The notes under the pieces: model-generated | Seen by the model: only the letters and a program-made list of their open reading frames with translations | The model's database searches: none | Told to the model about the DNA's origin: nothing | NCBI RefSeq assembly: GCF_030552475.1 | Contig: NZ_JAUPED010000007.1 | Coordinates: 124,001 to 188,000, forward strand | Direction of reading: 5' to 3' | DNA length: 64,000 bases | Source: Mariniflexile sp. AS56 | GTDB taxonomy: Bacteria > Bacteroidota > Bacteroidia > Flavobacteriales > Flavobacteriaceae | Program-made: the position numbers and the translations under genes | Shown: one piece after another, positions 1 through 64,000 of the stretch | Position numbering within the stretch: the stretch's first letter is position 1 | Layout of the letters: each line of letters begins with the position of its first letter

Positions 1-2
1 AA

Positions 3-695
3 CGTATTTTTATGGTATTATCGGCAGATGAAGTACCTCTAAATATAAACAGCCCTGAAAACCCCTGTGTTATTTCTGTAGTAAATAACCCCAAATTTGA
101 AACGTCTTATTCGCCAGTGATTGCTACCATCATTCACACGATTACCAAACAAATGAGTGTTCGAAATTCTAAACCGTCTTTTCTATTAATGGAAGAAGCA
201 CCTACCATTCGATTGCTGAATATGCACCGTATTCCTGCAACATTGCGGAGTTATAACATTTCTACCGTATATGTGATGCAGGATAAGATTCAGAATGATA
301 TGATGTATGGAGATAAAGCCAGCAAAGCGATTTTAAGTAATCTCTCTTATCAATTCTTCGGCAAAGTCAACGATCCAGACACCGCAAAATATTACGAACG
401 CTTTTTTGAGATTGTGAAAGATTCCACAAAAAGCGTGAGTCGTGGTCACAATTTAGATTTTGATACAAGGATAACAACGGGAGAAAAGGAAATTCCAAAA
501 ATTAGGGCAGATGTTTTTTTTAGGCTGAAACAAGGTGAGTTTATAACGTATGCTGATGGAAAGGATAAAAAAGTTCAGTTTAAATTACAGAATATTGAAA
601 GAGCGCTTCCTAAAGAGTCTAATCAATTTTCAAAGGCTGATTTGGAAGCTAATTTTGAGAGAATTTATAAGGAAGCTAAATCAATTTTTGAATAG
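3..695 (+). CDS. Type IV coupling protein (VirD4/TraG-type), C-terminal part, cut by window edge
   Basis: C-terminal part of the inner-membrane ATPase that links the relaxosome to the type IV secretion channel. The frame is open from the left edge, so the N-terminus with the Walker A motif is missing. Visible is the TraG/VirD4 C-terminal core (TraM-recognition-like): a hydrophobic strand followed by the acidic LLMEEAPTI (Walker B-like), then STVYVMQDKIQ, typical of the second RecA half. The methionine at 12 is internal rather than a true start. The gene is on the opposite strand to the tra operon and probably ends the mobilisation module. Family assignment rests on motif recognition. Confidence 0.8.
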   Translation, partial: RIFMVLSADEVPLNINSPENPCVISVVNNPKFETSYSPVIATIIHTITKQMSVRNSKPSFLLMEEAPTIRLLNMHRIPATLRSYNISTVYVMQDKIQNDMMYGDKASKAILSNLSYQFFGKVNDPDTAKYYERFFEIVKDSTKSVSRGHNLDFDTRITTGEKEIPKIRADVFFRLKQGEFITYADGKDKKVQFKLQNIERALPKESNQFSKADLEANFERIYKEAKSIFE

Positions 696-799
696 AGAAT
701 TTATTTAAATTACAAAAATGCCAACCTAGATAAATATAAAAATTTTATAAGAAATTATGAGTCTCTTTTGAAGATTAACAAAATATTATTTTTTAAATT

Positions 800-895
800 G
801 TACAACAAATAAATGATGACGCTTGTAATACAGACTTACCCAAAATTACATGGATTTGTATGATTTTAGTATGCATATAAGCGATTTGTGGGCAA
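800..895. repeat. Degenerate attC-like inverted repeat upstream of the ABC-3C operon
   Basis: The left part contains ACAACAAAT followed by CGCTT (829-833). The right part contains AAGCG (880-884) followed by ATTTGTGGGCA. The two halves are imperfect complements. The motif ends about 20 bases before the SMEK gene start, the same spacing as the clearer element at 4236-4378 to its downstream gene. The match is degenerate, so the call is tentative. Confidence 0.35.
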
Positions 896-914
896 TTTTA
901 AAAAAAAAAACTGA

Positions 915-1859
915 ATGGCAAGAGTATCTACCGACATAATAACTAGTGCATTTGCTTTGTTAGAAAGTAAAATCAGCTTGAATTCTCATTTGAATCTTCA
1001 AGATATAAATATTCATTTGGAAAATATACTTAGGGATATACTGAATATTATTTACACTGACCGACAGTTTATTAATTTAAACACAGAAAAAGGTAATTAT
1101 ACTTCTATTGATTTAGGAGATAATATTAATGATATTTCTTTTCAAGTTACATCCACTACAACACCTAAAAAAGTCCGTGAAACAATTTCGAAATATAAAG
1201 ATGATTACAATTTCAAAAAAGTAATAATGTTATATGGAAAAATACAAAAACCGAAAAGAACTATAGATTTCGAAACAGAAATTGATGGACGATTTAAGTT
1301 TGAAGAATGGGATTTCAGTATGTTAGTTGAAAATATTAACGACTGCAAAAGTCACGAAATCAATCAAATTCAACAAATTTTAATAAATGAAGTAATCCCT
1401 AAAATTTCTGATAACTTTAAAATAGAAGATGATTCAGGTACTGAACTCTGGGACAATCTCGAACAAAAAGATATTAGAAATTTCAAAGATAAATTACTAG
1501 ATGTAAACTCTAATATTCGAGATGCTAGAATTGAAATGTATTGTAGAGAAATAGCTTCAGGAAAGGTAGAATTAAGCAACTATTCAGAAAGAGAAATCAG
1601 TGCTATGAAATACCGAGTTTTTGAAATTTGTCAAAAAGAACTTTTAGACTTCTGTGATGAAAATGAGAAAAAAGAATTAACACATAAAGAAATTAATAAC
1701 CTTATTACAAACTATACAGAACAAGCATATAAGATAATAGAGGAAAGAACAAAAGATTACTCTTATCCATTTAAAAATAAAGACACATTAAAAAAAATAG
1801 TATTAGCATTAATAGATGAGTGCTATCTTTCTTTTGATGAAAAAGGTATTTACTTATGA
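915..1859 (+). CDS. SMEK-domain protein, putative effector of an ABC-3C defence system
   Basis: 314 aa. The N-terminal ~110 residues fit the SMEK domain: helices, then SIDLGDNINDISFQVTS, where an Asp followed by a strand with Gln-Val-Thr resembles a restriction-endonuclease-like core. The C-terminal ~130 residues are helical and charged, fitting the accessory C-terminal domains of ABC three-component (ABC-3C) systems. The stop overlaps the next start (ATGA at 1856-1859), so the three genes are translationally coupled. ABC-3C systems are predicted anti-phage or anti-plasmid conflict systems. The nuclease role is inference. The family call comes from memory of motif and context. Very AT-rich, like the next two genes. 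Confidence 0.7.
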   Translation: MARVSTDIITSAFALLESKISLNSHLNLQDINIHLENILRDILNIIYTDRQFINLNTEKGNYTSIDLGDNINDISFQVTSTTTPKKVRETISKYKDDYNFKKVIMLYGKIQKPKRTIDFETEIDGRFKFEEWDFSMLVENINDCKSHEINQIQQILINEVIPKISDNFKIEDDSGTELWDNLEQKDIRNFKDKLLDVNSNIRDARIEMYCREIASGKVELSNYSEREISAMKYRVFEICQKELLDFCDENEKKELTHKEINNLITNYTEQAYKIIEERTKDYSYPFKNKDTLKKIVLALIDECYLSFDEKGIYL

Positions 1860-2359
1860 TAGCGACAAAAGAAAACGCAAAAAGGAGGTTGATGTATATT
1901 CAGAAAGAGGATTACAACTTTCTGGCGTATAATATATTACTTGTATTAAGTCAATTTAATGCCAATTCGGAAAGTTCAAGTTTCAAAGACTTTAGGAAAA
2001 TTGCTTATCTAGTGCATTTTATAAATTTGAATCCTGATTTTAATAGTTATGACCAAAATGAATTAGCTAAAATATATTCCCAAGCTCAATTAAAAAAACA
2101 ATTAATGTCTCATCTTTTAATTATTTTAAGAAACAGAAAGTTTATAGGAATGAGTATAAATCACATTCACCAATCATTTGACATTTGGATTAATGAAGAA
2201 AATATTCCAAAAGATTTTTTGGATAAAAACTTCTTTGAAAAGGAGATAAATAACATCCGATTTTTACAATCAAATATTAGTAGATTAAAAGGGGTTACGG
2301 TAAAAAAAATGGTTGACACAATTTTTACAAAAAACAATATTATTACATGGGAAGTTTAA
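1856..2359 (+). CDS. ABC-3C middle component-like protein
   Basis: 167 aa, small, basic and helical, with no signal peptide or membrane segment. It lies between the SMEK effector (4-bp overlap) and the SMC-like ATPase (13-bp overlap), which is the fixed place of the middle component in ABC-3C operons. The segment FLAYNILLVLSQF followed by FRKIAYLVHFI resembles the hydrophobic helical core of these linkers. The middle component is thought to couple ATPase state to the effector. The sequence alone is weak evidence, and the assignment relies mainly on context. Confidence 0.6.
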   Translation: MIATKENAKRRLMYIQKEDYNFLAYNILLVLSQFNANSESSSFKDFRKIAYLVHFINLNPDFNSYDQNELAKIYSQAQLKKQLMSHLLIILRNRKFIGMSINHIHQSFDIWINEENIPKDFLDKNFFEKEINNIRFLQSNISRLKGVTVKKMVDTIFTKNNIITWEV

Positions 2360-4266
2360 TAATAGAAAAAGTTAAGTATTCTGGTGATAAATATGTTTAT
2401 GAATCGCCATTACTTACCCGTGGAATAAATTTAATTGTTGGTGATAATGGCTCAGGTAAAAGTACGTTCACGTATTTTATAGAATATTGTTTAGGTAATA
2501 ATATTAAGTATTTTGAAAAAGATAACAATAAAGAATATACCGAAATAGTTAATGATACAAATAATTTTGTAGAGCTAGATATTCTAATTAATTCTAAAAA
2601 ATATCAGCTTAAAAGGTTCATTAATAAAAATGATATTTTTATTAATGACGATAGTGAAATTAGCATATTCCCTATTAAGAGAAATCAAAATAAAATATTT
2701 TCCGATTGGTTATTGGAAAAATTAGATATTTCTATTTCCGAACTCAATATGGGTACATATTCTTGGAAATTAAACTTTAGCGATTTATTAAGGCTAATAA
2801 TTTATGACCAAGACACAGAATCTAAGAAAATTTACAAGGCACCAATAGATTCAAATTTTGTTTCGGATTCACTAATCATCAGAAAAACAGTTTTTGAAGT
2901 TTTATTAGGTATATCATCTGATGAATATTTCAAAAAACATGATGAATTAAAAGTAATAACTAAGAAAAAAGATTCTGCTTTATCTTCATTAAATGATTTC
3001 AACGAAAAATATAGTGGTGTAGATTTAGAAAAAAATGGAATTGAAAGTAATTTAAAAACTTACAATGAAACATTAGAAAAAGTATATTTAGAAAGAAAAT
3101 TATATTTAAGTTCAAACACAAAAATTGACGAAAAAGCTGAATTTATTAACGGAGTGCAAGAAGAATTAATACAGACAGATTTAATAATTTCTGAAAAAAA
3201 TTTATTGGTTAATAATTCCCAAATTGAGTATAATAAAATCTCAAAATTATATGAAAATCAACAAAATGAAATTAAAGAAATTGAAAAAATAATCTTCACT
3301 AATGATAAGTTAAATTTATTCTCATTTAAATTATGTCCTTTTTGTATGTCAAATCACGAACCGACAAAAAATCATTGTCTATGTGGTTCTGAAATTAAAG
3401 ATGAGAATTATGAGAAGTTTGTATATAATTCTAACGAATATGATATTATTTTAAAACATAAATCTAAAAGTATAGAAACTATTCAAATTGCCTTAGATTC
3501 ATATTTCAAACAGATAACAAGTATTAAAAATGAATTAACCGTTTTATCTAAAAAATCAAGTGATTTAACTATAAAACTAAAAAAACTTATTAGTTCAATA
3601 GAATTTTCTGGAAATACTGAGTTAGTTGATAGTTTAAATGATAAAATATTAGATACAAAAAAGGAGTTAGATAAGTTTGAATATCTTTTAGAAATTTCAA
3701 TTAAGAAGGAAGAGTTGGAAGAAACATTTGATTCAATAAATGAAAAATACAAATCTATAAATAAGGAATTTAGAACACTTCACCTTGATTTTGTTTCTCA
3801 AAACAAATCGTTAATTAATGAATTTAACGAAATCTATTGTGATTTACTTCAAAAATCTTCGGCAGGTGCAGAAATTGCAGAAATTGATGATGATTATATG
3901 CCAATTATTGATGGAGGTGTTTATAAAAATAAAAGTGCTGATGTTCCTCTAAGGTTAATGTATTATTTTACAATTTTAGCTTTATCCTTAAAAAATGAAT
4001 CTGTAAAACATCCAGGTTTATTAATAATAGATACACCAGAGGATTCAGGTATAGATGAAGATAATTTAAAAAAAGATTTAGATTTACTCAATTTTGCAAT
4101 CCAACAAGGAGCAAGTAGTAAAAAAGAATATCAAATAATTCTAACAACTGGTTTAGATAAATACCCTGAATCCTTCAAGGAAAACATTAAAGATGAATTT
4201 ATTGAAAGTGAAGGAATATTTATACTAAAAGAGAAAACGGCCTCCGACAATGGATATGAAAAATAG
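2347..4266 (+). CDS. SMC/Rad50-like AAA ATPase of an ABC-3C system
   Basis: 639 aa. Walker A is GDNGSGKST at residues 32-40. A long coiled-coil arm is interrupted near residues 330-346 by CPFC and CLC cysteine pairs, forming a probable zinc hook like that of Rad50. The C-terminal ABC half has Walker B LLIIDTPEDSGID (Asp near residue 562) and a following strand QIILTTG. The start overlaps the middle-component gene by 13 bases. The protein probably senses or holds DNA and activates the SMEK partner. The last codons lie within the left arm of an attC-like palindrome. Family membership is clear. The defence role is inferred from operon type and position in ICE cargo. Confidence 0.8.
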   Translation: MGSLIIEKVKYSGDKYVYESPLLTRGINLIVGDNGSGKSTFTYFIEYCLGNNIKYFEKDNNKEYTEIVNDTNNFVELDILINSKKYQLKRFINKNDIFINDDSEISIFPIKRNQNKIFSDWLLEKLDISISELNMGTYSWKLNFSDLLRLIIYDQDTESKKIYKAPIDSNFVSDSLIIRKTVFEVLLGISSDEYFKKHDELKVITKKKDSALSSLNDFNEKYSGVDLEKNGIESNLKTYNETLEKVYLERKLYLSSNTKIDEKAEFINGVQEELIQTDLIISEKNLLVNNSQIEYNKISKLYENQQNEIKEIEKIIFTNDKLNLFSFKLCPFCMSNHEPTKNHCLCGSEIKDENYEKFVYNSNEYDIILKHKSKSIETIQIALDSYFKQITSIKNELTVLSKKSSDLTIKLKKLISSIEFSGNTELVDSLNDKILDTKKELDKFEYLLEISIKKEELEETFDSINEKYKSINKEFRTLHLDFVSQNKSLINEFNEIYCDLLQKSSAGAEIAEIDDDYMPIIDGGVYKNKSADVPLRLMYYFTILALSLKNESVKHPGLLIIDTPEDSGIDEDNLKKDLDLLNFAIQQGASSKKEYQIILTTGLDKYPESFKENIKDEFIESEGIFILKEKTASDNGYEK

Positions 4267-4378
4267 CGGTTTTGTGCTTAAACAAAAGATAAGTAATTAA
4301 AAAAAGGTCAGTTATAAATTGAAAAGATAGAACCTGAAAATCCGCTATTTTTCAAGATATACAAAGCCGTTAGGCTTA
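4236..4378. repeat. attC-like nested inverted repeat between cargo genes
   Basis: Two tiers of complementary arms are visible. The outer arms are AACGGC (4236-4241) and GCCGTT (4366-4371). The inner arms are TGAAAAATAGCGG (4257-4269) and CCGCTATTTTTCA (4342-4354), a perfect 13-bp match. The outer spacers differ (15 and 11 bases), the asymmetry expected of integron attC sites. The right end GTTAGGC (4369-4375) fits the R' consensus GTTRRRY. The left arms overlap the 3' end of the ATPase gene. I recall similar sequences between accessory genes of Flavobacteriia, but this was not checked. Confidence 0.55.
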
Positions 4379-4395
4379 ATTTTTTAAAAAAAACT

Positions 4396-4905
4396 ATGGA
4401 TTCTATAACTTGGGGTTTTATTGGAACATTGATTGGAACGATCGTTGGAGCTTCTGCAAGTATATTTACAACAAAAATAAACAATAAGAACGCTATTCGA
4501 ATTCAGGAAGGAATTGAAAGAAATGAGCGCGATGAACGATTTAGGAAATTTCAAAGAGACAATCTCCTCGAGCTTCAGGACAAGCTATCCAACGGAATGC
4601 GATTAGTTGCTAGAGCTTATGTAAAGGATCTAGAAAATTATAAAGCAGCAAGTGACTGGACTTCTTCAAATTTGAGCTCGGAATTGAACAATGAAATTGC
4701 AGTTTGCTTTAGGGAAGTGTCAATCCGAACGGAAAGAGTTGACGATGACAAATTAAGAGATGAAATTGCTCAGTTTAGAAGAAAAATGACGGAATGTTTG
4801 ATAGCAAAATCTTTTGAATCTGCTAATGAAAGAATGGCTGATTTAACCTTAATTTTCGACCAAAAAATGCCGAAATTAGGTGTTGCCCTTAGAGAGAATT
4901 ATTAA
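4396..4905 (+). CDS. Small membrane-anchored protein of unknown function (cassette-like cargo)
   Basis: 169 aa. One N-terminal membrane segment, ITWGFIGTLIGTIVGASASI, is followed by a charged, mostly helical cytoplasmic region with no recognised motif. The gene stands alone. It starts 21 bases after the R'-like GTTAGGC at 4369-4375, and six bases after its stop comes TAAGCCTAAC (4912-4921). That is a perfect inverted copy of GTTAGGCTTA (4369-4378). This flank pair is the pattern of an integron gene cassette. The function is unknown, and similar single-TM proteins occur in cassette arrays. Confidence 0.6.
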   Translation: MDSITWGFIGTLIGTIVGASASIFTTKINNKNAIRIQEGIERNERDERFRKFQRDNLLELQDKLSNGMRLVARAYVKDLENYKAASDWTSSNLSSELNNEIAVCFREVSIRTERVDDDKLRDEIAQFRRKMTECLIAKSFESANERMADLTLIFDQKMPKLGVALRENY

Positions 4906-4911
4906 AATAAC

Positions 4912-4950
4912 TAAGCCTAACAAAGCACAGTGGTGAATAACCGGTAAAAA
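4912..4950. repeat. Truncated attC-like left arm
   Basis: TAAGCCTAACAAAGC begins just after the small membrane-protein gene, and a GTGAATAACCGGT segment follows. The layout parallels the left arm of the element at 4236-4378 (TGAAAAATAGCGGT). No matching right arm with GTTAGGC was found before the IS110 remnant, so the site appears truncated. Confidence 0.4.
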
Positions 4951-4982
4951 TCACCTAATTTCTTAATAAATCACGTCTGTAG

Positions 4983-5006
4983 TTATTATTATTATTATTA
5001 TTATTA
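4983..5006. repeat. TTA trinucleotide microsatellite
   Basis: About eight uninterrupted TTA units lie in non-coding DNA at the edge of the IS110 remnant. On the minus strand they would encode a run of Asn after the decayed transposase frame. Slippage-prone, with no obvious function. Confidence 0.85.
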
Positions 5007-5160
5007 TAGGTTAACCCTGATTTAGCAATAGAAAAAGCTTGTTTTAATAGTTTATTACAAACCGCTATCAAGACTAGTTTTTGCTTTCTCCTTTGGCTAC
5101 TAATAGATCGTATATTGTCTTACAACATTATAGAAGCCAGTAAGTACGTTTTCCTTAGAT
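5000..5160 (-). pseudogene. Decayed IS110-family transposase, C-terminal remnant
   Basis: Conceptual translation of the minus strand gives fragments in shifted frames: IYDLLVAKGESKN, then LVLIAVCNKLLKQAFSIAKS (about 5015-5074). The second matches the conserved C-terminal end of IS110-family (IS116/IS110/IS902) transposases in Bacteroidota. Stops and at least one frameshift separate the pieces, so it is not functional. It lies directly downstream of the tra operon and beside a truncated attC-like arm. Some IS110-family members (the IS1111-attC group) are known to insert into attC sites, which would fit, but this fragment cannot be assigned to that group. Confidence 0.65.
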
Positions 5161-5176
5161 AAAAATGCACAACTTT

Positions 5177-5539
5177 TTAAAAAGGTCCTTTTTCCCTGGG
5201 TCCATTATAAGTAACCTTCCATTGACCATCTTCTTGAACCAATTTAAAAACTCCGGGTTTTTCATCATAGGACGTTTTATATTTTACCCAAACGATATCG
5301 CCATCAATAGCTTCATCTAATATTTCGACTTTCACTTTTTCGTTAGAATCTGGCAGCAAATTTAGAAGAGTAGTTAAACTGGCATATCCTTCTGAAGTTG
5401 TATGCCTTTTTAAGGCAGATTCATCCTTTGAGAAAAAGCTTTCTGCAACAATTTTTGTGGTTTCAGACGGGGACATACTCTTATTTCCTGAACATGAAAT
5501 GAATAGTAGTACTAACGAGTAAATGACGATTTTTTTCAT
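5177..5539 (-). CDS. Putative lipoprotein (DUF4878-like) at the end of the tra operon
   Basis: 120 aa. Lipoprotein signal: basic MKK, a hydrophobic core, and LLFISC with the lipobox Cys at about residue 16. The mature part has helices followed by strands ending in GQWKVTYNG, the cystatin-like/NTF2-like pattern of DUF4878 proteins. It starts 7 bases after the traN stop, so it is the last gene of the transfer operon. A role in exclusion or in stabilising the outer-membrane complex is possible but unsupported. Downstream is the IS110 remnant, so genes normally found after traN may have been lost. Confidence 0.6.
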   Translation of the reverse strand: MKKIVIYSLVLLFISCSGNKSMSPSETTKIVAESFFSKDESALKRHTTSEGYASLTTLLNLLPDSNEKVKVEILDEAIDGDIVWVKYKTSYDEKPGVFKLVQEDGQWKVTYNGPREKGPF

Positions 5540-5546
5540 AACGCTG

Positions 5547-6404
5547 TTAATTTGGGTTATTGATATACTTATGTGATAGTTTCATCTCCATGTTTCTTTC
5601 TCCATGTTTTTCATTCAACTCCAAAATGACTCTACGGTCATTGGATAATGAGAACTTAGGCATCACATAAACAAAGCGAGCAGTTTCATTTTTTGCAATT
5701 TTTGAAGGTAGATCAAGTATGTAAATTGGTTCTTGTTCCAAACGTTGTAAAGACTTCCTTTTTCCTTTTTGTCGCGTCTCAACAGAAAGTTTTAAGAAAT
5801 TCAAGTCGTAATCCAAATTTGAACTATTTTCAATTTGAATAACAAAATATAATTCTTCTTTATCGAAAACAACATTCTCTACCTTGAGTTTAATTTTCGA
5901 TTGACGTCCCCTTTTTAATGTAGGGCCATGTTTTTTTTCAAGAAGATAAGAACAGAATTTTTCATAATAATAGTTTTTGTTATTTATGAATGCTTCGGTC
6001 GAATCTCTAACAATGGAATCAACTATAACCGGTTTTTCATTACCTATACTACTTGACAATGGAATGAAATAGTTTAGCTTGGATAATTGTTTTTTATATC
6101 TTACAATATACGAAAAAATCGCACCATTTATATTGATTACCAGTAGATTGCTTTCTTCGCCTGGTTTCGCCTGGAGTAAACCGAAGTACTGCTCTTTTTC
6201 TCGGTTGTATGTAAATATAAAGTTATCTGCACCAGTGACGCCTTGCCGTATGGGATCTGGAAAAAATAGAACCACATTTTTAGTATCATTGGCGTAAATG
6301 GTGTCAAGGACTGAGTTTGTTTGTATGGTAGCCTGTGCCCAACATAATCGAGGTGCGACCACTGACATAATTATAAGAGCTGATAAAATGATTTGCTTTT
6401 TCAT
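5547..6404 (-). CDS. traN: Conjugative transposon protein TraN (DUF4138)
   Basis: 285 aa. The signal peptide MKKQIILSALIIMSVVAPRL ends near the Ala after CWAQ. The body is beta-rich with the DUF4138/TraN pattern: an early strand with NDTKNVVLFFPDPIRQG, the middle motif GAIFSYIVRYKK, and C-terminal strands ending LSHKYINN. TraN is thought to take the VirB9-like place in the Bacteroidetes conjugation pore, at the periplasm and outer membrane. It follows traM by 31 bases in the same direction, as expected for CTnDOT-type operons. Confidence 0.85.
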   Translation of the reverse strand: MKKQIILSALIIMSVVAPRLCWAQATIQTNSVLDTIYANDTKNVVLFFPDPIRQGVTGADNFIFTYNREKEQYFGLLQAKPGEESNLLVININGAIFSYIVRYKKQLSKLNYFIPLSSSIGNEKPVIVDSIVRDSTEAFINNKNYYYEKFCSYLLEKKHGPTLKRGRQSKIKLKVENVVFDKEELYFVIQIENSSNLDYDLNFLKLSVETRQKGKRKSLQRLEQEPIYILDLPSKIAKNETARFVYVMPKFSLSNDRRVILELNEKHGERNMEMKLSHKYINNPN

Positions 6405-6435
6405 AAGAGTGCGTTTTTAAATGCCCATTATGGGC

Positions 6436-7365
6436 TCATAATTTTGGTTTTAAGATGAGTTCATAATTATTAAGTACGGTTATTTTTACGTTCCTATTGG
6501 TTCTTTTAAGTATTTTGGTAATGCCTCCAACTTGCGGAACGGCGGGGATATTGATATCTCCTATAATATCGTCGAGCACTTCTGTGGTGGCTTCTGCACG
6601 AAAATTATTTTCTACATAAATGCCTTCGCTACCATCTAATAAATCGTAGGCTTTAAGTTTGGTGGGATGGTGCTTAATATTTTCAATGTCAATGATGGCA
6701 CGATTGGGCTGAAAACTGATAAACCCAAATACTAAGGTGTTTCTATTCATTCTTTTGCCATTTACCAAAGCCGCTTTAGTAAGGCGCATTCTTAAACGTG
6801 TATTAGCTCTTACAATCTGGTCACCATCAACTACGACATGAATGGCCGCATCTGTATTTTCGAAATTTGAATTTTCACTCGGTTTAGGAGAAGCTGCAAA
6901 GAATAATTGATGTTCTAGACCCAGTTCTTTTGCGTGAATTTCTTGTTCTCTTTTAAAATCTGTTGAATCGATTTTTTTGTCCTTCTGTGATGCAGCTTTT
7001 TTGTAGCCCAAGTTTTGATAGGGTTTTTCTGAATATTGAATTCTACCAGCGTCATAAATACTATCTACGATACGCTCTTTTTCGCGTTCAGGAAAATCGG
7101 GGTCGTAGAAACCTAAGGAGTCAATTAATTTTTCGTCATAGATGCTGGGTGCATTGTTCTCACGAATTTCCTTCAAATCGTTAATAGCCTCCAGTTTAGA
7201 ATCATATTCTTTTTGATTTTCTTCTAAATCTGGAATTAAAGTCTGTTCCAAGTTTTTACTTTCACTTTCATCATTGCCCCATATCATTATGGAGTAAAAA
7301 ATCAGAAATATGAAAATCACAACCAATACAGATGCAAACACAATTTTGTTCTTTTCTATTTTCAT
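6436..7365 (-). CDS. traM: Conjugative transposon protein TraM (VirB10-like)
   Basis: 309 aa. A short cytoplasmic N-terminus is followed by one membrane segment (FASVLVVIFIFLIFYSIMIW), a long charged periplasmic linker, and a C-terminal beta domain. That domain contains VVDGDQIVRANTRLRMRL and NTLVFGFISFQPNRAII, the pattern of the TraM C-terminal domain. It bridges the inner and outer membranes in the mating channel, like VirB10. It lies between traK (29-base gap) and traN (31-base gap). traL, often found between traK and traM, is not present. Confidence 0.87.
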   Translation of the reverse strand: MKIEKNKIVFASVLVVIFIFLIFYSIMIWGNDESESKNLEQTLIPDLEENQKEYDSKLEAINDLKEIRENNAPSIYDEKLIDSLGFYDPDFPEREKERIVDSIYDAGRIQYSEKPYQNLGYKKAASQKDKKIDSTDFKREQEIHAKELGLEHQLFFAASPKPSENSNFENTDAAIHVVVDGDQIVRANTRLRMRLTKAALVNGKRMNRNTLVFGFISFQPNRAIIDIENIKHHPTKLKAYDLLDGSEGIYVENNFRAEATTEVLDDIIGDINIPAVPQVGGITKILKRTNRNVKITVLNNYELILKPKL

Positions 7366-7394
7366 GATTCTATTTATTAATATATGTTAGTGAC

Positions 7395-8009
7395 TTAATT
7401 TTCATTATTTAACTTTTTCAATGTGTTTTCAAAGTAATTGGTGATTAATAATCCATGTGGATTATTGGGGAAATTTCGGTCTACTAATATTAAGTTTCCA
7501 GTAGAAACTAATTCGTAAGTATCAACAGTAGTACCTCTGTTTATTTCAAAAACGGTACGTGTTTTAAAACTATAAGAACCATCAATTTCAGTAATTTCTG
7601 AATGAATGCTTATTACTTTTTGAACTAATGAATATTGCAAGAGCCTATTATAAACGCCATCGGCTTTTTTCTGACGGTATAGGTTATCCACGGAACTATT
7701 ACCAAGCCAAAGTGACTTTTCTAGATTGCGTTCGTAATTGCTCGCATCAATATTGTAGAAGTAGTTGTGGAACAAATCTAAATGCGCTAGTGCTTCAATT
7801 TGAAAGTTTTCTTTTTGGGTAACAAATTTTAGAGGGATGATACTTCCATCGGTATTTATAGCAAACGCACTATTATTCGCTTTTTGATTTGTCTGGAATG
7901 CCATCCAAAGGGAGAAACTACTTGATAGCAATGAGAAGGCCACAACGGCAAAAACAATTAACCGATTCCATTGTAATACTTTATAAATATTTGCATACGG
8001 TGTTTTCAT
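7395..8009 (-). CDS. traK: Conjugative transposon protein TraK (VirB8-like)
   Basis: 204 aa. A short cytoplasmic N-terminus MKTPYANIYKVLQWNRL is followed by one membrane segment (LIVFAVVAFSLLSSSFSLWM) and a periplasmic NTF2-like domain. It has the TraK-typical NNPHGLLITNYFENTL near the C-terminus. TraK is the assembly factor corresponding to VirB8. It starts 11 bases after the traJ stop, fully within the tra operon. Confidence 0.87.
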   Translation of the reverse strand: MKTPYANIYKVLQWNRLIVFAVVAFSLLSSSFSLWMAFQTNQKANNSAFAINTDGSIIPLKFVTQKENFQIEALAHLDLFHNYFYNIDASNYERNLEKSLWLGNSSVDNLYRQKKADGVYNRLLQYSLVQKVISIHSEITEIDGSYSFKTRTVFEINRGTTVDTYELVSTGNLILVDRNFPNNPHGLLITNYFENTLKKLNNEN

Positions 8010-8020
8010 TATAAATGATG

Positions 8021-8863
8021 TTAGTTAGTGAATAGTCTAAGTGTAAAGGTGGTGGCGCGGCTATATAGTTTGAATTTTAAGAACACGATAAACCCAACCG
8101 AACCCAATTGTACTACAGGTGCAAAAAAGGTTTGAGCGGTATCAGTTCCAAATAGATTTACCCAAAAATTTGTGTTGATTTCTGTGTATATAGCATTTAC
8201 AAATATGTTTACTAAAAAGAATGCTGGTACGAGCATATAGACCGCAGCGTACAATTTGAAAAATGAGTAGGCGAGTGACCTAAATTTTTCAAATACGGCT
8301 AAACTAATAACTAAAGGGAAAAAGGCCTGCATAATACCCAAGAGGAAATAGCGTTCTGCTAGGAACAATGGGTAAATGAACAAATCAAGAATCCATAAAA
8401 ATAAGCTAATAATAAAAGCCAAGACTTTAAATCCATACAGTGGTGTAACTAAGGCTTCATATAAAAGGGTCATGGCAGCCTTTGCCACTTCAATGACGCT
8501 CACCTCTTCTTTAATAGGGATATCCTGCATTTGTAAAGGCAGCAATGCTGGAGCCGTTCCACGGTATTGTGACTCAATGGCTACTAAAATACCATCAAAA
8601 AAAACCAAAACCTGTGTAGAAAAAATTACTACGATGACTATGGCAAAATTCTTAGCTAATTCACCAGGACTAAGTCCCCAGGTATAACCATCTTTATCAG
8701 CAATGCCTTCATTATATTTCTTAAGGATGTTAACCAAAAAGAAAAGTACCGCAAGCGTTTTCATTCCTGCAATAGTGTATTGAGAAAAACTGCTATTCTT
8801 TATAGTTTGGAAAACAGTATCAATGTATTCCAGTCCGATCCCTAAAATAATTGTTGCGGTCAT
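8021..8863 (-). CDS. traJ: Conjugative transposon protein TraJ (VirB6-like)
   Basis: 280 aa polytopic inner-membrane protein with about six to seven hydrophobic segments. Examples are AGMKTLAVLFFLVNILKKY and FFAPVVQLGSVGFIVFLKFK. Family features include TWGLSPGELAKNFAIV and a large loop with QYRGTAPALLPLQMQDIP. TraJ is the VirB6-like channel component through which DNA crosses the inner membrane. Its start lies 3 bases from the traI stop, so the two are tightly coupled. Confidence 0.87.
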   Translation of the reverse strand: MTATIILGIGLEYIDTVFQTIKNSSFSQYTIAGMKTLAVLFFLVNILKKYNEGIADKDGYTWGLSPGELAKNFAIVIVVIFSTQVLVFFDGILVAIESQYRGTAPALLPLQMQDIPIKEEVSVIEVAKAAMTLLYEALVTPLYGFKVLAFIISLFLWILDLFIYPLFLAERYFLLGIMQAFFPLVISLAVFEKFRSLAYSFFKLYAAVYMLVPAFFLVNIFVNAIYTEINTNFWVNLFGTDTAQTFFAPVVQLGSVGFIVFLKFKLYSRATTFTLRLFTN

Positions 8864-8866
8864 GTG

Positions 8867-9436
8867 CTAATATGCTGTTTCTCTGTTATTAATTTTATCC
8901 TGCAATTTTCTAAAGGATATAATATCCTTATACCTTTTAGTCTTCGTCTTAACATTGGAAACCATTTCTTTCGATTCCATTTCTTTTTCTTTAATAATAA
9001 TAGCTCTTTCAGCATCTGTCATTTTGAGATAATCACTCGAAAGAATTTCATCTATAAAATCAAGAGACTCCAAGGAATGATCTACAATGGCGGTGAAAGA
9101 TGCTGATACGTTTGATATTTCACTTGGTTTGATATAAGGGCTATTTAAAATGTCTCTTAAATCATTTTGCATCATTTGAATAAGTCGCTGATTGTTGCGT
9201 CCTATTTCGCGTACTGCTTTTAATTGCCTAACCACATTATTGACTTTTTCAATATTGTCTTTTTGGGTTTTCAAGAATTGAACGGTTTTAATGATGTTTG
9301 CAGTTTGTTTCCCAGATTCTATTAGTTGTTTTACCAAACTAACAAAATTGGTATTGTCATAAGTAGGTAACCCCTGAGCTTGAATTCTTAAACAGAATAG
9401 AAGTATCATGACTACGGTTAGAACTCTTGTTTTCAT
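8867..9436 (-). CDS. traI: Conjugative transposon protein TraI (DUF4141, VirB5-like)
   Basis: 189 aa from the start chosen here. That start puts the signal peptide MKTRVLTVVMILLFCLRIQA at the N-terminus, 4 bases after the traG stop. A longer in-frame reading would run into traG and bury the signal. The mature protein is helical, with an early SLVKQLIESGKQTANIIKT region and a central RQLKAVREIGRNNQRLIQMM helix. This matches TraI/DUF4141, a periplasmic VirB5-like pilus-tip or adhesin component. Its place between traG and traJ agrees. Confidence 0.8.
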   Translation of the reverse strand: MKTRVLTVVMILLFCLRIQAQGLPTYDNTNFVSLVKQLIESGKQTANIIKTVQFLKTQKDNIEKVNNVVRQLKAVREIGRNNQRLIQMMQNDLRDILNSPYIKPSEISNVSASFTAIVDHSLESLDFIDEILSSDYLKMTDAERAIIIKEKEMESKEMVSNVKTKTKRYKDIISFRKLQDKINNRETAY

Positions 9437-9440
9437 AATT

Positions 9441-11843
9441 TTAAGTTTTAGAAATGTATTCTTTAATAGCCAGTTCCATATTATTGGTTTTCCTATAAAT
9501 AGCCATGATGGCCTCGTTTTCCTGTCCATCCGTTAAATATGCGGCATAAACTTCTTTAGGAACTTCAAGCCTAAAAATGTTACTTTCCTTTCCGATCTTA
9601 ATGAATATTTCAGTGTACTTCCGTGGTCCAGAAAAATTGTTTTTAATGGATTTTAACTGATTCAAATCGTGGCTGGACAGGTTAAGACGTTTGACTAGTT
9701 CCTCATATCCTTTCTCGTTATTCAGGCTGTAGATAACCTGTGTGTTTTCTAAAATACTTGCCGATGTGGAGTTATTTGGAAGCTGATTGATGGATTGAAG
9801 AATAATGCCAATAGCACCGTTTTGTTTACGGATAGCTTGGTAGTAAAATTCTACACTTTCCAATACGTTTTCGAACTTCAACTGCTTAGCAAACTCGTCA
9901 AATAGGATAATTCCTTTTTCATCTCTATTTTTCCAAATGGTTCTTTGTATTGCTGATTTTATCAGCTTTAACATAACGGATAGAATTTCTTTATTGTCCT
10001 TGACTTCATCTAATTCAAAAACAATTAATCGTTTGTCTTCTATTTTATAGATTTGGTCTTCGCTGACTTCGAACAAGAAACTATATAGACCATCTCCGAC
10101 GTACTCGGACATGACGTGCAAAAAGCTTGTGACATTGAAGTAGTCGGGATGGATTTTGAGACGATCAAGAAGATGCTCCTGATTTCCTTCTATAAAATTA
10201 TAAAAACCTTCTAGAGAACGATTATCAAAAGTACTATCGTAATAGTGGCGTAGTATTTTTTTTACCGAAACGGATTGTGCTTTGCTCACTTTTAAATCTG
10301 ACGCAAACAATTCAAACAAAAAGATTGATAAATCCTCCAAACGTTCTGGAGTTAAATCATCGGAATCTGCAATGTAAAATGGGTTGATGCCTAAGTTCTT
10401 ACCACTCTCATAGCGAAGCACCGTGTATTTTTCAGGGTAGAGTTTAGCAAATTTGGTGTACGACCCTCCTAAATCAATAATGACTAGGCGAACACCACTC
10501 TCAAAATATTGTCTTAGAATATTATTAGCTAAAAAAGATTTTCCTTCACCTGTTGGTGCGAAAATGGCAAAATTCCGTGCTTTTACACGTTTCTTCCGTT
10601 CGTCCCAAACATCTTTTAAAACTGGAATATTATGTTCACGGTCATTAAAAATGATGCCAGTAGCATCCGATTTGTAATTAGTGTTATTGATAAAAAGACA
10701 TAATGCGTGTTTTAAATCTGTTACATACAAATCATAATTTGAAAAATTTGAAGAGAAGCAGCAGTAGCTATTTAATATATAGTTCTTGCGTTCTTCGCCT
10801 CGTGGATAGTATGGGATGATATCCAGTTCCTTGAATTCTGTTTTAATCTTTGATGTTATTTTATCCAACTCTTTGGCATCTTTTGACCAATAGACGATAT
10901 TGAGATGACCACGGACAATCCGAGCATTATCATCTGCATTGATTTGGTCGAGAATGTGTTGAGTCTTTCCAAGTACCACTTTATTCTGTGAACCGAAATT
11001 GGAACTCTTGTTAAGTTCCTCGATTTTCTTATCAAGCAACTTGCGCCACTTTTGTTTGTCGTCTAGATATAGAATCTGATTAACAATATGATTTTCATTA
11101 AGCGTAAGCCCTAAGCCATCAATAAACCCTTGATGAAACACAAAATCGTCCGAAGTGAATTTCTCATTGGTCTTGCTACTCTGTACACTTTCGCCAAAGC
11201 ACAGTTCGCTATTGATGGCAAGGGCATCAAAATGGTTTTCGCCAATATTGACGCTTTTTTTATCTAATAATATATCTGTATCAAAACCTTCATTGAAACC
11301 GTTGAAATAGCCATTGGTCAACTGCTGAATCTGTTCCGTTTTAAGCGGAAGGAATGCCATTTTTCTACTATTGTTTATAAAAGAAACCGAATCGCTTACC
11401 GAATTGGCGAAGCTTTTAATATTATCATCTAGTTTCTGTACAATTCCTTTTGAAACTTTACGGAAGGGATTGACATATTTTGGATTGTTGAGTGCCTTGT
11501 TTTTAGTTAAAATGAAGAACAAATAGCACTTGTGATCAATATGTCCGCGACCTTTGAAATGCTCGTGTGTGGCTTGTTCTAAAAAGGTTTTATTCGGAAG
11601 TTGTTCTGAAGAATAAGACTTCTTCAAGTAGATATCCTGTTTGTGAACCACTGTTCCAACTGGTAACGATTTCAAAGATTGAAACCAGGCACCGTGCATA
11701 TCCTCAAAATCCTTTTCGGATAAAGAGTATATTTCTGGAAGAATCCCTTCAAAGCATAAAACCACATTGCCATTAGTGGCAAATACGATATTGTCCTGAA
11801 TATCTGCAATGGGCCCGTATGCCGAAAGGTTAATCTTGTTCAT
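9441..11843 (-). CDS. traG: Conjugation ATPase TraG (VirB4-like)
   Basis: 800 aa. The N-terminal half is a VirB4-type domain with SEKDFEDMHGAWFQSLKSLP. The C-terminal half is a RecA-like ATPase with Walker A FAPTGEGKSF at about residue 430 and Walker B GIILFDEFAKQL at about residue 645. A conserved region with QAIRKQNGAIGIILQSINQL follows. It powers assembly of the channel at the inner membrane. The start overlaps the end of traF by 14 bases. Length is normal for Bacteroidetes TraG/VirB4 proteins, and the gene is intact. Confidence 0.92.
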   Translation of the reverse strand: MNKINLSAYGPIADIQDNIVFATNGNVVLCFEGILPEIYSLSEKDFEDMHGAWFQSLKSLPVGTVVHKQDIYLKKSYSSEQLPNKTFLEQATHEHFKGRGHIDHKCYLFFILTKNKALNNPKYVNPFRKVSKGIVQKLDDNIKSFANSVSDSVSFINNSRKMAFLPLKTEQIQQLTNGYFNGFNEGFDTDILLDKKSVNIGENHFDALAINSELCFGESVQSSKTNEKFTSDDFVFHQGFIDGLGLTLNENHIVNQILYLDDKQKWRKLLDKKIEELNKSSNFGSQNKVVLGKTQHILDQINADDNARIVRGHLNIVYWSKDAKELDKITSKIKTEFKELDIIPYYPRGEERKNYILNSYCCFSSNFSNYDLYVTDLKHALCLFINNTNYKSDATGIIFNDREHNIPVLKDVWDERKKRVKARNFAIFAPTGEGKSFLANNILRQYFESGVRLVIIDLGGSYTKFAKLYPEKYTVLRYESGKNLGINPFYIADSDDLTPERLEDLSIFLFELFASDLKVSKAQSVSVKKILRHYYDSTFDNRSLEGFYNFIEGNQEHLLDRLKIHPDYFNVTSFLHVMSEYVGDGLYSFLFEVSEDQIYKIEDKRLIVFELDEVKDNKEILSVMLKLIKSAIQRTIWKNRDEKGIILFDEFAKQLKFENVLESVEFYYQAIRKQNGAIGIILQSINQLPNNSTSASILENTQVIYSLNNEKGYEELVKRLNLSSHDLNQLKSIKNNFSGPRKYTEIFIKIGKESNIFRLEVPKEVYAAYLTDGQENEAIMAIYRKTNNMELAIKEYISKT

Positions 11844-12114
11844 AATTGAAGCCTGAATGTCTTTTGTTACTTATGGTTCTTGGAAAGGCCTTGGCCATCT
11901 GAAAAAGTTGTGGATTTTGGTTGATTCTTGTTAATGCGATATATAATCCAGCATTGAAAATCAGTATGGCGATAATCATTGCGAAGCTAAAAGAGAATAT
12001 GATTATTAAAAGCGAAGCAAGAATGGAAACCATCATTAAAGCAAATAGAGAAATGGACAGGCCAAATATGACTGCTCGTTTTCTTATGTTTTTATAGACC
12101 TCAAATTTTTTCAT
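11830..12114 (-). CDS. traF: Conjugative transposon protein TraF (DUF4133, VirB3-like)
   Basis: 94 aa with two adjacent membrane segments in the central 50 residues and the family's N-terminal FEVYKNIRKRAVIFGL. The C-terminal ends are short and charged. DUF4133/TraF proteins take the VirB3 place, next to the VirB4 ATPase, as here, where the reading frames overlap by 14 bases. It follows traE by 30 bases. Confidence 0.85.
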   Translation of the reverse strand: MKKFEVYKNIRKRAVIFGLSISLFALMMVSILASLLIIIFSFSFAMIIAILIFNAGLYIALTRINQNPQLFQMAKAFPRTISNKRHSGFNYEQD

Positions 12115-12144
12115 AGTGCTTGGAAATTATAACATCTTAGAGGG

Positions 12145-12432
12145 TTAAACTACGATTGAAATCAGATAAGTAAATATGCCAACAACTGCACCTGCAATAA
12201 GCACAAATACCAGAACTCTAGTAATACCTTTTTTCAGGTCTGCATTTTCCCCAAAGAAGTGTCCCGCATTAAAGAGGAAACCAACAAGGAAGATAACCCC
12301 TAATATTATTGGGAAAATTGTTCGGATGGTATCAGAAACATCATTAACGGAATCTTCAATACCTCCAATCTGCGCAAAAAGTGAAGTGGAGAATAATGAA
12401 ATAATAGCTGCGAAATAGTTTGATTTTTTCAT
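12145..12432 (-). CDS. traE: Conjugative transposon protein TraE (DUF4134, VirB2-like pilin)
   Basis: 95 aa. The signal peptide MKKSNYFAAIISLFSTSLFA is followed by IGGIEDSVNDVSDTIRTIFP and two hydrophobic helices. Between them is GHFFGENADLKKGITR, the DUF4134/TraE hallmark. This is the probable VirB2-like pilus or channel subunit and the first gene of the tra operon. Promoter and operator candidates lie just upstream at 12469-12499. Confidence 0.87.
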   Translation of the reverse strand: MKKSNYFAAIISLFSTSLFAQIGGIEDSVNDVSDTIRTIFPIILGVIFLVGFLFNAGHFFGENADLKKGITRVLVFVLIAGAVVGIFTYLISIVV

Positions 12433-12468
12433 AACGTAACAGTTTTATTTTTATGTTGTTTTCGTTTA

Positions 12469-12499
12469 TGTAAATTTACATATATTTGTTTACAAATAT
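12469..12499. promoter_or_regulatory. Paired palindromes in the divergent traE/amidase control region
   Basis: TGTAAATTTACA (12469-12480) is a perfect 12-bp palindrome. ATATTTGTTTACAAATAT (12482-12499) has 8-bp arms around TT. They sit about 37 bases upstream of the traE start, between traE and the divergently transcribed amidase. Both contain the half-site TGTAAA or a close form. This is a plausible operator for the tra operon, but AT-rich palindromes also arise by chance. Confidence 0.45.
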
Positions 12500-12620
12500 C
12501 TGATAATCAAATATTTATGAATATAATATTATTTAATATCGTTTGATTTCCTTTGCTATTATTTGGCATCAAATTATATGATTTTTGAAAGTCTAATTGT
12601 TAATAACCTGAAAAATAGAA

Positions 12621-13253
12621 ATGAAAAAAGTACTCAAAAACGTCAGTTTTGTCATTTTGCTTCTAAAAGTGTGCATCATGTTTGGACAGGAAACTGCAAA
12701 GCAAAAAAGAATAATTATTGACGTCGGACACGGTGGAAAAGATTCTGGTGCCATTGGAATAAATAAAATTCAAGAAAAAGATGTTGTACTCGATATTGCA
12801 TTGGAAATTTTAAGCTTAAACAAACAATCTAAAACGCCGTTGAATATTTACTTAACGAGATATAGTGACACACCTATTTCGTTATCGGATAGATCTAAGT
12901 TGGCTAAGGTTCTAAACGCAGATGTGTTTATTTCTTTGCATTGCAATCATTCGAATAATCCAAATGCTAGAGGTATTGAAGTTTATGTGTTTAATGAAAA
13001 ATCACAATATTCTGAGAATTCCATTTGGTTGGCTTTTGAGTTGCAAGCTTCATTCAAAAGGCAGTTAGGATTTGAAAGCAGAGGTGTGAAGTTTGCGAAT
13101 TTTCAGGTGTTACGAGAAACTCTAGATTATTTTCCAGCTGTGCTTTTGGAATTGGGTTTTTTGAGTAATCGAGATGAAAATAATTATTTTTCAAACCTCA
13201 ATAATATTCGATTGTCAGCATTATCAATATTACTAATTATTCAAAATTATTGA
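12621..13253 (+). CDS. N-acetylmuramoyl-L-alanine amidase (Amidase_3 family), transfer-associated
   Basis: 210 aa. A signal peptide (KNVSFVILLLKVCIMFGQ) precedes an Amidase_3 catalytic domain. Zinc-site motifs are IDVGHGGKDSGA (His), an early Glu in KIQEKDV, and FISLHCNHSNN (His). The catalytic Glu is in LLELGFLSNRDE. It cleaves the peptide stem from glycan strands and would open the cell wall locally for the mating channel. It is divergent from the tra operon and shares its control region, so transfer-linked expression is likely. The normal cell-division amidases are longer. This short ICE form lacks extra domains. Confidence 0.85.
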   Translation: MKKVLKNVSFVILLLKVCIMFGQETAKQKRIIIDVGHGGKDSGAIGINKIQEKDVVLDIALEILSLNKQSKTPLNIYLTRYSDTPISLSDRSKLAKVLNADVFISLHCNHSNNPNARGIEVYVFNEKSQYSENSIWLAFELQASFKRQLGFESRGVKFANFQVLRETLDYFPAVLLELGFLSNRDENNYFSNLNNIRLSALSILLIIQNY

Positions 13254-13257
13254 AAAT

Positions 13258-13350
13258 ATGAAAGATATATTTGTAGAACTAACTAAAAGTCTTAAGGCTA
13301 TCATTGAACATTTTATTTCAGAATTGATTTTGTTATTTAAATCTTTTTGA
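13258..13350 (+). CDS. Possible 30-residue peptide after the amidase gene
   Basis: An ATG at 13258, four bases after the amidase stop, opens a 30-codon frame: MKDIFVELTKSLKAIIEHFI then SELILLFKSF. It would form a single amphipathic or membrane-active helix. Spacing to the amidase suggests coupled translation. There is no recognised family. It could be chance in a short gap between convergent genes. Confidence 0.3.
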   Translation: MKDIFVELTKSLKAIIEHFISELILLFKSF

Positions 13351-13356
13351 AGTTGA

Positions 13357-14019
13357 TTACTTTCTTTTATCCCCAGCGCCATCATCAAAAGACACCAAAT
13401 TAAATAATTCTCGCATTCGGCTACGAACTCGATGGCCATATCGTTCTTCTAGTTCATCGGCACCGAGGTTAGTAGTCGCATGTGTTTTGATTTTATGTTT
13501 GGTCTCAAGATAAAGCTCGTATCGAGATAAAAGTACTTCTCCCATCACATTAAGATCCTTACCATAAAATCTTCCAGTAGGCTCAATTCCTAAATCATCG
13601 AAACAGAAAAATTTAGTGTTTCCATAGTCTTCAATCGTTTTAAAGCCGAGGTGGTTAAAACTGAAGGCAACGTTCCGGCAAGGGATCATTTCGTAAGGTC
13701 TATGCTGTGGAACGATATGCCGAAGAAGTTTCATTAAAGTAGTTTTTCCACACCCTACTGGTCCAGAAAGAAGAATTCCTTTGTTTGGATCAATATTATT
13801 CTTCTGACAATTTTCTTTGTCTTTAATGAAATAATAGCACAGTTTACGAATGATAATCTGGTCTTCGTCATAGATTCTGAACTCTCTGCCGAAAAGTAAT
13901 TTCCCTTTCGCATTCAAATAAATTAGAATCTTATCGAAATCATAGAGAACGCTATTTCCATCAAACTCCCCAAGAGAATATTCCATGACACCTTCGGTAA
14001 TTTTAGAGGGGTTGTCCAT
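13357..14019 (-). CDS. DnaC-like helicase loader ATPase
   Basis: 220 aa AAA+ ATPase. Walker A GPVGCGKTT is at residues 86-94, Walker B is FFCFDDLGIEP, and an arginine-finger region GHRVRSRMRELFN lies near the C-terminus. This is the pattern of DnaC/IstB-type loaders. The start overlaps the upstream initiator-like gene by 17 bases. A DNA-binding initiator followed by an overlapping helicase loader matches lambda O and P and Gram-positive DnaD/DnaI pairs. Its probable role is loading host DnaB at the ICE origin. No transposase is adjacent, so an IstB transposition helper is unlikely. Confidence 0.8.
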   Translation of the reverse strand: MDNPSKITEGVMEYSLGEFDGNSVLYDFDKILIYLNAKGKLLFGREFRIYDEDQIIIRKLCYYFIKDKENCQKNNIDPNKGILLSGPVGCGKTTLMKLLRHIVPQHRPYEMIPCRNVAFSFNHLGFKTIEDYGNTKFFCFDDLGIEPTGRFYGKDLNVMGEVLLSRYELYLETKHKIKTHATTNLGADELEERYGHRVRSRMRELFNLVSFDDGAGDKRK

Positions 14020-14752
14020 AGTTTTTGTTTTTAGTGGTTCGCAAGTTGTCCTTAATTTGGGACGCTTGTTTTTTATTTGTTTTGTTTTCTTCGTCGAAAA
14101 GCTCGGTTCTATCCATCCAGTTGAGGGCTAAGGAGCGCCAATCTCTAATCGCTTTTCCATCGCTCGTTTTCCAATTCCGAGTTTCATAATGTTCGAAGAA
14201 TTTTTTTCCTTCATCAGCATTAAAACTTTTTTCAATAAAAAAATCAATAACGGCCTGCCAGCCCTTTTGTTTTATATTGTTTACTTGTTTGGTATTGTTT
14301 ATAGTAGATACCAATGCTTGTCCACTGGTGGGACGGTGCGAGTCCACAACTTGTCCATTTATGGGATGGTGCTGTCCCATAATCGGTACATTTATGGGAT
14401 GGTACCGTTCCGCAACCTGTTCTAATATGGGACTGTACCGTCCCATATCAGGTTCATCACTTGTCCCGATAATGGCCATCTTAATTTTACTGCCTTTATA
14501 TGGATTGTTGGAAGGAAAGTAGGATAAGTAGTTCCAAGAACCTAAATCGGTCACACATCTATGGTATGTGGATTTTGAGCCTATTTTTGAAGCAAGCATT
14601 AAATCCCTGCGGTTCACATAGAATTCGTCAGCAAATCGACTACTGTTCCATTCGTGGAACAGTGCCATATACAAACTGATATGGGTAGGATTAAGGCGGT
14701 CATCAAAATAGAACTTTTCAAAAGCCGCATTAAGTAGCTTTATATAGTTCAT
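14003..14752 (-). CDS. Replication initiator-like protein with winged-helix domain and internal repeats
   Basis: 249 aa. The N-terminal ~95 residues look like a winged-helix (DnaD/phage O-like): THISLYMALFHEWN, VNRRDLMLASKIGSKSTYHR, then a wing. The middle (about residues 104-147) consists of four 11-residue repeats rich in His, Pro, Ile and Gly (such as GQHHPINGQVV). These are encoded by the 33-bp DNA repeats at 14311-14442. The C-terminal part, WQAVIDFFIEKSFN through DWRSLALNWMDR, resembles the C-terminal helicase-loader contact segment of DnaD-like proteins. It overlaps the loader gene. The role in ICE replication is inferred from architecture. Confidence 0.65.
   Translation of the reverse strand: MNYIKLLNAAFEKFYFDDRLNPTHISLYMALFHEWNSSRFADEFYVNRRDLMLASKIGSKSTYHRCVTDLGSWNYLSYFPSNNPYKGSKIKMAIIGTSDEPDMGRYSPILEQVAERYHPINVPIMGQHHPINGQVVDSHRPTSGQALVSTINNTKQVNNIKQKGWQAVIDFFIEKSFNADEGKKFFEHYETRNWKTSDGKAIRDWRSLALNWMDRTELFDEENKTNKKQASQIKDNLRTTKNKNYGQPL
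14311..14442. repeat. Four 33-bp tandem direct repeats (iteron-like, candidate origin)
   Basis: The units are 14311-14343, 14344-14376, 14377-14409 and 14410-14442, all exactly 33 bp and all in frame with the initiator-like gene. A fifth partial unit may start at 14443. Each unit carries a GGGAtGGTgC core, and dyads such as ATGGGACTGTACCGTCCCAT (14427-14446, two mismatches) span unit joints. The repeat length is about three helical turns. Lambda has its iterons inside gene O in the same way. The function as origin is inference. Confidence 0.65.
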
Positions 14753-14755
14753 AAC

Positions 14756-15040
14756 TTATGAATTTGTACCGTGTTGAACACGATTGGCATTCATCACATT
14801 TTGAATTTCTTCGGCATCATAGTATAAGATACCACCCATTTTAGTGTAAGGTAGTGTACCATTGATACGCAGCGTTTGAAGAGTTCCTGGACTGACTTGC
14901 AGTAAGTCCATAACTTCGGAAGATTTGAGATACTTTTTAAGTTTTCCAGTGGCTTGTTTGGATAGTAATTTTTTAATGTCATCGAGCAATTCCATTTTGA
15001 ATTCTCGAAGGTCGTCTGTGGTAATAATATTTGCTGGCAT
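14756..15040 (-). CDS. Helix-turn-helix protein, excisionase-like
   Basis: 94 aa. A short helical N-terminus (DLREFKMELLDDIKKLL) is followed by a MerR/excisionase-type HTH_17 domain: KSSEVMDLLQVSPGTLQTLR, then GTLPYTKMGGILYYDAEEI. Such proteins bend DNA in excision complexes or act as regulators, and in Bacteroidota ICEs they correspond to the Xis2c/Xis2d-like genes. The initiator-like gene starts 3 bases after its stop, so excision and replication functions are likely co-expressed. Upstream, CCGTA/TACGG dyads (15164-15174 and 15302-15312) probably control it. Confidence 0.75.
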   Translation of the reverse strand: MPANIITTDDLREFKMELLDDIKKLLSKQATGKLKKYLKSSEVMDLLQVSPGTLQTLRINGTLPYTKMGGILYYDAEEIQNVMNANRVQHGTNS

Positions 15041-15163
15041 AATAGAACGGTTTTAAAGAAAGGGACTATCTGGATTTATACTTTTAATTGATAGTCCCTG
15101 ACCTGATTTGACTTTCGTTCTACAAATTTGGGGAGTATTATTGGGTTTTCTACCCCAGTACGA

Positions 15164-15174
15164 CCGTACTACGG
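15164..15174. promoter_or_regulatory. CCGTA-N1-TACGG dyad upstream of the excisionase-like gene
   Basis: CCGTA C TACGG is a perfect 5-bp dyad around one base, 124 bases upstream of the HTH gene start. The same dyad occurs at 15302-15312, and wider-spaced versions lie upstream of rteC. Probable regulator binding site. Confidence 0.5.
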
Positions 15175-15290
15175 TTAAAATTTAACATCTTGAAATTTGA
15201 TAGATTTTGACGTGTTTTGAGAGTAAGGTTAAAGAATTAGGCTATCAAATAACCCTAAATTAAATGGAAAAATCATTTTAAAACAGATTA

Positions 15291-15312
15291 CCGTAGGTTA
15301 ACCGTACTACGG
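15291..15312. promoter_or_regulatory. CCGTA direct repeat plus CCGTA-N1-TACGG dyad
   Basis: CCGTA at 15291-15295 is repeated 11 bp later (15302-15306) and the second copy is paired with TACGG (15308-15312). It is located between the rteC stop and the excisionase-like promoter region. The 11-bp spacing places the half-sites on the same DNA face, as for a dimeric activator or repressor. Confidence 0.5.
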
Positions 15313-15346
15313 TCTTTTTTAGAGTTGTATAATATTGATTAACAGG

Positions 15347-16183
15347 CTATTCTTCACTTTTTTTCATTTCTGATAATAAGTTATTTGCGAGTTCATCTAA
15401 AAATAAAGTTTTACTGTTTTTGCGATTTTTAATATACTGATATGTTTTATAAATATCCTTGGGTGTAAAATCAAATATTTCTTGCATAGTTTTGGAAACT
15501 TTCATTATGCTGTGGTCATCTTTTGTGCCCAATCCTTTTGCGTATAGTGCATATAGCATTTCTACGTAATCAGTATTCGAAAATGGCCAATGTATTTTTT
15601 CAATAGATTTAGCATCTTGTAATTTATAATTTATGCCTTTTAGTATTTTTTGCTTTTTTTCATCTAGGTACATAATCAACGAATCGTATGCTTTGTATTT
15701 GCCTAATAACATGTCTCGAGGAGTGCAGAATTCTGGGTCCTGAAAATAAAATTTTGAGGTAATGATGCGAAACGTGTCACTATTATCTCGGGTGTAATAT
15801 TCCTTGTCAAAATGAACAGATCCCGAATCGACATAACGCCCAAAATCAATATTGTACAAAAAGAAACGATTGAGTTTGTTGACTTTTTTCTTTATGAACT
15901 TCAGTTGATAATCTTTATCTGCTTTTGGAAAGTGGGTTTCAAAAGAATGGATTTCTGAGAAATAAATTAGTTCTATAAGCAGAATTTGCTTGGTTTTTTT
16001 GAAGAATGTTATTTCGTCTTTGATGGTATTGAATCCATTATTGAGTATTTCTTTCTTAAAAGTGGATAAGAGGTTGCTGCATTTTTCGATAGATTGGCAG
16101 GCTCTTTCTAAAATATCGTCATTTTGAATTTTTATTTCATCAAGATCTTTTAATAATTTGTTTGATAATAATTGGAAATCCAT
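15347..16183 (-). CDS. rteC: RteC-family regulator of ICE excision
   Basis: 278 aa, all-helical, basic and rich in Lys. The N-terminal half has the RteC pattern EITFFKKTKQILLIELIYFS. The C-terminal half has IHWPFSNTDYVEMLYALYAK and a terminal helical region with DFTPKDIYKTYQYIKNRK. Both are typical of RteC proteins, including the winged-helix-like C-terminal DNA-binding domain. In CTnDOT, RteC activates the excision genes. No RteA/RteB two-component pair is in the window. Two CCGTA-N6-TACGG dyads lie upstream (16355-16392), so control by the same regulator as the excision genes, possibly by RteC itself, is likely. Confidence 0.8.
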   Translation of the reverse strand: MDFQLLSNKLLKDLDEIKIQNDDILERACQSIEKCSNLLSTFKKEILNNGFNTIKDEITFFKKTKQILLIELIYFSEIHSFETHFPKADKDYQLKFIKKKVNKLNRFFLYNIDFGRYVDSGSVHFDKEYYTRDNSDTFRIITSKFYFQDPEFCTPRDMLLGKYKAYDSLIMYLDEKKQKILKGINYKLQDAKSIEKIHWPFSNTDYVEMLYALYAKGLGTKDDHSIMKVSKTMQEIFDFTPKDIYKTYQYIKNRKNSKTLFLDELANNLLSEMKKSEE

Positions 16184-16354
16184 ATGTAGGAGATTTTAGT
16201 TTGGAAATCATAGAAACGGATTTTTATTGACGTGGTTAAAAAGTAGATTTTCCTCTTTTTTTAAATTTCAGTAAAATACACGTAATAAATGAATTTGTTT
16301 TAATACAATTCTCGTTAAAATAATTTTTAAATTAAAGAGAACCAAGAAAATGAA

Positions 16355-16392
16355 CCGTACATATTTACGGAGTACACCGTATTTTTCTACGG
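16355..16392. promoter_or_regulatory. Two CCGTA-N6-TACGG dyads upstream of rteC
   Basis: CCGTA (16355-16359) with TACGG (16366-16370), and CCGTA (16377-16381) with TACGG (16388-16392). Both spacers are 6 bp and the two dyads start exactly 22 bp apart, two helical turns. They lie 170-210 bases upstream of the rteC start and 40-77 bases downstream of the LuxR-like gene's stop. Confidence 0.55.
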
Positions 16393-16431
16393 AACTATTA
16401 TTAAACATTGTAAATAGAGTAATTCAAAACT

Positions 16432-17355
16432 TCAATCAGTCTCACTTTTCTTATGAAACCTTTTTAAGAATTCATGTCTATCCTTTACGCTTGTCTTTTT
16501 GAAGATGTTTGAAGCGTGTTTCGATACGGTACTTTCTGCGATGAACAAATCTTTAGCGATGTTTCTATAGCTCAGATTACTTAAAATTGAAACCGCAACC
16601 TCGATTTCTCTACGGGTCAAATCTTCATAGATAATTTTATTCTTTATCAATTCGGTTCTATGTTTTTTCTTCAACTCAAAAACCTGGTACATCCTGTTTT
16701 TGTTTTCTAAGAAGTAAAGATACCTATCAATCTCTATAGCTGTTATTGCATAGAATGCAATATTCATTATACTAAAAGTAAGCCATTGATAATCTCCAAT
16801 TAAAGTGCAGATTGGTAACAGGGCAATACTACTTACACTAATTAAAGACAGCTTATTTCTTCTTAAAATAAATGGATTTGGATTGCTTGGGTTTGAAATG
16901 CGACGATAGAAAATGAAAAGAAAAACAAACGCTATTAATGAAATAGGAACAGTAAATAGAAAGCGTGCTGAGTCCAGGGAGTTGGTAATTAAATAAACTA
17001 TTAAAAATAAAAGTAGGAAACTTAAGCTACTAATTATTGCAAGATTTTTAATTGAAAAATGGTGTTCTAAAACTAAGATATCATATTCCTTGTAGAGATA
17101 ATATATCATATAAACGCATAATGAAATAGCAACTCCGTAAGTTATAACATATTGCAGAATATAAGGCCCCGGGAAGCCTTTAATGGGGAGAAATCCGCCA
17201 GTTACATTGTAAGTAATTAAAATAAAACCAAGATAAAGAAAGTTTTTTAAACTACTACAGTTCCTTCTTTTAGACAAATACAATGTAATCAACACGATAA
17301 ATATATCTACTAATAGATAGAAAAATGTAGTCCAGTGTATTGATGTCTCGAACAT
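16432..17355 (-). CDS. Membrane-tethered LuxR-type transcriptional regulator
   Basis: 307 aa. The N-terminal ~210 residues contain about seven hydrophobic segments, starting WTTFFYLLVDIFIVLITLYL. After a charged coiled linker comes a C-terminal LuxR/GerE helix-turn-helix: LTRREIEVAVSILSNLSYRN, then IAESTVSKHASNIFKKTSVK. It probably senses a membrane or extracellular signal and acts on DNA while membrane-bound, without a separate kinase. Its place between integrase and rteC suggests control of ICE activation. It is one candidate binder of the CCGTA dyads. The signal is unknown. Confidence 0.75.
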   Translation of the reverse strand: MFETSIHWTTFFYLLVDIFIVLITLYLSKRRNCSSLKNFLYLGFILITYNVTGGFLPIKGFPGPYILQYVITYGVAISLCVYMIYYLYKEYDILVLEHHFSIKNLAIISSLSFLLLFLIVYLITNSLDSARFLFTVPISLIAFVFLFIFYRRISNPSNPNPFILRRNKLSLISVSSIALLPICTLIGDYQWLTFSIMNIAFYAITAIEIDRYLYFLENKNRMYQVFELKKKHRTELIKNKIIYEDLTRREIEVAVSILSNLSYRNIAKDLFIAESTVSKHASNIFKKTSVKDRHEFLKRFHKKSETD

Positions 17356-17499
17356 GAATTTTATAGATCATTATATTACAATGAAAATTGATTCTAGATT
17401 TTATACAAATCATTTTAATTAAATACATAGTTCGTTAATATTATTTTAAAAATTTGTAATAGCTTCTGCCTTGCCAATTTATAATACTTTAGGAACTTA

Positions 17500-18747
17500 T
17501 TAAATTATAGAATTTTCGGATTTGTTTTCAACAAATTTTTTCATTTTCAACCTTAAATCATTCATGTCATTACTTACTTTTAAGTCAATTATTTTGGCAT
17601 AATGTTGAGTTGTCCTTAAAGATTTATGACCAAGCATTTTGCTCACAGATTCAATTGGTACTCCATTTGTTAATGTGATCGTGGTTGCAAAAGTATGTCT
17701 TGCAAGGTGAAAAGTTAGATTTTTATTGATACTGCACAAATCGGCTATTTCCTTGAGGTAAGCATTCATTTTTTGATTGCTTAAAACAGGTAAAATTAAT
17801 TCTTTATTTAAAGAATTATGAAGCTTGGAATATTTATTAATAATGGCTTGTGGTATTGAAAGTAGAGGGATGTTACTGCGCGTATCAGTTTTTGTTCTTT
17901 TGGTCTTAATCCAGTTTGTACCATCCATTCCGATTACTATATCATCGTTATTAAGTTTTTTTACATCCGCATAAGCTAAGCCGGTAAAACAACAGAATAT
18001 AAATATATCTTTAACTTGATTTAATCTAGTTGCTGAGAATTCTTTATTAATAATATTTTGAATCTCAATTTCAGTAAGAAACTCTCTGTCTACAATTTTA
18101 AGTTTTGCCTTCCAATTTAAAAAGGGATCCTTGCTAATCCAATCATTAGCGTATGCGATTCTAATTATCTTCTTAAAATTTGTTACGTATTTTATTGCTG
18201 TATTATGAGCACAGCCTCTTTCTTTTTTTAGATAATATTCGAAGCCCGTGATAAATTTATGATCTACATTCTTAATAGGTATGTCGTTAGTGCCATAATC
18301 TAGGATAATATAATTTTCAACATGCTTTTTAGCAGTTTTATAGCGTTCTACGGTGCCTGGAGCAAATTCTTTACCAACTAGCTTTTCAGTTTTATCATTA
18401 TGTATTTGAAAAATTTCTAAAAGCATTTTTTGTTTCGATACTTTGCCCAGGTATATATTTTTAATGCCTTCAGCAGTAATGAATATCTCATCTTCTGTCA
18501 ATTTTTCGTGAATTTTGAAAACCTTATTTTTAATTGAATCCATATATCGGTTCAATTTTCGAACATCATCAGTAGTTCCTCTCAACTTACCTGCTTCAGA
18601 GTTCCATTTATTTAAAGTTACTTTCCTTTTAATACTGAATTCGCTGCGTTTTCCATTAACCGTAATTCTTAAATAAACAGGAGCATTTCCCATTTTATCA
18701 ATGTCATTTCCACGAGGGTAAAATAGTAGAGAAAATGTATTTTGCAT
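17500..18747 (-). CDS. Tyrosine recombinase (ICE integrase)
   Basis: 415 aa. Arm-binding and SAM-like core-binding domains are in the first ~220 residues. The catalytic domain has HLARHTFATT (HxxR), MLGHKSLRTTQHYAKI (His and the nucleophilic Tyr) and a Lys-containing beta-turn TKRTKTDTR. At the usual ArgI position the sequence reads FTGLAYADV, with Ala instead of Arg, as is common in Bacteroidota integrases (IntDOT also lacks ArgI). It catalyses integration and excision. It is transcribed away from the tRNA-Ser gene at the element's end, the standard ICE layout. Confidence 0.92.
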   Translation of the reverse strand: MQNTFSLLFYPRGNDIDKMGNAPVYLRITVNGKRSEFSIKRKVTLNKWNSEAGKLRGTTDDVRKLNRYMDSIKNKVFKIHEKLTEDEIFITAEGIKNIYLGKVSKQKMLLEIFQIHNDKTEKLVGKEFAPGTVERYKTAKKHVENYIILDYGTNDIPIKNVDHKFITGFEYYLKKERGCAHNTAIKYVTNFKKIIRIAYANDWISKDPFLNWKAKLKIVDREFLTEIEIQNIINKEFSATRLNQVKDIFIFCCFTGLAYADVKKLNNDDIVIGMDGTNWIKTKRTKTDTRSNIPLLSIPQAIINKYSKLHNSLNKELILPVLSNQKMNAYLKEIADLCSINKNLTFHLARHTFATTITLTNGVPIESVSKMLGHKSLRTTQHYAKIIDLKVSNDMNDLRLKMKKFVENKSENSII

Positions 18748-18829
18748 AGGTGCGTAGAATTTTATTTAGCTCAATATACAAAATTTAAATTCATAAATAA
18801 AATATAAACGCTTGTTTTTCATGTGTTTG

Positions 18830-18840
18830 AGAGGGATTCG
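18830..18840. repeat. 11-bp copy of tRNA-Ser sequence (candidate att core)
   Basis: AGAGGGATTCG is identical to 18993-19003, which lies in the T-arm and 3' part of the tRNA-Ser gene, in the same orientation and 163 bp apart. It directly overlaps the inverted repeat at 18836-18875. A duplicated tRNA segment beside an integrase is the usual mark of an attachment site, but this short distance is unusual. Confidence 0.45.
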
Positions 18841-18875
18841 GTGCGTAAATTAATATTAAAAATTACGCACCGAAT
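18836..18875. repeat. Perfect 13-bp inverted repeat between integrase and tRNA-Ser
   Basis: Arms ATTCGGTGCGTAA (18836-18848) and TTACGCACCGAAT (18863-18875) are separated by 14 AT-rich bases. They lie 89 bases upstream of the integrase start. They could be a recombinase or regulator binding site at the ICE end. There is no T-run, so a terminator is less likely. Confidence 0.6.
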
Positions 18876-18929
18876 ACCGCTCCTTTTATTTGATATAATA
18901 CGCTATTATATGACATTAATCAAAATGAA

Positions 18930-18962
18930 AAAAGCCTATAAACATCATGTTTATAGGCTTTT
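18930..18962 (-). terminator. Rho-independent terminator downstream of tRNA-Ser
   Basis: The stem arms AAAAGCCTATAAAC and GTTTATAGGCTTTT are 14 bp, perfect, with a 5-base loop. On the minus strand it is followed by a T-rich run, 24 bases after the tRNA 3' end. It could also stop integrase-side transcription. Confidence 0.85.
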
Positions 18963-18985
18963 AGTGGAATTTGATACATTCCTTG

Positions 18986-19070
18986 CGGAGAAAGAGGGAT
19001 TCGAACCCCCGGAGGTGTGACCCTCAACAGTTTTCAAGACTGCCGCATTCGACCACTCTGCCATTTCTCC
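18986..19070 (-). tRNA. tRNA-Ser (anticodon UGA)
   Basis: 85 nt. On the minus strand it begins GGAGAAATGG and ends TTTCTCCG. The acceptor stem GGAGAAA/TTTCTCC is perfect. The anticodon loop is CTTGAAA with anticodon TGA, for UCA codons. The long variable arm GAGGGTCACACCTC is typical of serine tRNAs, and the T-loop is GGTTCGAATCC. CCA is not encoded. The ICE integrase lies on its 3' side, so this gene is the likely integration target. It remains intact after integration. Confidence 0.96.
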
Positions 19071-19187
19071 TTGAGTGTCTCATCAGGTATGCCCTGATTG
19101 CGGGTGCAAATATAGAACCCTTTTTTAATTCTTTCAAATAAATTTCCATTTTTTTGAAAATAAATTTTCACTCTTTTAGTATTAACG

Positions 19188-19195
19188 TATTTTTG
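19188..19195 (+). promoter_or_regulatory. Probable -7 promoter element of the nitroreductase gene
   Basis: TATTTTTG matches the Bacteroidota -7 consensus TAnnTTTG and lies 20 bases before the start codon. No clear -33 TTTG was found. Confidence 0.4.
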
Positions 19196-19214
19196 TAAAA
19201 ATTAAAATTTATAA

Positions 19215-19844
19215 ATGAGTATTATTAAGCAACTTAAGTGGCGCTATGCAACTAAAAAATTCGATACCAAAAAAAAATTATCTTCAGAAAAAATAGATAT
19301 TTTAAAACAAGCATTCAATTTAACTGCTACATCATTTGGTCTGCAAACCATTAAATTAGTGATTGTCGAGAGCGAAACCCTAAGGCAACCTCTTGTAGCA
19401 CATGCATATAACCAAAAACAAGTAGTTAATGCCTCTCATTTATTGGTTATTTGTATGCAAGAAGACATTTTGGATGTAGATGTTGTTGCATTTTACGATA
19501 ATATAAAAAATACGCGAAAAACGCCAGATAACATTCTAAAACCCTATAAAGACGACTTAGTGAACATGATGGGGAATATGACAACGTTAGAGCGTCAACA
19601 ATGGTCCAAAAATCAAGCTTATATCGCATTGGGCAATTTAATGACCGTGTGCGCAGTAGAAGGTATCGATTCTTGCCCAATGGAAGGTTTTTCACCACAA
19701 GCCATCGACAAGGTCTTAGAATTAGATAAAATGGGTTTAAAATCAGTATTATTGCTGCCTGTTGGTTATAGAGATGAAACCGATATGTTTGCCAGCTTCA
19801 CCAAAGTAAGAAAATCAATAACCGAAGCAGTAATAGAATTATAA
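19215..19844 (+). CDS. NAD(P)H-dependent nitroreductase-family oxidoreductase
   Basis: 209 aa, the usual size for NfsB-like flavoproteins. The N-terminal LKWRYATKKFD and FNLTATSFGLQTIKLVIV give the FMN-binding start of the fold. KNQAYIALGNLMTVCAVEGIDSCPMEGF is the conserved middle, and LLLPVGYRDETD is near the C-terminus. It reduces nitro compounds or quinones with FMN. First chromosomal gene after the ICE junction, alone on its strand, followed by a dispersed repeat. The physiological substrate cannot be told from sequence. Confidence 0.88.
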   Translation: MSIIKQLKWRYATKKFDTKKKLSSEKIDILKQAFNLTATSFGLQTIKLVIVESETLRQPLVAHAYNQKQVVNASHLLVICMQEDILDVDVVAFYDNIKNTRKTPDNILKPYKDDLVNMMGNMTTLERQQWSKNQAYIALGNLMTVCAVEGIDSCPMEGFSPQAIDKVLELDKMGLKSVLLLPVGYRDETDMFASFTKVRKSITEAVIEL

Positions 19845-19860
19845 ATAATACATAATATTT

Positions 19861-19940
19861 GGGCGTTACCACAAGGGTCGGGCTTTCGGCAGTCGCTCTC
19901 TGTGAGGAGCTCCAACAATGCCTCAATCCCTAACGCAAGC
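19861..19940 (+). repeat. Dispersed intergenic repeat, copy A
   Basis: It begins GGGCGTTACCACAAGGGTCG, continues with GGCTTTC and ends TCAATCCCTAACGCAAG. The same ends occur on the opposite strand at 49044-49129 and 62176-62264, with variable middles. It overlaps a false N-terminal extension of the downstream gene. Confidence 0.8.
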
Positions 19941-19965
19941 GTACCAAGTACAAAAATATAGAAAT

Positions 19966-21159
19966 ATGCCAGGATTTGAATTATTCGGAGATTTAGAAAA
20001 AAAAGAAGTAAATGATGTCTTAGAAAACGGAGTGCTTATGCGTTACGGGTTCGATGGCATGCGTAATGGCCATTGGAAGGCTAAAGAGTTAGAAAAAGCA
20101 TTAGAAAGCACCTTTCAAGTTAATCATGCACAATTAGTATCAAGTGGTACTGCTGCCATATCAGTTGCCCTAGCAGCTGCAGGTATTGGAGCGGGCGACG
20201 AGGTTATTTTACCAACCTTTACGTTTGTAGCGAGCTTTGAAGCCGTTATGATGCTTGGAGCAATTCCTGTTTTAGTGGATATAGACGATACCTTAACACT
20301 TTGTCCAAAAGCAGTTGAAAATGCCATTACCTCTAAAACAAAAGCAGTTATGGTGGTGCATATGTGCGGTAGTATGGGGCACGTAGACGCGCTTAAAGAT
20401 GTTTGCGACAAACATAGTCTAACATTAATAGAAGATGCCTGTCAAGCCATTGGGGCCACCTATAAAAGTGAGCCACTAGGAAGTATTGGCGATCTAGGTT
20501 GTTTTTCATTCGATTTTGTTAAAACCATTACCTGTGGAGAGGGTGGAGCCGTCATAACAAATAATAAAGAGTATTATATTAATTCAGACCATTATAGTGA
20601 CCATGGTCACGATCATGATGGTAATGATAGGGGAGCGGAAACACATCCGTTTTTAGGGTATAATTTTCGAATTTCCGAGCTTCATGCAGCGGTTGGTTTA
20701 GCACAAATAAAACGTTTACCTGAAATCTTAAGAATTCAAAAAATAAATTACACCATTTTACGTGAGGCTTTGTCACACATACCAGAAGTGACTTTTAGAA
20801 CTGTACCAGAAGGTGGTGAGGAAAACTATAGTTTTTTAAACTTCTTTCTACCAAATTTAGAAACGTCACTAAAAGTGTCAGATGCATTTAAAGCTCAAGG
20901 TGTAGATGCATGCTTTCAGTATTATAATAACAACTGGCATTACATTCGTAAATGGGATCATTTAAAAGAATTAAAATCATTATACCCCATTCCAGGAGAA
21001 GTGAAAGCAGGATTAGAATACCTTAAAACCAAAGAGTTTTCACAATCTGATCATTTTATAGGAAGAAATATTTCTTGTTTAATAAAACTATCATGGACTG
21101 AAGAAGAAGTAAAAGCGAGAGCGTTTAAAATGGTTGAAATTATTAAAAATTCATTATAA
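19966..21159 (+). CDS. kdnA: KdnA-like 8-amino-3,8-dideoxy-manno-octulosonate (Kdo8N) transaminase
   Basis: 397 aa PLP enzyme of the DegT/DnrJ/EryC1 family. The start at MPGFELFGDLEKKEV is chosen because it matches the KdnA N-terminus as I recall it from Shewanella, and because the upstream frame lies in a repeat element. Shared features include RYGFDGMRNGHWK, SSGTAAISVALAAAGIGAGD, the Schiff-base Lys in FSFDFVKTITCGEGGAV, DHGHDHDGNDRGAETHP, and NNWHYIRKW. KdnA aminates 8-oxo-Kdo so that Kdo8N enters the lipopolysaccharide core. Its partner KdnB, an iron-dependent dehydrogenase, is not adjacent here. Confidence 0.82.
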   Translation: MPGFELFGDLEKKEVNDVLENGVLMRYGFDGMRNGHWKAKELEKALESTFQVNHAQLVSSGTAAISVALAAAGIGAGDEVILPTFTFVASFEAVMMLGAIPVLVDIDDTLTLCPKAVENAITSKTKAVMVVHMCGSMGHVDALKDVCDKHSLTLIEDACQAIGATYKSEPLGSIGDLGCFSFDFVKTITCGEGGAVITNNKEYYINSDHYSDHGHDHDGNDRGAETHPFLGYNFRISELHAAVGLAQIKRLPEILRIQKINYTILREALSHIPEVTFRTVPEGGEENYSFLNFFLPNLETSLKVSDAFKAQGVDACFQYYNNNWHYIRKWDHLKELKSLYPIPGEVKAGLEYLKTKEFSQSDHFIGRNISCLIKLSWTEEEVKARAFKMVEIIKNSL

Positions 21160-21213
21160 TATTTTGAAGAGTTCCAGTGTTTAGTAGAGCTAAAAACTTT
21201 TGAAATAAAGAAG

Positions 21214-21245
21214 AAGCCCAAGTAAATTGTTACTTGGGCTTTTTA
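21214..21245. terminator. Bidirectional terminator between kdnA and the carrier-protein operon
   Basis: Stem AAGCCCAAGTAA (21214-21225) pairs with TTACTTGGGCTT (21230-21241) around ATTG, with T-runs on both sides. It serves the convergent genes on either side. Confidence 0.88.
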
Positions 21246-21249
21246 GTAC

Positions 21250-21489
21250 TTATATTTCTGACTGAATGACATCAAGTAAATCACCAACATTATTCATATT
21301 CATTAAATCCATAAGTTTGAATTTAATACTAAATACTTTTTCAATTTCAGATATTATCATCATGTGTGTTATCGATTCCCATCCATCAACATCATCTGTT
21401 GTTGTTGTATCTGTAAGTTTAAAGTTATTGTGCTCTAAAATAGTAGCAAAAGCACTTGTTACTTTTGTTAATACGTCTTCTCTAGTCAT
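21250..21489 (-). CDS. Acyl/peptidyl carrier protein
   Basis: 79 aa, acidic and helical. The phosphopantetheine attachment serine lies in VDGWESITHMMII, the carrier motif D-x-x-S-(I/L). The length is that of a free-standing carrier. It starts 4 bases after the adenylation-enzyme stop, so the two are coupled: the enzyme probably loads an amino or carboxylic acid onto this protein. The housekeeping fatty-acid ACP normally lies with fabF, so this is a specialised carrier. Confidence 0.87.
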   Translation of the reverse strand: MTREDVLTKVTSAFATILEHNNFKLTDTTTTDDVDGWESITHMMIISEIEKVFSIKFKLMDLMNMNNVGDLLDVIQSEI

Positions 21490-21493
21490 AATT

Positions 21494-22990
21494 TCAATTT
21501 ATATTAAAATGTTTTTTTAATTCTTTTCGGTCTATTTTACCATTCAAGCTATGAGGAAACTCTTTTAGAAATGTAACATGCATGGGTATCATATAATTGG
21601 GCATTTTAGTTTTCATATAGTCAAATAATTCTTTAGTATCAAAGGGGGCAGATTCAATAGCTAAGCCTAATTCCGCATTTCCAAGTTTATTTAAAATGTC
21701 TAAGGCGACCATATTCACTTTAAGTTTAGATTTCGCTTTGGCATGAAATTCAATTTCAGATAATTCAACACGATAACCTCTTATTTTTACTTGAAAATCG
21801 GCTCTTCCAACATAGAGAAAGTCTCCGTCATGATCTTTCAAACACAAATCACCAGTTTTGTAATAGCGTATTTTTTTGTTCTCTACTTCCTTAATAAAAA
21901 AACTTACTTTATTTCTTTCTTCATTTTCCCAATATCCAGGAGTAATTTGTGGTCCGGCCAAGCAAAGTTCTCCAGTTTTACCAATAGCGACTTCAGAATT
22001 TTCATTGTCCACTACAAGGTATAAGGTGTCTTTTTGTGGTGTTCCAATAGCAATTATTCCGTTATGAGCTTTTGTGTGTGTCTCTTTATGGTATGGGTAA
22101 AAGCCACTATAAACGGTAAACTCTGTTGGGCCGTAATAATTAAATATCTTGCAATTAGGTAAACAATCGCTCCATTCTTTGGCAATATCACTATGCAGAG
22201 CTCCTCCTCCAAAGCTACAATACCTCACTGATGGTTCATTAATTTCATTAAAATAAGGGCGCAAATAGTTGATTATAGAAGGAACCATAGTTAGCACCGT
22301 TAACTTTTTACTTTTTATTAATTTGAAAATATAAAAGTATTTTATAGCTTCCTTAGGAATTGTGTACATACAAGATCCAGAAAGTATGGGGAATAAGTAA
22401 GTGACTACCGAAAAATCGAATGTTAACTCGAACATTTGAAGACATCTATCGGAATTAGTTAAATTAAACTCAGGTTCAGCATCAATAGAATCAACTAGAG
22501 CTTGAACATTGCTAAAAGTTATAGGAACGCCCTTGGGAACACCCGTAGTACCAGATGTAAATAAGATATAGGCTAAATCATTTTCAGGTATTTCTTTAGG
22601 AACTAGATTAGGGTATTCTTTTGTTAATGTTGTTGAGTTAATAATATTTAAATCATTGTAAACCAGTTCTTTTGAAGAATCTATAACATATTTTGTTTTG
22701 GTTAACTCGAAAATATGATAATTTCTATCTATGGGTGTGTCTGGGTTTACAGGCACATATGCTTTTCCTTCTAGCCAGAGGGCAATAATACTAGCGTAGG
22801 TTTGAATATCATCATTCGTAACTAAACCAATTAGTTTTTCAGATGCCGCTATATCATTTTCAATGGCAAATCTGATTTTTTTTATTTCGGTAGCGAATTC
22901 TTTATATGTGTAATATGTGTTATTTATGCAAAGAACATTATTAGTTGAATTGGATTCAATGGAATGTTGTAAGTTTTTAATAAACCTCAT
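21494..22990 (-). CDS. Stand-alone amino-acid adenylation enzyme (AMP-binding, DltA/NRPS-like)
   Basis: 498 aa. All adenylation core motifs are present: A3 LFTSGTTGVPKGV, A5 NYYGPTE, A7 YYKTGDL, A8 GRADFQVKIRGYRVELSEIE, and A10 NGKIDRKEL with the catalytic Lys. The size and free-standing form resemble DltA and NRPS-like A domains. It activates a carboxylic or amino acid as AMP ester for the carrier protein encoded next to it. There is no condensation or thioesterase domain. dltB/dltD are not nearby, so D-alanylation of teichoic acid is excluded in a Gram-negative context. The substrate is not predictable by eye. Confidence 0.87.
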   Translation of the reverse strand: MRFIKNLQHSIESNSTNNVLCINNTYYTYKEFATEIKKIRFAIENDIAASEKLIGLVTNDDIQTYASIIALWLEGKAYVPVNPDTPIDRNYHIFELTKTKYVIDSSKELVYNDLNIINSTTLTKEYPNLVPKEIPENDLAYILFTSGTTGVPKGVPITFSNVQALVDSIDAEPEFNLTNSDRCLQMFELTFDFSVVTYLFPILSGSCMYTIPKEAIKYFYIFKLIKSKKLTVLTMVPSIINYLRPYFNEINEPSVRYCSFGGGALHSDIAKEWSDCLPNCKIFNYYGPTEFTVYSGFYPYHKETHTKAHNGIIAIGTPQKDTLYLVVDNENSEVAIGKTGELCLAGPQITPGYWENEERNKVSFFIKEVENKKIRYYKTGDLCLKDHDGDFLYVGRADFQVKIRGYRVELSEIEFHAKAKSKLKVNMVALDILNKLGNAELGLAIESAPFDTKELFDYMKTKMPNYMIPMHVTFLKEFPHSLNGKIDRKELKKHFNIN

Positions 22991-23011
22991 TATGTTTTAG
23001 AATAAATGTAG

Positions 23012-24112
23012 TTAGTAAAAATGGCCGTCACTATTTTGTAGAACTAAACCTTTATTAGTTGTACTTAGATTGATATCATTATGGACCAGCCCTTTCTTTG
23101 AAATTTTATAGTTATAAACTGTTATGTATTTTTTTACTATTGCGTCTGACAGTTTTGTGTCATCGGTAAATATAAACTTAGCTTTGGTAGCATAAAGGTT
23201 ATCTATTAATGCACTAACGCAATAATCGTAATGGTCTTCATTAGCCCCTAAAAAATACTTTACATTGCATTCACCGTAGTTTATAGTGTAAGATATAAAA
23301 CCAATAATGTTGTTGTTCTTTAAAACTTTTAAATTGTATATGTGTATGTTCGAGCTTATTCCAGCATGTAATGTGGCGTAAGTTTGTCTTGAAGCTGGTG
23401 TTTGGGTGTATTGAGCATTATCTATGTGCCAATTGATGTATTCTTTGGTTTTGAGAATAAGATCATTTTGACAAAGGGGTTCAATAAATTTCCAAGTATC
23501 TTCATCTAATTGATTAAGATATTCATAGTTTAGGTCTTTAATATCGTTCTTTAATTTTGATTTGTTAATTAATCTTGTAACGAAGTATGTAAAGTAATCA
23601 TTAATATCTATAATGAATTTTAGTCGCTTTAAAAAAGGAAATCTTCCAATAATAGAAGATGTGTTTAAACTAAAAAAAAGAGTATGCCTAAGTCTAGTGG
23701 TGATTGTTCTGTATGGCTGTTTTCCGTAGAAGGCATCCACATTTTGAGTGTACGCTTTTATTAGAATTTGATTATTAGTTAAATTAAGTGCATGGCTATA
23801 TATATAATTACCTAATACAGTATTTTTATAAGCGGAATCAACCCACCATAATATCATCCAATAAACTTTTTTTATTTCAGTATTGTTGGTGTTTAAATAA
23901 TCAGGAATTAGGTAAATAAAAGTAACAATTTTATCATTTTCATGAACAATGACGCCACAATAATCATCCTCTTCTATTCTAGAATTGGATACTAACCAAA
24001 TAGCTTTACTCTTAGGGAATGGAGATAAAGAGGTTTTCCAAAAGGTGTTTTCTTCGATAGCTCTTCGTAATACCTTTTTTGTTATATCGGTTATTTTAAT
24101 ATTCTTGTTCAT
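23012..24112 (-). CDS. GNAT-like acyltransferase candidate of the carrier-protein operon
   Basis: 366 aa, no signal peptide, not clearly recognised. Two regions look like tandem GNAT folds. The first half contains KVYWMILWWVDSAYKNTVLG with a strand-helix turn, followed by IKAYTQNVDAFYGKQPY. The second contains VLKNNNIIGFISYTINYG and CVSALIDNLYATKAKFIFTD. It is the first gene of the operon, 21 bases before the adenylation gene. A transferase that moves the carrier-bound group onto a sugar or lipid amine is a reasonable guess. This is inference from context. Confidence 0.5.
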   Translation of the reverse strand: MNKNIKITDITKKVLRRAIEENTFWKTSLSPFPKSKAIWLVSNSRIEEDDYCGVIVHENDKIVTFIYLIPDYLNTNNTEIKKVYWMILWWVDSAYKNTVLGNYIYSHALNLTNNQILIKAYTQNVDAFYGKQPYRTITTRLRHTLFFSLNTSSIIGRFPFLKRLKFIIDINDYFTYFVTRLINKSKLKNDIKDLNYEYLNQLDEDTWKFIEPLCQNDLILKTKEYINWHIDNAQYTQTPASRQTYATLHAGISSNIHIYNLKVLKNNNIIGFISYTINYGECNVKYFLGANEDHYDYCVSALIDNLYATKAKFIFTDDTKLSDAIVKKYITVYNYKISKKGLVHNDINLSTTNKGLVLQNSDGHFY

Positions 24113-24458
24113 TGGTTGGTTTTACAGGTAAATATATATAAATTCGAATAATAGAAAACAATTAATGGACTGTTTTTAAAGTGTTTATTGTGTTTTTGAA
24201 TTATCCTTAGATTGAAGAAAGGTAATTTTAATTTTATTCATTAATCATCTAGAATTTCAAAAGAAATTTTGATGATTCCATTTCTCATTCAGCTTGAATA
24301 AATTAAGCATAACATTTACATGAAGGGGTACAGGAGTTTAGTTCACTTATAATTAGAAAATCTCAATTTGTTTTAAATTAATTGAAGCCTAAAAACTATG
24401 CGAATATTCACTAAAAAAATGAATTAGACCAGTTATAAAGTAAGTAAAGGAGTTATTA
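24113..24458. other. Non-coding gap upstream of the carrier-protein operon
   Basis: 346 AT-rich bases between the operon start and the ribB stop, both on the minus strand. It should contain the promoter of the carrier operon and the end of the ribB transcript. I see no open frame, RNA gene, strong hairpin or repeat in it. Confidence 0.6.
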
Positions 24459-25604
24459 TTAATAAGTCACATACTCAACAATTTCTAAACCATAACCAAT
24501 TAAACCAACACGTTTGGTTTGTTTGGTGTTAGAAATTAAGCGTAATTTATGAATGTTTAAATCGTGTAATATTTGAGCGCCAATTCCAAAGTCACGGGTA
24601 TCCATGTCAATTTTAGGAGCTCTAAAAACGGTGTTTGGCTGTTGATTTTCTTTTAAAACAGCTAATCTATTCAATATATTCATAGATTGCGATTCCTGAT
24701 TAATAAAGATGATGGCGCCTTTACCTTCGTTATTAATTACCTGAAACATATTTTCTAATTGAGCATCTACATTATTGGTAAGTGTCCCTAAAATATCGTT
24801 ATTAATTAATGTAGAATTTATTCTTGTAAGCACCTCTTCATTATCTTTCCAAGTACCTTTTGTAAGTGCTATATGTATTTGTTTATTCGTGGTTTGTTTG
24901 TAAGCTCTTAATCTAAAACTTCCAAAGCGGGTTTCTATTTCAAAATCTTCTTTTTTCTCAATTAATGAGTCGTGTTGCATTCTGTAGGCAACCAAATCTT
25001 CAATAGAAACGATTCTAACATTTAGTTTTTCAGCAACTTTCATCAGTTGTGGTAAACGCGCCATGGTACCATCTTCATTCATGATTTCAACAATAACACC
25101 TGCGGGTTTTAAGCCAGCAAGTCTTGCAAAATCTATAGCAGCTTCGGTATGCCCAGTACGTCTTAATACACCACCTTCTTTAGCAACTAAAGGAAAAATA
25201 TGTCCTGGTCTTGCTAAGTCAAATGGTTTGGTATTGGGGTCTATAAGCGCTTTTACGGTTTGAGATCGATCACTTGCAGAAATACCAGTAGTAACTCCTT
25301 GTCCTTTTAAATCTACTGAAACAGTAAAAGCAGTTTCCATATGGTCGGTATTGTTACGTACCATCATTTCAAGATCTAACTCTTTGCAACGGGTTTCTGT
25401 AAGTGGAGCACAAATTAAACCACGACCTTCAGTAGCCATAAAGTTGATCATTTCTGGAGTCACTTTTTCAGCAGCAGCTAAAAAGTCACCTTCGTTTTCA
25501 CGATTTTCATCATCTACAACGATAATAACTTCACCATTTCTAATGGCTTCAATGGCATCGTGAATAGTATCAAGTTTAAACTCTTTGTTGGTGTTTTGTG
25601 TCAT
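24459..25604 (-). CDS. ribB: 3,4-dihydroxy-2-butanone-4-phosphate synthase with degenerate GTP cyclohydrolase II domain
   Basis: 381 aa. The N-terminal ~205 residues are RibB, with the acidic metal-binding loop [11 protein letters not shown], then [13 protein letters not shown] and [22 protein letters not shown]. This domain makes the four-carbon riboflavin precursor from ribulose 5-phosphate. The C-terminal ~175 residues align to GTP cyclohydrolase II but lack the zinc-binding cysteines: where C-x10-C-x-C is expected there is [20 protein letters not shown]. So this half is probably not a cyclohydrolase and a separate RibA is needed. It is last in the FtsK-LolA-Lpt gene group. Confidence 0.9.
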
Positions 25605-25635
25605 GGTATCATTAATAATTTAGCAAAGGTATTGC

Positions 25636-27603
25636 TTATTTTAAAGACTCTAAACAATTTAGCTTTAAGTCTTCATTCATTTTACTGTTTAAAAATAGAT
25701 AAGCAATAAAATATAAAGGGATTCCTATAATTAAAAGAATCAGATTTGGTGTTTTTTCTTTTTTGTTTATTCTGAAGTAAAAACTGAACACATTCAGTAC
25801 AGATTTAACATAGTAAGTCATGTATAAAACCAATGACACGATGCTAAGTTGAATGGAAGCTGATGCTAGAGATGGTAATTTATTGTTCTTAAAAACGAAA
25901 TGGAGTACCAGTAAAATGACGCCCACACAGAAAAGTATGAGTGCGAATTTGGCATGGTCTTTATAATCTTTTGCAATACGTATGGAATCATCAAAATTAG
26001 GATGAAGCGATAGCCCGTCTTCTCGTAATTGGTTTGTTGTTATGCCACGTTCCTGTAAAATTTTGAAAGCTTCGTAGCGACATGCTTCTGCATGCCCAAG
26101 AGTTTCATAGTTGTTAATTAATTCAACTAATTCGTCGTTTTTATATGAAAAAAGGAATTTATAATCAACACTATCCTTTTCCTTTATATTTAGCATTTTT
26201 TTCAGAGGATCAAGAAGGCTGTCAAATTCAAATAAGCCTTTGTCAGCTGTTGCTCGTCGTGTTAAAAAGATACCCAATGGGAGCATTACCAGTGTTGAAA
26301 ACCAGCTAGCGAGTATAGGACTGAAACTGCCGTTTTTGGCACTGTTTGTTGCGAAAATACCAATAAAGTGATAGGTTAAAAAGAGTACAATAGCGATAAC
26401 CATGGGTAATCCAATACCTCCTTTACGAATTAATGCGCCAAGTGGAGCCCCTACAAAGAATAAAATAATACATGCAAATGCCAAAGCAAATTTCTCGTGA
26501 AACGAAATAATGTGTTTATTAAGCCATTCTTTAGATATTTTACTGGTAGCTTGATTGGTTGTAATTACTTGCTTAGAACTTGCTGTACTTTTTAATGAAG
26601 CATCTACGAGTTCGAATTTTTCTTGGGTATTGAAAATATCTAGAAGAGGCGCTAAGTATATAGAATCTGTTTCTGTTTTTTCAACCTTCCTGTTTAAAAC
26701 AATATTCGACCGTTGAAATAAGTTTTTAGTTAATATTTCTTGGGTTGTTACTTTTTTTGCTTTTAATGAATCGATGGTTTTATGCAAACCAACAACATCG
26801 AGCATGTTATATTTATCGGTTTGAGACTGTTCGTCAAAATCGACATTACTCATTTCAGATAAATCGATATTTATAATATACTTTTCAAAGGTGCTTTTAG
26901 CAAATGGTTTTTTGTTCCTAGATTTTTGGTTGGTCGAAGACACATCACTATAGTAATTCCCATCTAATAAAATAAGTTTTAAAACGTTGGAATCCTTTTC
27001 ACTGGCAAGTTCACCACTTTTAGATTTTATAGTTGTAGCGTTGCTTCTGCCATCATTCCCTTTTATATGAATAGTAACATTGTCTAGAAATTGATCTTGA
27101 TCGCCATATTTATCATCAAACTTTATATTGTACGCAGTGCCTTCAATTTCATTAAATTGCCCTTCTGCGAGTAACATGGCAGGTTTTAATTTGGCAATAT
27201 TTCGTCGTAAATTGTAGGAGTTTAATTCTGCCCAAGGAATGACATTGTTAGAAAAGAAGAAGGTGACTACTCCTAAAATAACAATAAAAATACTAAGTCC
27301 AGACATGGCACGTTGTAATGAAATCCCTGTTGATTTCATGGCGGCAAACTCATAGTTTTCGGCAAAACTACCAAATACCATGATGGATGCTAATAGGATG
27401 GTAAGTGGTAAAACGAGCGGTATCAGTTTTGGTGTGAAATAAAACAAAAACTTAAAAATGATACCGATATCTAAATCTTTACCAGATAATTCTCTAATAT
27501 AAAGCCAGATTGTTTGTAAAACAAAAATCAGCATGAGTATAATAAACACGCTGAAAAAAGTTTTAAAATATGTAGTTAGTATGTAACGGTCTAGTATTTT
27601 CAC
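25636..27603 (-). CDS. LptF/LptG-family lipopolysaccharide export permease
   Basis: 655 aa, well above the ~360 aa of enterobacterial LptF/G. The N-terminus MKILDRYILTTYFKTFFSVF and ENYEFAAMKSTGISLQRAM are hallmark YjgP/YjgQ motifs. A periplasmic beta-jellyroll region lies between membrane helices 3 and 4, and HEKFALAFACIILFFVGAPL begins the second helix group. An extra C-terminal ~200 residues hold a soluble segment and three more hydrophobic helices. It forms part of the ABC transporter that lifts LPS to the outer membrane. The gene follows lolA by 81 bases on the same strand. Confidence 0.88.
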   Translation of the reverse strand: MKILDRYILTTYFKTFFSVFIILMLIFVLQTIWLYIRELSGKDLDIGIIFKFLFYFTPKLIPLVLPLTILLASIMVFGSFAENYEFAAMKSTGISLQRAMSGLSIFIVILGVVTFFFSNNVIPWAELNSYNLRRNIAKLKPAMLLAEGQFNEIEGTAYNIKFDDKYGDQDQFLDNVTIHIKGNDGRSNATTIKSKSGELASEKDSNVLKLILLDGNYYSDVSSTNQKSRNKKPFAKSTFEKYIINIDLSEMSNVDFDEQSQTDKYNMLDVVGLHKTIDSLKAKKVTTQEILTKNLFQRSNIVLNRKVEKTETDSIYLAPLLDIFNTQEKFELVDASLKSTASSKQVITTNQATSKISKEWLNKHIISFHEKFALAFACIILFFVGAPLGALIRKGGIGLPMVIAIVLFLTYHFIGIFATNSAKNGSFSPILASWFSTLVMLPLGIFLTRRATADKGLFEFDSLLDPLKKMLNIKEKDSVDYKFLFSYKNDELVELINNYETLGHAEACRYEAFKILQERGITTNQLREDGLSLHPNFDDSIRIAKDYKDHAKFALILFCVGVILLVLHFVFKNNKLPSLASASIQLSIVSLVLYMTYYVKSVLNVFSFYFRINKKEKTPNLILLIIGIPLYFIAYLFLNSKMNEDLKLNCLESLK

Positions 27604-27684
27604 CCTATAAATTTCAATAATCTAATTATAAAATCGGCTTTTTTCAGGCAGATTTCTATTTTAATTAAATACAATAATATCTAG

Positions 27685-28326
27685 TTAATTAAGCTTGTTA
27701 ATATAATACCCTTTGTATTTATTAGCATCAAAGGTAAATAAGGTTTTTGATAAAGGCTCGTTTGTTTTAAAAGAATTCACCGTAAGTGTGGTTTTTGTGC
27801 CGTTTTTACCAATTTGAATTAAATTATAGATATGCTTGGTTTGGGTGTCTATACCTAAAAGAATATATTTTATTTCAGATTTTGAGTCTATGGGAGTAAG
27901 CTTAACCAATTGTATTTTTCTGCCATTAACATTTTGCTCAATATCCATAGCGTAAGTGTATCCATCTTCATAAAATGATAACATTTTACTAGGTGTAATA
28001 GCGCCTTCTTCGTTATTTGTTTCAGATGAAATGGTTACTTCTTCATCTTCGGTACTAATACTATAAAGTTTCTTTCCATCAAAAAGACGAGTTACACCAA
28101 GGATGTTTAATTTATACTTGTCACCTTGCATCACCACATCACCTTTGGTTTCTTGTTTTATTTTTTCAGTAGTATTTTCTAAAACATACTTAAAATCAAT
28201 AGAAATATTCGTGTAACTTTTAACCTTCTGTGATACTTGATTTAACAGTGTTTTAGCCTTGTTTTGAGCAAAACCGTTAAAGGATGCTGTTATTATTAGG
28301 GCTAATATGATATTCTTAATTTTCAT
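27685..28326 (-). CDS. LolA-like outer-membrane lipoprotein carrier
   Basis: 213 aa from the start MKIKNIILALIITASFNGFA, which gives a clean signal peptide. The alternative start 24 bases earlier overlaps ftsK and adds charged residues before it. The mature part has a LolA-type half-barrel: NISIDFKYVLENTTEK, GDVVMQGDKYKLNILG, and a C-terminal FTFDANKYKGYYI. It shuttles lipoproteins across the periplasm. Its start lies 10 bases downstream of the ftsK stop, a conserved flavobacterial gene order. Confidence 0.88.
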   Translation of the reverse strand: MKIKNIILALIITASFNGFAQNKAKTLLNQVSQKVKSYTNISIDFKYVLENTTEKIKQETKGDVVMQGDKYKLNILGVTRLFDGKKLYSISTEDEEVTISSETNNEEGAITPSKMLSFYEDGYTYAMDIEQNVNGRKIQLVKLTPIDSKSEIKYILLGIDTQTKHIYNLIQIGKNGTKTTLTVNSFKTNEPLSKTLFTFDANKYKGYYINKLN

Positions 28327-28336
28327 AAAATTTTTA

Positions 28337-30739
28337 TTATAAAGTTTCATTTTCTAAATGTTTATCTAATGCGACTAAGTCGGTAACCAACACCATTCTA
28401 GCTTTACTACCTTCAAACGGCCCAACAATACCAGCGGCTTCTAATTGGTCAATTAATCTACCTGCACGGTTGTAACCTAGTTTTAATTTACGTTGTAATA
28501 AAGATGCGGAACCTTGTTGTGCTGTAACAATAACTTCGGCGGCTTCTCTAAATAGTTTATCACGGTCTGAAATATCTATATCAAGACTTGTGCCACTTTC
28601 CTCACCAACATATTCTGGCAGTAAATAGGCGTCTGGATATGCTTTTTGCGAACCAATATAATCGGTTATTTTTTCAACTTCAGGAGTGTCTACAAAAGCA
28701 CATTGTACTCGAATTAAATCGTTTCCTTGTGTGTAAAGCATGTCTCCACGACCAATAAGTTGGTCGGCACCCGAGCCATCTAAAATGGTTCTAGAATCTA
28801 TTTTAGAAGTTACCCTAAACGCTATACGTGCCGGGAAATTCGCTTTAATAATACCGGTGATAACGTTAACAGACGGACGTTGCGTGGCAATAATTAAGTG
28901 AATACCAATGGCACGCGCTAATTGCGCTAAACGAGCAATGGGTGTTTCAACTTCTTTACCGGCAGTCATAATTAAATCGGCAAACTCATCAACCACCAAC
29001 ACAATATATGGTAAAAATTGATGACCATCATTCGGGTTTAATTTACGGGCTTTGAATTTCACATTGTATTCGGCAATGTTTCTACAAAGTGCATTTTTAA
29101 GTAACTCGTATCGATTATCCATCTCAATACAAAGTGAATTTAACGTATTGATTACCTTGGTGTTATCTGTAATAATAGCGTCTTCACTATCTGGTAACTT
29201 TGCTAAATAATGGCGTTCTATTTTATTAAAAAGTGTAAGTTCCACTTTTTTAGGATCTACCAAAACAAATTTTACTTCGGCAGGGTGTTTTTTATAAAGT
29301 AACGAAGTTAGTACAGCATTTAACCCAACCGATTTACCTTGTCCGGTAGCACCAGCCATAAGTAAGTGAGGCATTTTAGCTAAATCGACTACAAAGGTTT
29401 CGTTACTAATGGTTTTACCCAAGGCAATTGGTAACTGCATATCAGAGGTTTGAAACCTTTTAGACGCAATAACCGAACGCATGGAAACAATGGTTGAGTT
29501 TTTATTAGGTACCTCAATACCAATAGTTCCTTTACCCGGAATAGGGGCAATAATACGAATACCCAAAGCAGAAAGCGATAAGGCAATATCGTCTTCTAAG
29601 TTTTTAATTTTTGAAATTCGGATACCAGCATCTGGCACAATTTCATAAAGTGTTACAGTTGGCCCTATGGTTGCTTTAATACTAGCAATACCAATATTGT
29701 AATTTTTTAGGGTGTCTACAATTCTGTTTTTATTTTCTTCTAATTCTTCTTGGTTGATGGTAATCCCTTCAGAATCATATTTTTTAAGTAAGTCTAATGG
29801 CGGAAATTGATATTTTGATAATTCAAGCGTTGGGTCGAATTGCCCAAAATCTTCCACGAGTTTATTTGAAAGGTTATCACTTTCAGAGGCTTCTTCAGCT
29901 ACTTTTTCAACTTCTATTTCAATATCTAAATCGTCATCATCTTCAACTTCCTCTTTAATAGGAGTTTTAACCACTAATGGTGCCGATTCCACTACGGGTT
30001 TGGGTTCTCTTTTTAAAACAGGTTCATTCTTTCCTACAGGAATTTCAAAAGCCGATTTTATAGCTGCTGCTTCTTCCGAAAGGTTATTATCAAAAGCTAT
30101 AACAGGCTCGTCGTTGTTTATATTTTCTAAATCGTCTTTAATATTGTTTTTTGCCGATTTGAAAATAGCAGAAATACTCTCAAAAGTTACTTTAAAACGA
30201 ATGGCTAAATAGGTGATCAACCCAAAAAGGAGTAGGAGGATAGTACCTATTTTTCCAATATAATCTTGCAGATACATGTTTACTTCGAAACCAATAGTGC
30301 CTCCAAGAATATCGGTGGTATTTCCGAAAAAACCGAATAGGACAGATAGCCAAATAACAATAAGCATACCCCAAAACCAATGGGTTCTTAGTTTGGCTTT
30401 ACTTGAATTCATCAACACGTAAACTCCCGATAAAAAAATAAGCCCAGAAATGATAAATGCTGAAATTCCAAATCCGCGTTGAATAAAGAAATCGCTTAAC
30501 CACGCTCCCGATTTGCTTACCCAGTTTTCTGTTTTTACATCACGCGATGCAAAATCAGATAGGGTACTTTGGTCTGCTTCACCCGTAAAAAGGTATGAAA
30601 GGAATGCCATGAAAAGGATTATACCAAAAATGACTAAAAAGCTACCAAACACCAGTTTTTGCTGGTTTGATAACTTAAAATTCGGCATTTTAAATTGTTT
30701 TCTAGGTGGTTTTTTGGTATCGGTTTTTTTCTTCGCCAT
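28337..30739 (-). CDS. ftsK: DNA translocase FtsK
   Basis: 800 aa. Four N-terminal membrane segments lie in residues ~29-180, followed by a Pro/Glu/Asp-rich linker and the motor domain. Walker A GATGQGKSVGLNAVL is near residue 460, and Walker B is IVLVVDEFADLIM. The C-terminal winged-helix gamma domain contains LLQRKLKLGYNRAGRLIDQL and reads polar DNA motifs. It pumps chromosome ends through the division septum and activates XerCD. Typical length for Bacteroidota. It is first gene of ftsK-lolA-lpt-ribB, with a probable promoter at 30807-30814. Confidence 0.95.
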   Translation of the reverse strand: MAKKKTDTKKPPRKQFKMPNFKLSNQQKLVFGSFLVIFGIILFMAFLSYLFTGEADQSTLSDFASRDVKTENWVSKSGAWLSDFFIQRGFGISAFIISGLIFLSGVYVLMNSSKAKLRTHWFWGMLIVIWLSVLFGFFGNTTDILGGTIGFEVNMYLQDYIGKIGTILLLLFGLITYLAIRFKVTFESISAIFKSAKNNIKDDLENINNDEPVIAFDNNLSEEAAAIKSAFEIPVGKNEPVLKREPKPVVESAPLVVKTPIKEEVEDDDDLDIEIEVEKVAEEASESDNLSNKLVEDFGQFDPTLELSKYQFPPLDLLKKYDSEGITINQEELEENKNRIVDTLKNYNIGIASIKATIGPTVTLYEIVPDAGIRISKIKNLEDDIALSLSALGIRIIAPIPGKGTIGIEVPNKNSTIVSMRSVIASKRFQTSDMQLPIALGKTISNETFVVDLAKMPHLLMAGATGQGKSVGLNAVLTSLLYKKHPAEVKFVLVDPKKVELTLFNKIERHYLAKLPDSEDAIITDNTKVINTLNSLCIEMDNRYELLKNALCRNIAEYNVKFKARKLNPNDGHQFLPYIVLVVDEFADLIMTAGKEVETPIARLAQLARAIGIHLIIATQRPSVNVITGIIKANFPARIAFRVTSKIDSRTILDGSGADQLIGRGDMLYTQGNDLIRVQCAFVDTPEVEKITDYIGSQKAYPDAYLLPEYVGEESGTSLDIDISDRDKLFREAAEVIVTAQQGSASLLQRKLKLGYNRAGRLIDQLEAAGIVGPFEGSKARMVLVTDLVALDKHLENETL

Positions 30740-30806
30740 TAATGCTTTACAGTTTCAAATTGAGATCCCGAAAAAAGTTCGGGGTTGAATCGCAAAAGCG
30801 ACGCAA

Positions 30807-30814
30807 CAAAAATA
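30807..30814 (-). promoter_or_regulatory. Probable -7 promoter element of ftsK
   Basis: The minus strand reads TATTTTTG, matching TAnnTTTG, 68 bases upstream of the ftsK start. A small hairpin (CCCGAA/TTCGGG, 30767-30783) lies in the resulting leader. Confidence 0.4.
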
Positions 30815-30849
30815 CAAATTACTAACGTTTAACCTACAGGTTATAGTAT

Positions 30850-31218
30850 TTAAAAAATCTTTGGTAAATAGATAATAAGTCCGATAATAATAGCGAAAAT
30901 AGAAGAAAAAAATACAGCACCTGCAGCAATATCTTTTATTAAGCCAATTTTTGGATGGTGCTCTGGGTGAATAAAATTTGCCATTTCTTCTATAGCGGTA
31001 TTTACACCTTCCATACTCATAACCAGGGCTATGGCTAAAAGTTGAGTAATCCATTCGGTTGAAGAAATATGAAAAAAGAATCCTGCGGCCGTAACTATTA
31101 AAGCTATTGTAAGTTGCACTTTTACACTAGCTTCATTTTTTAAAAGCAAGATGGCGCCTTTAAAAGCGTAACCAACACTTTTTATGCGGTTGGCAACGAA
31201 GGATTCTTTTTTGGTCAT
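30850..31218 (-). CDS. dgkA: Diacylglycerol/undecaprenol kinase (DgkA family)
   Basis: 122 aa with three membrane helices. The catalytic signature EGVNTAIEEMANFI is in the middle, followed by KDIAAGAVFFSSIFAIIIGL. It phosphorylates diacylglycerol or undecaprenol in the inner membrane. In Bacteroidota the undecaprenol activity is plausible, but sequence does not decide. It starts 16 bases downstream of the tpx stop on the same strand. Confidence 0.9.
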   Translation of the reverse strand: MTKKESFVANRIKSVGYAFKGAILLLKNEASVKVQLTIALIVTAAGFFFHISSTEWITQLLAIALVMSMEGVNTAIEEMANFIHPEHHPKIGLIKDIAAGAVFFSSIFAIIIGLIIYLPKIF

Positions 31219-31234
31219 TTAATTGCGTAACTAA

Positions 31235-31738
31235 TTAAGCGTATAAAGCTTCTAATGCCGCTTTATAATTAGGTTCGTCTACTGTTTCAGCAACTTGTTC
31301 GGTATATAAAATAGTACCGTTTTCATCTAAAACAACCACACTACGAGAATGTAATGCTTCTAACGGACCTGTAATAAAGTTTACGCCATAACTTTTTCCG
31401 AAGCTACCATCTTTATAATCAGATAAGCTTACTACGTTGTTTAAACCTTCAGCACCACAAAAACGGTTTAATGCAAATGGTAAATCGTGAGATATACAAA
31501 GTACAGTTGTGTTTTCTAATTCACTAGCTTCTTGGTTAAATTGTCTCACAGATTGAGCACAAGTTCCTGTATCAACACTTGGGAAAATGTTTAAAACTAA
31601 TCTACTTCCTGTAAAATCACTTAATTTTTTCGAAGATAAATCGGTTGCTGTTAATGTGAAATCAGGTGCTTTTGTACCAACTTTAGGTAGTTCGCCAGAG
31701 GTTTCTATTGGTGTTCCTTTTAATGTTACTGTAGCCAT
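31235..31738 (-). CDS. tpx: Thiol peroxidase Tpx
   Basis: 167 aa atypical 2-Cys peroxiredoxin. The peroxidatic Cys is in FPSVDTGTCAQSVRQFNQEA and the resolving Cys in ALNRFCGAEGLNN, the Tpx spacing. It reduces hydroperoxides using thioredoxin. It is divergent from the fasciclin gene across a 173-bp gap. With katG, a 2-Cys peroxiredoxin and a thioredoxin within 5 kb, it forms a peroxide-defence neighbourhood, though no shared regulator gene lies nearby. Confidence 0.95.
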   Translation of the reverse strand: MATVTLKGTPIETSGELPKVGTKAPDFTLTATDLSSKKLSDFTGSRLVLNIFPSVDTGTCAQSVRQFNQEASELENTTVLCISHDLPFALNRFCGAEGLNNVVSLSDYKDGSFGKSYGVNFITGPLEALHSRSVVVLDENGTILYTEQVAETVDEPNYKAALEALYA

Positions 31739-31911
31739 TTTAATGTCTTTTAAATTTTGTTAAAAATAAGTAATTATTAAGTGCTAAGCTCAAATTGACC
31801 TTATATTTTATAAATCCATTTGTTAATACTTTGTTAAAGGAATGATTTTCAAAAACCGACATTTACAAAGATGCGTTAGTAGGGTATAAACAAATAAAAA
31901 AAAACGTTAAC

Positions 31912-32490
31912 ATGAAAAAATCAAATTTAATAGCCACTACTGTTTTTGCAATCACACTTTTTATGGGTCAAGGTTTAATAGCCCAAAACAAGATGATGAA
32001 AGAAGATACTAAAATGGTTGGTGGTGCTGCGATGTACCCAAGTAAGAATATTGTTGAGAATGCCGTAAATTCTAAAGATCACACCACACTAGTTGCTGCT
32101 GTTAAAGCTGCAGATTTGGTTGATGTTTTAATGAGTGAAGGTCCATTTACTGTTTTTGCTCCAACAAATGCAGCATTTGATAAGTTACCAATGGGCACTG
32201 TAGACACACTTCTAAAGCCAGAAAATAAAGAAACATTACAAACTGTTTTAACGTACCACGTTGTGGCAGGAAAATGGAATGCAAAAGATATTTTAAAAAT
32301 GATTAAAGATGGTAACGGAAAAGCATCTATAAAAACGGTAAGTGGTGGTACTATTACCGCGTGGTTAAAAGGTAAAGACGTATTTATTACAGATGAAAAT
32401 GGAAACGCTGCTATGGTTACTATTGCAGACGTAAATCAATCTAACGGAGTGATACATGTTATTGATGCTGTATTATTACCAAAATCGTAA
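31912..32490 (+). CDS. Secreted fasciclin (FAS1) domain protein
   Basis: 192 aa. The signal peptide MKKSNLIATTVFAITLFMGQ is followed by one FAS1 domain. H1 motif FTVFAPTNAAFDKLP, the central YHVVAGKW and H2-like GVIHVIDAVLLP are clear. FAS1 domains mediate adhesion or bind surface ligands. Probably periplasmic or surface-associated. A hairpin terminator follows the gene, which is a single-gene unit. Confidence 0.92.
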   Translation: MKKSNLIATTVFAITLFMGQGLIAQNKMMKEDTKMVGGAAMYPSKNIVENAVNSKDHTTLVAAVKAADLVDVLMSEGPFTVFAPTNAAFDKLPMGTVDTLLKPENKETLQTVLTYHVVAGKWNAKDILKMIKDGNGKASIKTVSGGTITAWLKGKDVFITDENGNAAMVTIADVNQSNGVIHVIDAVLLPKS

Positions 32491-32529
32491 ATAAGTTCAT
32501 AATTATTTAGTTGTTAAGTTAATTTTAAG

Positions 32530-32560
32530 GAGCCGCTTCATTTTTTATGAAGCAGCTTTT
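32530..32560 (+). terminator. Terminator after the fasciclin gene
   Basis: GCCGCTTCAT and ATGAAGCAGC pair with one mismatch around a T-rich loop, followed by TTTTC. It is positioned 40 bases after the stop. Confidence 0.7.
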
Positions 32561-32680
32561 CTTATGTTATGGAGTTAGTAGCATGTGTAAATAAGTTTTA
32601 TCAATTAAAACATAATTTATATAGATAGGGTTATGCTGTTTTTTATTTAGTAATTCATAACTTTAGGGTATTCAGAATAA

Positions 32681-34903
<2,223 letters not shown>

Positions 34904-34921
34904 TACATCATTATATAAAAT

Positions 34922-34960
34922 AAAAAAGCCACTTTTCAAATTAAGAAAAGTGGCTTTTTT
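34922..34960. terminator. Bidirectional terminator between katG and the peroxiredoxin operon
   Basis: The 16-bp perfect arms AAAAAAGCCACTTTTC (34922-34937) and GAAAAGTGGCTTTTTT (34945-34960) have a 7-base loop, with A/T runs on both sides. Confidence 0.93.
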
Positions 34961-34982
34961 TATGCTTTTAAAATACTCAGTA

Positions 34983-35240
34983 TTATTTATCTATAGAGCC
35001 TAAAACTCTGCTCATAAAATTGTTTAGAGCTTCTTTTTTAGGGGTACCGTCTTTAATCATTTTATTAACTTCAACAGCGCCATACATATTGGAAATAAGT
35101 TCTCCAATAACATCTAATTCTTCATCTTTTAACGAAGACACTTCTGTTAATGCCTCTAAAGTTTCAATGGTTTCGATAACGAAATCTTCATCATTGTCTT
35201 CAATAAACTGTGTTAAATGTTTAATAACAGGTAACTTCAT
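34983..35240 (-). CDS. Small conserved protein (DUF6952-like), peroxiredoxin operon
   Basis: 85 aa, acidic and all-helical, with no cysteine and no signal peptide. It begins MKLPVIKHLTQFIEDNDEDF. It is the third gene after the peroxiredoxin and thioredoxin genes on the same strand, 80 bases downstream. I recall this family accompanying peroxiredoxin-thioredoxin pairs in Flavobacteriaceae, but no function is known. It ends just before the katG terminator. Confidence 0.65.
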   Translation of the reverse strand: MKLPVIKHLTQFIEDNDEDFVIETIETLEALTEVSSLKDEELDVIGELISNMYGAVEVNKMIKDGTPKKEALNNFMSRVLGSIDK

Positions 35241-35320
35241 GGTAATGATTTGTTTTGTTTCATCAAACGCAGTTGAGTTGTTTGTAGCCTCGACTGCGCC
35301 CGATTAAACATTAATATAAT

Positions 35321-35629
35321 TTAAATAACTTCGTTAACGAGTTCTTTTAAAACTTCGAATTTATTTGTTTGAACCTGATTTATAAAAGCGCCATTTTTGA
35401 AAGTAGCAAACGTAGGTAAATTATCTACAGTTGCTAATTTTCTTGATTCTGGAAACTTTTCGGCATCGGCCATAACAAACGTAATGTTTTCATTTTCTGT
35501 TGCCAATTTTTTGAATTTTGGCTTCATAATGCGGCAATTACCACACCAGCTAGCAGAATATTGAACGATTACAGTACCGTTACTTGATACTAATTCGGTT
35601 AAATTATCTTGTTCTAATTCCTTAACCAT
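35321..35629 (-). CDS. Thioredoxin-family protein
   Basis: 102 aa thioredoxin fold with active site SASWCGNCRIMKP and the cis-Pro in VDNLPTFATFKNG. The WCGNC variant differs from the classic WCGPC of TrxA, so it is probably a dedicated reductant. The start is 7 bases after the peroxiredoxin stop, so it likely recycles that enzyme. Confidence 0.92.
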   Translation of the reverse strand: MVKELEQDNLTELVSSNGTVIVQYSASWCGNCRIMKPKFKKLATENENITFVMADAEKFPESRKLATVDNLPTFATFKNGAFINQVQTNKFEVLKELVNEVI

Positions 35630-35636
35630 AATAGAA

Positions 35637-36281
35637 TTAGTTTGAGTGTGCTTTTAGGTATTCAGCAGTTCCTTTAGCATTTGGTTGCATGGCTATCTTA
35701 CCTTCTTCCCAGTTTGCAGGACATACTTCACCTTTTTCTTGCACGTGTGTTAGCGCATCAATTAAACGTAAATACTCATTTACATTTCTACCAAGTGGCA
35801 TGTTGTTAACACTTTCGTGTTGTACAGTTCCTTCTTCATCAATAATATAAGTAGCTCTGTAAGTTACGTTATCACCATCAACAGTTACAACTCCAGTTTC
35901 GTCGTTGTATTGTTCGTTTGTAATATCTAGAATACCTAAAGTAGAAGCTAAGTTTCTGTTAGAATCTGCTAATAATGGGTATGTAACACCTTCAATACCA
36001 CCGTTATCTTTTGCTGCACTTAACCATGCGAAATGCACTTCTGCAGTATCACAAGATGCACCAATAACCAAAGTATTTCTTTTTTCAAATTCACCTAAAG
36101 CTGCTTGAAATGCGTGTAATTCTGTTGGGCAAACAAAAGTAAAATCTTTTGGGTACCAGAATAAAACTACTTTTTTCTTATTGTTTACTGCTTCTTCAAG
36201 AACGTTTACTTTAAAAGTATCGCCCATATCATTCATTGCGTTAACGCTTAAATTCGGGAATTTTTTTCCTACTAATGCCAT
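35637..36281 (-). CDS. Typical 2-Cys peroxiredoxin (AhpC/Prx1 type)
   Basis: 214 aa from ATG at 36281 (MALVGKKFPNLSVNAMNDMG). A reading six bases longer would need a TTG start. The peroxidatic Cys is in YPKDFTFVCPTELHAF and the resolving Cys in GEVCPANWEEGK. It reduces hydrogen peroxide and organic peroxides. It is first of three genes with a thioredoxin and a DUF6952-like protein. TAAGTTTG on the minus strand at 36316-36323 fits the -7 promoter consensus. Confidence 0.95.
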   Translation of the reverse strand: MALVGKKFPNLSVNAMNDMGDTFKVNVLEEAVNNKKKVVLFWYPKDFTFVCPTELHAFQAALGEFEKRNTLVIGASCDTAEVHFAWLSAAKDNGGIEGVTYPLLADSNRNLASTLGILDITNEQYNDETGVVTVDGDNVTYRATYIIDEEGTVQHESVNNMPLGRNVNEYLRLIDALTHVQEKGEVCPANWEEGKIAMQPNAKGTAEYLKAHSN

Positions 36282-36315
36282 ATTCAAATTTTAATTATTA
36301 ATATTTTATTTGATG

Positions 36316-36323
36316 CAAACTTA
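36316..36323 (-). promoter_or_regulatory. Probable -7 promoter element of the peroxiredoxin operon
   Basis: The minus strand reads TAAGTTTG, matching TAnnTTTG, 35 bases upstream of the start codon. Confidence 0.4.
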
Positions 36324-36491
36324 ATACTAGTTCTAGCAACTTTAATAATTTATCAATTAGTAAAACCTATGGAGTAATAGCTATTAAAAATGGATTTAGA
36401 ATTTTGAGGTGTTTTTTGTTAATTTGGCAAAATAGAGTCTACTATATTGTCAACTTCACAATAAATTAAGTAAAACGATGTGTTTTAGAAG

Positions 36492-37961
36492 TTACTTTTT
36501 TGACAATTCTCTTATTTTTATTCGTAAGCCTGCAAATAGGAGTGTCATAAACGGGCTTAGCCAGTTAAATACGGCATACCCCGCATAATGAAGTGTGTCT
36601 ACACCTAAAACACCGCTTTGGTAGGCGCCACAGGTATTCCAAGGGATTAAAACAGAGGTTACTGTACCAGAATCTTCTAAAGTTCTACTCAAGTTTTCAG
36701 GAGCTAAACCACGGTCTTCATAGGCTTTTTTAAACATTTTTCCTGGTATTACAATGGCCAAATATTGGTCTGATGCAATAGCATTTAAACCTAAACAGCT
36801 AATTACGGTGCTTGCAAATAATCCGAAAACGGTATGAGCAAGTTTTAATAATTCTTTAGTAACTCGGGCCAGTGCACCAATAGCGTCCATAATACCACCA
36901 AAAATCATGGCACAGGTAATAAGTAAGATGGTCCATATCATACCTTGCATACCCCCTGCAGAAAAGAGATCGTTTAATTTGTCATTATCGGTAGTAATTT
37001 GTGTGTCGGTAATTATGGCTGTGAAAACGGCTCCAAGTTTAGAATCAGAAAGATTGTTTAAAACATCTGCTTGAAATATAAAAGCAAAAACACCTGCCAG
37101 TAATACACCAGTAGTTAATGCTACTAATGGTTTTGTTTTTAAAAGGATGAGTGCAATTACAACTACGGGCACTGTAAATAACCAAGGGGTGATGTTAAAA
37201 GTGGTATTAATAGTAGCAAGTAGGTCGCTTAAATCTGCATTTCCAGAAGTCTCGATATTCATACTTATAACACTAAAAACGATAAGTGTTACTATAAGTG
37301 TTGGCACCGTTGTGTAGGTCATGTACCTAATATGTGTAAACAAATCGGTACCGGCCATAGCAGGGGCGAGGTTGGTGGTGTCGCTTAGTGGTGACATTTT
37401 ATCACCAAAATAAGCGCCCGATATTACAGCACCTGCAATCATACCTGTGTCTATACCTAAGGCAGTTCCAATACCAATTAATGCAATACCAACGGTTGCA
37501 GAGGTGGTCCAAGAACTTCCTGTAGCAATCGATATAACGGCACAAATAATAATAGAGGCTGGTAAAAATATGGAAGGATTCAATACTTGCAATCCGTAAT
37601 AAACCATCGCTGGGATTACGCCGCTTATTAACCAGGTTCCTGCCAAGGCTCCTACTAAAAATAAAATCATGATAGGAACAAATACACTTTTTAAGTTTTC
37701 CCAAATCTCTTTCAGCATACGTAGAAAAGAAACTTTGTTAAAAAAACCTATAACAGCAGCTACTAAGCCACCAAGTAAAAGTATAATTTGGTTGGTATAG
37801 GCGCCAAACCATTCTTGATCTTCCACAAAAAAGATGTTATACACTAACATACCCATTAAAATAATTACAGGAATTAAAGCTTCGCCGATACTGAGTTCCT
37901 TATTTTCAATAATATTTTGGTTCTCTATTTTAATTTTGGAAATGTTTTTATCGTCTTGCAT
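36492..37961 (-). CDS. nhaC: Na+/H+ antiporter NhaC
   Basis: 489 aa with about 11-12 membrane segments. NhaC-family motifs include ATGSSWTTSATVGIALIGIG, GAYFGDKMSPLSDTTNLAP and the late SGTVTSVLIPWNTCGAYQSG. It exchanges sodium for protons across the inner membrane, useful in a marine, sodium-rich setting. Single gene between the peroxiredoxin operon and the divergent YbcI-type gene. Confidence 0.93.
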   Translation of the reverse strand: MQDDKNISKIKIENQNIIENKELSIGEALIPVIILMGMLVYNIFFVEDQEWFGAYTNQIILLLGGLVAAVIGFFNKVSFLRMLKEIWENLKSVFVPIMILFLVGALAGTWLISGVIPAMVYYGLQVLNPSIFLPASIIICAVISIATGSSWTTSATVGIALIGIGTALGIDTGMIAGAVISGAYFGDKMSPLSDTTNLAPAMAGTDLFTHIRYMTYTTVPTLIVTLIVFSVISMNIETSGNADLSDLLATINTTFNITPWLFTVPVVVIALILLKTKPLVALTTGVLLAGVFAFIFQADVLNNLSDSKLGAVFTAIITDTQITTDNDKLNDLFSAGGMQGMIWTILLITCAMIFGGIMDAIGALARVTKELLKLAHTVFGLFASTVISCLGLNAIASDQYLAIVIPGKMFKKAYEDRGLAPENLSRTLEDSGTVTSVLIPWNTCGAYQSGVLGVDTLHYAGYAVFNWLSPFMTLLFAGLRIKIRELSKK

Positions 37962-38024
37962 TGTGGAAAATTAGTTTTGTAATGTTACGATTTTAGATGA
38001 ATCTATGCAAATGGATTTAATGTG

Positions 38025-38032
38025 TACTTTTG
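38025..38032 (+). promoter_or_regulatory. -7 promoter element that decides the start of the next gene
   Basis: TACTTTTG matches TAnnTTTG. It covers an upstream in-frame ATG at 38030, so translation should begin at 38054 instead. Confidence 0.45.
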
Positions 38033-38053
38033 TTTTATCAATTTAAAAAATTA

Positions 38054-39076
38054 ATGGATTCACTTACCCAAATTGTTTTAGGTGCTGCTTGTGGTGAGGC
38101 GGTTTTAGGAAAAAAAATAGGCAATAAAGCTTTGTTATTTGGTGCTATTGGTGGAACCATACCAGATTTAGACGTTTATATAGGTAACCTTATTTATAAT
38201 AATAGCATAGATGCCATGCTTTTTCATAGAGGGTTTATGCATTCTATTTTGTTTTCTGTTTTGGCAGCTTTCATTTTAGGGTGGATTGTTTTTAAATGGT
38301 ATAATTCGGGAAAACGCCTAGGTACTACGACCTTAAATAATTGGGTGTTACTGTTTTTCTGGTCGCTGTTTACACACCCTATTTTAGATTGTTTCACCCC
38401 TTACGGAACACAGCTTTTCGCTCCATTTAGTAATTATAGAGTTGCATTTAATAATATTGCTGTGGTCGATCCCTTTTATACATTGCCATTTTTGGTGTGT
38501 ATGATTGTTTTAATGTTTTTCAATAGAACACATCTAAAAAGACGGTTTTGGTTGAAACTAGGTATTGGGATGAGTTCTTTTTATATGTTGATAACGGTAG
38601 TGAATAAGTTATATATAGACACAATATTTAAAAAATCGATGGCTGAAAGTCAATTAAAAATGAATCGATTTAGTACCCAAGCATCCATTTTTAATACCAT
38701 TTTATGGTATGGGATTGCAGAATCGGAAACCAGCTATTATGTTTCCTATTACTCGTTATTTGATACTAAAAACCGATTTGTGAATTTTATTGAGTTGCCA
38801 AAACAACGCGATTTAACACCCGAAAATAGTGATGCTATTAAAAGGCTCGCATGGTTTAGTAACCATTATTATAGTATTTATAAAATAGGAGAAAACGAAT
38901 ACAGGTATAACGATTTGCGTTATCCTTTATTAGATGAAAGGAATCCTAACACATCAGTATTTAGTATGTTACTTTTTAAAGAAAATAACCAACTAAATAT
39001 GAAGCCATTCAAAGCTAAAAGAAAGGATGTTAGCAAAGCAATGGCTTATATTTGGAAACGACTAAAAGGGATTTAG
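38054..39076 (+). CDS. Membrane-bound metal-dependent hydrolase (YbcI/DUF457 family)
   Basis: 340 aa from MDSLTQIVLGAACGEAVLGK, the usual family N-terminus. An ATG 24 bases earlier lies in the predicted promoter. Family motifs are GGTIPDLDVYIG, HRGFMHSILFSVL and HPILDCFTPYGTQL, which supply His and Asp metal ligands. About four membrane helices, then a soluble C-terminal third. Its role in membrane lipid or envelope hydrolysis is not established. Confidence 0.88.
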   Translation: MDSLTQIVLGAACGEAVLGKKIGNKALLFGAIGGTIPDLDVYIGNLIYNNSIDAMLFHRGFMHSILFSVLAAFILGWIVFKWYNSGKRLGTTTLNNWVLLFFWSLFTHPILDCFTPYGTQLFAPFSNYRVAFNNIAVVDPFYTLPFLVCMIVLMFFNRTHLKRRFWLKLGIGMSSFYMLITVVNKLYIDTIFKKSMAESQLKMNRFSTQASIFNTILWYGIAESETSYYVSYYSLFDTKNRFVNFIELPKQRDLTPENSDAIKRLAWFSNHYYSIYKIGENEYRYNDLRYPLLDERNPNTSVFSMLLFKENNQLNMKPFKAKRKDVSKAMAYIWKRLKGI

Positions 39077-39095
39077 TAGTTATAGTTGTTTAGTT

Positions 39096-40298
39096 TTAAG
39101 CTAAAATACCAAGTTCTTTCATACATGTGTGCATCATGTGGTAGGTGCGTTCTATATCGTCATCTAGCCCAATAGAAAAACGAATTAAACCATCAGTTAA
39201 ACCCATAGCTTTTTGTTCTTCTAAAGGTATTTCAGAGGATGTAGAAGTTCCTGGAGCGCTAAACAATGTTTTGTAGAAGCCTAAACTTACAGCTAGGTAG
39301 CCTAAGTTACGATTCTGCATAAGTTCCATCAATTCATTGGCTTTTTCAATAGAGCCTACATCCAAAGTAAGCATACCACCAAAGCCATATTGTGCATTCA
39401 TCATGCTTTTAAATAATTCATGAGAAGGGTGTGATGGAAGTCCGGGATATACCGTTTTTAAACCATCAGACTCAAATTTTTCAGCTAAAAACAAACCGTT
39501 TTTACTGTGCTGCTGCATTCTAATATGTAGAGTACGCAGGTTTTTTAATACTGAAGCAGCTCTTAAGCTATCCATGGTAGATCCCAATAACATAGAGGCC
39601 CCTTGGTTTACGTTACGTAAATCGTTTATAAATTCTTGAGTTCCACAAACCACACCTCCAACGGTATCACTAGACCCGTTTATAAATTTGGTTAAACTGT
39701 GAATTACCACATCAGCACCCAAAATTACAGGAGAAATGGATAAAGGTGAAAACGTATTATCTACCACTAATTTTAGGTTGTGCTTTTTCGCTATGGCGGC
39801 TAAACCTTTAATATCAGCAACTTCTAAAAGCGGGTTGCTAACCGATTCACAATACAACACTTTGGTGTTTTTTGTAATAGCGGCTTCAACCACATCTAAC
39901 TTGGTAATATCAACAAATGAAGTTGCTACGTTAAATCTAGGTATGAAATTCTTTAAGAAAGCATAAGTACCTCCGTAAATAGTACGGCTAGACACAATAT
40001 GATCGCCAGCACCACATAATTGCATTAAAACAGGAGTGATGGCACCCATGCCCGATGCCGAAACATTAGCTGTTTCAGTGCCTTCCATGGCAGCAAGAGC
40101 TTCACCTAAATATAAATTTGATGGGGATGAGTGACGTGAGTATAAATAACACCCATCAGCATTTCCTTCAAATGTATCAAACATGGTTTTTGCTGATAAA
40201 AAGGTGTAGGTTGATGAGTCGGAAATGGAAGGGTTTACGCCTCCAAATTCCCCGAAGTACTGTAAATCTTGTATGTTGCTTGCTGGTTTAAATTCCAT
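39096..40298 (-). CDS. Cys/Met-metabolism PLP enzyme (methionine gamma-lyase or O-acetylhomoserine sulfhydrylase type)
   Basis: 400 aa. The PLP Lys is in VIHSLTKFINGSSDTVGGVV. Other family motifs are SRHSSPSNLYLGEALAAMEG, VSASGMGAITPVL and ESVSNPLLEVADI. This fold covers cystathionine gamma-synthase, methionine gamma-lyase and related enzymes, and exact specificity cannot be assigned by eye. It is divergent from an Lrp-type regulator with an inverted repeat in the 159-bp gap, so amino-acid-responsive control is likely. Confidence 0.87.
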   Translation of the reverse strand: MEFKPASNIQDLQYFGEFGGVNPSISDSSTYTFLSAKTMFDTFEGNADGCYLYSRHSSPSNLYLGEALAAMEGTETANVSASGMGAITPVLMQLCGAGDHIVSSRTIYGGTYAFLKNFIPRFNVATSFVDITKLDVVEAAITKNTKVLYCESVSNPLLEVADIKGLAAIAKKHNLKLVVDNTFSPLSISPVILGADVVIHSLTKFINGSSDTVGGVVCGTQEFINDLRNVNQGASMLLGSTMDSLRAASVLKNLRTLHIRMQQHSKNGLFLAEKFESDGLKTVYPGLPSHPSHELFKSMMNAQYGFGGMLTLDVGSIEKANELMELMQNRNLGYLAVSLGFYKTLFSAPGTSTSSEIPLEEQKAMGLTDGLIRFSIGLDDDIERTYHMMHTCMKELGILA

Positions 40299-40350
40299 AG
40301 TGTGTGCTGTTGTTTATATAACAAAATTCAGAATTAATAGATAAAAAAAC

Positions 40351-40398
40351 AATAGGAATGAGTTTATTTAGGTTATAAAACAGGATATCATTCTTATT
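40351..40398. promoter_or_regulatory. Inverted repeat in the divergent PLP enzyme/Lrp promoter region
   Basis: AATAGGAATGA (40351-40361) and TCATTCTTATT (40388-40398) are complementary at 10 of 11 positions with a 26-base spacer. Possible binding site for the adjacent Lrp-type regulator. Confidence 0.4.
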
Positions 40399-40457
40399 TT
40401 AGAAAATATAATTGTAAATTCCCCTGAAGTTGCTGTTTTAACGAAAATTTTTCAATT

Positions 40458-40916
40458 ATGATATTTGATGATACAGATAAAAAGCTATTGGCATTTTTGC
40501 AAAGTGATAGTAAACAAACTAATAAAGAACTTTCAAATAAGTTAAATTTATCGGTAACGGCAGTTTACGAGCGTATTAAAAAGCTTGAAAAAGATGGGTT
40601 TATAAATAAATATGTAGCTTTAGTAAATAAAGACCGTGTCGATAAATCGTTTGTAGCCTTTTGTCACATTAAGCTTATTCAGCACACACAAGATTATGTT
40701 GTAAAATTTGAGAAAGAAGTAGCTAATTTACCAGAGGTACTTGAATGTTACCATGTTAGTGGCGATTACGATTATTTATTAAAAGTGATTGTGAAAGATA
40801 TGACTGCCTTTAGGGAGTTTTTGGTTAAAAAATTAACCTCCATCAACCATATTGGTAGCACACATAGTATGTTTGTAATTAATGAAGTGAAACACACTAC
40901 AGCCATGGGGTTTTAA
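40458..40916 (+). CDS. Lrp/AsnC-family transcriptional regulator
   Basis: 152 aa. The N-terminal winged HTH has DDTDKKLLAFLQSDSKQTNK and LNLSVTAVYERIKKLEKDGF. The C-terminal RAM ligand-binding domain has VLECYHVSGDYDYLLKVIVK. It binds amino acids and probably controls the divergent PLP enzyme. Its stop is 1 base before the CPBP-type gene, so the two are co-transcribed. Confidence 0.93.
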   Translation: MIFDDTDKKLLAFLQSDSKQTNKELSNKLNLSVTAVYERIKKLEKDGFINKYVALVNKDRVDKSFVAFCHIKLIQHTQDYVVKFEKEVANLPEVLECYHVSGDYDYLLKVIVKDMTAFREFLVKKLTSINHIGSTHSMFVINEVKHTTAMGF

Positions 40917-40917
40917 T

Positions 40918-41544
40918 ATGAAGTCAAAAACATATAAAAGTATCGAGCTCTTTATCATATTTATACTGTTACCAGTTAGTTTTGTGTTTTCGTATGCTCC
41001 AATTATAAAAGGATCGCTTGGTCTTATCGGGTTTTTATACGTAATCTATATTTTGTTGAAAGTTGAGAATCAAAAATTTAAGATAGCACCCAATCTCAAT
41101 TGGACCCGTTTTTGGAAACTTACACTGGTTAAACTTGTATTTATTGCTTTGTTAACTAGTCTTTTTGTGTGGTTTACAGATAGGGAGGACTTGTTTGAAG
41201 TGGTGATTAATAAACCCAAAATGTGGATTTTATTTCTGTTGATATACAGTTTCTTTTCCGTGTATCCTCAGGAATTACTCTACAGAACCTTTTTTTTTAA
41301 GCGTTATAGCTATTTGTTTAAGAGTGAATGGTTATTTCTTTTTGTGAATGCTATTTTGTTTTCATTAGCACATCTGTTTTTTAAGAATGGTTTAGTACTT
41401 GTTATTACTTTTTTAGGCGGATTTATGTTTGCTCTAACCTTCAATAAAACAAAATCCACTCTTTTAGTATCTATAGAACATGCTATTTATGGAAGTTGGT
41501 TATTTACGGTTGGTATGGGAGCTATGTTGGGTTTTCCAACATAG
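40918..41544 (+). CDS. CPBP-family intramembrane metalloprotease-like protein
   Basis: 208 aa with about six to seven membrane segments. The family (Abi/CaaX-protease-like) motif is seen as YPQELLYRTFFFKRY, where the usual EExxxR has Gln at the first Glu. The second motif ILFSLAHLFF and the third SIEHAIYGSW keep their His residues. The enzyme may be active through the remaining Glu, or it may be a non-catalytic member. Coupled to the Lrp gene. Confidence 0.8.
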   Translation: MKSKTYKSIELFIIFILLPVSFVFSYAPIIKGSLGLIGFLYVIYILLKVENQKFKIAPNLNWTRFWKLTLVKLVFIALLTSLFVWFTDREDLFEVVINKPKMWILFLLIYSFFSVYPQELLYRTFFFKRYSYLFKSEWLFLFVNAILFSLAHLFFKNGLVLVITFLGGFMFALTFNKTKSTLLVSIEHAIYGSWLFTVGMGAMLGFPT

Positions 41545-41616
41545 TTTGGTCTTATTCTTACAGTTGAAACTTTTTTTACTATTTTAGGCATATATTATTC
41601 ACTAACCATAATTAAT

Positions 41617-42123
41617 ATGAAAAAATTAAGTTACATTATTTTCGGGGCCATTATTGGTGTATTAATAACCTATTTCTTTTGCCCAAGGCAGTTAGAAGAC
41701 GAAGAATTCGTGAAATTCATGAAGCCTAAAGGTGTTATTACAGCAGAAAAAGCAAAAGAGTTAAATGCTAATTGGACTTTACACAGAAAAGCAGCGGTAG
41801 ATTCTGCGGCGAAAAAACAAGGAAGAAACCAAGACGACCGCTCTACATATTGGTCTTTAGACGATATTGAAAATTATTTAGGTTATGCACAAAATCAAGC
41901 AGATAGTTTAGGGTACACCATGACGGGTGTTCGTGTCTATTTAGGTGTTTATGGCAAAAATGCAGGACAAGCCAAAAAAGATTTAACAACCATGTTTATT
42001 GTGCCAACAGGGAAAAAATCTAAATCTCAAGCAAGTTTTATAAGTTTACCACCAAATGATGAAGATTTACCTGTTGATCCATTAAATGATGGAGTTGGAG
42101 GTAATGGAGGATACCCTCAATAA
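41617..42123 (+). CDS. Membrane-anchored protein of unknown function
   Basis: 168 aa. One N-terminal membrane segment, YIIFGAIIGVLITYFFC, is followed by a soluble, charged region. It has TYWSLDDIENYLGYAQNQAD and a Gly/Pro/Asp-rich tail ending GVGGNGGYPQ. I recognise no domain. The next gene starts 3 bases after its stop, so it probably leads the operon with the tandem membrane proteins and histidine kinase. Confidence 0.7.
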   Translation: MKKLSYIIFGAIIGVLITYFFCPRQLEDEEFVKFMKPKGVITAEKAKELNANWTLHRKAAVDSAAKKQGRNQDDRSTYWSLDDIENYLGYAQNQADSLGYTMTGVRVYLGVYGKNAGQAKKDLTTMFIVPTGKKSKSQASFISLPPNDEDLPVDPLNDGVGGNGGYPQ

Positions 42124-42126
42124 GGA

Positions 42127-42891
42127 ATGAACGAATTTTTATTACAGAACTATTTAATTATAACACATTCTGTTGAAGTTATTGCAGCTTTAACAGGTGT
42201 GTTTCTTCTTCGGAACTATAGAAATGGAACCACTAAATATTTTATATTTTTTTTGGTTTACTTAACTATTTGTGAATTTATAGCAGGCTATACTAGGTAT
42301 GTTTATCCAGGTAAATTTTTAGATATATTAATTGGAACAATATTTCAGAAAAACCATTGGTGGGCTACTTTGTTTTGGAAGATTGGAGCCATCATGTTTT
42401 TCTCCTTTTATTATAGGAAAATTTTAGAAACTAAATTCTTTAAGGATGTTATTAAGTATTGTAGTTTTATTTTTTTAATAATTTCAGTTAGTTGTATTAT
42501 ACTTAATTTTGAAGAATTCTTTTATAGATTTTTTCCCGTAATAAGTATTTTGGGAGCTGTTATAGTGTTTTTATGTACCATATTCTATTTTGTAGAAACC
42601 TTGCAAAGTGATAAAATACTGACTTTTTATAAATCAATAAATTTTTATATTAGTGCCGCAATATTTATTTGGTGGCTAATTATTACGCCAATTACTTTTT
42701 ACGATGTGTATTTCGTATATGAAATAGGGAATCCAAACCGAGATTGGAATTTTATGTTTTTAAGGTGGCAAATCTATTTATTTGCTAATGTGTCCATGTA
42801 TTTAACCTTTACATTTGCTTTAATATTTTGTAAACCAGAAGCTGAAATTAAAATAATACCTAGTGATAGAATTTTTAGCCAAAAATTTTAA
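42127..42891 (+). CDS. Polytopic membrane protein of unknown function, paralogue 1
   Basis: 254 aa with about seven hydrophobic segments. It begins MNEFLLQNYLIITHSVEVIA and contains ALTGVFLLRNYRNGTTKYFI, and its middle has FWWLIITPITFYD-type residues. It is clearly related to the next gene across its length, so this is a tandem duplication. A seven-helix receptor-like arrangement upstream of a histidine kinase suggests signal input, but that is inference. Confidence 0.75.
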   Translation: MNEFLLQNYLIITHSVEVIAALTGVFLLRNYRNGTTKYFIFFLVYLTICEFIAGYTRYVYPGKFLDILIGTIFQKNHWWATLFWKIGAIMFFSFYYRKILETKFFKDVIKYCSFIFLIISVSCIILNFEEFFYRFFPVISILGAVIVFLCTIFYFVETLQSDKILTFYKSINFYISAAIFIWWLIITPITFYDVYFVYEIGNPNRDWNFMFLRWQIYLFANVSMYLTFTFALIFCKPEAEIKIIPSDRIFSQKF

Positions 42892-43564
42892 TTTTATTAC
42901 CTATAGTTTAGAGTTTTTAGCAGCTTTAACGGGGGTAGCCTGTTTAAATAAATATAGAAATTCTACGACTCGCTATTTTATATTTTTTTTATTTTATATA
43001 TTCTTTATTGAGATTATAGGTGCCTTGTTGGTTTATGCTCCTAACAGCTTTCCTATTCATTTATTAAGAAGTATAGGAGTGAATATTATAAATTGGTATA
43101 ACGTATTTTGGTTTTTTGGAAGTATATTATTTATAATGTTTTATTTCCATGCTTTGTTAAAATTAGAGCCATATAAACGTCTAGTTAAAATAATAGGGGT
43201 GTTGTTTTGCATAATGATGCTGGGGCATTTTACATTGTATTTTGATGTCTTTACAACTTTACACCCTAAAATGTATCAGTTTCTAGGGCTTTCAGCAACT
43301 TTTATTTGTATAACTCTGTATTTTATCGAATTTCTACAAAGTGATTCCATTTTAAGTATATTTAAAACATTCGGGTTTTATGCGAGTATCGGACTCTTGT
43401 TCTGGTGGTTGATAATAACCCCCGTTATCTTTTTTGACTTTTATAATACGGTAGCCGATTGGAATTTTGTTAATTTAAAAAGACTCATATTTTTATTTGC
43501 TAATATATTTATGTACACTTGCTTTACCGTGGGTTTAATAATCTCAAAACCAGTAAATGACTAA
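42863..43564 (+). CDS. Polytopic membrane protein of unknown function, paralogue 2 (GTG start)
   Basis: 233 aa. It starts with GTG at 42863, inside the end of the previous gene (29-bp overlap). This start is supported by alignment: MIEFLAKNFNFITYSLEFLA matches the N-terminus of paralogue 1, and no ATG lies near. About seven hydrophobic segments, with AALTGVACLNKYRNSTTRYF and FWWLIITPVIFFDFYN in common with the paralogue. It overlaps the histidine kinase start by 8 bases. Confidence 0.78.
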   Translation: MIEFLAKNFNFITYSLEFLAALTGVACLNKYRNSTTRYFIFFLFYIFFIEIIGALLVYAPNSFPIHLLRSIGVNIINWYNVFWFFGSILFIMFYFHALLKLEPYKRLVKIIGVLFCIMMLGHFTLYFDVFTTLHPKMYQFLGLSATFICITLYFIEFLQSDSILSIFKTFGFYASIGLLFWWLIITPVIFFDFYNTVADWNFVNLKRLIFLFANIFMYTCFTVGLIISKPVND

Positions 43565-44375
43565 CTTTATAAATACTTTATTACTTTTTGAACAGCTCCC
43601 TGCATCCACATCGGCAGAGCGCTACTTGTTGATATATATGATTGCTGTTTTAGTCATTGTTACTTCCTTGGTTATTATCTTTTTCGTGGTTTTTTTAAAG
43701 CGGAAAAACAAACTATTATTCGATAAAATAAAGCAACAACAGGCCTTTGAAGCTGAAATTACACAAGCACAAACTGAAACGCAAGAACAAACCTTGAAAA
43801 ATATTGGTTGGGAATTACACGATAATATTGGTCAGTTATTATCATTCGCAAACATGCAATTAAGCATTTTAAAAATGCAGGTGGACGACGATGTGAAGGA
43901 AAAATTTAAAGACACGACTGATGCACTTAAAGATAGTCTATCCGAAGTGCGAGCGCTTTCAAAAACTTTAAATAATGAAGTCGTTTTGAATGTTGGTTTT
44001 GAAAAATCTATTACGAATGAGTTGAATCGTTTGAAGAAAATGAAATTCCATTCAGCAGAACTTAAAACCATAGGGGAGCGTATCAGTTTTAAAGATGCTA
44101 AACATGAAATTATACTTTTCAGAATTATTCAAGAATTTTTATCAAATTCGGTAAAATATTCCCAAGCAAAAAACATTGATATTACATTAAACTATCAACC
44201 TAATAATTTAAAAATTACGGCAAAAGATGATGGTATTGGTTTTATTATGGAAGAAATAGAAAAAGGATCTGGTTTAATTAATATGAAAAGTAGAGCGACC
44301 TTAATAAAAGCGGACTTAGAATTAACATCTAAACCTAATGAAGGTGTGAAACTATCCTTAAACTATCCTTTTTAG
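43557..44375 (+). CDS. Sensor histidine kinase (HisKA_3/NarL-type), orphan
   Basis: 272 aa. One membrane segment (residues ~25-47) is followed by a coiled linker and the phospho-acceptor region NIGWELHDNIGQLLSF with His near residue 88. The HATPase_c domain has EFLSNSVKYSQAKNIDI, DDGIGF and GSGLINMKSRA. No periplasmic sensor domain is present, so signal input may come from the two polytopic proteins encoded just upstream (overlap 8 bases). No response regulator follows, since the next gene is on the other strand. Confidence 0.92.
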   Translation: MTNFINTLLLFEQLPASTSAERYLLIYMIAVLVIVTSLVIIFFVVFLKRKNKLLFDKIKQQQAFEAEITQAQTETQEQTLKNIGWELHDNIGQLLSFANMQLSILKMQVDDDVKEKFKDTTDALKDSLSEVRALSKTLNNEVVLNVGFEKSITNELNRLKKMKFHSAELKTIGERISFKDAKHEIILFRIIQEFLSNSVKYSQAKNIDITLNYQPNNLKITAKDDGIGFIMEEIEKGSGLINMKSRATLIKADLELTSKPNEGVKLSLNYPF

Positions 44376-44476
44376 CGTTAGTGCACGGTGCGAAACATTC
44401 TCTCTATTATGTGATGTACTCAAAGTATGTGTGATAGTTTATATTTAAAGAGTTATTCTCGAGTCTCTCTCTATGA

Positions 44477-45856
44477 TTAACCAAAATATTTAAATATTTT
44501 TTTAATAATAGTTACTTTCTGGTTATAGGGTGCATAGCGTAAAGAAGGATCTAACCAATTCCCTCTTTTTATAACGGCTTTGTGATGAGAAAAAGTGTCA
44601 AACCCATATTTACCATGGTATGCTCCCATGCCACTAGGTCCTACGCCACCAAATGGTAACCTATGGTTTCCAAAATGTATTAAAACATCATTAACCACGC
44701 CACCACCAAAACTGTAGGTGCTTAGTATGTGGTCAATAAATTTTTTATCATTTGAAAAGGCATACAAAGCCAACGGTTTCTCGAAACTTGAAATAATGCG
44801 GTCTAAATCATTTTCGGTTTCATAGGTTAGAATGGGCAAAATGGGTCCGAAAATTTCATCTTGCATTACTTCACTGTCTAAAGCTGGTTCATCAATTAAA
44901 GTAGGGGCTATATAGTTGGTTTTTTCATCTATAGTGCCTCCAAAAACGACATGACAGTCTTTTAACATGTTGGCTAAACGTGAGGTGTTTTTTGTATTTA
45001 TAATTCTAGGAAAATCTTTGGATTCTTCTGGATTTTTACCATAAAATTGAGTGATTTCAGCCTTTAAAAGTGTAATAAATTCTTGTTTTAGGGCGTGTTT
45101 AATTATAATATAATCGGGTGCGATACATGTTTGTCCGCCATTAAAAAATTTACCCCAAACTATGCGTTTTGCTGCTAGTTTTAAGTTCGCCGTGTCATCA
45201 ATGATACAGGGTGATTTACCGCCTAGTTCTAAAGTAACGGGTGTTAGATGTTTTGCTGCTGCTTCCGCTATTATTTTACCAACAGATACGCTTCCTGTAA
45301 AGAAAATATAATCCCATTTTTTTGACAATAACTCTGTCGCTACCTGTACATCACCTTGTATGGATGCGACATAGTTTTCTGGAAAAACAGCTTTTACGAT
45401 ATTTGTTAATAGTTGCGATGTATGTTTGGTGAGTTCACTTGGTTTTAAAATTACCGTATTTCCTGCGGCAATGGCTATAATTAACGGTTCTAAAGCGAGC
45501 AGAAATGGGTAGTTCCACGGGGAAATAACCAATACGTTTCCATAGGGCTCTTTATAAATAAAATCTTTGGATGGAAATGTTAATAGAGACGATTTAATCC
45601 GTTCTGGTTTTGCCCATTTTTCTAGATTTTTAATAACAAGGTTTAGTTGAGAAAGGACAAGTCCAAATTCACTAATAAAACTTTCAAACTCCGACTTTTT
45701 GAAATCCTTATACAAAGCATCATAAACAGCTTGTTCTTTTGAAAGAACCACTTCTTTTAAGGCTTTCAAATAAACCAATCGGTCTGCAATTGGTTTTGTT
45801 TTTTGTGATTTAAAAAATGTTTGTTGAGAATAAAGAATGTTGCTAATGCTATCCAA
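44477..45856 (-). CDS. Aldehyde dehydrogenase family protein
   Basis: 459 aa. The catalytic Cys is in FFNGGQTCIAPDYI, the general-base Glu in TLELGGKSPCIIDD, and the NAD-binding region is FTGSVSVGKIIAEAAAKH. The length and the hydrophobic, basic C-terminus (VTIIKKIFKYFG) resemble class 3 or fatty-aldehyde dehydrogenases bound to membranes. It oxidises aldehydes to acids with NAD(P). Transcribed with the RluA-type gene upstream. Confidence 0.92.
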   Translation of the reverse strand: MDSISNILYSQQTFFKSQKTKPIADRLVYLKALKEVVLSKEQAVYDALYKDFKKSEFESFISEFGLVLSQLNLVIKNLEKWAKPERIKSSLLTFPSKDFIYKEPYGNVLVISPWNYPFLLALEPLIIAIAAGNTVILKPSELTKHTSQLLTNIVKAVFPENYVASIQGDVQVATELLSKKWDYIFFTGSVSVGKIIAEAAAKHLTPVTLELGGKSPCIIDDTANLKLAAKRIVWGKFFNGGQTCIAPDYIIIKHALKQEFITLLKAEITQFYGKNPEESKDFPRIINTKNTSRLANMLKDCHVVFGGTIDEKTNYIAPTLIDEPALDSEVMQDEIFGPILPILTYETENDLDRIISSFEKPLALYAFSNDKKFIDHILSTYSFGGGVVNDVLIHFGNHRLPFGGVGPSGMGAYHGKYGFDTFSHHKAVIKRGNWLDPSLRYAPYNQKVTIIKKIFKYFG

Positions 45857-45881
45857 AATGTTTTTTCATAAAGATATGAAA

Positions 45882-46583
45882 TTAACCGTTGCAAGCATCC
45901 CAAATAGGATCTATAGGTAGTGGAGCAGTAACATGTACAGTTTCTAGCTTTACCGGATGCATAAAAGTGATGTGTCTAGCGTGTAAATGAATACTAGCAT
46001 CTTTGTTACTTCTATCAAATCCGTACTTTAAATCGCCTTTTATAGGGCAACCAATTGTTGATAATTGCGAACGAATTTGATGGTGTCTACCAGTCTCTAA
46101 ATTGACTTCAAGTAGCATGTAGTTGTCTAAGTTCTTTACTGTTTTATAGTGAAGAATGGCTTTTTTACTGCCGGGAACTTCTTTGGAATATGCTGTCGAT
46201 TTGTTGTTTTTCGGATTTTTCTTCAGCCAATTAACCAAAGTGTCATTAATTTTTGGAGGTGTATTTTTTACAATGGCCCAATATGTTTTATCAATATCTT
46301 TTGAAACAAACAAGGCATTTAACCTTGGGAGTACTTTACTGGTTTTGGCAAAAATAACAAGGCCTGTAGTAGGGCGGTCTAAACGGTGAACAACACCTAA
46401 ATATACATTGTTTGGTTTATTATACTTTTCCTTTATATAGTCTTTAACAACATCGCTTAGAGGCTTATCCCCAGTTTTATCGCCTTGAACAATATCACCA
46501 GCACGTTTGTTTACGATAATGATATGGTTGTCTTCAAACAGAACCTGAAGGTTATTTTTATTAGATAGTATTTTTTCTGCCAC
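45882..46583 (-). CDS. RluA-family pseudouridine synthase
   Basis: 233 aa catalytic domain with no S4 domain. The catalytic Asp is in GVVHRLDRPTTGLVIFAKT. YKTVKNLDNYMLLEVNLETGRHHQIR is the conserved RluA motif region. It isomerises uridine in rRNA or tRNA, and the exact target cannot be told. Downstream of panB on the same strand, separated by 41 bases. Confidence 0.93.
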   Translation of the reverse strand: MAEKILSNKNNLQVLFEDNHIIIVNKRAGDIVQGDKTGDKPLSDVVKDYIKEKYNKPNNVYLGVVHRLDRPTTGLVIFAKTSKVLPRLNALFVSKDIDKTYWAIVKNTPPKINDTLVNWLKKNPKNNKSTAYSKEVPGSKKAILHYKTVKNLDNYMLLEVNLETGRHHQIRSQLSTIGCPIKGDLKYGFDRSNKDASIHLHARHITFMHPVKLETVHVTAPLPIDPIWDACNG

Positions 46584-46624
46584 TGATATTCAAATATTAT
46601 TTTTGTCTACTGTCTACTGTCTAC

Positions 46625-47443
46625 TTAATACTGCTCATTATCATTTGGGAAATCTACTGCTTTTACATCATCAACATATTGAGAAATGGCATTAGTCATA
46701 TCTTCATATAAATTCATATAACGGCGTAAAAAACGTGGGTGAAATTCGTGAGTCATGCCTAACATATCATGTAAAACAAGTACTTGGCCGTCAACGCCAT
46801 TACCAGCACCTATACCAATAATAGGGATACTAACACTTTCGGCAACTTGTTTAGCGAGTTTGGCAGGGATTTTTTCTAAAACAATCGCAAAACAACCAAT
46901 ACGCTCAAGCAATTTGGCGTCTTCAATTAAATCGGCTGCTTCTTGTTCTTCTTTAGCACGTACCGTATAGGTTCCAAATTTGTAAATAGATTGAGGCGTT
47001 AAACCTAAATGGCCCATAACTGGAATTCCAGCATTTAAAATACGTTTAATGGACTCTTTAACTTCTTTACCACCTTCTAGTTTAACAGCATGTCCGCCAC
47101 TTTCCTTCATAATTCTAATGGCAGAGCGCAAGGCTTCTTTTGGGTCACTTTGATAGCTTCCAAAAGGTAAATCTACCACAACCAACGCACGGTCTATTGC
47201 ACGAATTACTGAAGATGCATGATAAATCATTTGGTCTAAAGTAATAGGTAATGTGGTTTCGTGTCCAGCCATAACATTACTTGCTGAATCACCAACCAAA
47301 ATAACATCGATACCTGCTCCATCTACTATTTTAGCCATGGTATAATCATAAGCTGTAAGCATAGATATTTTTTCACCACGGGCCTTCATATCGACCAAGG
47401 TTTTTACGGTAATGCGTTTGTACTCTTTTTTTGCTGTAGACAT
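46625..47443 (-). CDS. panB: 3-methyl-2-oxobutanoate hydroxymethyltransferase PanB
   Basis: 272 aa, usual size. Family motifs are [49 protein letters not shown] and [16 protein letters not shown], with catalytic Glu in [11 protein letters not shown]. It adds a hydroxymethyl group to ketoisovalerate in pantothenate synthesis. Followed by the pseudouridine synthase gene. Confidence 0.96.
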
Positions 47444-47533
47444 GGTATTTTATTTGATAGGTTGTAAAAGTAATAAATTAAAGTGTTATGTACTTATGAA
47501 AACGGTGTTTGTACGCTTGATTATGATTAAAAC

Positions 47534-48958
47534 TTAGCAATCTGAAATATGAACGCCAACTGCTAAACCACCCTCAGAGGTTTCTTTATACTTTGTGTTC
47601 ATATCTTTAGCGGTTTCCCACATGGTAGAAACGACTTTATCCAACGGAACTTTTACGTTTTTAGGGTCTGTATCCAAAGCCATTTCAGCAGCGTTTATGG
47701 CTTTTATGGCACCCATAGCATTCCGTTCTATACAAGGAATTTGAACCAAACCACCAATTGGGTCGCAGGTTAAACCTAGATGGTGTTCCATGGCTATTTC
47801 GGCAGCAACCAATACCTGTTCGTGCGTACCACCCATAAGTTCACAAAGAGCAGCAGCGGCCATGGCTGATGATACGCCAATTTCTGCTTGACAACCGCCC
47901 ATAGCAGCACTTATAGTAGCGCCTTTTTTGAAAATACTTCCAATTTCTCCTGCAACTAATAGAAATTGTTTGATGTGACTAAAATCGGCTTCATGGTTTT
48001 CAATTACCATATAATACATTAAAACAGAAGGTATAACGCCTGCACTTCCATTAGTTGGTGCCGTAACAACGCGACCTAAAGAAGCATTCACTTCGTTAAC
48101 AGATAAAGCAAAACAGCTTACCCATTTTAAAATTTGCCTGAATTTAACATCAGTTTTCCGAATGGTTTCAAGCCATTCTTGAGGTGAGTTGTATGGTAAT
48201 TCACCTTTTAAGGTTTGGTAGGTATCAAATGCGCGTCGTCTCACATTTAAGCCTCCAGGTAAATTTCCTTCGGTATGGCAGCCAATGTAAATGCATTCCA
48301 ACATGGTATCCCAAATACGTTGAAGCTCAAAATCGATGGTTTCAATGGAACGGATTGATTTTTCGTTTTCTAGTACAACTTCTGAAATAGGTTTGTTTAA
48401 TTGGTTACAAAATTTTAGTAAATCATTGCCAGTTTCAACTGGGTAAGGAAAGGTACAGTTGAAAATAATTTTATTTGCTTTTGAATTTTTTCGTTCTTCT
48501 TGAACCACAAAACCGCCTCCTATCGAGTAGTAGGTAGATTTCGATTTTCTACCTTTTATAGTGGCTGAAAATTGGATGCCATTAGAATGAAAGGGCAAGA
48601 ATTTTCTATTGAAAACAATATCGGTTTCTGGATTAAATGGTAATTCTTTTTCATTATTGAAAAGAATGGTTTTGTTACTTTTTATTTCGGAAATGATGGA
48701 TGCAATGGTTTCTGTTGGTATGGTTTCTGGGTTTGCGCCTGTTAAACCCAACATAATAGCATAATCTGTGGCATGGCCTTTACCTGTTAAGGATAAAGAG
48801 CCATAAAGGTCTATGGATATTTTTTCGACCTCATTAAATTTTTGAGCCTCTTTTAGTTCTTTTATCCAGCGTTCGGCTGCACGCCAAGGTCCAAGAGTGT
48901 GAGAGCTCGAAGGGCCAACACCAATTTTTAACATATCGAAAACAGAAATACATTCCAT
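47534..48958 (-). CDS. sdaA: L-serine ammonia-lyase (fused alpha/beta, iron-sulfur)
   Basis: 474 aa from [20 protein letters not shown], the family start. An upstream in-frame extension would enter a dispersed repeat and is rejected. The beta half has [17 protein letters not shown]. The alpha half has the cluster cysteines in [20 protein letters not shown] and [17 protein letters not shown]. It deaminates serine to pyruvate using an oxygen-sensitive [4Fe-4S] cluster. Single gene. Confidence 0.95.
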
Positions 48959-49043
48959 GTGGCTAATTCTTTTTACACAAATATAGAAGACTTGGTTGGG
49001 TATAAGTCTTAAAAAGGCTAATAAATTATTAAGCGGCGAACGG

Positions 49044-49129
49044 TTGCGCAAGGGATTGAACGGCCTGTTTGAGCTCCCCGACGCAGGAGGGAGCGAGTAG
49101 TGAAAGCCCGACCCGACAGGGATGCGCCA
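49044..49129 (-). repeat. Dispersed intergenic repeat, copy B
   Basis: The minus strand reads GGCGCATCCCTGTCGGGTCG, then GGGCTTTC, and ends TTCAATCCCTTGCGCAA, the same ends as copy A. The middle differs. It falls within the false 5' extension of sdaA. Confidence 0.78.
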
Positions 49130-49210
49130 TTAAAAATGACAAATGATTAAAATTTTGTAAAGATGAAGCGCAACTGCTAAGCATGTTTGTGACTGAATAG
49201 GAGAGGGAGG

Positions 49211-49223
49211 TGACACTGTGTCA
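49211..49223. promoter_or_regulatory. Palindrome upstream of dnaK
   Basis: TGACACTGTGTCA is a perfect dyad (TGACAC/GTGTCA) around one base, 11 bases before a sigma54-like promoter. I recall TGACA-n-TGTCA dyads upstream of chaperone genes in Bacteroidota. Confidence 0.6.
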
Positions 49224-49234
49224 GTATTTCTTTA

Positions 49235-49251
49235 TTGGCATAATCATTGAC
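49235..49251 (+). promoter_or_regulatory. Sigma54-like -24/-12 promoter of dnaK
   Basis: TTGGCATAATCATTGAC has GG, then 10 bases, then GA, against the consensus GG-N10-GC. It is 54 bases before the dnaK start. Confidence 0.5.
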
Positions 49252-49304
49252 TTTAAGCTACCGAGATTAAAAATGAATTTTCAACACAAATTAAAAAATA
49301 TATT

Positions 49305-51212
49305 ATGAGTAAAATTATTGGAATCGATTTAGGAACAACCAATTCTTGCGTTTCTGTTATGGAAGGTAACGAACCAGTTGTAATCCCAAACGCAGAAGGT
49401 AAAAGAACAACGCCATCGGTTATTGCATTTGTTGAAGGCGGCGAGATTAAAGTTGGTGACCCAGCTAAAAGACAAGCAGTAACAAACCCTACAAAAACAG
49501 TTTATTCTATTAAACGTTTTATGGGTAATAGATTCTCTGAATCTAGTAAAGAAGCAGGTCGTGTACCTTATAAAGTAGTTAAAGGAGATAATGATACACC
49601 TCGTGTAGATATTGACGGACGTTTATATACGCCTCAAGAATTATCGGCTATGATTCTTCAAAAAATGAAGAAAACTGCTGAAGATTATTTAGGAGTTACA
49701 GTTACTGAAGCGGTTATTACGGTACCTGCTTACTTTAACGATAGTCAACGTCAAGCTACTAAAGAAGCTGGTGAAATTGCAGGTTTAAAAGTACGTCGTA
49801 TTATTAACGAACCAACTGCAGCTGCATTAGCTTACGGTTTAGACAAAAAAGGAATTGATCAAAAAATTGTTGTTTTTGACTTTGGTGGAGGAACACATGA
49901 TGTATCTATCTTAGAATTAGGAGACGGTGTATTTGAAGTATTATCTACTGATGGTGATACACATTTAGGTGGTGATGATGTTGATGAAAAAATCATCAAT
50001 TGGTTAGCTGATGAGTTTAATGCTGAAGAAGGTATGGACTTACGTAAAGACCCAATGTCATTACAACGTTTAAAAGAAGCTGCTGAAAAAGCGAAGATTG
50101 AATTATCATCTTCTGCACAAACAGAAATTAACTTACCATATATTACTGCAACTGCTAGTGGACCAAAACACTTAGTACGTTCATTAACAAAAGCTAAATT
50201 CGAGCAATTAATTGACGATTTAGTAAAACGTACTATCGCACCTTGTGAGTCTGCTTTAAAAGCAGCAGGTTTAAGCAAAAGTGATATTGATGAAGTTATT
50301 TTAGTAGGTGGTTCTACACGTATTCCAGCGGTACAAGCTGCAGTAGAGAAATTCTTTGGAAAAACACCAAGTAAAGGTGTAAACCCTGATGAAGTAGTAT
50401 CTTTAGGAGCAGGTATCCAAGGTGGTGTATTATCTGGTGATGTTAAGGATGTATTGTTATTAGACGTTACTCCATTATCATTAGGTATTGAAACTATGGG
50501 TAATGTAATGACGAAGCTTATTGAAGCAAATACTACGATTCCTACTAAGAAATCACAAGTATTCTCAACAGCTGCTGATAACCAACCATCTGTAGAAATT
50601 CACGTTTTACAAGGTGAAAGAGCAATGGCTGCTGATAACAAAACAATTGGTCGTTTTCACTTAGATGGTATTCCACCAGCAAGAAGAGGAACACCTCAAA
50701 TTGAAGTAACGTTTGATATTGATGCCAATGGTATTATACACGTAACAGCTGGAGATAAAGCGACAGGTAAAACTCAAGATATTCGTATTGAAGCATCTTC
50801 TGGTTTAACTGAAGAAGAAATCCAAAAAATGAAAGCAGATGCTGAAGCAAATGCAGAATCTGATGCTAAAGCAAGAGAAACTGCTGAAAAATTAAATGCT
50901 GCTGATGCTATGATTTTCCAAACTGAAAGTCAATTAGCTGAATTTGGTGATAAATTATCTGATGATAAAAAACAACCAATTGAAGAAGCGCTTGCTGAAT
51001 TAAAAACAGCTTTTGAAACTAAAGATTTAGCGGTAATAGACCCTGCTTTAGAGAAAATTAACGAAGCTTGGAAAGTTGCTAGTGAAGAAATGTACAAAGC
51101 ACAAGCTGAAGGACAACAAGGTGGTGGACAACCAGGACCTGATGCTGCAAGTCAAAATGGACAAGCAGAATCTAGCGATGTTGAAGATGTAGATTTCGAA
51201 GAAGTGAAGTAA
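49305..51212 (+). CDS. dnaK: Molecular chaperone DnaK (Hsp70)
   Basis: 635 aa. The start [20 protein letters not shown] is canonical. The ATPase domain includes [20 protein letters not shown] and [14 protein letters not shown]. The linker is [14 protein letters not shown], followed by the substrate domain, and the C-terminal tail ends [11 protein letters not shown]. It folds proteins with DnaJ and GrpE, which are not adjacent. A palindrome and sigma54-like promoter lie upstream, and a terminator follows at 51244. Confidence 0.98.
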
Positions 51213-51243
51213 TTAGGTTTATACTAACTTAATTTTATATAAT

Positions 51244-51279
51244 AAAAACGCAATCATTTAATTATGGTTGCGTTTTTTT
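51244..51279 (+). terminator. Terminator after dnaK
   Basis: AAAAACGCAATCAT pairs with ATGGTTGCGTTTTT (one wobble pair) around a 6-base loop, followed by a T-run. Confidence 0.9.
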
Positions 51280-51318
51280 AGGTTAAAAACCGTACTAGAA
51301 ATACTAATAGAAATTTTA

Positions 51319-51843
51319 TCATATAATATTACCTTGAGGGTCAATTTTTAAAGATTTTGTTTCGCCATTTCTTGCAATATTCAATTTATAAAACTTTTTG
51401 GATACGCCTTTATCTGAATAATTAACTACGTAAACGTTGGATTGAATAATAAAACCATAATGTGTTTTAGTAATGGTGTTTCTTACTTCGAATGGTAATT
51501 TTACGTTTTTAAACCTTTCAGTTGTTCTAACTATTTTTCCATTAGCATCATAAGTCGCCATGATTGTGCCTTTATAAGCTTTGGCCTCTTTAAAAGTAAC
51601 AGAGTAGAATTCAGTACCTGCTTTGTATGCAGGATCTTCTTTTATATTGTATTCTGCTACTTGACTTTCTAAATAGTCTATACGTTTTGACATATCTGCT
51701 TCGAATACCGTATTAATGTAGGAGGCATTTGTAGATGTAAGGGCTTCTACTTTAGTTGAAAAACTATCAGGTTCGAATGCTGCTTGTGGGTACATAAGGG
51801 TGGTAAACCCTAAAAAAAAGATACCAATTAAAATTTTTTTCAT
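51319..51843 (-). CDS. Secreted protein of unknown function
   Basis: 174 aa. The signal peptide MKKILIGIFFLGFTTLMYPQ is followed by a beta-rich mature region with repeats of charged strands, such as KAYKGTIMATYDANGKIVRT and THYGFIIQSNVYVVNYSDKG. Related flavobacterial proteins are sometimes labelled nicotinate-nucleotide adenylyltransferase, but no HxGH or ISSTxxR nucleotidyltransferase motif is seen, so that label is not supported. Probably periplasmic. Confidence 0.72.
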   Translation of the reverse strand: MKKILIGIFFLGFTTLMYPQAAFEPDSFSTKVEALTSTNASYINTVFEADMSKRIDYLESQVAEYNIKEDPAYKAGTEFYSVTFKEAKAYKGTIMATYDANGKIVRTTERFKNVKLPFEVRNTITKTHYGFIIQSNVYVVNYSDKGVSKKFYKLNIARNGETKSLKIDPQGNII

Positions 51844-51952
51844 GATATTAGAATTAAATTAAACAAAGTGTAGCTTAAAACTAATTGCTATGGAGGGAAT
51901 TATTTTGTAACAATGTACTTGTACTTAATTACAACATAAAAGTAGTAATTAC

Positions 51953-51994
51953 AATAAAGAGGCGATGCTACCTAGGTAGCATCGCCTCTTTATT
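51953..51994 (-). terminator. Perfect 42-bp palindrome, terminator of the Crp-family gene
   Basis: AATAAAGAGGCGATGCTACCT is followed at once by its exact complement, ending in CTCTTTATT. It forms a stem of up to 19-21 bp with a tiny loop, 18 bases after the Crp-family gene's stop. Confidence 0.85.
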
Positions 51995-52011
51995 TAACAT
52001 ATTTTATGATT

Positions 52012-52695
52012 TTAATTTTTCAGTTTGTCCAATAGCAAGCTCATATTAATAATTTCAAGTTGCTTATTTTCAATTTTTAAAATACCCGCTTCTTTAAATT
52101 GTTGAATGGTTCTATTTAAAACAGCTCGTGTTGTTCCAATTAATTGTGCTAATTCTTTATGTGGCAAGTCGTTTATTAATTCTATCTTTTTCGAACTTTC
52201 GTTGGTGTAGTCTAGCAGTAATCTTGCCAATCGGGTAGAGGTGTCATCTAGGTTAGAGCTGGCAACGAAGGTTTCTAAAAATGTCATTTTAACTATAATG
52301 TATTGCAATAAACTAATGTAAAAACTAGGATTTACCTGCATCCATTTTTTTAGTGTTTCTATAGGAATACTTATAACCTCAGTCGTGTCTAAAGTTTCAT
52401 AATATACGGTACGTTGTGGTAGGTTGAAGATCGTGTACACATCGAAAACGTCATGTTTTGCTAATAAGAAAAGCGTTATTTTTCGATCTTTATTGTGATT
52501 AAAATGGTACACTTTAAGCCGTCCCGAAATAATAAAATGGAATTTATAACTTGTTTTGTCAGTATCCAAAAAGCAAGTTTTTTTAGGCCAATTTTTAAAT
52601 GAAAAATCTTTAATTAAATGTTTTAAATCTACATTTTTAAATAAAGGGTTTTCAGAAAGTTTGGATAGGCAATATTCTTCATGATTTTCCGCCAT
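52012..52695 (-). CDS. Crp/Fnr-family transcriptional regulator
   Basis: 227 aa. The N-terminal cyclic-nucleotide-type beta-roll contains YKFHFIISGRLKVYHFNHNK. It is followed by a dimerisation helix and a C-terminal winged HTH with LPHKELAQLIGTTRAVLNRT and FKEAGILKIENKQLEI. No Fnr-type cysteine cluster is present. The effector is unknown. It is divergent from the nitronate monooxygenase gene across 250 bases. Confidence 0.93.
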   Translation of the reverse strand: MAENHEEYCLSKLSENPLFKNVDLKHLIKDFSFKNWPKKTCFLDTDKTSYKFHFIISGRLKVYHFNHNKDRKITLFLLAKHDVFDVYTIFNLPQRTVYYETLDTTEVISIPIETLKKWMQVNPSFYISLLQYIIVKMTFLETFVASSNLDDTSTRLARLLLDYTNESSKKIELINDLPHKELAQLIGTTRAVLNRTIQQFKEAGILKIENKQLEIINMSLLLDKLKN

Positions 52696-52920
52696 TGCTC
52701 CTGTTTTTAAAGGTTATTAGAGAAATGATGTAGAGAGTGCTAGCGAAAAGTTAGTAAGGAAGTTTAAAAGTAGGAATATTATTGGTAAAATGCTAATTTT
52801 TAATAGTTTAATGATTATTTTGGAAGATGAAATTAAATCATTCATTTTGTTTTTTCTTCTGGAATACTGCTAATTAAGTATTTGTTATAGTAATTTTACT
52901 ATGCATGCATAATATTTTGT

Positions 52921-52928
52921 TATATTTG
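52921..52928 (+). promoter_or_regulatory. Probable -7 promoter element of the nitronate monooxygenase gene
   Basis: TATATTTG matches TAnnTTTG, 18 bases before the start codon. No CRP/FNR-type dyad was recognised in the 250-base gap. Confidence 0.45.
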
Positions 52929-52945
52929 TAAAAATCAATAGAAAC

Positions 52946-53893
52946 ATGGAAACCAAACTAACTCAACTTTTAAAAATAAAACATCCCATTATACAAGCAC
53001 CTATGTTTTTGGTATCTAATACAGCCATGGTGATTGAAGGGATGAAAGAGGGGATAGCAGGTTGCATTCCAGCTTTAAATTATAGAAGTTTGGAAGCGTT
53101 AAAAGCAGCCATTACGGAGCTTAAAGCAGCTAAGGTAGAAGGAGGGTCTTTTGGTTTTAATCTTATTGTAAATAAATCGAATATCAAATATAAAGAGCAG
53201 TTACGTGTTATTTGTGAAGAAGGTTGCGATTTTATAATTACGTCTTTAGGAAGTCCTGAAGAAACTATTAATCAAGCCCATCAAGTAGGTATTAAGGTGT
53301 TTTGTGATGTGGTCGATTTAAAATTTGCACAAAAAGTGGAAGCTTTAGGGGCCGATGCTATTATAGCTGTAAATAACCAAGCAGGAGGTCACAGAGGAAA
53401 TTTGTCGCCTAAAGATCTCATAGTCGAGCTAGTTTCTAATTGTAATATTCCTGTTATTTCTGCAGGTGGTGTGGGCTGTAAGGCAGATATTGATGCCATG
53501 TTAAGTTATGGCGCCGATGGTGTTTCAGTAGGAAGTCCTTTTATAGCATCCACTGAAGCTAATGTAACAGATGAATACAAACAGGCCTGTGTAGAATATG
53601 GCGCTGATGATATTATTATGACCGAGCGTATTTCTGGTACCCCATGTACCGTTATAAATACACCCTACGTTAAAAAAATAGGCACAAGTGCAACTTGGAT
53701 AGAATCTGTATTAAATAAGCATAAAAAGTTGAAAAAATGGGTGAAAATGGTTCGTTTTTCAATAGGAATGAATGCAACTAAAAATGCTGCTACCAAAGCC
53801 ACTTATAAAACGGTTTGGGTTGCTGGACCCAGTATAGAACATACCCATGCGGTTTTACCTGTAAAAGAGATTATTAAGGGTTTAGTAGAGTAA
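52946..53893 (+). CDS. Nitronate monooxygenase (2-nitropropane dioxygenase family)
   Basis: 315 aa TIM-barrel flavoprotein. It begins LLKIKHPIIQAPMFLVSNTA, the FMN-binding start of the family. The middle has AIIAVNNQAGGHRGNLSPKD and ISAGGVGCKADIDAMLSYGA, followed by GADGVSVGSPFIAS. It oxidises nitronates, or acts as a related FMN reductase. The divergent Crp-type gene may control it. Confidence 0.9.
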   Translation: METKLTQLLKIKHPIIQAPMFLVSNTAMVIEGMKEGIAGCIPALNYRSLEALKAAITELKAAKVEGGSFGFNLIVNKSNIKYKEQLRVICEEGCDFIITSLGSPEETINQAHQVGIKVFCDVVDLKFAQKVEALGADAIIAVNNQAGGHRGNLSPKDLIVELVSNCNIPVISAGGVGCKADIDAMLSYGADGVSVGSPFIASTEANVTDEYKQACVEYGADDIIMTERISGTPCTVINTPYVKKIGTSATWIESVLNKHKKLKKWVKMVRFSIGMNATKNAATKATYKTVWVAGPSIEHTHAVLPVKEIIKGLVE

Positions 53894-53895
53894 TA

Positions 53896-54261
53896 TTAAT
53901 GCACTAAAGCCGTCTTTTTCTGTTTTTTATTTCCAACAAATAGACATAATGTGGTGCTCATTGTAAACCCTCCTAAGGAGCTAGCAATGGCTTCACCTGT
54001 ATCCCAATAATAATAGCCTTCTTTATCTTTTCTAAGGCTGTCATAAAGTTCTTTTGATACACCTGCAAACACAGAAGTTCCTAGGCTATACCAAAAGGCT
54101 TTTTTCTTGTTTTTAGTAGTTCTGTAAACAATGGAATAAGTAGTTGCAGAAATTATGGCACCAGCGGCTAAGTGTAATTTGTCATCGGCAGATATTAATT
54201 GTCCGAAACTGACATTAGAACTTAAAAAGCAAACAATTACTGTGGCCGTTGTAAATTTCAT
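53896..54261 (-). CDS. YfiM/DUF2279-like envelope protein
   Basis: 121 aa. The signal peptide MKFTTATVIVCFLSSNVSFG is followed by DDKLHLAAGAIISATTYSI and two hydrophobic stretches with a KAFWYSLGTSVFAGVSKELY helix and YYYWDTGEAIASSLGG. These match YfiM-type small envelope proteins. The stop is 2 bases from the convergent nitronate monooxygenase stop. Function unknown. Confidence 0.75.
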   Translation of the reverse strand: MKFTTATVIVCFLSSNVSFGQLISADDKLHLAAGAIISATTYSIVYRTTKNKKKAFWYSLGTSVFAGVSKELYDSLRKDKEGYYYWDTGEAIASSLGGFTMSTTLCLFVGNKKQKKTALVH

Positions 54262-54414
54262 TAGATCTAAATTTTGTTGACTTATTAATTTAAGACTTAA
54301 AATACTGAATTTGTTATATATTCGTTTTTTTTAATATTTATACGATTAAGTGAACTTATTAATACTTCGTAAGTGTTATTAGTTCTTATTTAGAAGTTAA
54401 TTAGAATACATTTA

Positions 54415-55401
54415 ATGAAGAATAGAAAATTAGGAGGTGCTGGTTTTAGTGTTAGTGAAGTAGGTTTGGGGTGTTGGCAATTAGGTGCCGATTGGGGTAA
54501 AGACATGTCAAAAGAAACTGCTTTTAGTATATTAAATGAAGCGGTAAAAAACGGCATTACGTTTTTTGATACGGCCGATGTATATGGAAATGGTAAAAGC
54601 GAAAGCCTTATAGGTGATTTTTTAAAAACCTGTGATGTTCCTATTCGTGTTGCCACAAAATTTGGAAGAGCAGGAGATGCTTATCCAGATAAATACTCAA
54701 AAGATACTTTAAGAAAATCGGTTGAAGGCTCTTTGCAGCGTTTAGGAGTAAACTCCATAGATTTACTTCAGCTTCATTGTATTCCAATACATTATTTAAA
54801 AGAAGGGCAAATTTTCGACTGGCTTCGTGAGTTGCAGCAAGAAGGACTTATAGAGCATTTTGGAGCTAGTGTTGAAACTGTTGAGGAAGGCTTAATCTGT
54901 TTAGAACAAAAAGGGCTACTGTCATTGCAAGTCATTTTTAATGTTTTCAGACAAAAACTAGTAACGGAATTATTTCCGCAAGCGGAAGCAAAAGGTGTTG
55001 GTATTATTGTAAGGTTACCTTTAGCAAGTGGGTTACTTACAGGAAAATTTAATAGTAGCACTAGTTTTTCAGAAAACGATCATAGAAATTATAATCGAAA
55101 CGGAGAAGCTTTTAATGTAGGCGAAACTTTTGCAGGCTTACCATTTGAAAAAGGTTTAGAATTTGTTGACAGTATTAAAAACAATATAATACCAGATAAT
55201 TTAGCAATGGTACAACTGGCTTTACGATGGATATTAGACCACCAAGCGGTTAGTACCATTATACCCGGAGCAAGTTCCGTAAATCAAGTTATAGGTAATG
55301 CTGAGGTTTCAGGTATCGAAGCCCTATCTAAAGAAACACATACAGCATTAATTAACGTGTATGAAGAACAAATTAAGCCACATATTCGGGGCGGTTACTA
55401 A
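54415..55401 (+). CDS. Aldo/keto reductase
   Basis: 328 aa TIM barrel. It begins KLGGAGFSVSEVGLGCWQLG. The catalytic tetrad fits: Asp in FFDTADVYGNGKSE (with Tyr), Lys in VATKFGRAG, and His in SIDLLQLHCIP. C-terminal PGASSVNQVIGNAE binds the NADPH phosphate. It reduces carbonyl substrates, specificity unknown. Converges with the DUF3857 gene, 5 bases apart. Confidence 0.93.
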   Translation: MKNRKLGGAGFSVSEVGLGCWQLGADWGKDMSKETAFSILNEAVKNGITFFDTADVYGNGKSESLIGDFLKTCDVPIRVATKFGRAGDAYPDKYSKDTLRKSVEGSLQRLGVNSIDLLQLHCIPIHYLKEGQIFDWLRELQQEGLIEHFGASVETVEEGLICLEQKGLLSLQVIFNVFRQKLVTELFPQAEAKGVGIIVRLPLASGLLTGKFNSSTSFSENDHRNYNRNGEAFNVGETFAGLPFEKGLEFVDSIKNNIIPDNLAMVQLALRWILDHQAVSTIIPGASSVNQVIGNAEVSGIEALSKETHTALINVYEEQIKPHIRGGY

Positions 55402-55406
55402 TCCTA

Positions 55407-57467
55407 TTATTTGGATTTCTTTTTATTAAAATACCAAAATAAAAATAATGCTAAGATAACGAGCGTACAAAGTGTTAATGAAAATTTTACAATTGTAATG
55501 ATGCTAGCAAATAGGTTGGTATTACTTGTCGTCCCTATAGTTTTAGAATAATTTTCAGGAATGTAAATTTGGTATGAGGTGGTTTGGTCTATTTTTTTAA
55601 CATCTTGAATGTACTGTTTATATTCACTTTTGGTGATGTGATCTTTTTGGCTTTTTAAATAGTAATGTAGGTCTATTATTTTTTGTTTTCTATCATATTT
55701 TACTTTCCATTCATAATAAAATCCAGGTGAGTTAACAAATAGGTTGTCGTTTTCAATTCCCCAATCTGTCGGGAGGTTAATTTTAATTTGATGTTCTCGA
55801 ATAATAGGATATGCAATAGCCAATTCAGAGACTCTTTTATCATTAGTGGGTATGTACAAAGAGTTTAGTAAACTACTAGGGGTGAAGGTTGCAGAAATAT
55901 AATTTTCTTTTTCAACCATAGGAGCCCAAATACTATCTAATTTGTATTCTTCGTATACCTTGAAAATGTTACTGTTTAAGTTGTCTTCAAATCGTGGCGA
56001 TTTTAAAGACGTTACATTGTAATAATAATTAGAGTAGAATTTTTCATATTCCTTTTCAATAGAATTAATACTGTTGGTTTTGAAATAGTATCGCATTTCA
56101 TCTGCTTCACCTTCATAATAAGTTGAAACTACGTTTAAAGAAGCTCCTTTTCCAATTTCGTCTATAGTGTATTCTTCAAGAATCTTAATTTTATTTTCAG
56201 AGTACGGCTTAATTTCATCAAAAGAGTCGTTGTTCTTTTTAAGGACCAATCCAAATCTATAATCAGGAAAGTAGGTGCTATCATGTTCACCACCTTGATT
56301 TGTAATTGTTGGGTCGTACCAATGTGAAGTTCCATCTTCTACTTTTACAACACAATGGTCAAACAGTTTAGGCGAGGGTAATAATTCTTTAATACTTTGC
56401 TTTAGTGAGGTATTTACAAACATAGGGTATGCTTCAATATTCATTTTATTAAGCATCGTTGTCATTAATAAACTTTTGTCTTTGCAATCGCCAAATCGCT
56501 GTTTAAAAACCTGATTTGGCGTAAAAGGTTTGTAGCTTCCTATGCCAGATTCTAGTCCTAAATATCTAATTTCATTTTGTACAAAATTTAAGGTAGATTT
56601 TATTTTTTCACCATTTGTGCTAGAATTTGAATTTATCTCATCAATTTTTGCCTGCAATTCAGTGCCTATAGGTTCATTAATTTTATAAACATCTAAACCC
56701 CAATTCACCACCTCTTTCCATGTTTTAAATTCGGTTACAGAAACCGATTCATAAATTAATTTCCAAACAGGCGTGTTTTCTTCATAATCTAACTTTGTTG
56801 TATTACGAGATACCCAATTGTATTTTATAAGATTATTTACTTTAGAAATTGTTGGCTCTACGGAACTATTGAATCCCTTATGTTTTAATTCGTTTTGTGA
56901 TAGAAGGGTGATGTTTATTTTTCCATAAGATTCCATGTCATTCAAATAAAAATGACTTGAAAATATGTTTTTGTGTATGGGGTTAAAGCCAATAATGGAG
57001 TAGGAGTAATCAATAACATCATCTGTTCTTACGTCAGAAATATTCATGACTGCAGATAATGAACCATCATATAAGTGGTTTTCGGCATTTAATTCACGCC
57101 TCATTACTTGAATGTCAGAAATAACCAATTTGTCTATAATTTGATTATTTCTGATAATATTTATTTTGTGGAATTTTAATTTTTGATAGCTAGGGTCATA
57201 ACTCACATTAATGGTTGAAGCATTTTGAATACCAACATTATCTGTAACTTTAGTTGTAAGTCTGTTAAAAACAATCTGTTTAGGAATGTTTATTTGAGTA
57301 TCGAATAGTAGAATATGTGTGCCAGCTGTTACATCATTTATATCTATTTCAGATTTGGAAAAATTTACAACATCTAACCATAAAGGCTCTTTTTCCTTAA
57401 CTACTTGTGCATATATTTTTGAATGAAAACAGAAAATAATAATTAAACAGGTACATATGCTTCTCAT
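55407..57467 (-). CDS. DUF3857 and transglutaminase-like domain protein
   Basis: 686 aa. A signal peptide (SICTCLIIIFCFHSKIYA) is followed by a DUF3857 domain (residues ~60-230) and a transglutaminase-like fold. Its Cys is in QRFGDCKDKSLLMTTMLNKM, the His in KLFDHCVVKVEDG and the Asp in WYDPTITNQG. One membrane segment lies close to the C-terminus (IVKFSLTLCTLVILALFLFW). It probably acts in the periplasm on peptides or the envelope. Common in Bacteroidota, function unproven. Confidence 0.87.
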   Translation of the reverse strand: MRSICTCLIIIFCFHSKIYAQVVKEKEPLWLDVVNFSKSEIDINDVTAGTHILLFDTQINIPKQIVFNRLTTKVTDNVGIQNASTINVSYDPSYQKLKFHKINIIRNNQIIDKLVISDIQVMRRELNAENHLYDGSLSAVMNISDVRTDDVIDYSYSIIGFNPIHKNIFSSHFYLNDMESYGKINITLLSQNELKHKGFNSSVEPTISKVNNLIKYNWVSRNTTKLDYEENTPVWKLIYESVSVTEFKTWKEVVNWGLDVYKINEPIGTELQAKIDEINSNSSTNGEKIKSTLNFVQNEIRYLGLESGIGSYKPFTPNQVFKQRFGDCKDKSLLMTTMLNKMNIEAYPMFVNTSLKQSIKELLPSPKLFDHCVVKVEDGTSHWYDPTITNQGGEHDSTYFPDYRFGLVLKKNNDSFDEIKPYSENKIKILEEYTIDEIGKGASLNVVSTYYEGEADEMRYYFKTNSINSIEKEYEKFYSNYYYNVTSLKSPRFEDNLNSNIFKVYEEYKLDSIWAPMVEKENYISATFTPSSLLNSLYIPTNDKRVSELAIAYPIIREHQIKINLPTDWGIENDNLFVNSPGFYYEWKVKYDRKQKIIDLHYYLKSQKDHITKSEYKQYIQDVKKIDQTTSYQIYIPENYSKTIGTTSNTNLFASIITIVKFSLTLCTLVILALFLFWYFNKKKSK

Positions 57468-57576
57468 AGATTGTAGTATTTTATCGAGATAAATGTAATT
57501 TTTTGTAATTTACTTACAAACTTAATATGATGAAAATCATTTTTATTCGTTTAATACAAAATATAACTATCGTGTA

Positions 57577-58149
57577 CTAGAAGCCCTCAAAGACACGATT
57601 CTTAATAGCGGGCCATTCTTCTTTTAAAATGCCATAACAACAAGTGCTTCGTTTAAAACCGTCTAGCATCAGTGTGTCTTTTCGTAAAACACCTTCCAAT
57701 TTAGCCTCTAGTTTTTCAATGGCTTTTCTTGATTTTATATTACGTTCATCAACTCGAAATTCCACTTTATCAAAATTTAAAGTTTCAAAGGCATATTGTA
57801 GCATTAAAAATTTTATGTGTTTGTTAAGTCCACTTCCTTGAAATTCATTGCCTATCCATGTCCAACCAATATGAAGTACTTTGTTTTTCCAATTAACCAG
57901 TCCGAAACGGGTAGAACCAGCATATGTATTGGTTTTTTTATCAAAAATGATGAAAGGTATGGCTGTTTTACGTTTATATCTATCAACAGCGTTTTCTACA
58001 TAGGTTTTTAAATCGTTTGGGGTGTCAATTTTACTAGGGGAGTAGAAAACCAAATCAGGTTGTTTTGCAACCTCTAACAGGTGTTTGTAATTGTCTAAAT
58101 CTAAAATGGATAGCTTAACGCGTTGGTTTTCTAAGGGTAATGTAAGCAT
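57577..58149 (-). CDS. GNAT-family N-acetyltransferase (RimJ/RimL-like)
   Basis: 190 aa. The RimL-type start LTLPLENQRVKLSILDLDNY is followed by the acetyl-CoA site in IGWTWIGNEFQGSGLNKHIK and KVEFRVDERNIKSRKAIEKL. It acetylates N-termini or small amines. Single gene. Confidence 0.9.
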   Translation of the reverse strand: MLTLPLENQRVKLSILDLDNYKHLLEVAKQPDLVFYSPSKIDTPNDLKTYVENAVDRYKRKTAIPFIIFDKKTNTYAGSTRFGLVNWKNKVLHIGWTWIGNEFQGSGLNKHIKFLMLQYAFETLNFDKVEFRVDERNIKSRKAIEKLEAKLEGVLRKDTLMLDGFKRSTCCYGILKEEWPAIKNRVFEGF

Positions 58150-58259
58150 ATGGATATTGTGTTTTTATTTAAAGAGTCCTTTTAATTGAAACTAATTTTT
58201 TATAGTGTTTCACTACGTATTTTGTACTTTTACAAGCACGATTAAAAATACACTATTTT

Positions 58260-58685
58260 ATGGCATTAACTAAAGAAAAGGTATTGGAACAAGCCAATGC
58301 TACTTGTAAAAACACCTTAATGGAAACTTTACAAATAGAGATTGTAGATTATGGTGACGATTTTTTAGTAGCACGCATGCCTGTTAATTCAAGAGTACAC
58401 CAACCCGATGGTGTGCTGCATGGAGGAGCAACGGCAGCCTTAGCAGAAAGCGTTGGTAGTTTTGCATCACATATTTTTATTGATACCGAGACGTTTTTTG
58501 TAAGAGGTATAGAAATTACTGCAAACCATTTAAAAAGTGTTAAAGAGGGGTTTGTATATGCAAAAGCAACCTTTATTCATAAAGGGAAAACAACACAATT
58601 ACTAGATATCAAAGTAACCGACGAAGCCAATAATTTAATATCAGTTTGCAAACTAACTACTATTTCGTTGCCAAAAAAGAATTAA
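58260..58685 (+). CDS. Hotdog-fold acyl-CoA thioesterase (PaaI/MenI type)
   Basis: 141 aa. The catalytic hotdog motif RVHQPDGVLHGGATAALAES (Glu/Gly loop) is typical of PaaI/MenI thioesterases. The downstream gene, menF, starts 3 bases after its stop, so release of 1,4-dihydroxy-2-naphthoate from its CoA ester in menaquinone synthesis is the likely job. The family alone does not settle the substrate. Confidence 0.88.
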   Translation: MALTKEKVLEQANATCKNTLMETLQIEIVDYGDDFLVARMPVNSRVHQPDGVLHGGATAALAESVGSFASHIFIDTETFFVRGIEITANHLKSVKEGFVYAKATFIHKGKTTQLLDIKVTDEANNLISVCKLTTISLPKKN

Positions 58686-58688
58686 TTA

Positions 58689-59804
58689 ATGACTTTGGAA
58701 GATTTTTTTACACGTATTGAAAACCAATACCATAACCAATTACCATTTACTGTTTATAGAAAACCTCGAGAAAGTAAATTAAACGCTTTACTTCAGTCTA
58801 CCAATCAATTACATATTGTGAATGATTTTACTGAAAAAGGGTTTGTTTTCGCACCCTTTGATGATGTTGATAAGGCCGTTTTAATCCCTTTTGATGGTGC
58901 TGAATTTATTTCTTTAATTGCTGAAACACCTCAGAATATTGAAACTTCTAGAAAAGATGGTATTCCAAATGAAAATGAAAAACAGCATCACATAAAACTA
59001 GTATCGAAAGCCGTAGAAGCCATTAAAGAAGGTGCTTTTAAAAAAGTAGTACTATCAAGAAATGAGGAGGTTGTAATTGAAGAAAATAACCCTATTTCTA
59101 TATTTAAAAAACTTTTAAGTACTTACAATTCTGCTTTTAATTATTGTTGGTACCACCCGCAAGTAGGTTTGTGGTTGGGTGCAACACCAGAAACACTTAT
59201 AAAAATTGAAGGCAATCGTTTTTCCATCATGGCACTTGCTGGGACGCAGGTTTACAAAGGTCATTTAGATGTAGTTTGGAAAGATAAAGAAATACAGGAG
59301 CAAAAATTTGTAACCGATTTTATTGTTGATAGTTTGAAACCTTCGGTTGAAAGTTTGAATGTATCGGAAACGGAGACAGTGAAAGCCGGTAATTTGGTGC
59401 ATTTAAAAACGATGGTTTCGGCACGATTAAAATCTGATTCTACTTTGAAAGATGTTATTTCAACGATACATCCAACACCGGCCGTTTGTGGTGTGCCAAA
59501 GGAAGCAGCGAAGCAATTCATTTTAAATAATGAAGCCTATAATCGTGAGTTTTATACAGGGTTTTTAGGTGAATTAAATTTTGAAACTACTACGGCACCG
59601 CGTTCTGGCAGACGAAATATTGAGAATAGAGCATACGCAATCACCAAAAAAAGTACGCAATTGTATGTTAATTTACGCTGCATGCAATTAAAGGAAAATA
59701 CAGCTATTTTATACGTAGGAGGCGGTATTACAGCCCATTCGAAGTCTGAAAGTGAATGGAACGAAACAGTGTCCAAATCTTTAATAATTAAAAATATACT
59801 GTAA
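58689..59804 (+). CDS. menF: Isochorismate synthase MenF
   Basis: 371 aa chorismate-binding enzyme. Family motifs are FKKVVLSRNEEVVIEE, LGATPETLIKIEGNRFSIMA, the ALAGTQ segment, the STIHPTPAVCGVPKEAA loop, and RNIENRAYAITK through YVGGGITAHSKSESEW. It converts chorismate to isochorismate, with Mg2+. The operon is thioesterase-menF-menD, with menD 51 bases later. Confidence 0.93.
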   Translation: MTLEDFFTRIENQYHNQLPFTVYRKPRESKLNALLQSTNQLHIVNDFTEKGFVFAPFDDVDKAVLIPFDGAEFISLIAETPQNIETSRKDGIPNENEKQHHIKLVSKAVEAIKEGAFKKVVLSRNEEVVIEENNPISIFKKLLSTYNSAFNYCWYHPQVGLWLGATPETLIKIEGNRFSIMALAGTQVYKGHLDVVWKDKEIQEQKFVTDFIVDSLKPSVESLNVSETETVKAGNLVHLKTMVSARLKSDSTLKDVISTIHPTPAVCGVPKEAAKQFILNNEAYNREFYTGFLGELNFETTTAPRSGRRNIENRAYAITKKSTQLYVNLRCMQLKENTAILYVGGGITAHSKSESEWNETVSKSLIIKNIL

Positions 59805-59855
59805 TTAGCTTATTTTAAGCCCTATTTATTACATTTACATATAGATTTCAATTTT

Positions 59856-61616
59856 ATGATTTACCCAAAAATTCCTCTCGCACAAACCGTTATTGAGCTT
59901 TTTAAAGCAAAAGGCATTAAACATATTATTATTTCACCGGGTAGTAGAAATGCACCTTTAACCATCGGTTTTACTAATAATCCGTTTTTTACGTGTTACA
60001 GCATTGTAGACGAGCGCTGTGCTGCATTTTTTGCTTTGGGTATTGCCCAACAGCTAAAAGTACCTACGGCGGTAGTGTGTACATCGGGGAGTGCTTTGGT
60101 AAACTACTATCCAGCAGTTACAGAGGCTTTTTTTAGCGATATCCCATTGGTGGTCGTATCTGCCGATAGGCCAAAACATTTAATTGGTATTGGCGATGGG
60201 CAAACTATCAATCAAAAAAATATATTCGATAACCATATCTTGTATTCTGTTAATTTGAAACTGGATATTAAAGATGAAAATAACATTCCTGAAAACGAAG
60301 AATTGCCTATGCTAAAAAACTTAGAAGGCAAGTTAGAACGTTTTTTAGGTTTGCAGAAGGACATCCAAACACATAATGAAGAAGAAATTAATGAAGCTTT
60401 AAATTTTGCATTGGTAAAAAAAGGACCGGTACACATTAACATTCCTTTTGATGAACCACTTTATGAAACGGTTGAAAAATTAAGGGTGAACCCGAAAGCT
60501 AAGAAACCAGCGGTTAAAACAAAGACTATTGAAGACTATGTGCTTAACGAGTGTTTGGAAGATTGGAATTCGGCATCAAAGAAAATGATACTTGTTGGGG
60601 TAAACCAGCCTAATGCGATAGAGCAAAAGTGGTTAAATGAATTGGCGGAAGATGATAGTGTGATTGTGTTTACAGAAACAACGTCTAATTTATATCACGA
60701 AAGTTTTTTCCCTTCTATAGATCAAATAATTTCTCCTTTAACTGAAGAAGAAAAAAAGGCATTGCAACCAGAGATTTTATTAACCTTTGGAGGTTTAATA
60801 GTGTCTAAAAAAATAAAAACGGTATTAAGAAAATTTCAACCTAAATACCATTGGCATATCGATGAAAAAATGGCGAACGACACGTTTTTCTGTTTAAGTA
60901 ATCATATTGATGTAACGCCTAATCAGTTTTTCTCGGCCTTTTTACCGAAAATAACGCATTATGTAAAAAGTAATTACCATGCCAATTGGAATGCTGTAAA
61001 AAATAGCCGTTTAAAAAAGCATGACGAGTATTTAAAAACCATTCCTTTTTCCGATTTAAAAGTGTTCGATATTTTGTTTAAAAACATACCGAACGAGCAT
61101 ATTTTGCAAATAGGGAACAGTTCGGCCATTCGTTACTCGCAGTTATTCAATATCAACAAAAACAACACGATATTTTGTAATAGAGGTACAAGTGGTATAG
61201 ATGGTAGTACATCTACCGCCATTGGTTGTGCAGTGGTGAACGAGAAACCAACCACTTTAATTACGGGCGATTTAAGCTTTTTATACGATAGTAATGGACT
61301 TTGGAATAATTACATTCCTAGTAATTTCAGAATTATTGTTATTAATAACCAGGGTGGAGGTATTTTTAGAATTCTTCCTGGGCATAAAAACACCAAGAAT
61401 TTTGAGACTTATTTTGAAACCAGCCACAATTTAGATGCTAGACATTTATGTAGAATGTATGGTATTACTTATAAAAGTATTTCAAAAGAAAAACCGTTGG
61501 AATACTCTCTAAAAGAGTTTTTTATGGAAGATGAGCGTCCAAAACTGTTGGAAATTTTTACACCAAAAGATGTTAATGATGAAGTATTACTTCAATATTT
61601 CGAGTATTTAAAATAA
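59856..61616 (+). CDS. menD: SEPHCHC synthase MenD
   Basis: 586 aa thiamine-diphosphate enzyme. The N-terminal HIIISPGSRNAPLTIGF and DERCAAFFALGIAQQ, the VCTSGSALVNYYPAVTEAF segment, and the C-terminal ThDP motif GDLSFLYDSNGLW are clear. It condenses isochorismate with 2-oxoglutarate in menaquinone synthesis. It follows menF on the same strand. Full-length. Confidence 0.95.
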   Translation: MIYPKIPLAQTVIELFKAKGIKHIIISPGSRNAPLTIGFTNNPFFTCYSIVDERCAAFFALGIAQQLKVPTAVVCTSGSALVNYYPAVTEAFFSDIPLVVVSADRPKHLIGIGDGQTINQKNIFDNHILYSVNLKLDIKDENNIPENEELPMLKNLEGKLERFLGLQKDIQTHNEEEINEALNFALVKKGPVHINIPFDEPLYETVEKLRVNPKAKKPAVKTKTIEDYVLNECLEDWNSASKKMILVGVNQPNAIEQKWLNELAEDDSVIVFTETTSNLYHESFFPSIDQIISPLTEEEKKALQPEILLTFGGLIVSKKIKTVLRKFQPKYHWHIDEKMANDTFFCLSNHIDVTPNQFFSAFLPKITHYVKSNYHANWNAVKNSRLKKHDEYLKTIPFSDLKVFDILFKNIPNEHILQIGNSSAIRYSQLFNINKNNTIFCNRGTSGIDGSTSTAIGCAVVNEKPTTLITGDLSFLYDSNGLWNNYIPSNFRIIVINNQGGGIFRILPGHKNTKNFETYFETSHNLDARHLCRMYGITYKSISKEKPLEYSLKEFFMEDERPKLLEIFTPKDVNDEVLLQYFEYLK

Positions 61617-61718
61617 AATACTTTGCAAGTTTCTTTTTTATGGTGTCGAAAAAATAGTTATCTTTAAAACGGTTATCAATTTAGATATTTTATAAACACA
61701 TTAAAACAAAAATTTATT

Positions 61719-62057
61719 ATGAGTAAACGTGATGAACTAATTGCAAAATATGCTGCCGATTTAAAAGATAAGTGTGGTGTAACAGCAGATATGGATTTAT
61801 TAACTAAAGTTACAATTGGTTGTGGTCCATCTATTTACAATGCAGATGCTGCAACGGTTTCAGGATCGGATGCTGGAGAATTAGCAACTGTTAAAAATAA
61901 TTTCTTAATTAAAAAATTAGGATTAAAGGATAGTGCTGATTTAGATAAAGGTATTGACGCAGTGATAGAGCAATATGGTAAATCGAATCGTAATAAATAC
62001 AGAGCGGTTGTTTATTATTTATTAACGAAACATTTCAAGAAAGAATCTGTTTATTAA
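61719..62057 (+). CDS. DUF2853 protein
   Basis: 112 aa, soluble, mostly helical. It begins MSKRDELIAKYAADLKDKCG and contains TKVTIGCGPSIYNADAATVS and SNRNKYRAVVYYLLTKHF. This matches DUF2853, a common flavobacterial and proteobacterial family of unknown function. Single gene followed by a strong terminator. Confidence 0.9.
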   Translation: MSKRDELIAKYAADLKDKCGVTADMDLLTKVTIGCGPSIYNADAATVSGSDAGELATVKNNFLIKKLGLKDSADLDKGIDAVIEQYGKSNRNKYRAVVYYLLTKHFKKESVY

Positions 62058-62081
62058 TTTAAACAAACTTTATATATACAG

Positions 62082-62116
62082 AGCGTTGCAATTTTAATTG
62101 CGACGCTTTTTTTTTT
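62082..62116 (+). terminator. Terminator after the DUF2853 gene
   Basis: AGCGTTGCAATT pairs with AATTGCGACGCT (one wobble pair) around a 2-base loop, followed by ten T. Confidence 0.92.
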
Positions 62117-62175
62117 GAAATTACCATTACAAACGAACCAACTACTAGGTGTTGTGCTTTTTTATAGCAAATGGA

Positions 62176-62264
62176 CCCGCGTTAGGGAGTGTACTGGAAA
62201 GCCCACAGCGACGCAGGAGCGAGGACTTGTAAGGAAACGCCCGACCCGATAGGGGAACGCCCAA
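62176..62264 (-). repeat. Dispersed intergenic repeat, copy C
   Basis: The minus strand reads TTGGGCGTTCCCCTATCGGG and then GTCGGGCGTTTCC, and ends ACTCCCTAACGCGGG. These ends match copies A and B. It lies within a false 5' extension of the next gene. Confidence 0.8.
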
Positions 62265-62296
62265 TACATTTATTTAAAAATTATGATGAATATTGT

Positions 62297-62304
62297 TACC
62301 TTTG
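62297..62304 (+). promoter_or_regulatory. -7 promoter element directly before cvfB
   Basis: TACCTTTG matches TAnnTTTG and ends 4 bases before the ATG at 62309. The transcript would be leaderless or nearly so. Confidence 0.5.
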
Positions 62305-62308
62305 CGGC

Positions 62309-63139
62309 ATGATAAGAATTGGTGAAGTTAATACATTAGAAATACTACGCGAAACCGACCACGGTGCGTATTTGGTAGACACAGAAGATAACGAAGTTTT
62401 ATTACCAAATAGGTATGTGCCAACGGCGTTTAAAATTTACGATAAATTAGAGGTTTTTGTTTATTTAGATAACGAAGAACGCCCAGTGGCAACTACAGAT
62501 ATGCCACATATTAAAGTGGGTGAGTTTGCTTTGTTGCGTTGTAATGCCGTGACCGAATATGGCGCGTTTTTAGACTGGGGTTTAGTAAAGGAATTATTTT
62601 GTCCGTTTAAAGAGCAAGCCTTCAAAATGAAGCCTAAAGGTTGGTATTTAGTGTATTGCTATTTGGATGAAAAAACAGGCCGATTGGCTGCTTCTAGTAA
62701 AACCAATAGTTTTTTAGATAATAAGGAGCTTACTGTGAGCCAGTTTGATGAGGTTGATATTATTGTATCGCATCCATCGGACATTGGAATGAACGTTATT
62801 GTAAACAAAGCCCATATGGGATTAATTTACAACGACCAGATTTTTACCGATTTAAGTGTTGGCGATAAGTTGAAAGGTATTGTAAAGAAGGTGCGTCCAG
62901 GAAATAAATTAGATATTTCGTTGGGGCAAATAGGTTATAGAAATATAGAGCCGAATGCAGAACGTATTATGCACGAACTTCATGATAATAGTGGGTTTTT
63001 AAACCTGACCGATAAATCGGATCCAGAGGTTATAAAAGACGTACTTCAAATGAGTAAAAAGAACTTTAAGAAGGCTGTAGGTACTTTATATAAGCAGAAA
63101 CAAATTGAGATTAAACCAGACGGTATTTACTTAGTTTAA
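62309..63139 (+). CDS. S1 RNA-binding domain protein (CvfB family)
   Basis: 276 aa from MIRIGEVNTLEILRETDHGA, the normal family start. An earlier in-frame ATG lies in a dispersed repeat and is rejected. It has S1-like domains with the motif EYGAFLDWGLVKELFCPFK and a second VIVNKAHMGLIYNDQIF region. A winged-helix C-terminus contains KKNFKKAVGTLYKQKQIEIK. CvfB proteins regulate gene expression through RNA binding. mnmE starts 3 bases after the stop. Confidence 0.9.
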   Translation: MIRIGEVNTLEILRETDHGAYLVDTEDNEVLLPNRYVPTAFKIYDKLEVFVYLDNEERPVATTDMPHIKVGEFALLRCNAVTEYGAFLDWGLVKELFCPFKEQAFKMKPKGWYLVYCYLDEKTGRLAASSKTNSFLDNKELTVSQFDEVDIIVSHPSDIGMNVIVNKAHMGLIYNDQIFTDLSVGDKLKGIVKKVRPGNKLDISLGQIGYRNIEPNAERIMHELHDNSGFLNLTDKSDPEVIKDVLQMSKKNFKKAVGTLYKQKQIEIKPDGIYLV

Positions 63140-63142
63140 AAT

Positions 63143-64000
63143 ATGATTCATCAAGATACCATAGTCGCTTTAGCAACTCCATCTGGTGCGGGTGCTATTG
63201 CTGTGATACGTTTGTCTGGAAAAGATGCCATTTCTATTGCAGATGGTAGTTTTAAGTCCATAAAAAGTAAAAAGACACTTAGTAACCAAAAAACACATAC
63301 TATTCATTTAGGGCATGTTATTGATGGAAATAAAACCATTGATGAGGTGTTGGTTTCAGTATTTAAAAATCCGAACTCTTATACGGGTGAAGATGTGGTT
63401 GAGGTGTCGTGCCATGGTTCTAATTACATTCAACAGGAAATTATACAATTATTTCTAAGGAAGGGTTGCCGTATGGCCACGGCAGGAGAGTTTACTTTAC
63501 GTGCCTTTTTAAATGGTAAATTAGATTTAAGTCAAGCTGAAGCAGTTGCCGATTTAATTTCATCGGATAACGAAGCATCGCACCAAATAGCGATGCAACA
63601 AATGCGTGGTGGTTTTTCATCTGAAATAGCAAAATTACGTGAGGAACTTCTAAATTTCGCTTCGTTAATAGAATTGGAATTAGACTTTGCGGAAGAAGAT
63701 GTTGAGTTTGCAGATAGAACCCAATTTAAAGATTTAGTAGAACGCATCAGTTTTGTTTTAAAACGTTTGATAGACTCCTTTGCGGTTGGTAACGTTATTA
63801 AAAATGGTATTCCGGTAGCGATTGTAGGAGAGCCTAATGTTGGAAAATCGACGCTTCTAAATGCGCTTTTAAATGAAGAACGCGCCATTGTTTCGGAAAT
63901 AGCAGGAACTACAAGAGATACTATTGAAGATGAAATTTCAATTGGTGGTATTGGTTTCCGGTTTATTGATACAGCAGGTATTCGTGAAACGAAAGATGTG
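63143..64000 (+). CDS. mnmE: tRNA modification GTPase MnmE, 5' part, cut by window edge
   Basis: 286 codons are visible, open at the right edge. The N-terminal tetrahydrofolate-binding domain begins [20 protein letters not shown] and has [14 protein letters not shown]. The G domain starts near residue 228 with [16 protein letters not shown] (G1), [10 protein letters not shown] (G2) and DTAG (G3). With MnmG it modifies U34 of tRNAs. The K-motif region and the C-terminal FCI(L)GK end are outside the window. Confidence 0.96.

Follow-up and report, generated by a model that had tools for sequence, protein, structure and literature searches.

The plan of placing a replication origin inside the gene of its own initiator is known from phage lambda and from RepA_N plasmids. 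In lambda and the Stx phages the origin lies in the O gene, and the extra iterons of Stx phages add residues to the O protein (PMC7466680). In pSK41 four Rep boxes are located centrally inside rep, and the segment that encodes the linker is the origin (PMC5703833). Modules that combine an initiator with DnaC have already been reported in Firmicute IMEs, where they were proposed to maintain the excised form (PMC5704250). Here we describe a module of this plan in an ICE of Mariniflexile sp. AS56, found in a 64,000-nucleotide stretch of DNA (the window), whose initiator belongs to a family without a model in Pfam or NCBIfam among those searched. We consider it highly likely that the initiator gene also contains the element's own origin, that this is read by the gene product with recruitment of the loader, and that the outcome is replication of the excised circle.

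The closest described systems each match a part of this module. As in lambda O/P, iterons and an A+T-rich tract lie in the middle of the initiator gene with the loader gene directly downstream, and the difference in O length between the Stx phages and lambda is paralleled by the loss of 33 bp from the linker in 717-nt initiator alleles. In contrast to lambda, the initiator does not match O in sequence and falls into no Pfam family at E up to 1, its partner is an AAA+ loader of the DnaC type, and the array consists of 11-bp half-sites that include inverted sites rather than of lambda iterons. Hence the term lambda O/P-like, used in a first-pass annotation, holds for the iterons, the tract and the downstream loader but not for the initiator, which is no sequence homologue of lambda O and whose nearest fold is RepA_N. 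Indeed, RepA_N (pSK41 Rep) provides the nearest solved fold for the N-terminal winged helix and has its repeat boxes central in the initiator gene, but there is no detectable sequence similarity and no match to the RepA_N Pfam (PF06970) at E up to 1. Moreover, RepA_N plasmids act through DnaG, whereas here a DnaC-like loader gene follows, and the staphylococcal plasmids represent a different phylum and element type from a Bacteroidota ICE. In prophages and IMEs of Firmicutes (Tn6104 and streptococcal IMEs), a replisome organizer is likewise paired with DnaC in an integrative element, while the present carriers are full Bacteroidota ICEs, the initiator is without a family model among those searched, and an origin-type array is identified. 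Gp55 and gp56 of Polaribacter phage Freya come close, with a homologous N-terminal domain (46%), a DnaC-like gene next to the initiator homologue, repeats in the linker and the same A-rich tract, but the recognition helix is NTYT, the repeat is GATAATAGTAGT, the C-terminal part is longer and different, and the carrier is a phage. The earlier statement that no such module was known from Bacteroidota ICEs agrees with the open-access literature, in which we found none of this kind, although this does not prove absence and the initiator-plus-DnaC pairing had already been reported for Firmicute IMEs.

The module is encoded on the minus strand. The initiator gene (14003..14752, 249 aa) is followed by the gene for a DnaC-like AAA+ helicase loader (13357..14019, 220 aa; phrog_50 DnaC-like helicase loader, E 4.3e-19), a P-loop ATPase of the DnaC/DnaI type with the Walker A sequence GPVGCGKT. 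Their reading frames overlap by exactly 17 bp (14003..14019), as had been noted before, and the offset is -17 in most homologues and -4 in another group. The span 14003-15040, earlier taken as a whole for the replication module, comprises the initiator gene and also a separate excisionase-like HTH_17 gene (14756..15040, minus strand, 94 aa; PF12728 E 1.1e-7; phrog_66 excisionase E 5.1e-7) that heads the probable operon. No Pfam family was obtained for the initiator at E up to 1, and none from NCBIfam or PDB sequence profiles; an NCBIfam DddY match and a phrog ADP-ribosyltransferase match were both weak and were discarded.

AlphaFold2 models were made for 24 homologues. The winged helix is predicted with confidence (pLDDT 82-94 in blocks over residues 1-90) and, taken together with PDB matches, is encoded by 14465..14752 on the minus strand (residues ~1-96). 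Residues 99-161, encoded by the repeat array and the A-rich tract, are largely disordered, and a C-terminal helical domain of three predicted helices follows (residues ~165-223, 14084..14260, minus strand). The best PDB neighbours of the winged helix are 4pql (Z 10.2), 4pt7 (Z 9.7; titled 'Structure of initiator') and 5kbj (Z 9.1; titled 'Structure of Rep-DNA complex'), all of which we regard as RepA_N proteins of staphylococci. Unrelated winged helices score, at best, within ~1-2 Z of these matches, so the likeness is at the level of the fold only, and by Foldseek alone no match in the PDB reached significance (RepA_N at best E 0.08). Among viral models the matches are to proteins that initiate replication or organize the replisome, one of which is the replication protein of a Tenacibaculum phage. 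The winged-helix-like domain proposed in the first-pass annotation is thereby supported, with matches to origin-binding RepA_N domains. A PDB structure search with the C-terminal domain alone gave no informative match and carries no evidential weight; this domain is probably the part that contacts the helicase or its loader. Some homologues (L061, L101 and similar) are shortened to 160-178 aa and are without it, but keep the winged helix, the array and a conserved NYxxPL tail beside the loader start.

The segment encoding the linker contains four 33-bp units, each of 3 x 11 bp (14311..14442, minus strand), as defined by period analysis and the clade consensus. A period of 33 is the sole strong one in the initiator gene (69/99 positions match), and 48/66 matches were obtained compared with a maximum of 35 after codon shuffling. 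The four repeats had been described previously as in frame and of exact length, which is correct, but the copies are inexact (73% and 61% identical to the reference) and the finer 11-bp unit had been missed. The inexactness of the copies is why Tandem Repeats Finder did not report the four-unit array. The consensus of the 33-bp unit in this clade is GGACAaGttGT / GgACccgCACC / GTCCCatnaGT, which comprises a pair of direct half-sites and a single inverted one. Based on enrichment and spacing, the iteron array covers 14316..14467 (minus strand) with half-sites GGGACAAG/GGACAAG/GGGAC and inverted GTCCC that are mostly 11 bp apart. The near-palindromic GGGAC-n-GTCCC dyads noted earlier are real, for example with arms at 14422-14436/14437-14451 (87% complementary, 0 gap) and at 14360-14381/14426-14447 (86% complementary). 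The coding sequence of the initiator hence contains iterons of the origin type, as sequence features. No DnaA box was found near the array, which would be relevant only if DnaA were needed.

Directly 3' of the array in the gene is an A+T-rich tract (~14265..14309, minus strand; TRF 14267-14301) that was overlooked in the earlier description of the initiator gene. Its sequence, TATAAACAATACCAAACAAGTAAACAATATAAAACAAAA, is built of 9-bp repeats of the TAAACAATA type, and it adjoins the iterons as a candidate duplex-unwinding element. In the 75 nt that follow the array in the homologues, TAAACA occurs 124 times compared with 62 expected and TAAACAAT 35 times compared with 4.7 expected, always on one strand. 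Two reading frames share the WAAACA words equally (97 and 97).

A winged-helix domain together with inverted GGGAC/GTCCC dyads, which are typical of dimeric operators, could also mean that the repeats are operators and the protein mainly a transcriptional autoregulator, with the loader used elsewhere, and the Freya homologue is annotated as a transcriptional regulator. We regard this as unlikely, since the sites lie ~285-435 bp within the coding sequence beside a conserved, strand-asymmetric A-rich tract, many homologues have direct repeats only, and the coupling to a DnaC-like loader is invariant. An operator role may nevertheless coexist with an origin.

The setting of the module is that of a conjugative element. 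A tra (type IV secretion) block with a TraG/VirB4-type ATPase, TraK, TraM, TraN and neighbours (5547..12432, minus strand) lies on one side, and on the other is the tyrosine integrase of the ICE (17500..18747, minus strand; PF00589, PF13102, PF17293), adjoined by a tRNA-Ser(tga) gene (18985-19070) that is the likely attachment site. On the far side of the ICE are a DUF5712 gene, which is presumably relaxase-like, and the gene for a coupling protein that has a TraG-D_C domain. The integrase, the relaxase-like gene, the coupling protein and the conjugation genes are thus together in one element, as is characteristic of Bacteroidota ICEs, and the ICE context given in the first-pass annotation is borne out both in the window and by the tra genes of related loci. 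A search for the ends of the ICE found no attachment-site direct repeats of at least 14 bp. Genes for a SMEK-domain protein and an SMC/AAA-type ATPase, together with a small gene (915-4266), separate the coupling protein from the tra block and resemble defence cargo. An N-acetylmuramoyl-L-alanine amidase gene (12621-13253, plus strand) lies between the tra block and the replication module and was detected in 63/80 related loci. A comparison of 80 named loci, almost all of them in Flavobacteriaceae, found the loader beside the initiator in every case (80/80), the HTH gene in 79 and RteC in 74; TraE, TraF and TraG were detected in 61, 59 and 58, respectively, within the 10-kb flanks that limit gene detection. 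The gene order is conserved.

Carriers of the module extend beyond this ICE. The same genome (G000) has four initiators (C47:138006, C13:43304, C2:158418 and C47:2131), three with a loader; the fourth copy (L097, G000:C47:631-5000) has a convergent integrase gene next to it and no DnaC-like loader beside it. Across the phylum 52/395 genomes match the initiator, about half of them in Flavobacteriaceae. A circular 25,320-bp Marivirga plasmid record contains the HTH gene, the initiator with array and tract, and the loader. In this record the loader frame crosses the record start and ends early and the integrase is partial, so it may be a degraded element. Similar modules also occur in phages without an ICE lifestyle, which is a point against an origin that serves the ICE. 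Specifically, the module might be phage-derived and no longer serve ICE replication, instead competing with or exploiting related phages or supporting only second-strand synthesis after transfer, and the presence of up to four copies in one genome as well as of relatives in phages would fit with this. We think it quite improbable, as most ICE copies have kept intact frames and origin features over wide divergence, the position in the ICE operon is conserved, and there is the circular plasmid record.

The conservation of the array at the DNA level was analyzed with homologues from 397 genomes sampled from Flavobacteriaceae, of which 125 had a match. The enrichment set consisted of 92 non-redundant homologous genes, and the null model exchanged the codons of identical amino acids inside a gene, so that both protein and codon usage were kept. 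Compared with these synonymous shuffles, GRACAAG is enriched ~2.5-fold (171 vs 70.5), GGKACAAG ~8-fold (58 vs 7.5) and GGGAC-n-RTCCC dyads ~20-fold (46 vs 2). Loose half-sites in the linker number 636 compared with 323 expected, at least three half-sites are kept in 87/92 genes, and a slight excess of the loose pattern is seen in the region encoding the N-terminus as well (188 vs 142). On the strength of the shuffles we rejected the possible artefact that the repeats are a mere mirror of a low-complexity linker. Outside the clade of the window, the core motifs are spaced by 11, 12, 22, 33, 45 and 56 bp and fall into two main reading frames (98 and 70). The occurrence of the same DNA word in different frames disfavours an explanation at the protein level. 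The alignment of homologues also confirms the earlier expectation that the array would be kept while the linker peptide changes, as homologues with the same motif array have wholly different linkers (GTSDEPDMGRYSPILEQ..., GTSGGTSTDTSSGTTPGTSSEQ..., DKGTDKGTVKGSSKGTDKG...). In seven close homologues of 717 rather than 750 nt (239-aa alleles) exactly 33 bp are absent in the linker, and in the alignment of one of them (L037) the 11 missing residues fall there. Two distant homologues, L213 and L218, have clear inverted pairs in the linker (TGTCCCAATAATGGGACA and GTTCAAATTTTGAAC) in place of direct repeats.

At the level of sequence, the type of motif covaries with one residue of the recognition helix. 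Where His follows the TY of this helix, the linker has ACAAG/GGGACA-type sites (102/102 homologues), and where the residue is not His it has GATAA-type, GGTACTGATAA-type 12-bp repeats (7/7), although the homologues compared cluster by phylogeny, with the non-His group forming one phage-like clade, and the motif classes were set after inspection, so the Fisher value is no independent test. The non-His homologues are from phage-like contigs and phage Freya, and they also keep the A-rich tract with AAACA words. An eighth non-His case, L211 (TYV, GATAATAGTACTGATAAT), agrees by eye.

These data bear on whether the repeats act in mRNA as hairpins or as an RNA-binding site that controls translation of the overlapping loader, which might be expected from the good folding of the window's array as RNA (z -4.5) and from the core motif being almost always on the coding strand. 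This we consider very improbable, since the motif follows the DNA-recognition helix and three direct-repeat relatives have no folding excess (z -0.9, 0.7 and 0.3), and RNA folding was rejected as a conserved feature. That the repeats merely encode a flexible linker, with their DNA likeness a by-product of repeat expansion, is scarcely credible: the linker is predicted to be disordered, is rich in Gly/Ser/Thr in some homologues and can lose 33-bp units, but the motif exceeds synonymous expectation, sits in different frames and encodes unrelated peptides.

Upstream of the HTH-initiator-loader operon are two perfect palindromes, ACCGTACTACGGT, at 15163..15175 (an operator candidate) and at 15301..15313, 138 bp from the first, and beyond them is the gene for an RteC-family regulator (15347..16183, minus strand; PF09357 E 1.9e-56). 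Of the 80 named loci, 44 have an RteC at least 45% identical to that of the window and 36 have a divergent RteC or none; the palindrome occurs in 43 of the former and 0 of the latter, and its spacing is 137-139 bp in 31/33 pairs. In CTnDOT, RteC activates the excision operon (PMC10865816). Because their presence tracks the RteC type, the paired CCGTANTACGG palindromes are candidate sites for RteC proteins of this class, or else for another regulator inherited with them, for instance the LuxR-type gene, which likewise correlates with the palindrome (38/40 vs 5/40). As an excisionase-like gene heads the operon and the palindromes track the RteC type, expression of the replication genes is probably coupled to excision, with the two being induced together.

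Taking the motif excess, the covariation with the recognition helix, the loader linkage, the plasmid and phage carriers and the RepA_N fold match together, it is very probable that the initiator gene houses a theta-type origin belonging to the element itself. We propose that the N-terminal winged helix binds the central array of its own gene, in which a spacing of 11 bp puts the half-sites roughly in phase with the DNA helix, and that the resulting nucleoprotein complex opens the neighbouring TAAACA tract with its strand asymmetry. Recruitment of the DnaC-like loader, the product of the overlapping gene, would then fall to the conserved tail and the C-terminal helical domain, and the loader would place the replicative helicase of the host on the unwound strand. 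Copying from this site would begin once the ICE has been excised as a circle, and this autonomous replication away from the chromosome would stabilize the circle in both donor and recipient. Expression of the operon would be coupled to excision via the RteC-linked paired palindromes. A broader proposal, for which we see about even chances, is that this widespread, unnamed initiator family of Bacteroidota, found in ICEs, phages and at least one plasmid, defines its own class of self-contained replicon, in which an array of 11-12-bp half-sites in the initiator gene evolves jointly with the recognition helix and RteC-class regulators of the ICEs tie expression to excision, so that the ICEs would in effect be inducible theta plasmids.

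The persistence of Bacteroidota ICEs after excision has been little studied, and the papers that we found report rolling-circle amplification or nothing. An origin-initiator-loader unit in many Flavobacteriaceae ICEs makes plasmid-like replication directly testable and would be a source of origins from which vectors for marine Flavobacteria could be built. The pairs of recognition helix and half-site across the ICE and phage versions are a natural specificity series, and incompatibility is predicted between ICEs with common half-sites. Two of the four initiator modules in the genome of the window are 91% identical and have similar arrays, and incompatibility of these co-resident ICEs is possible.
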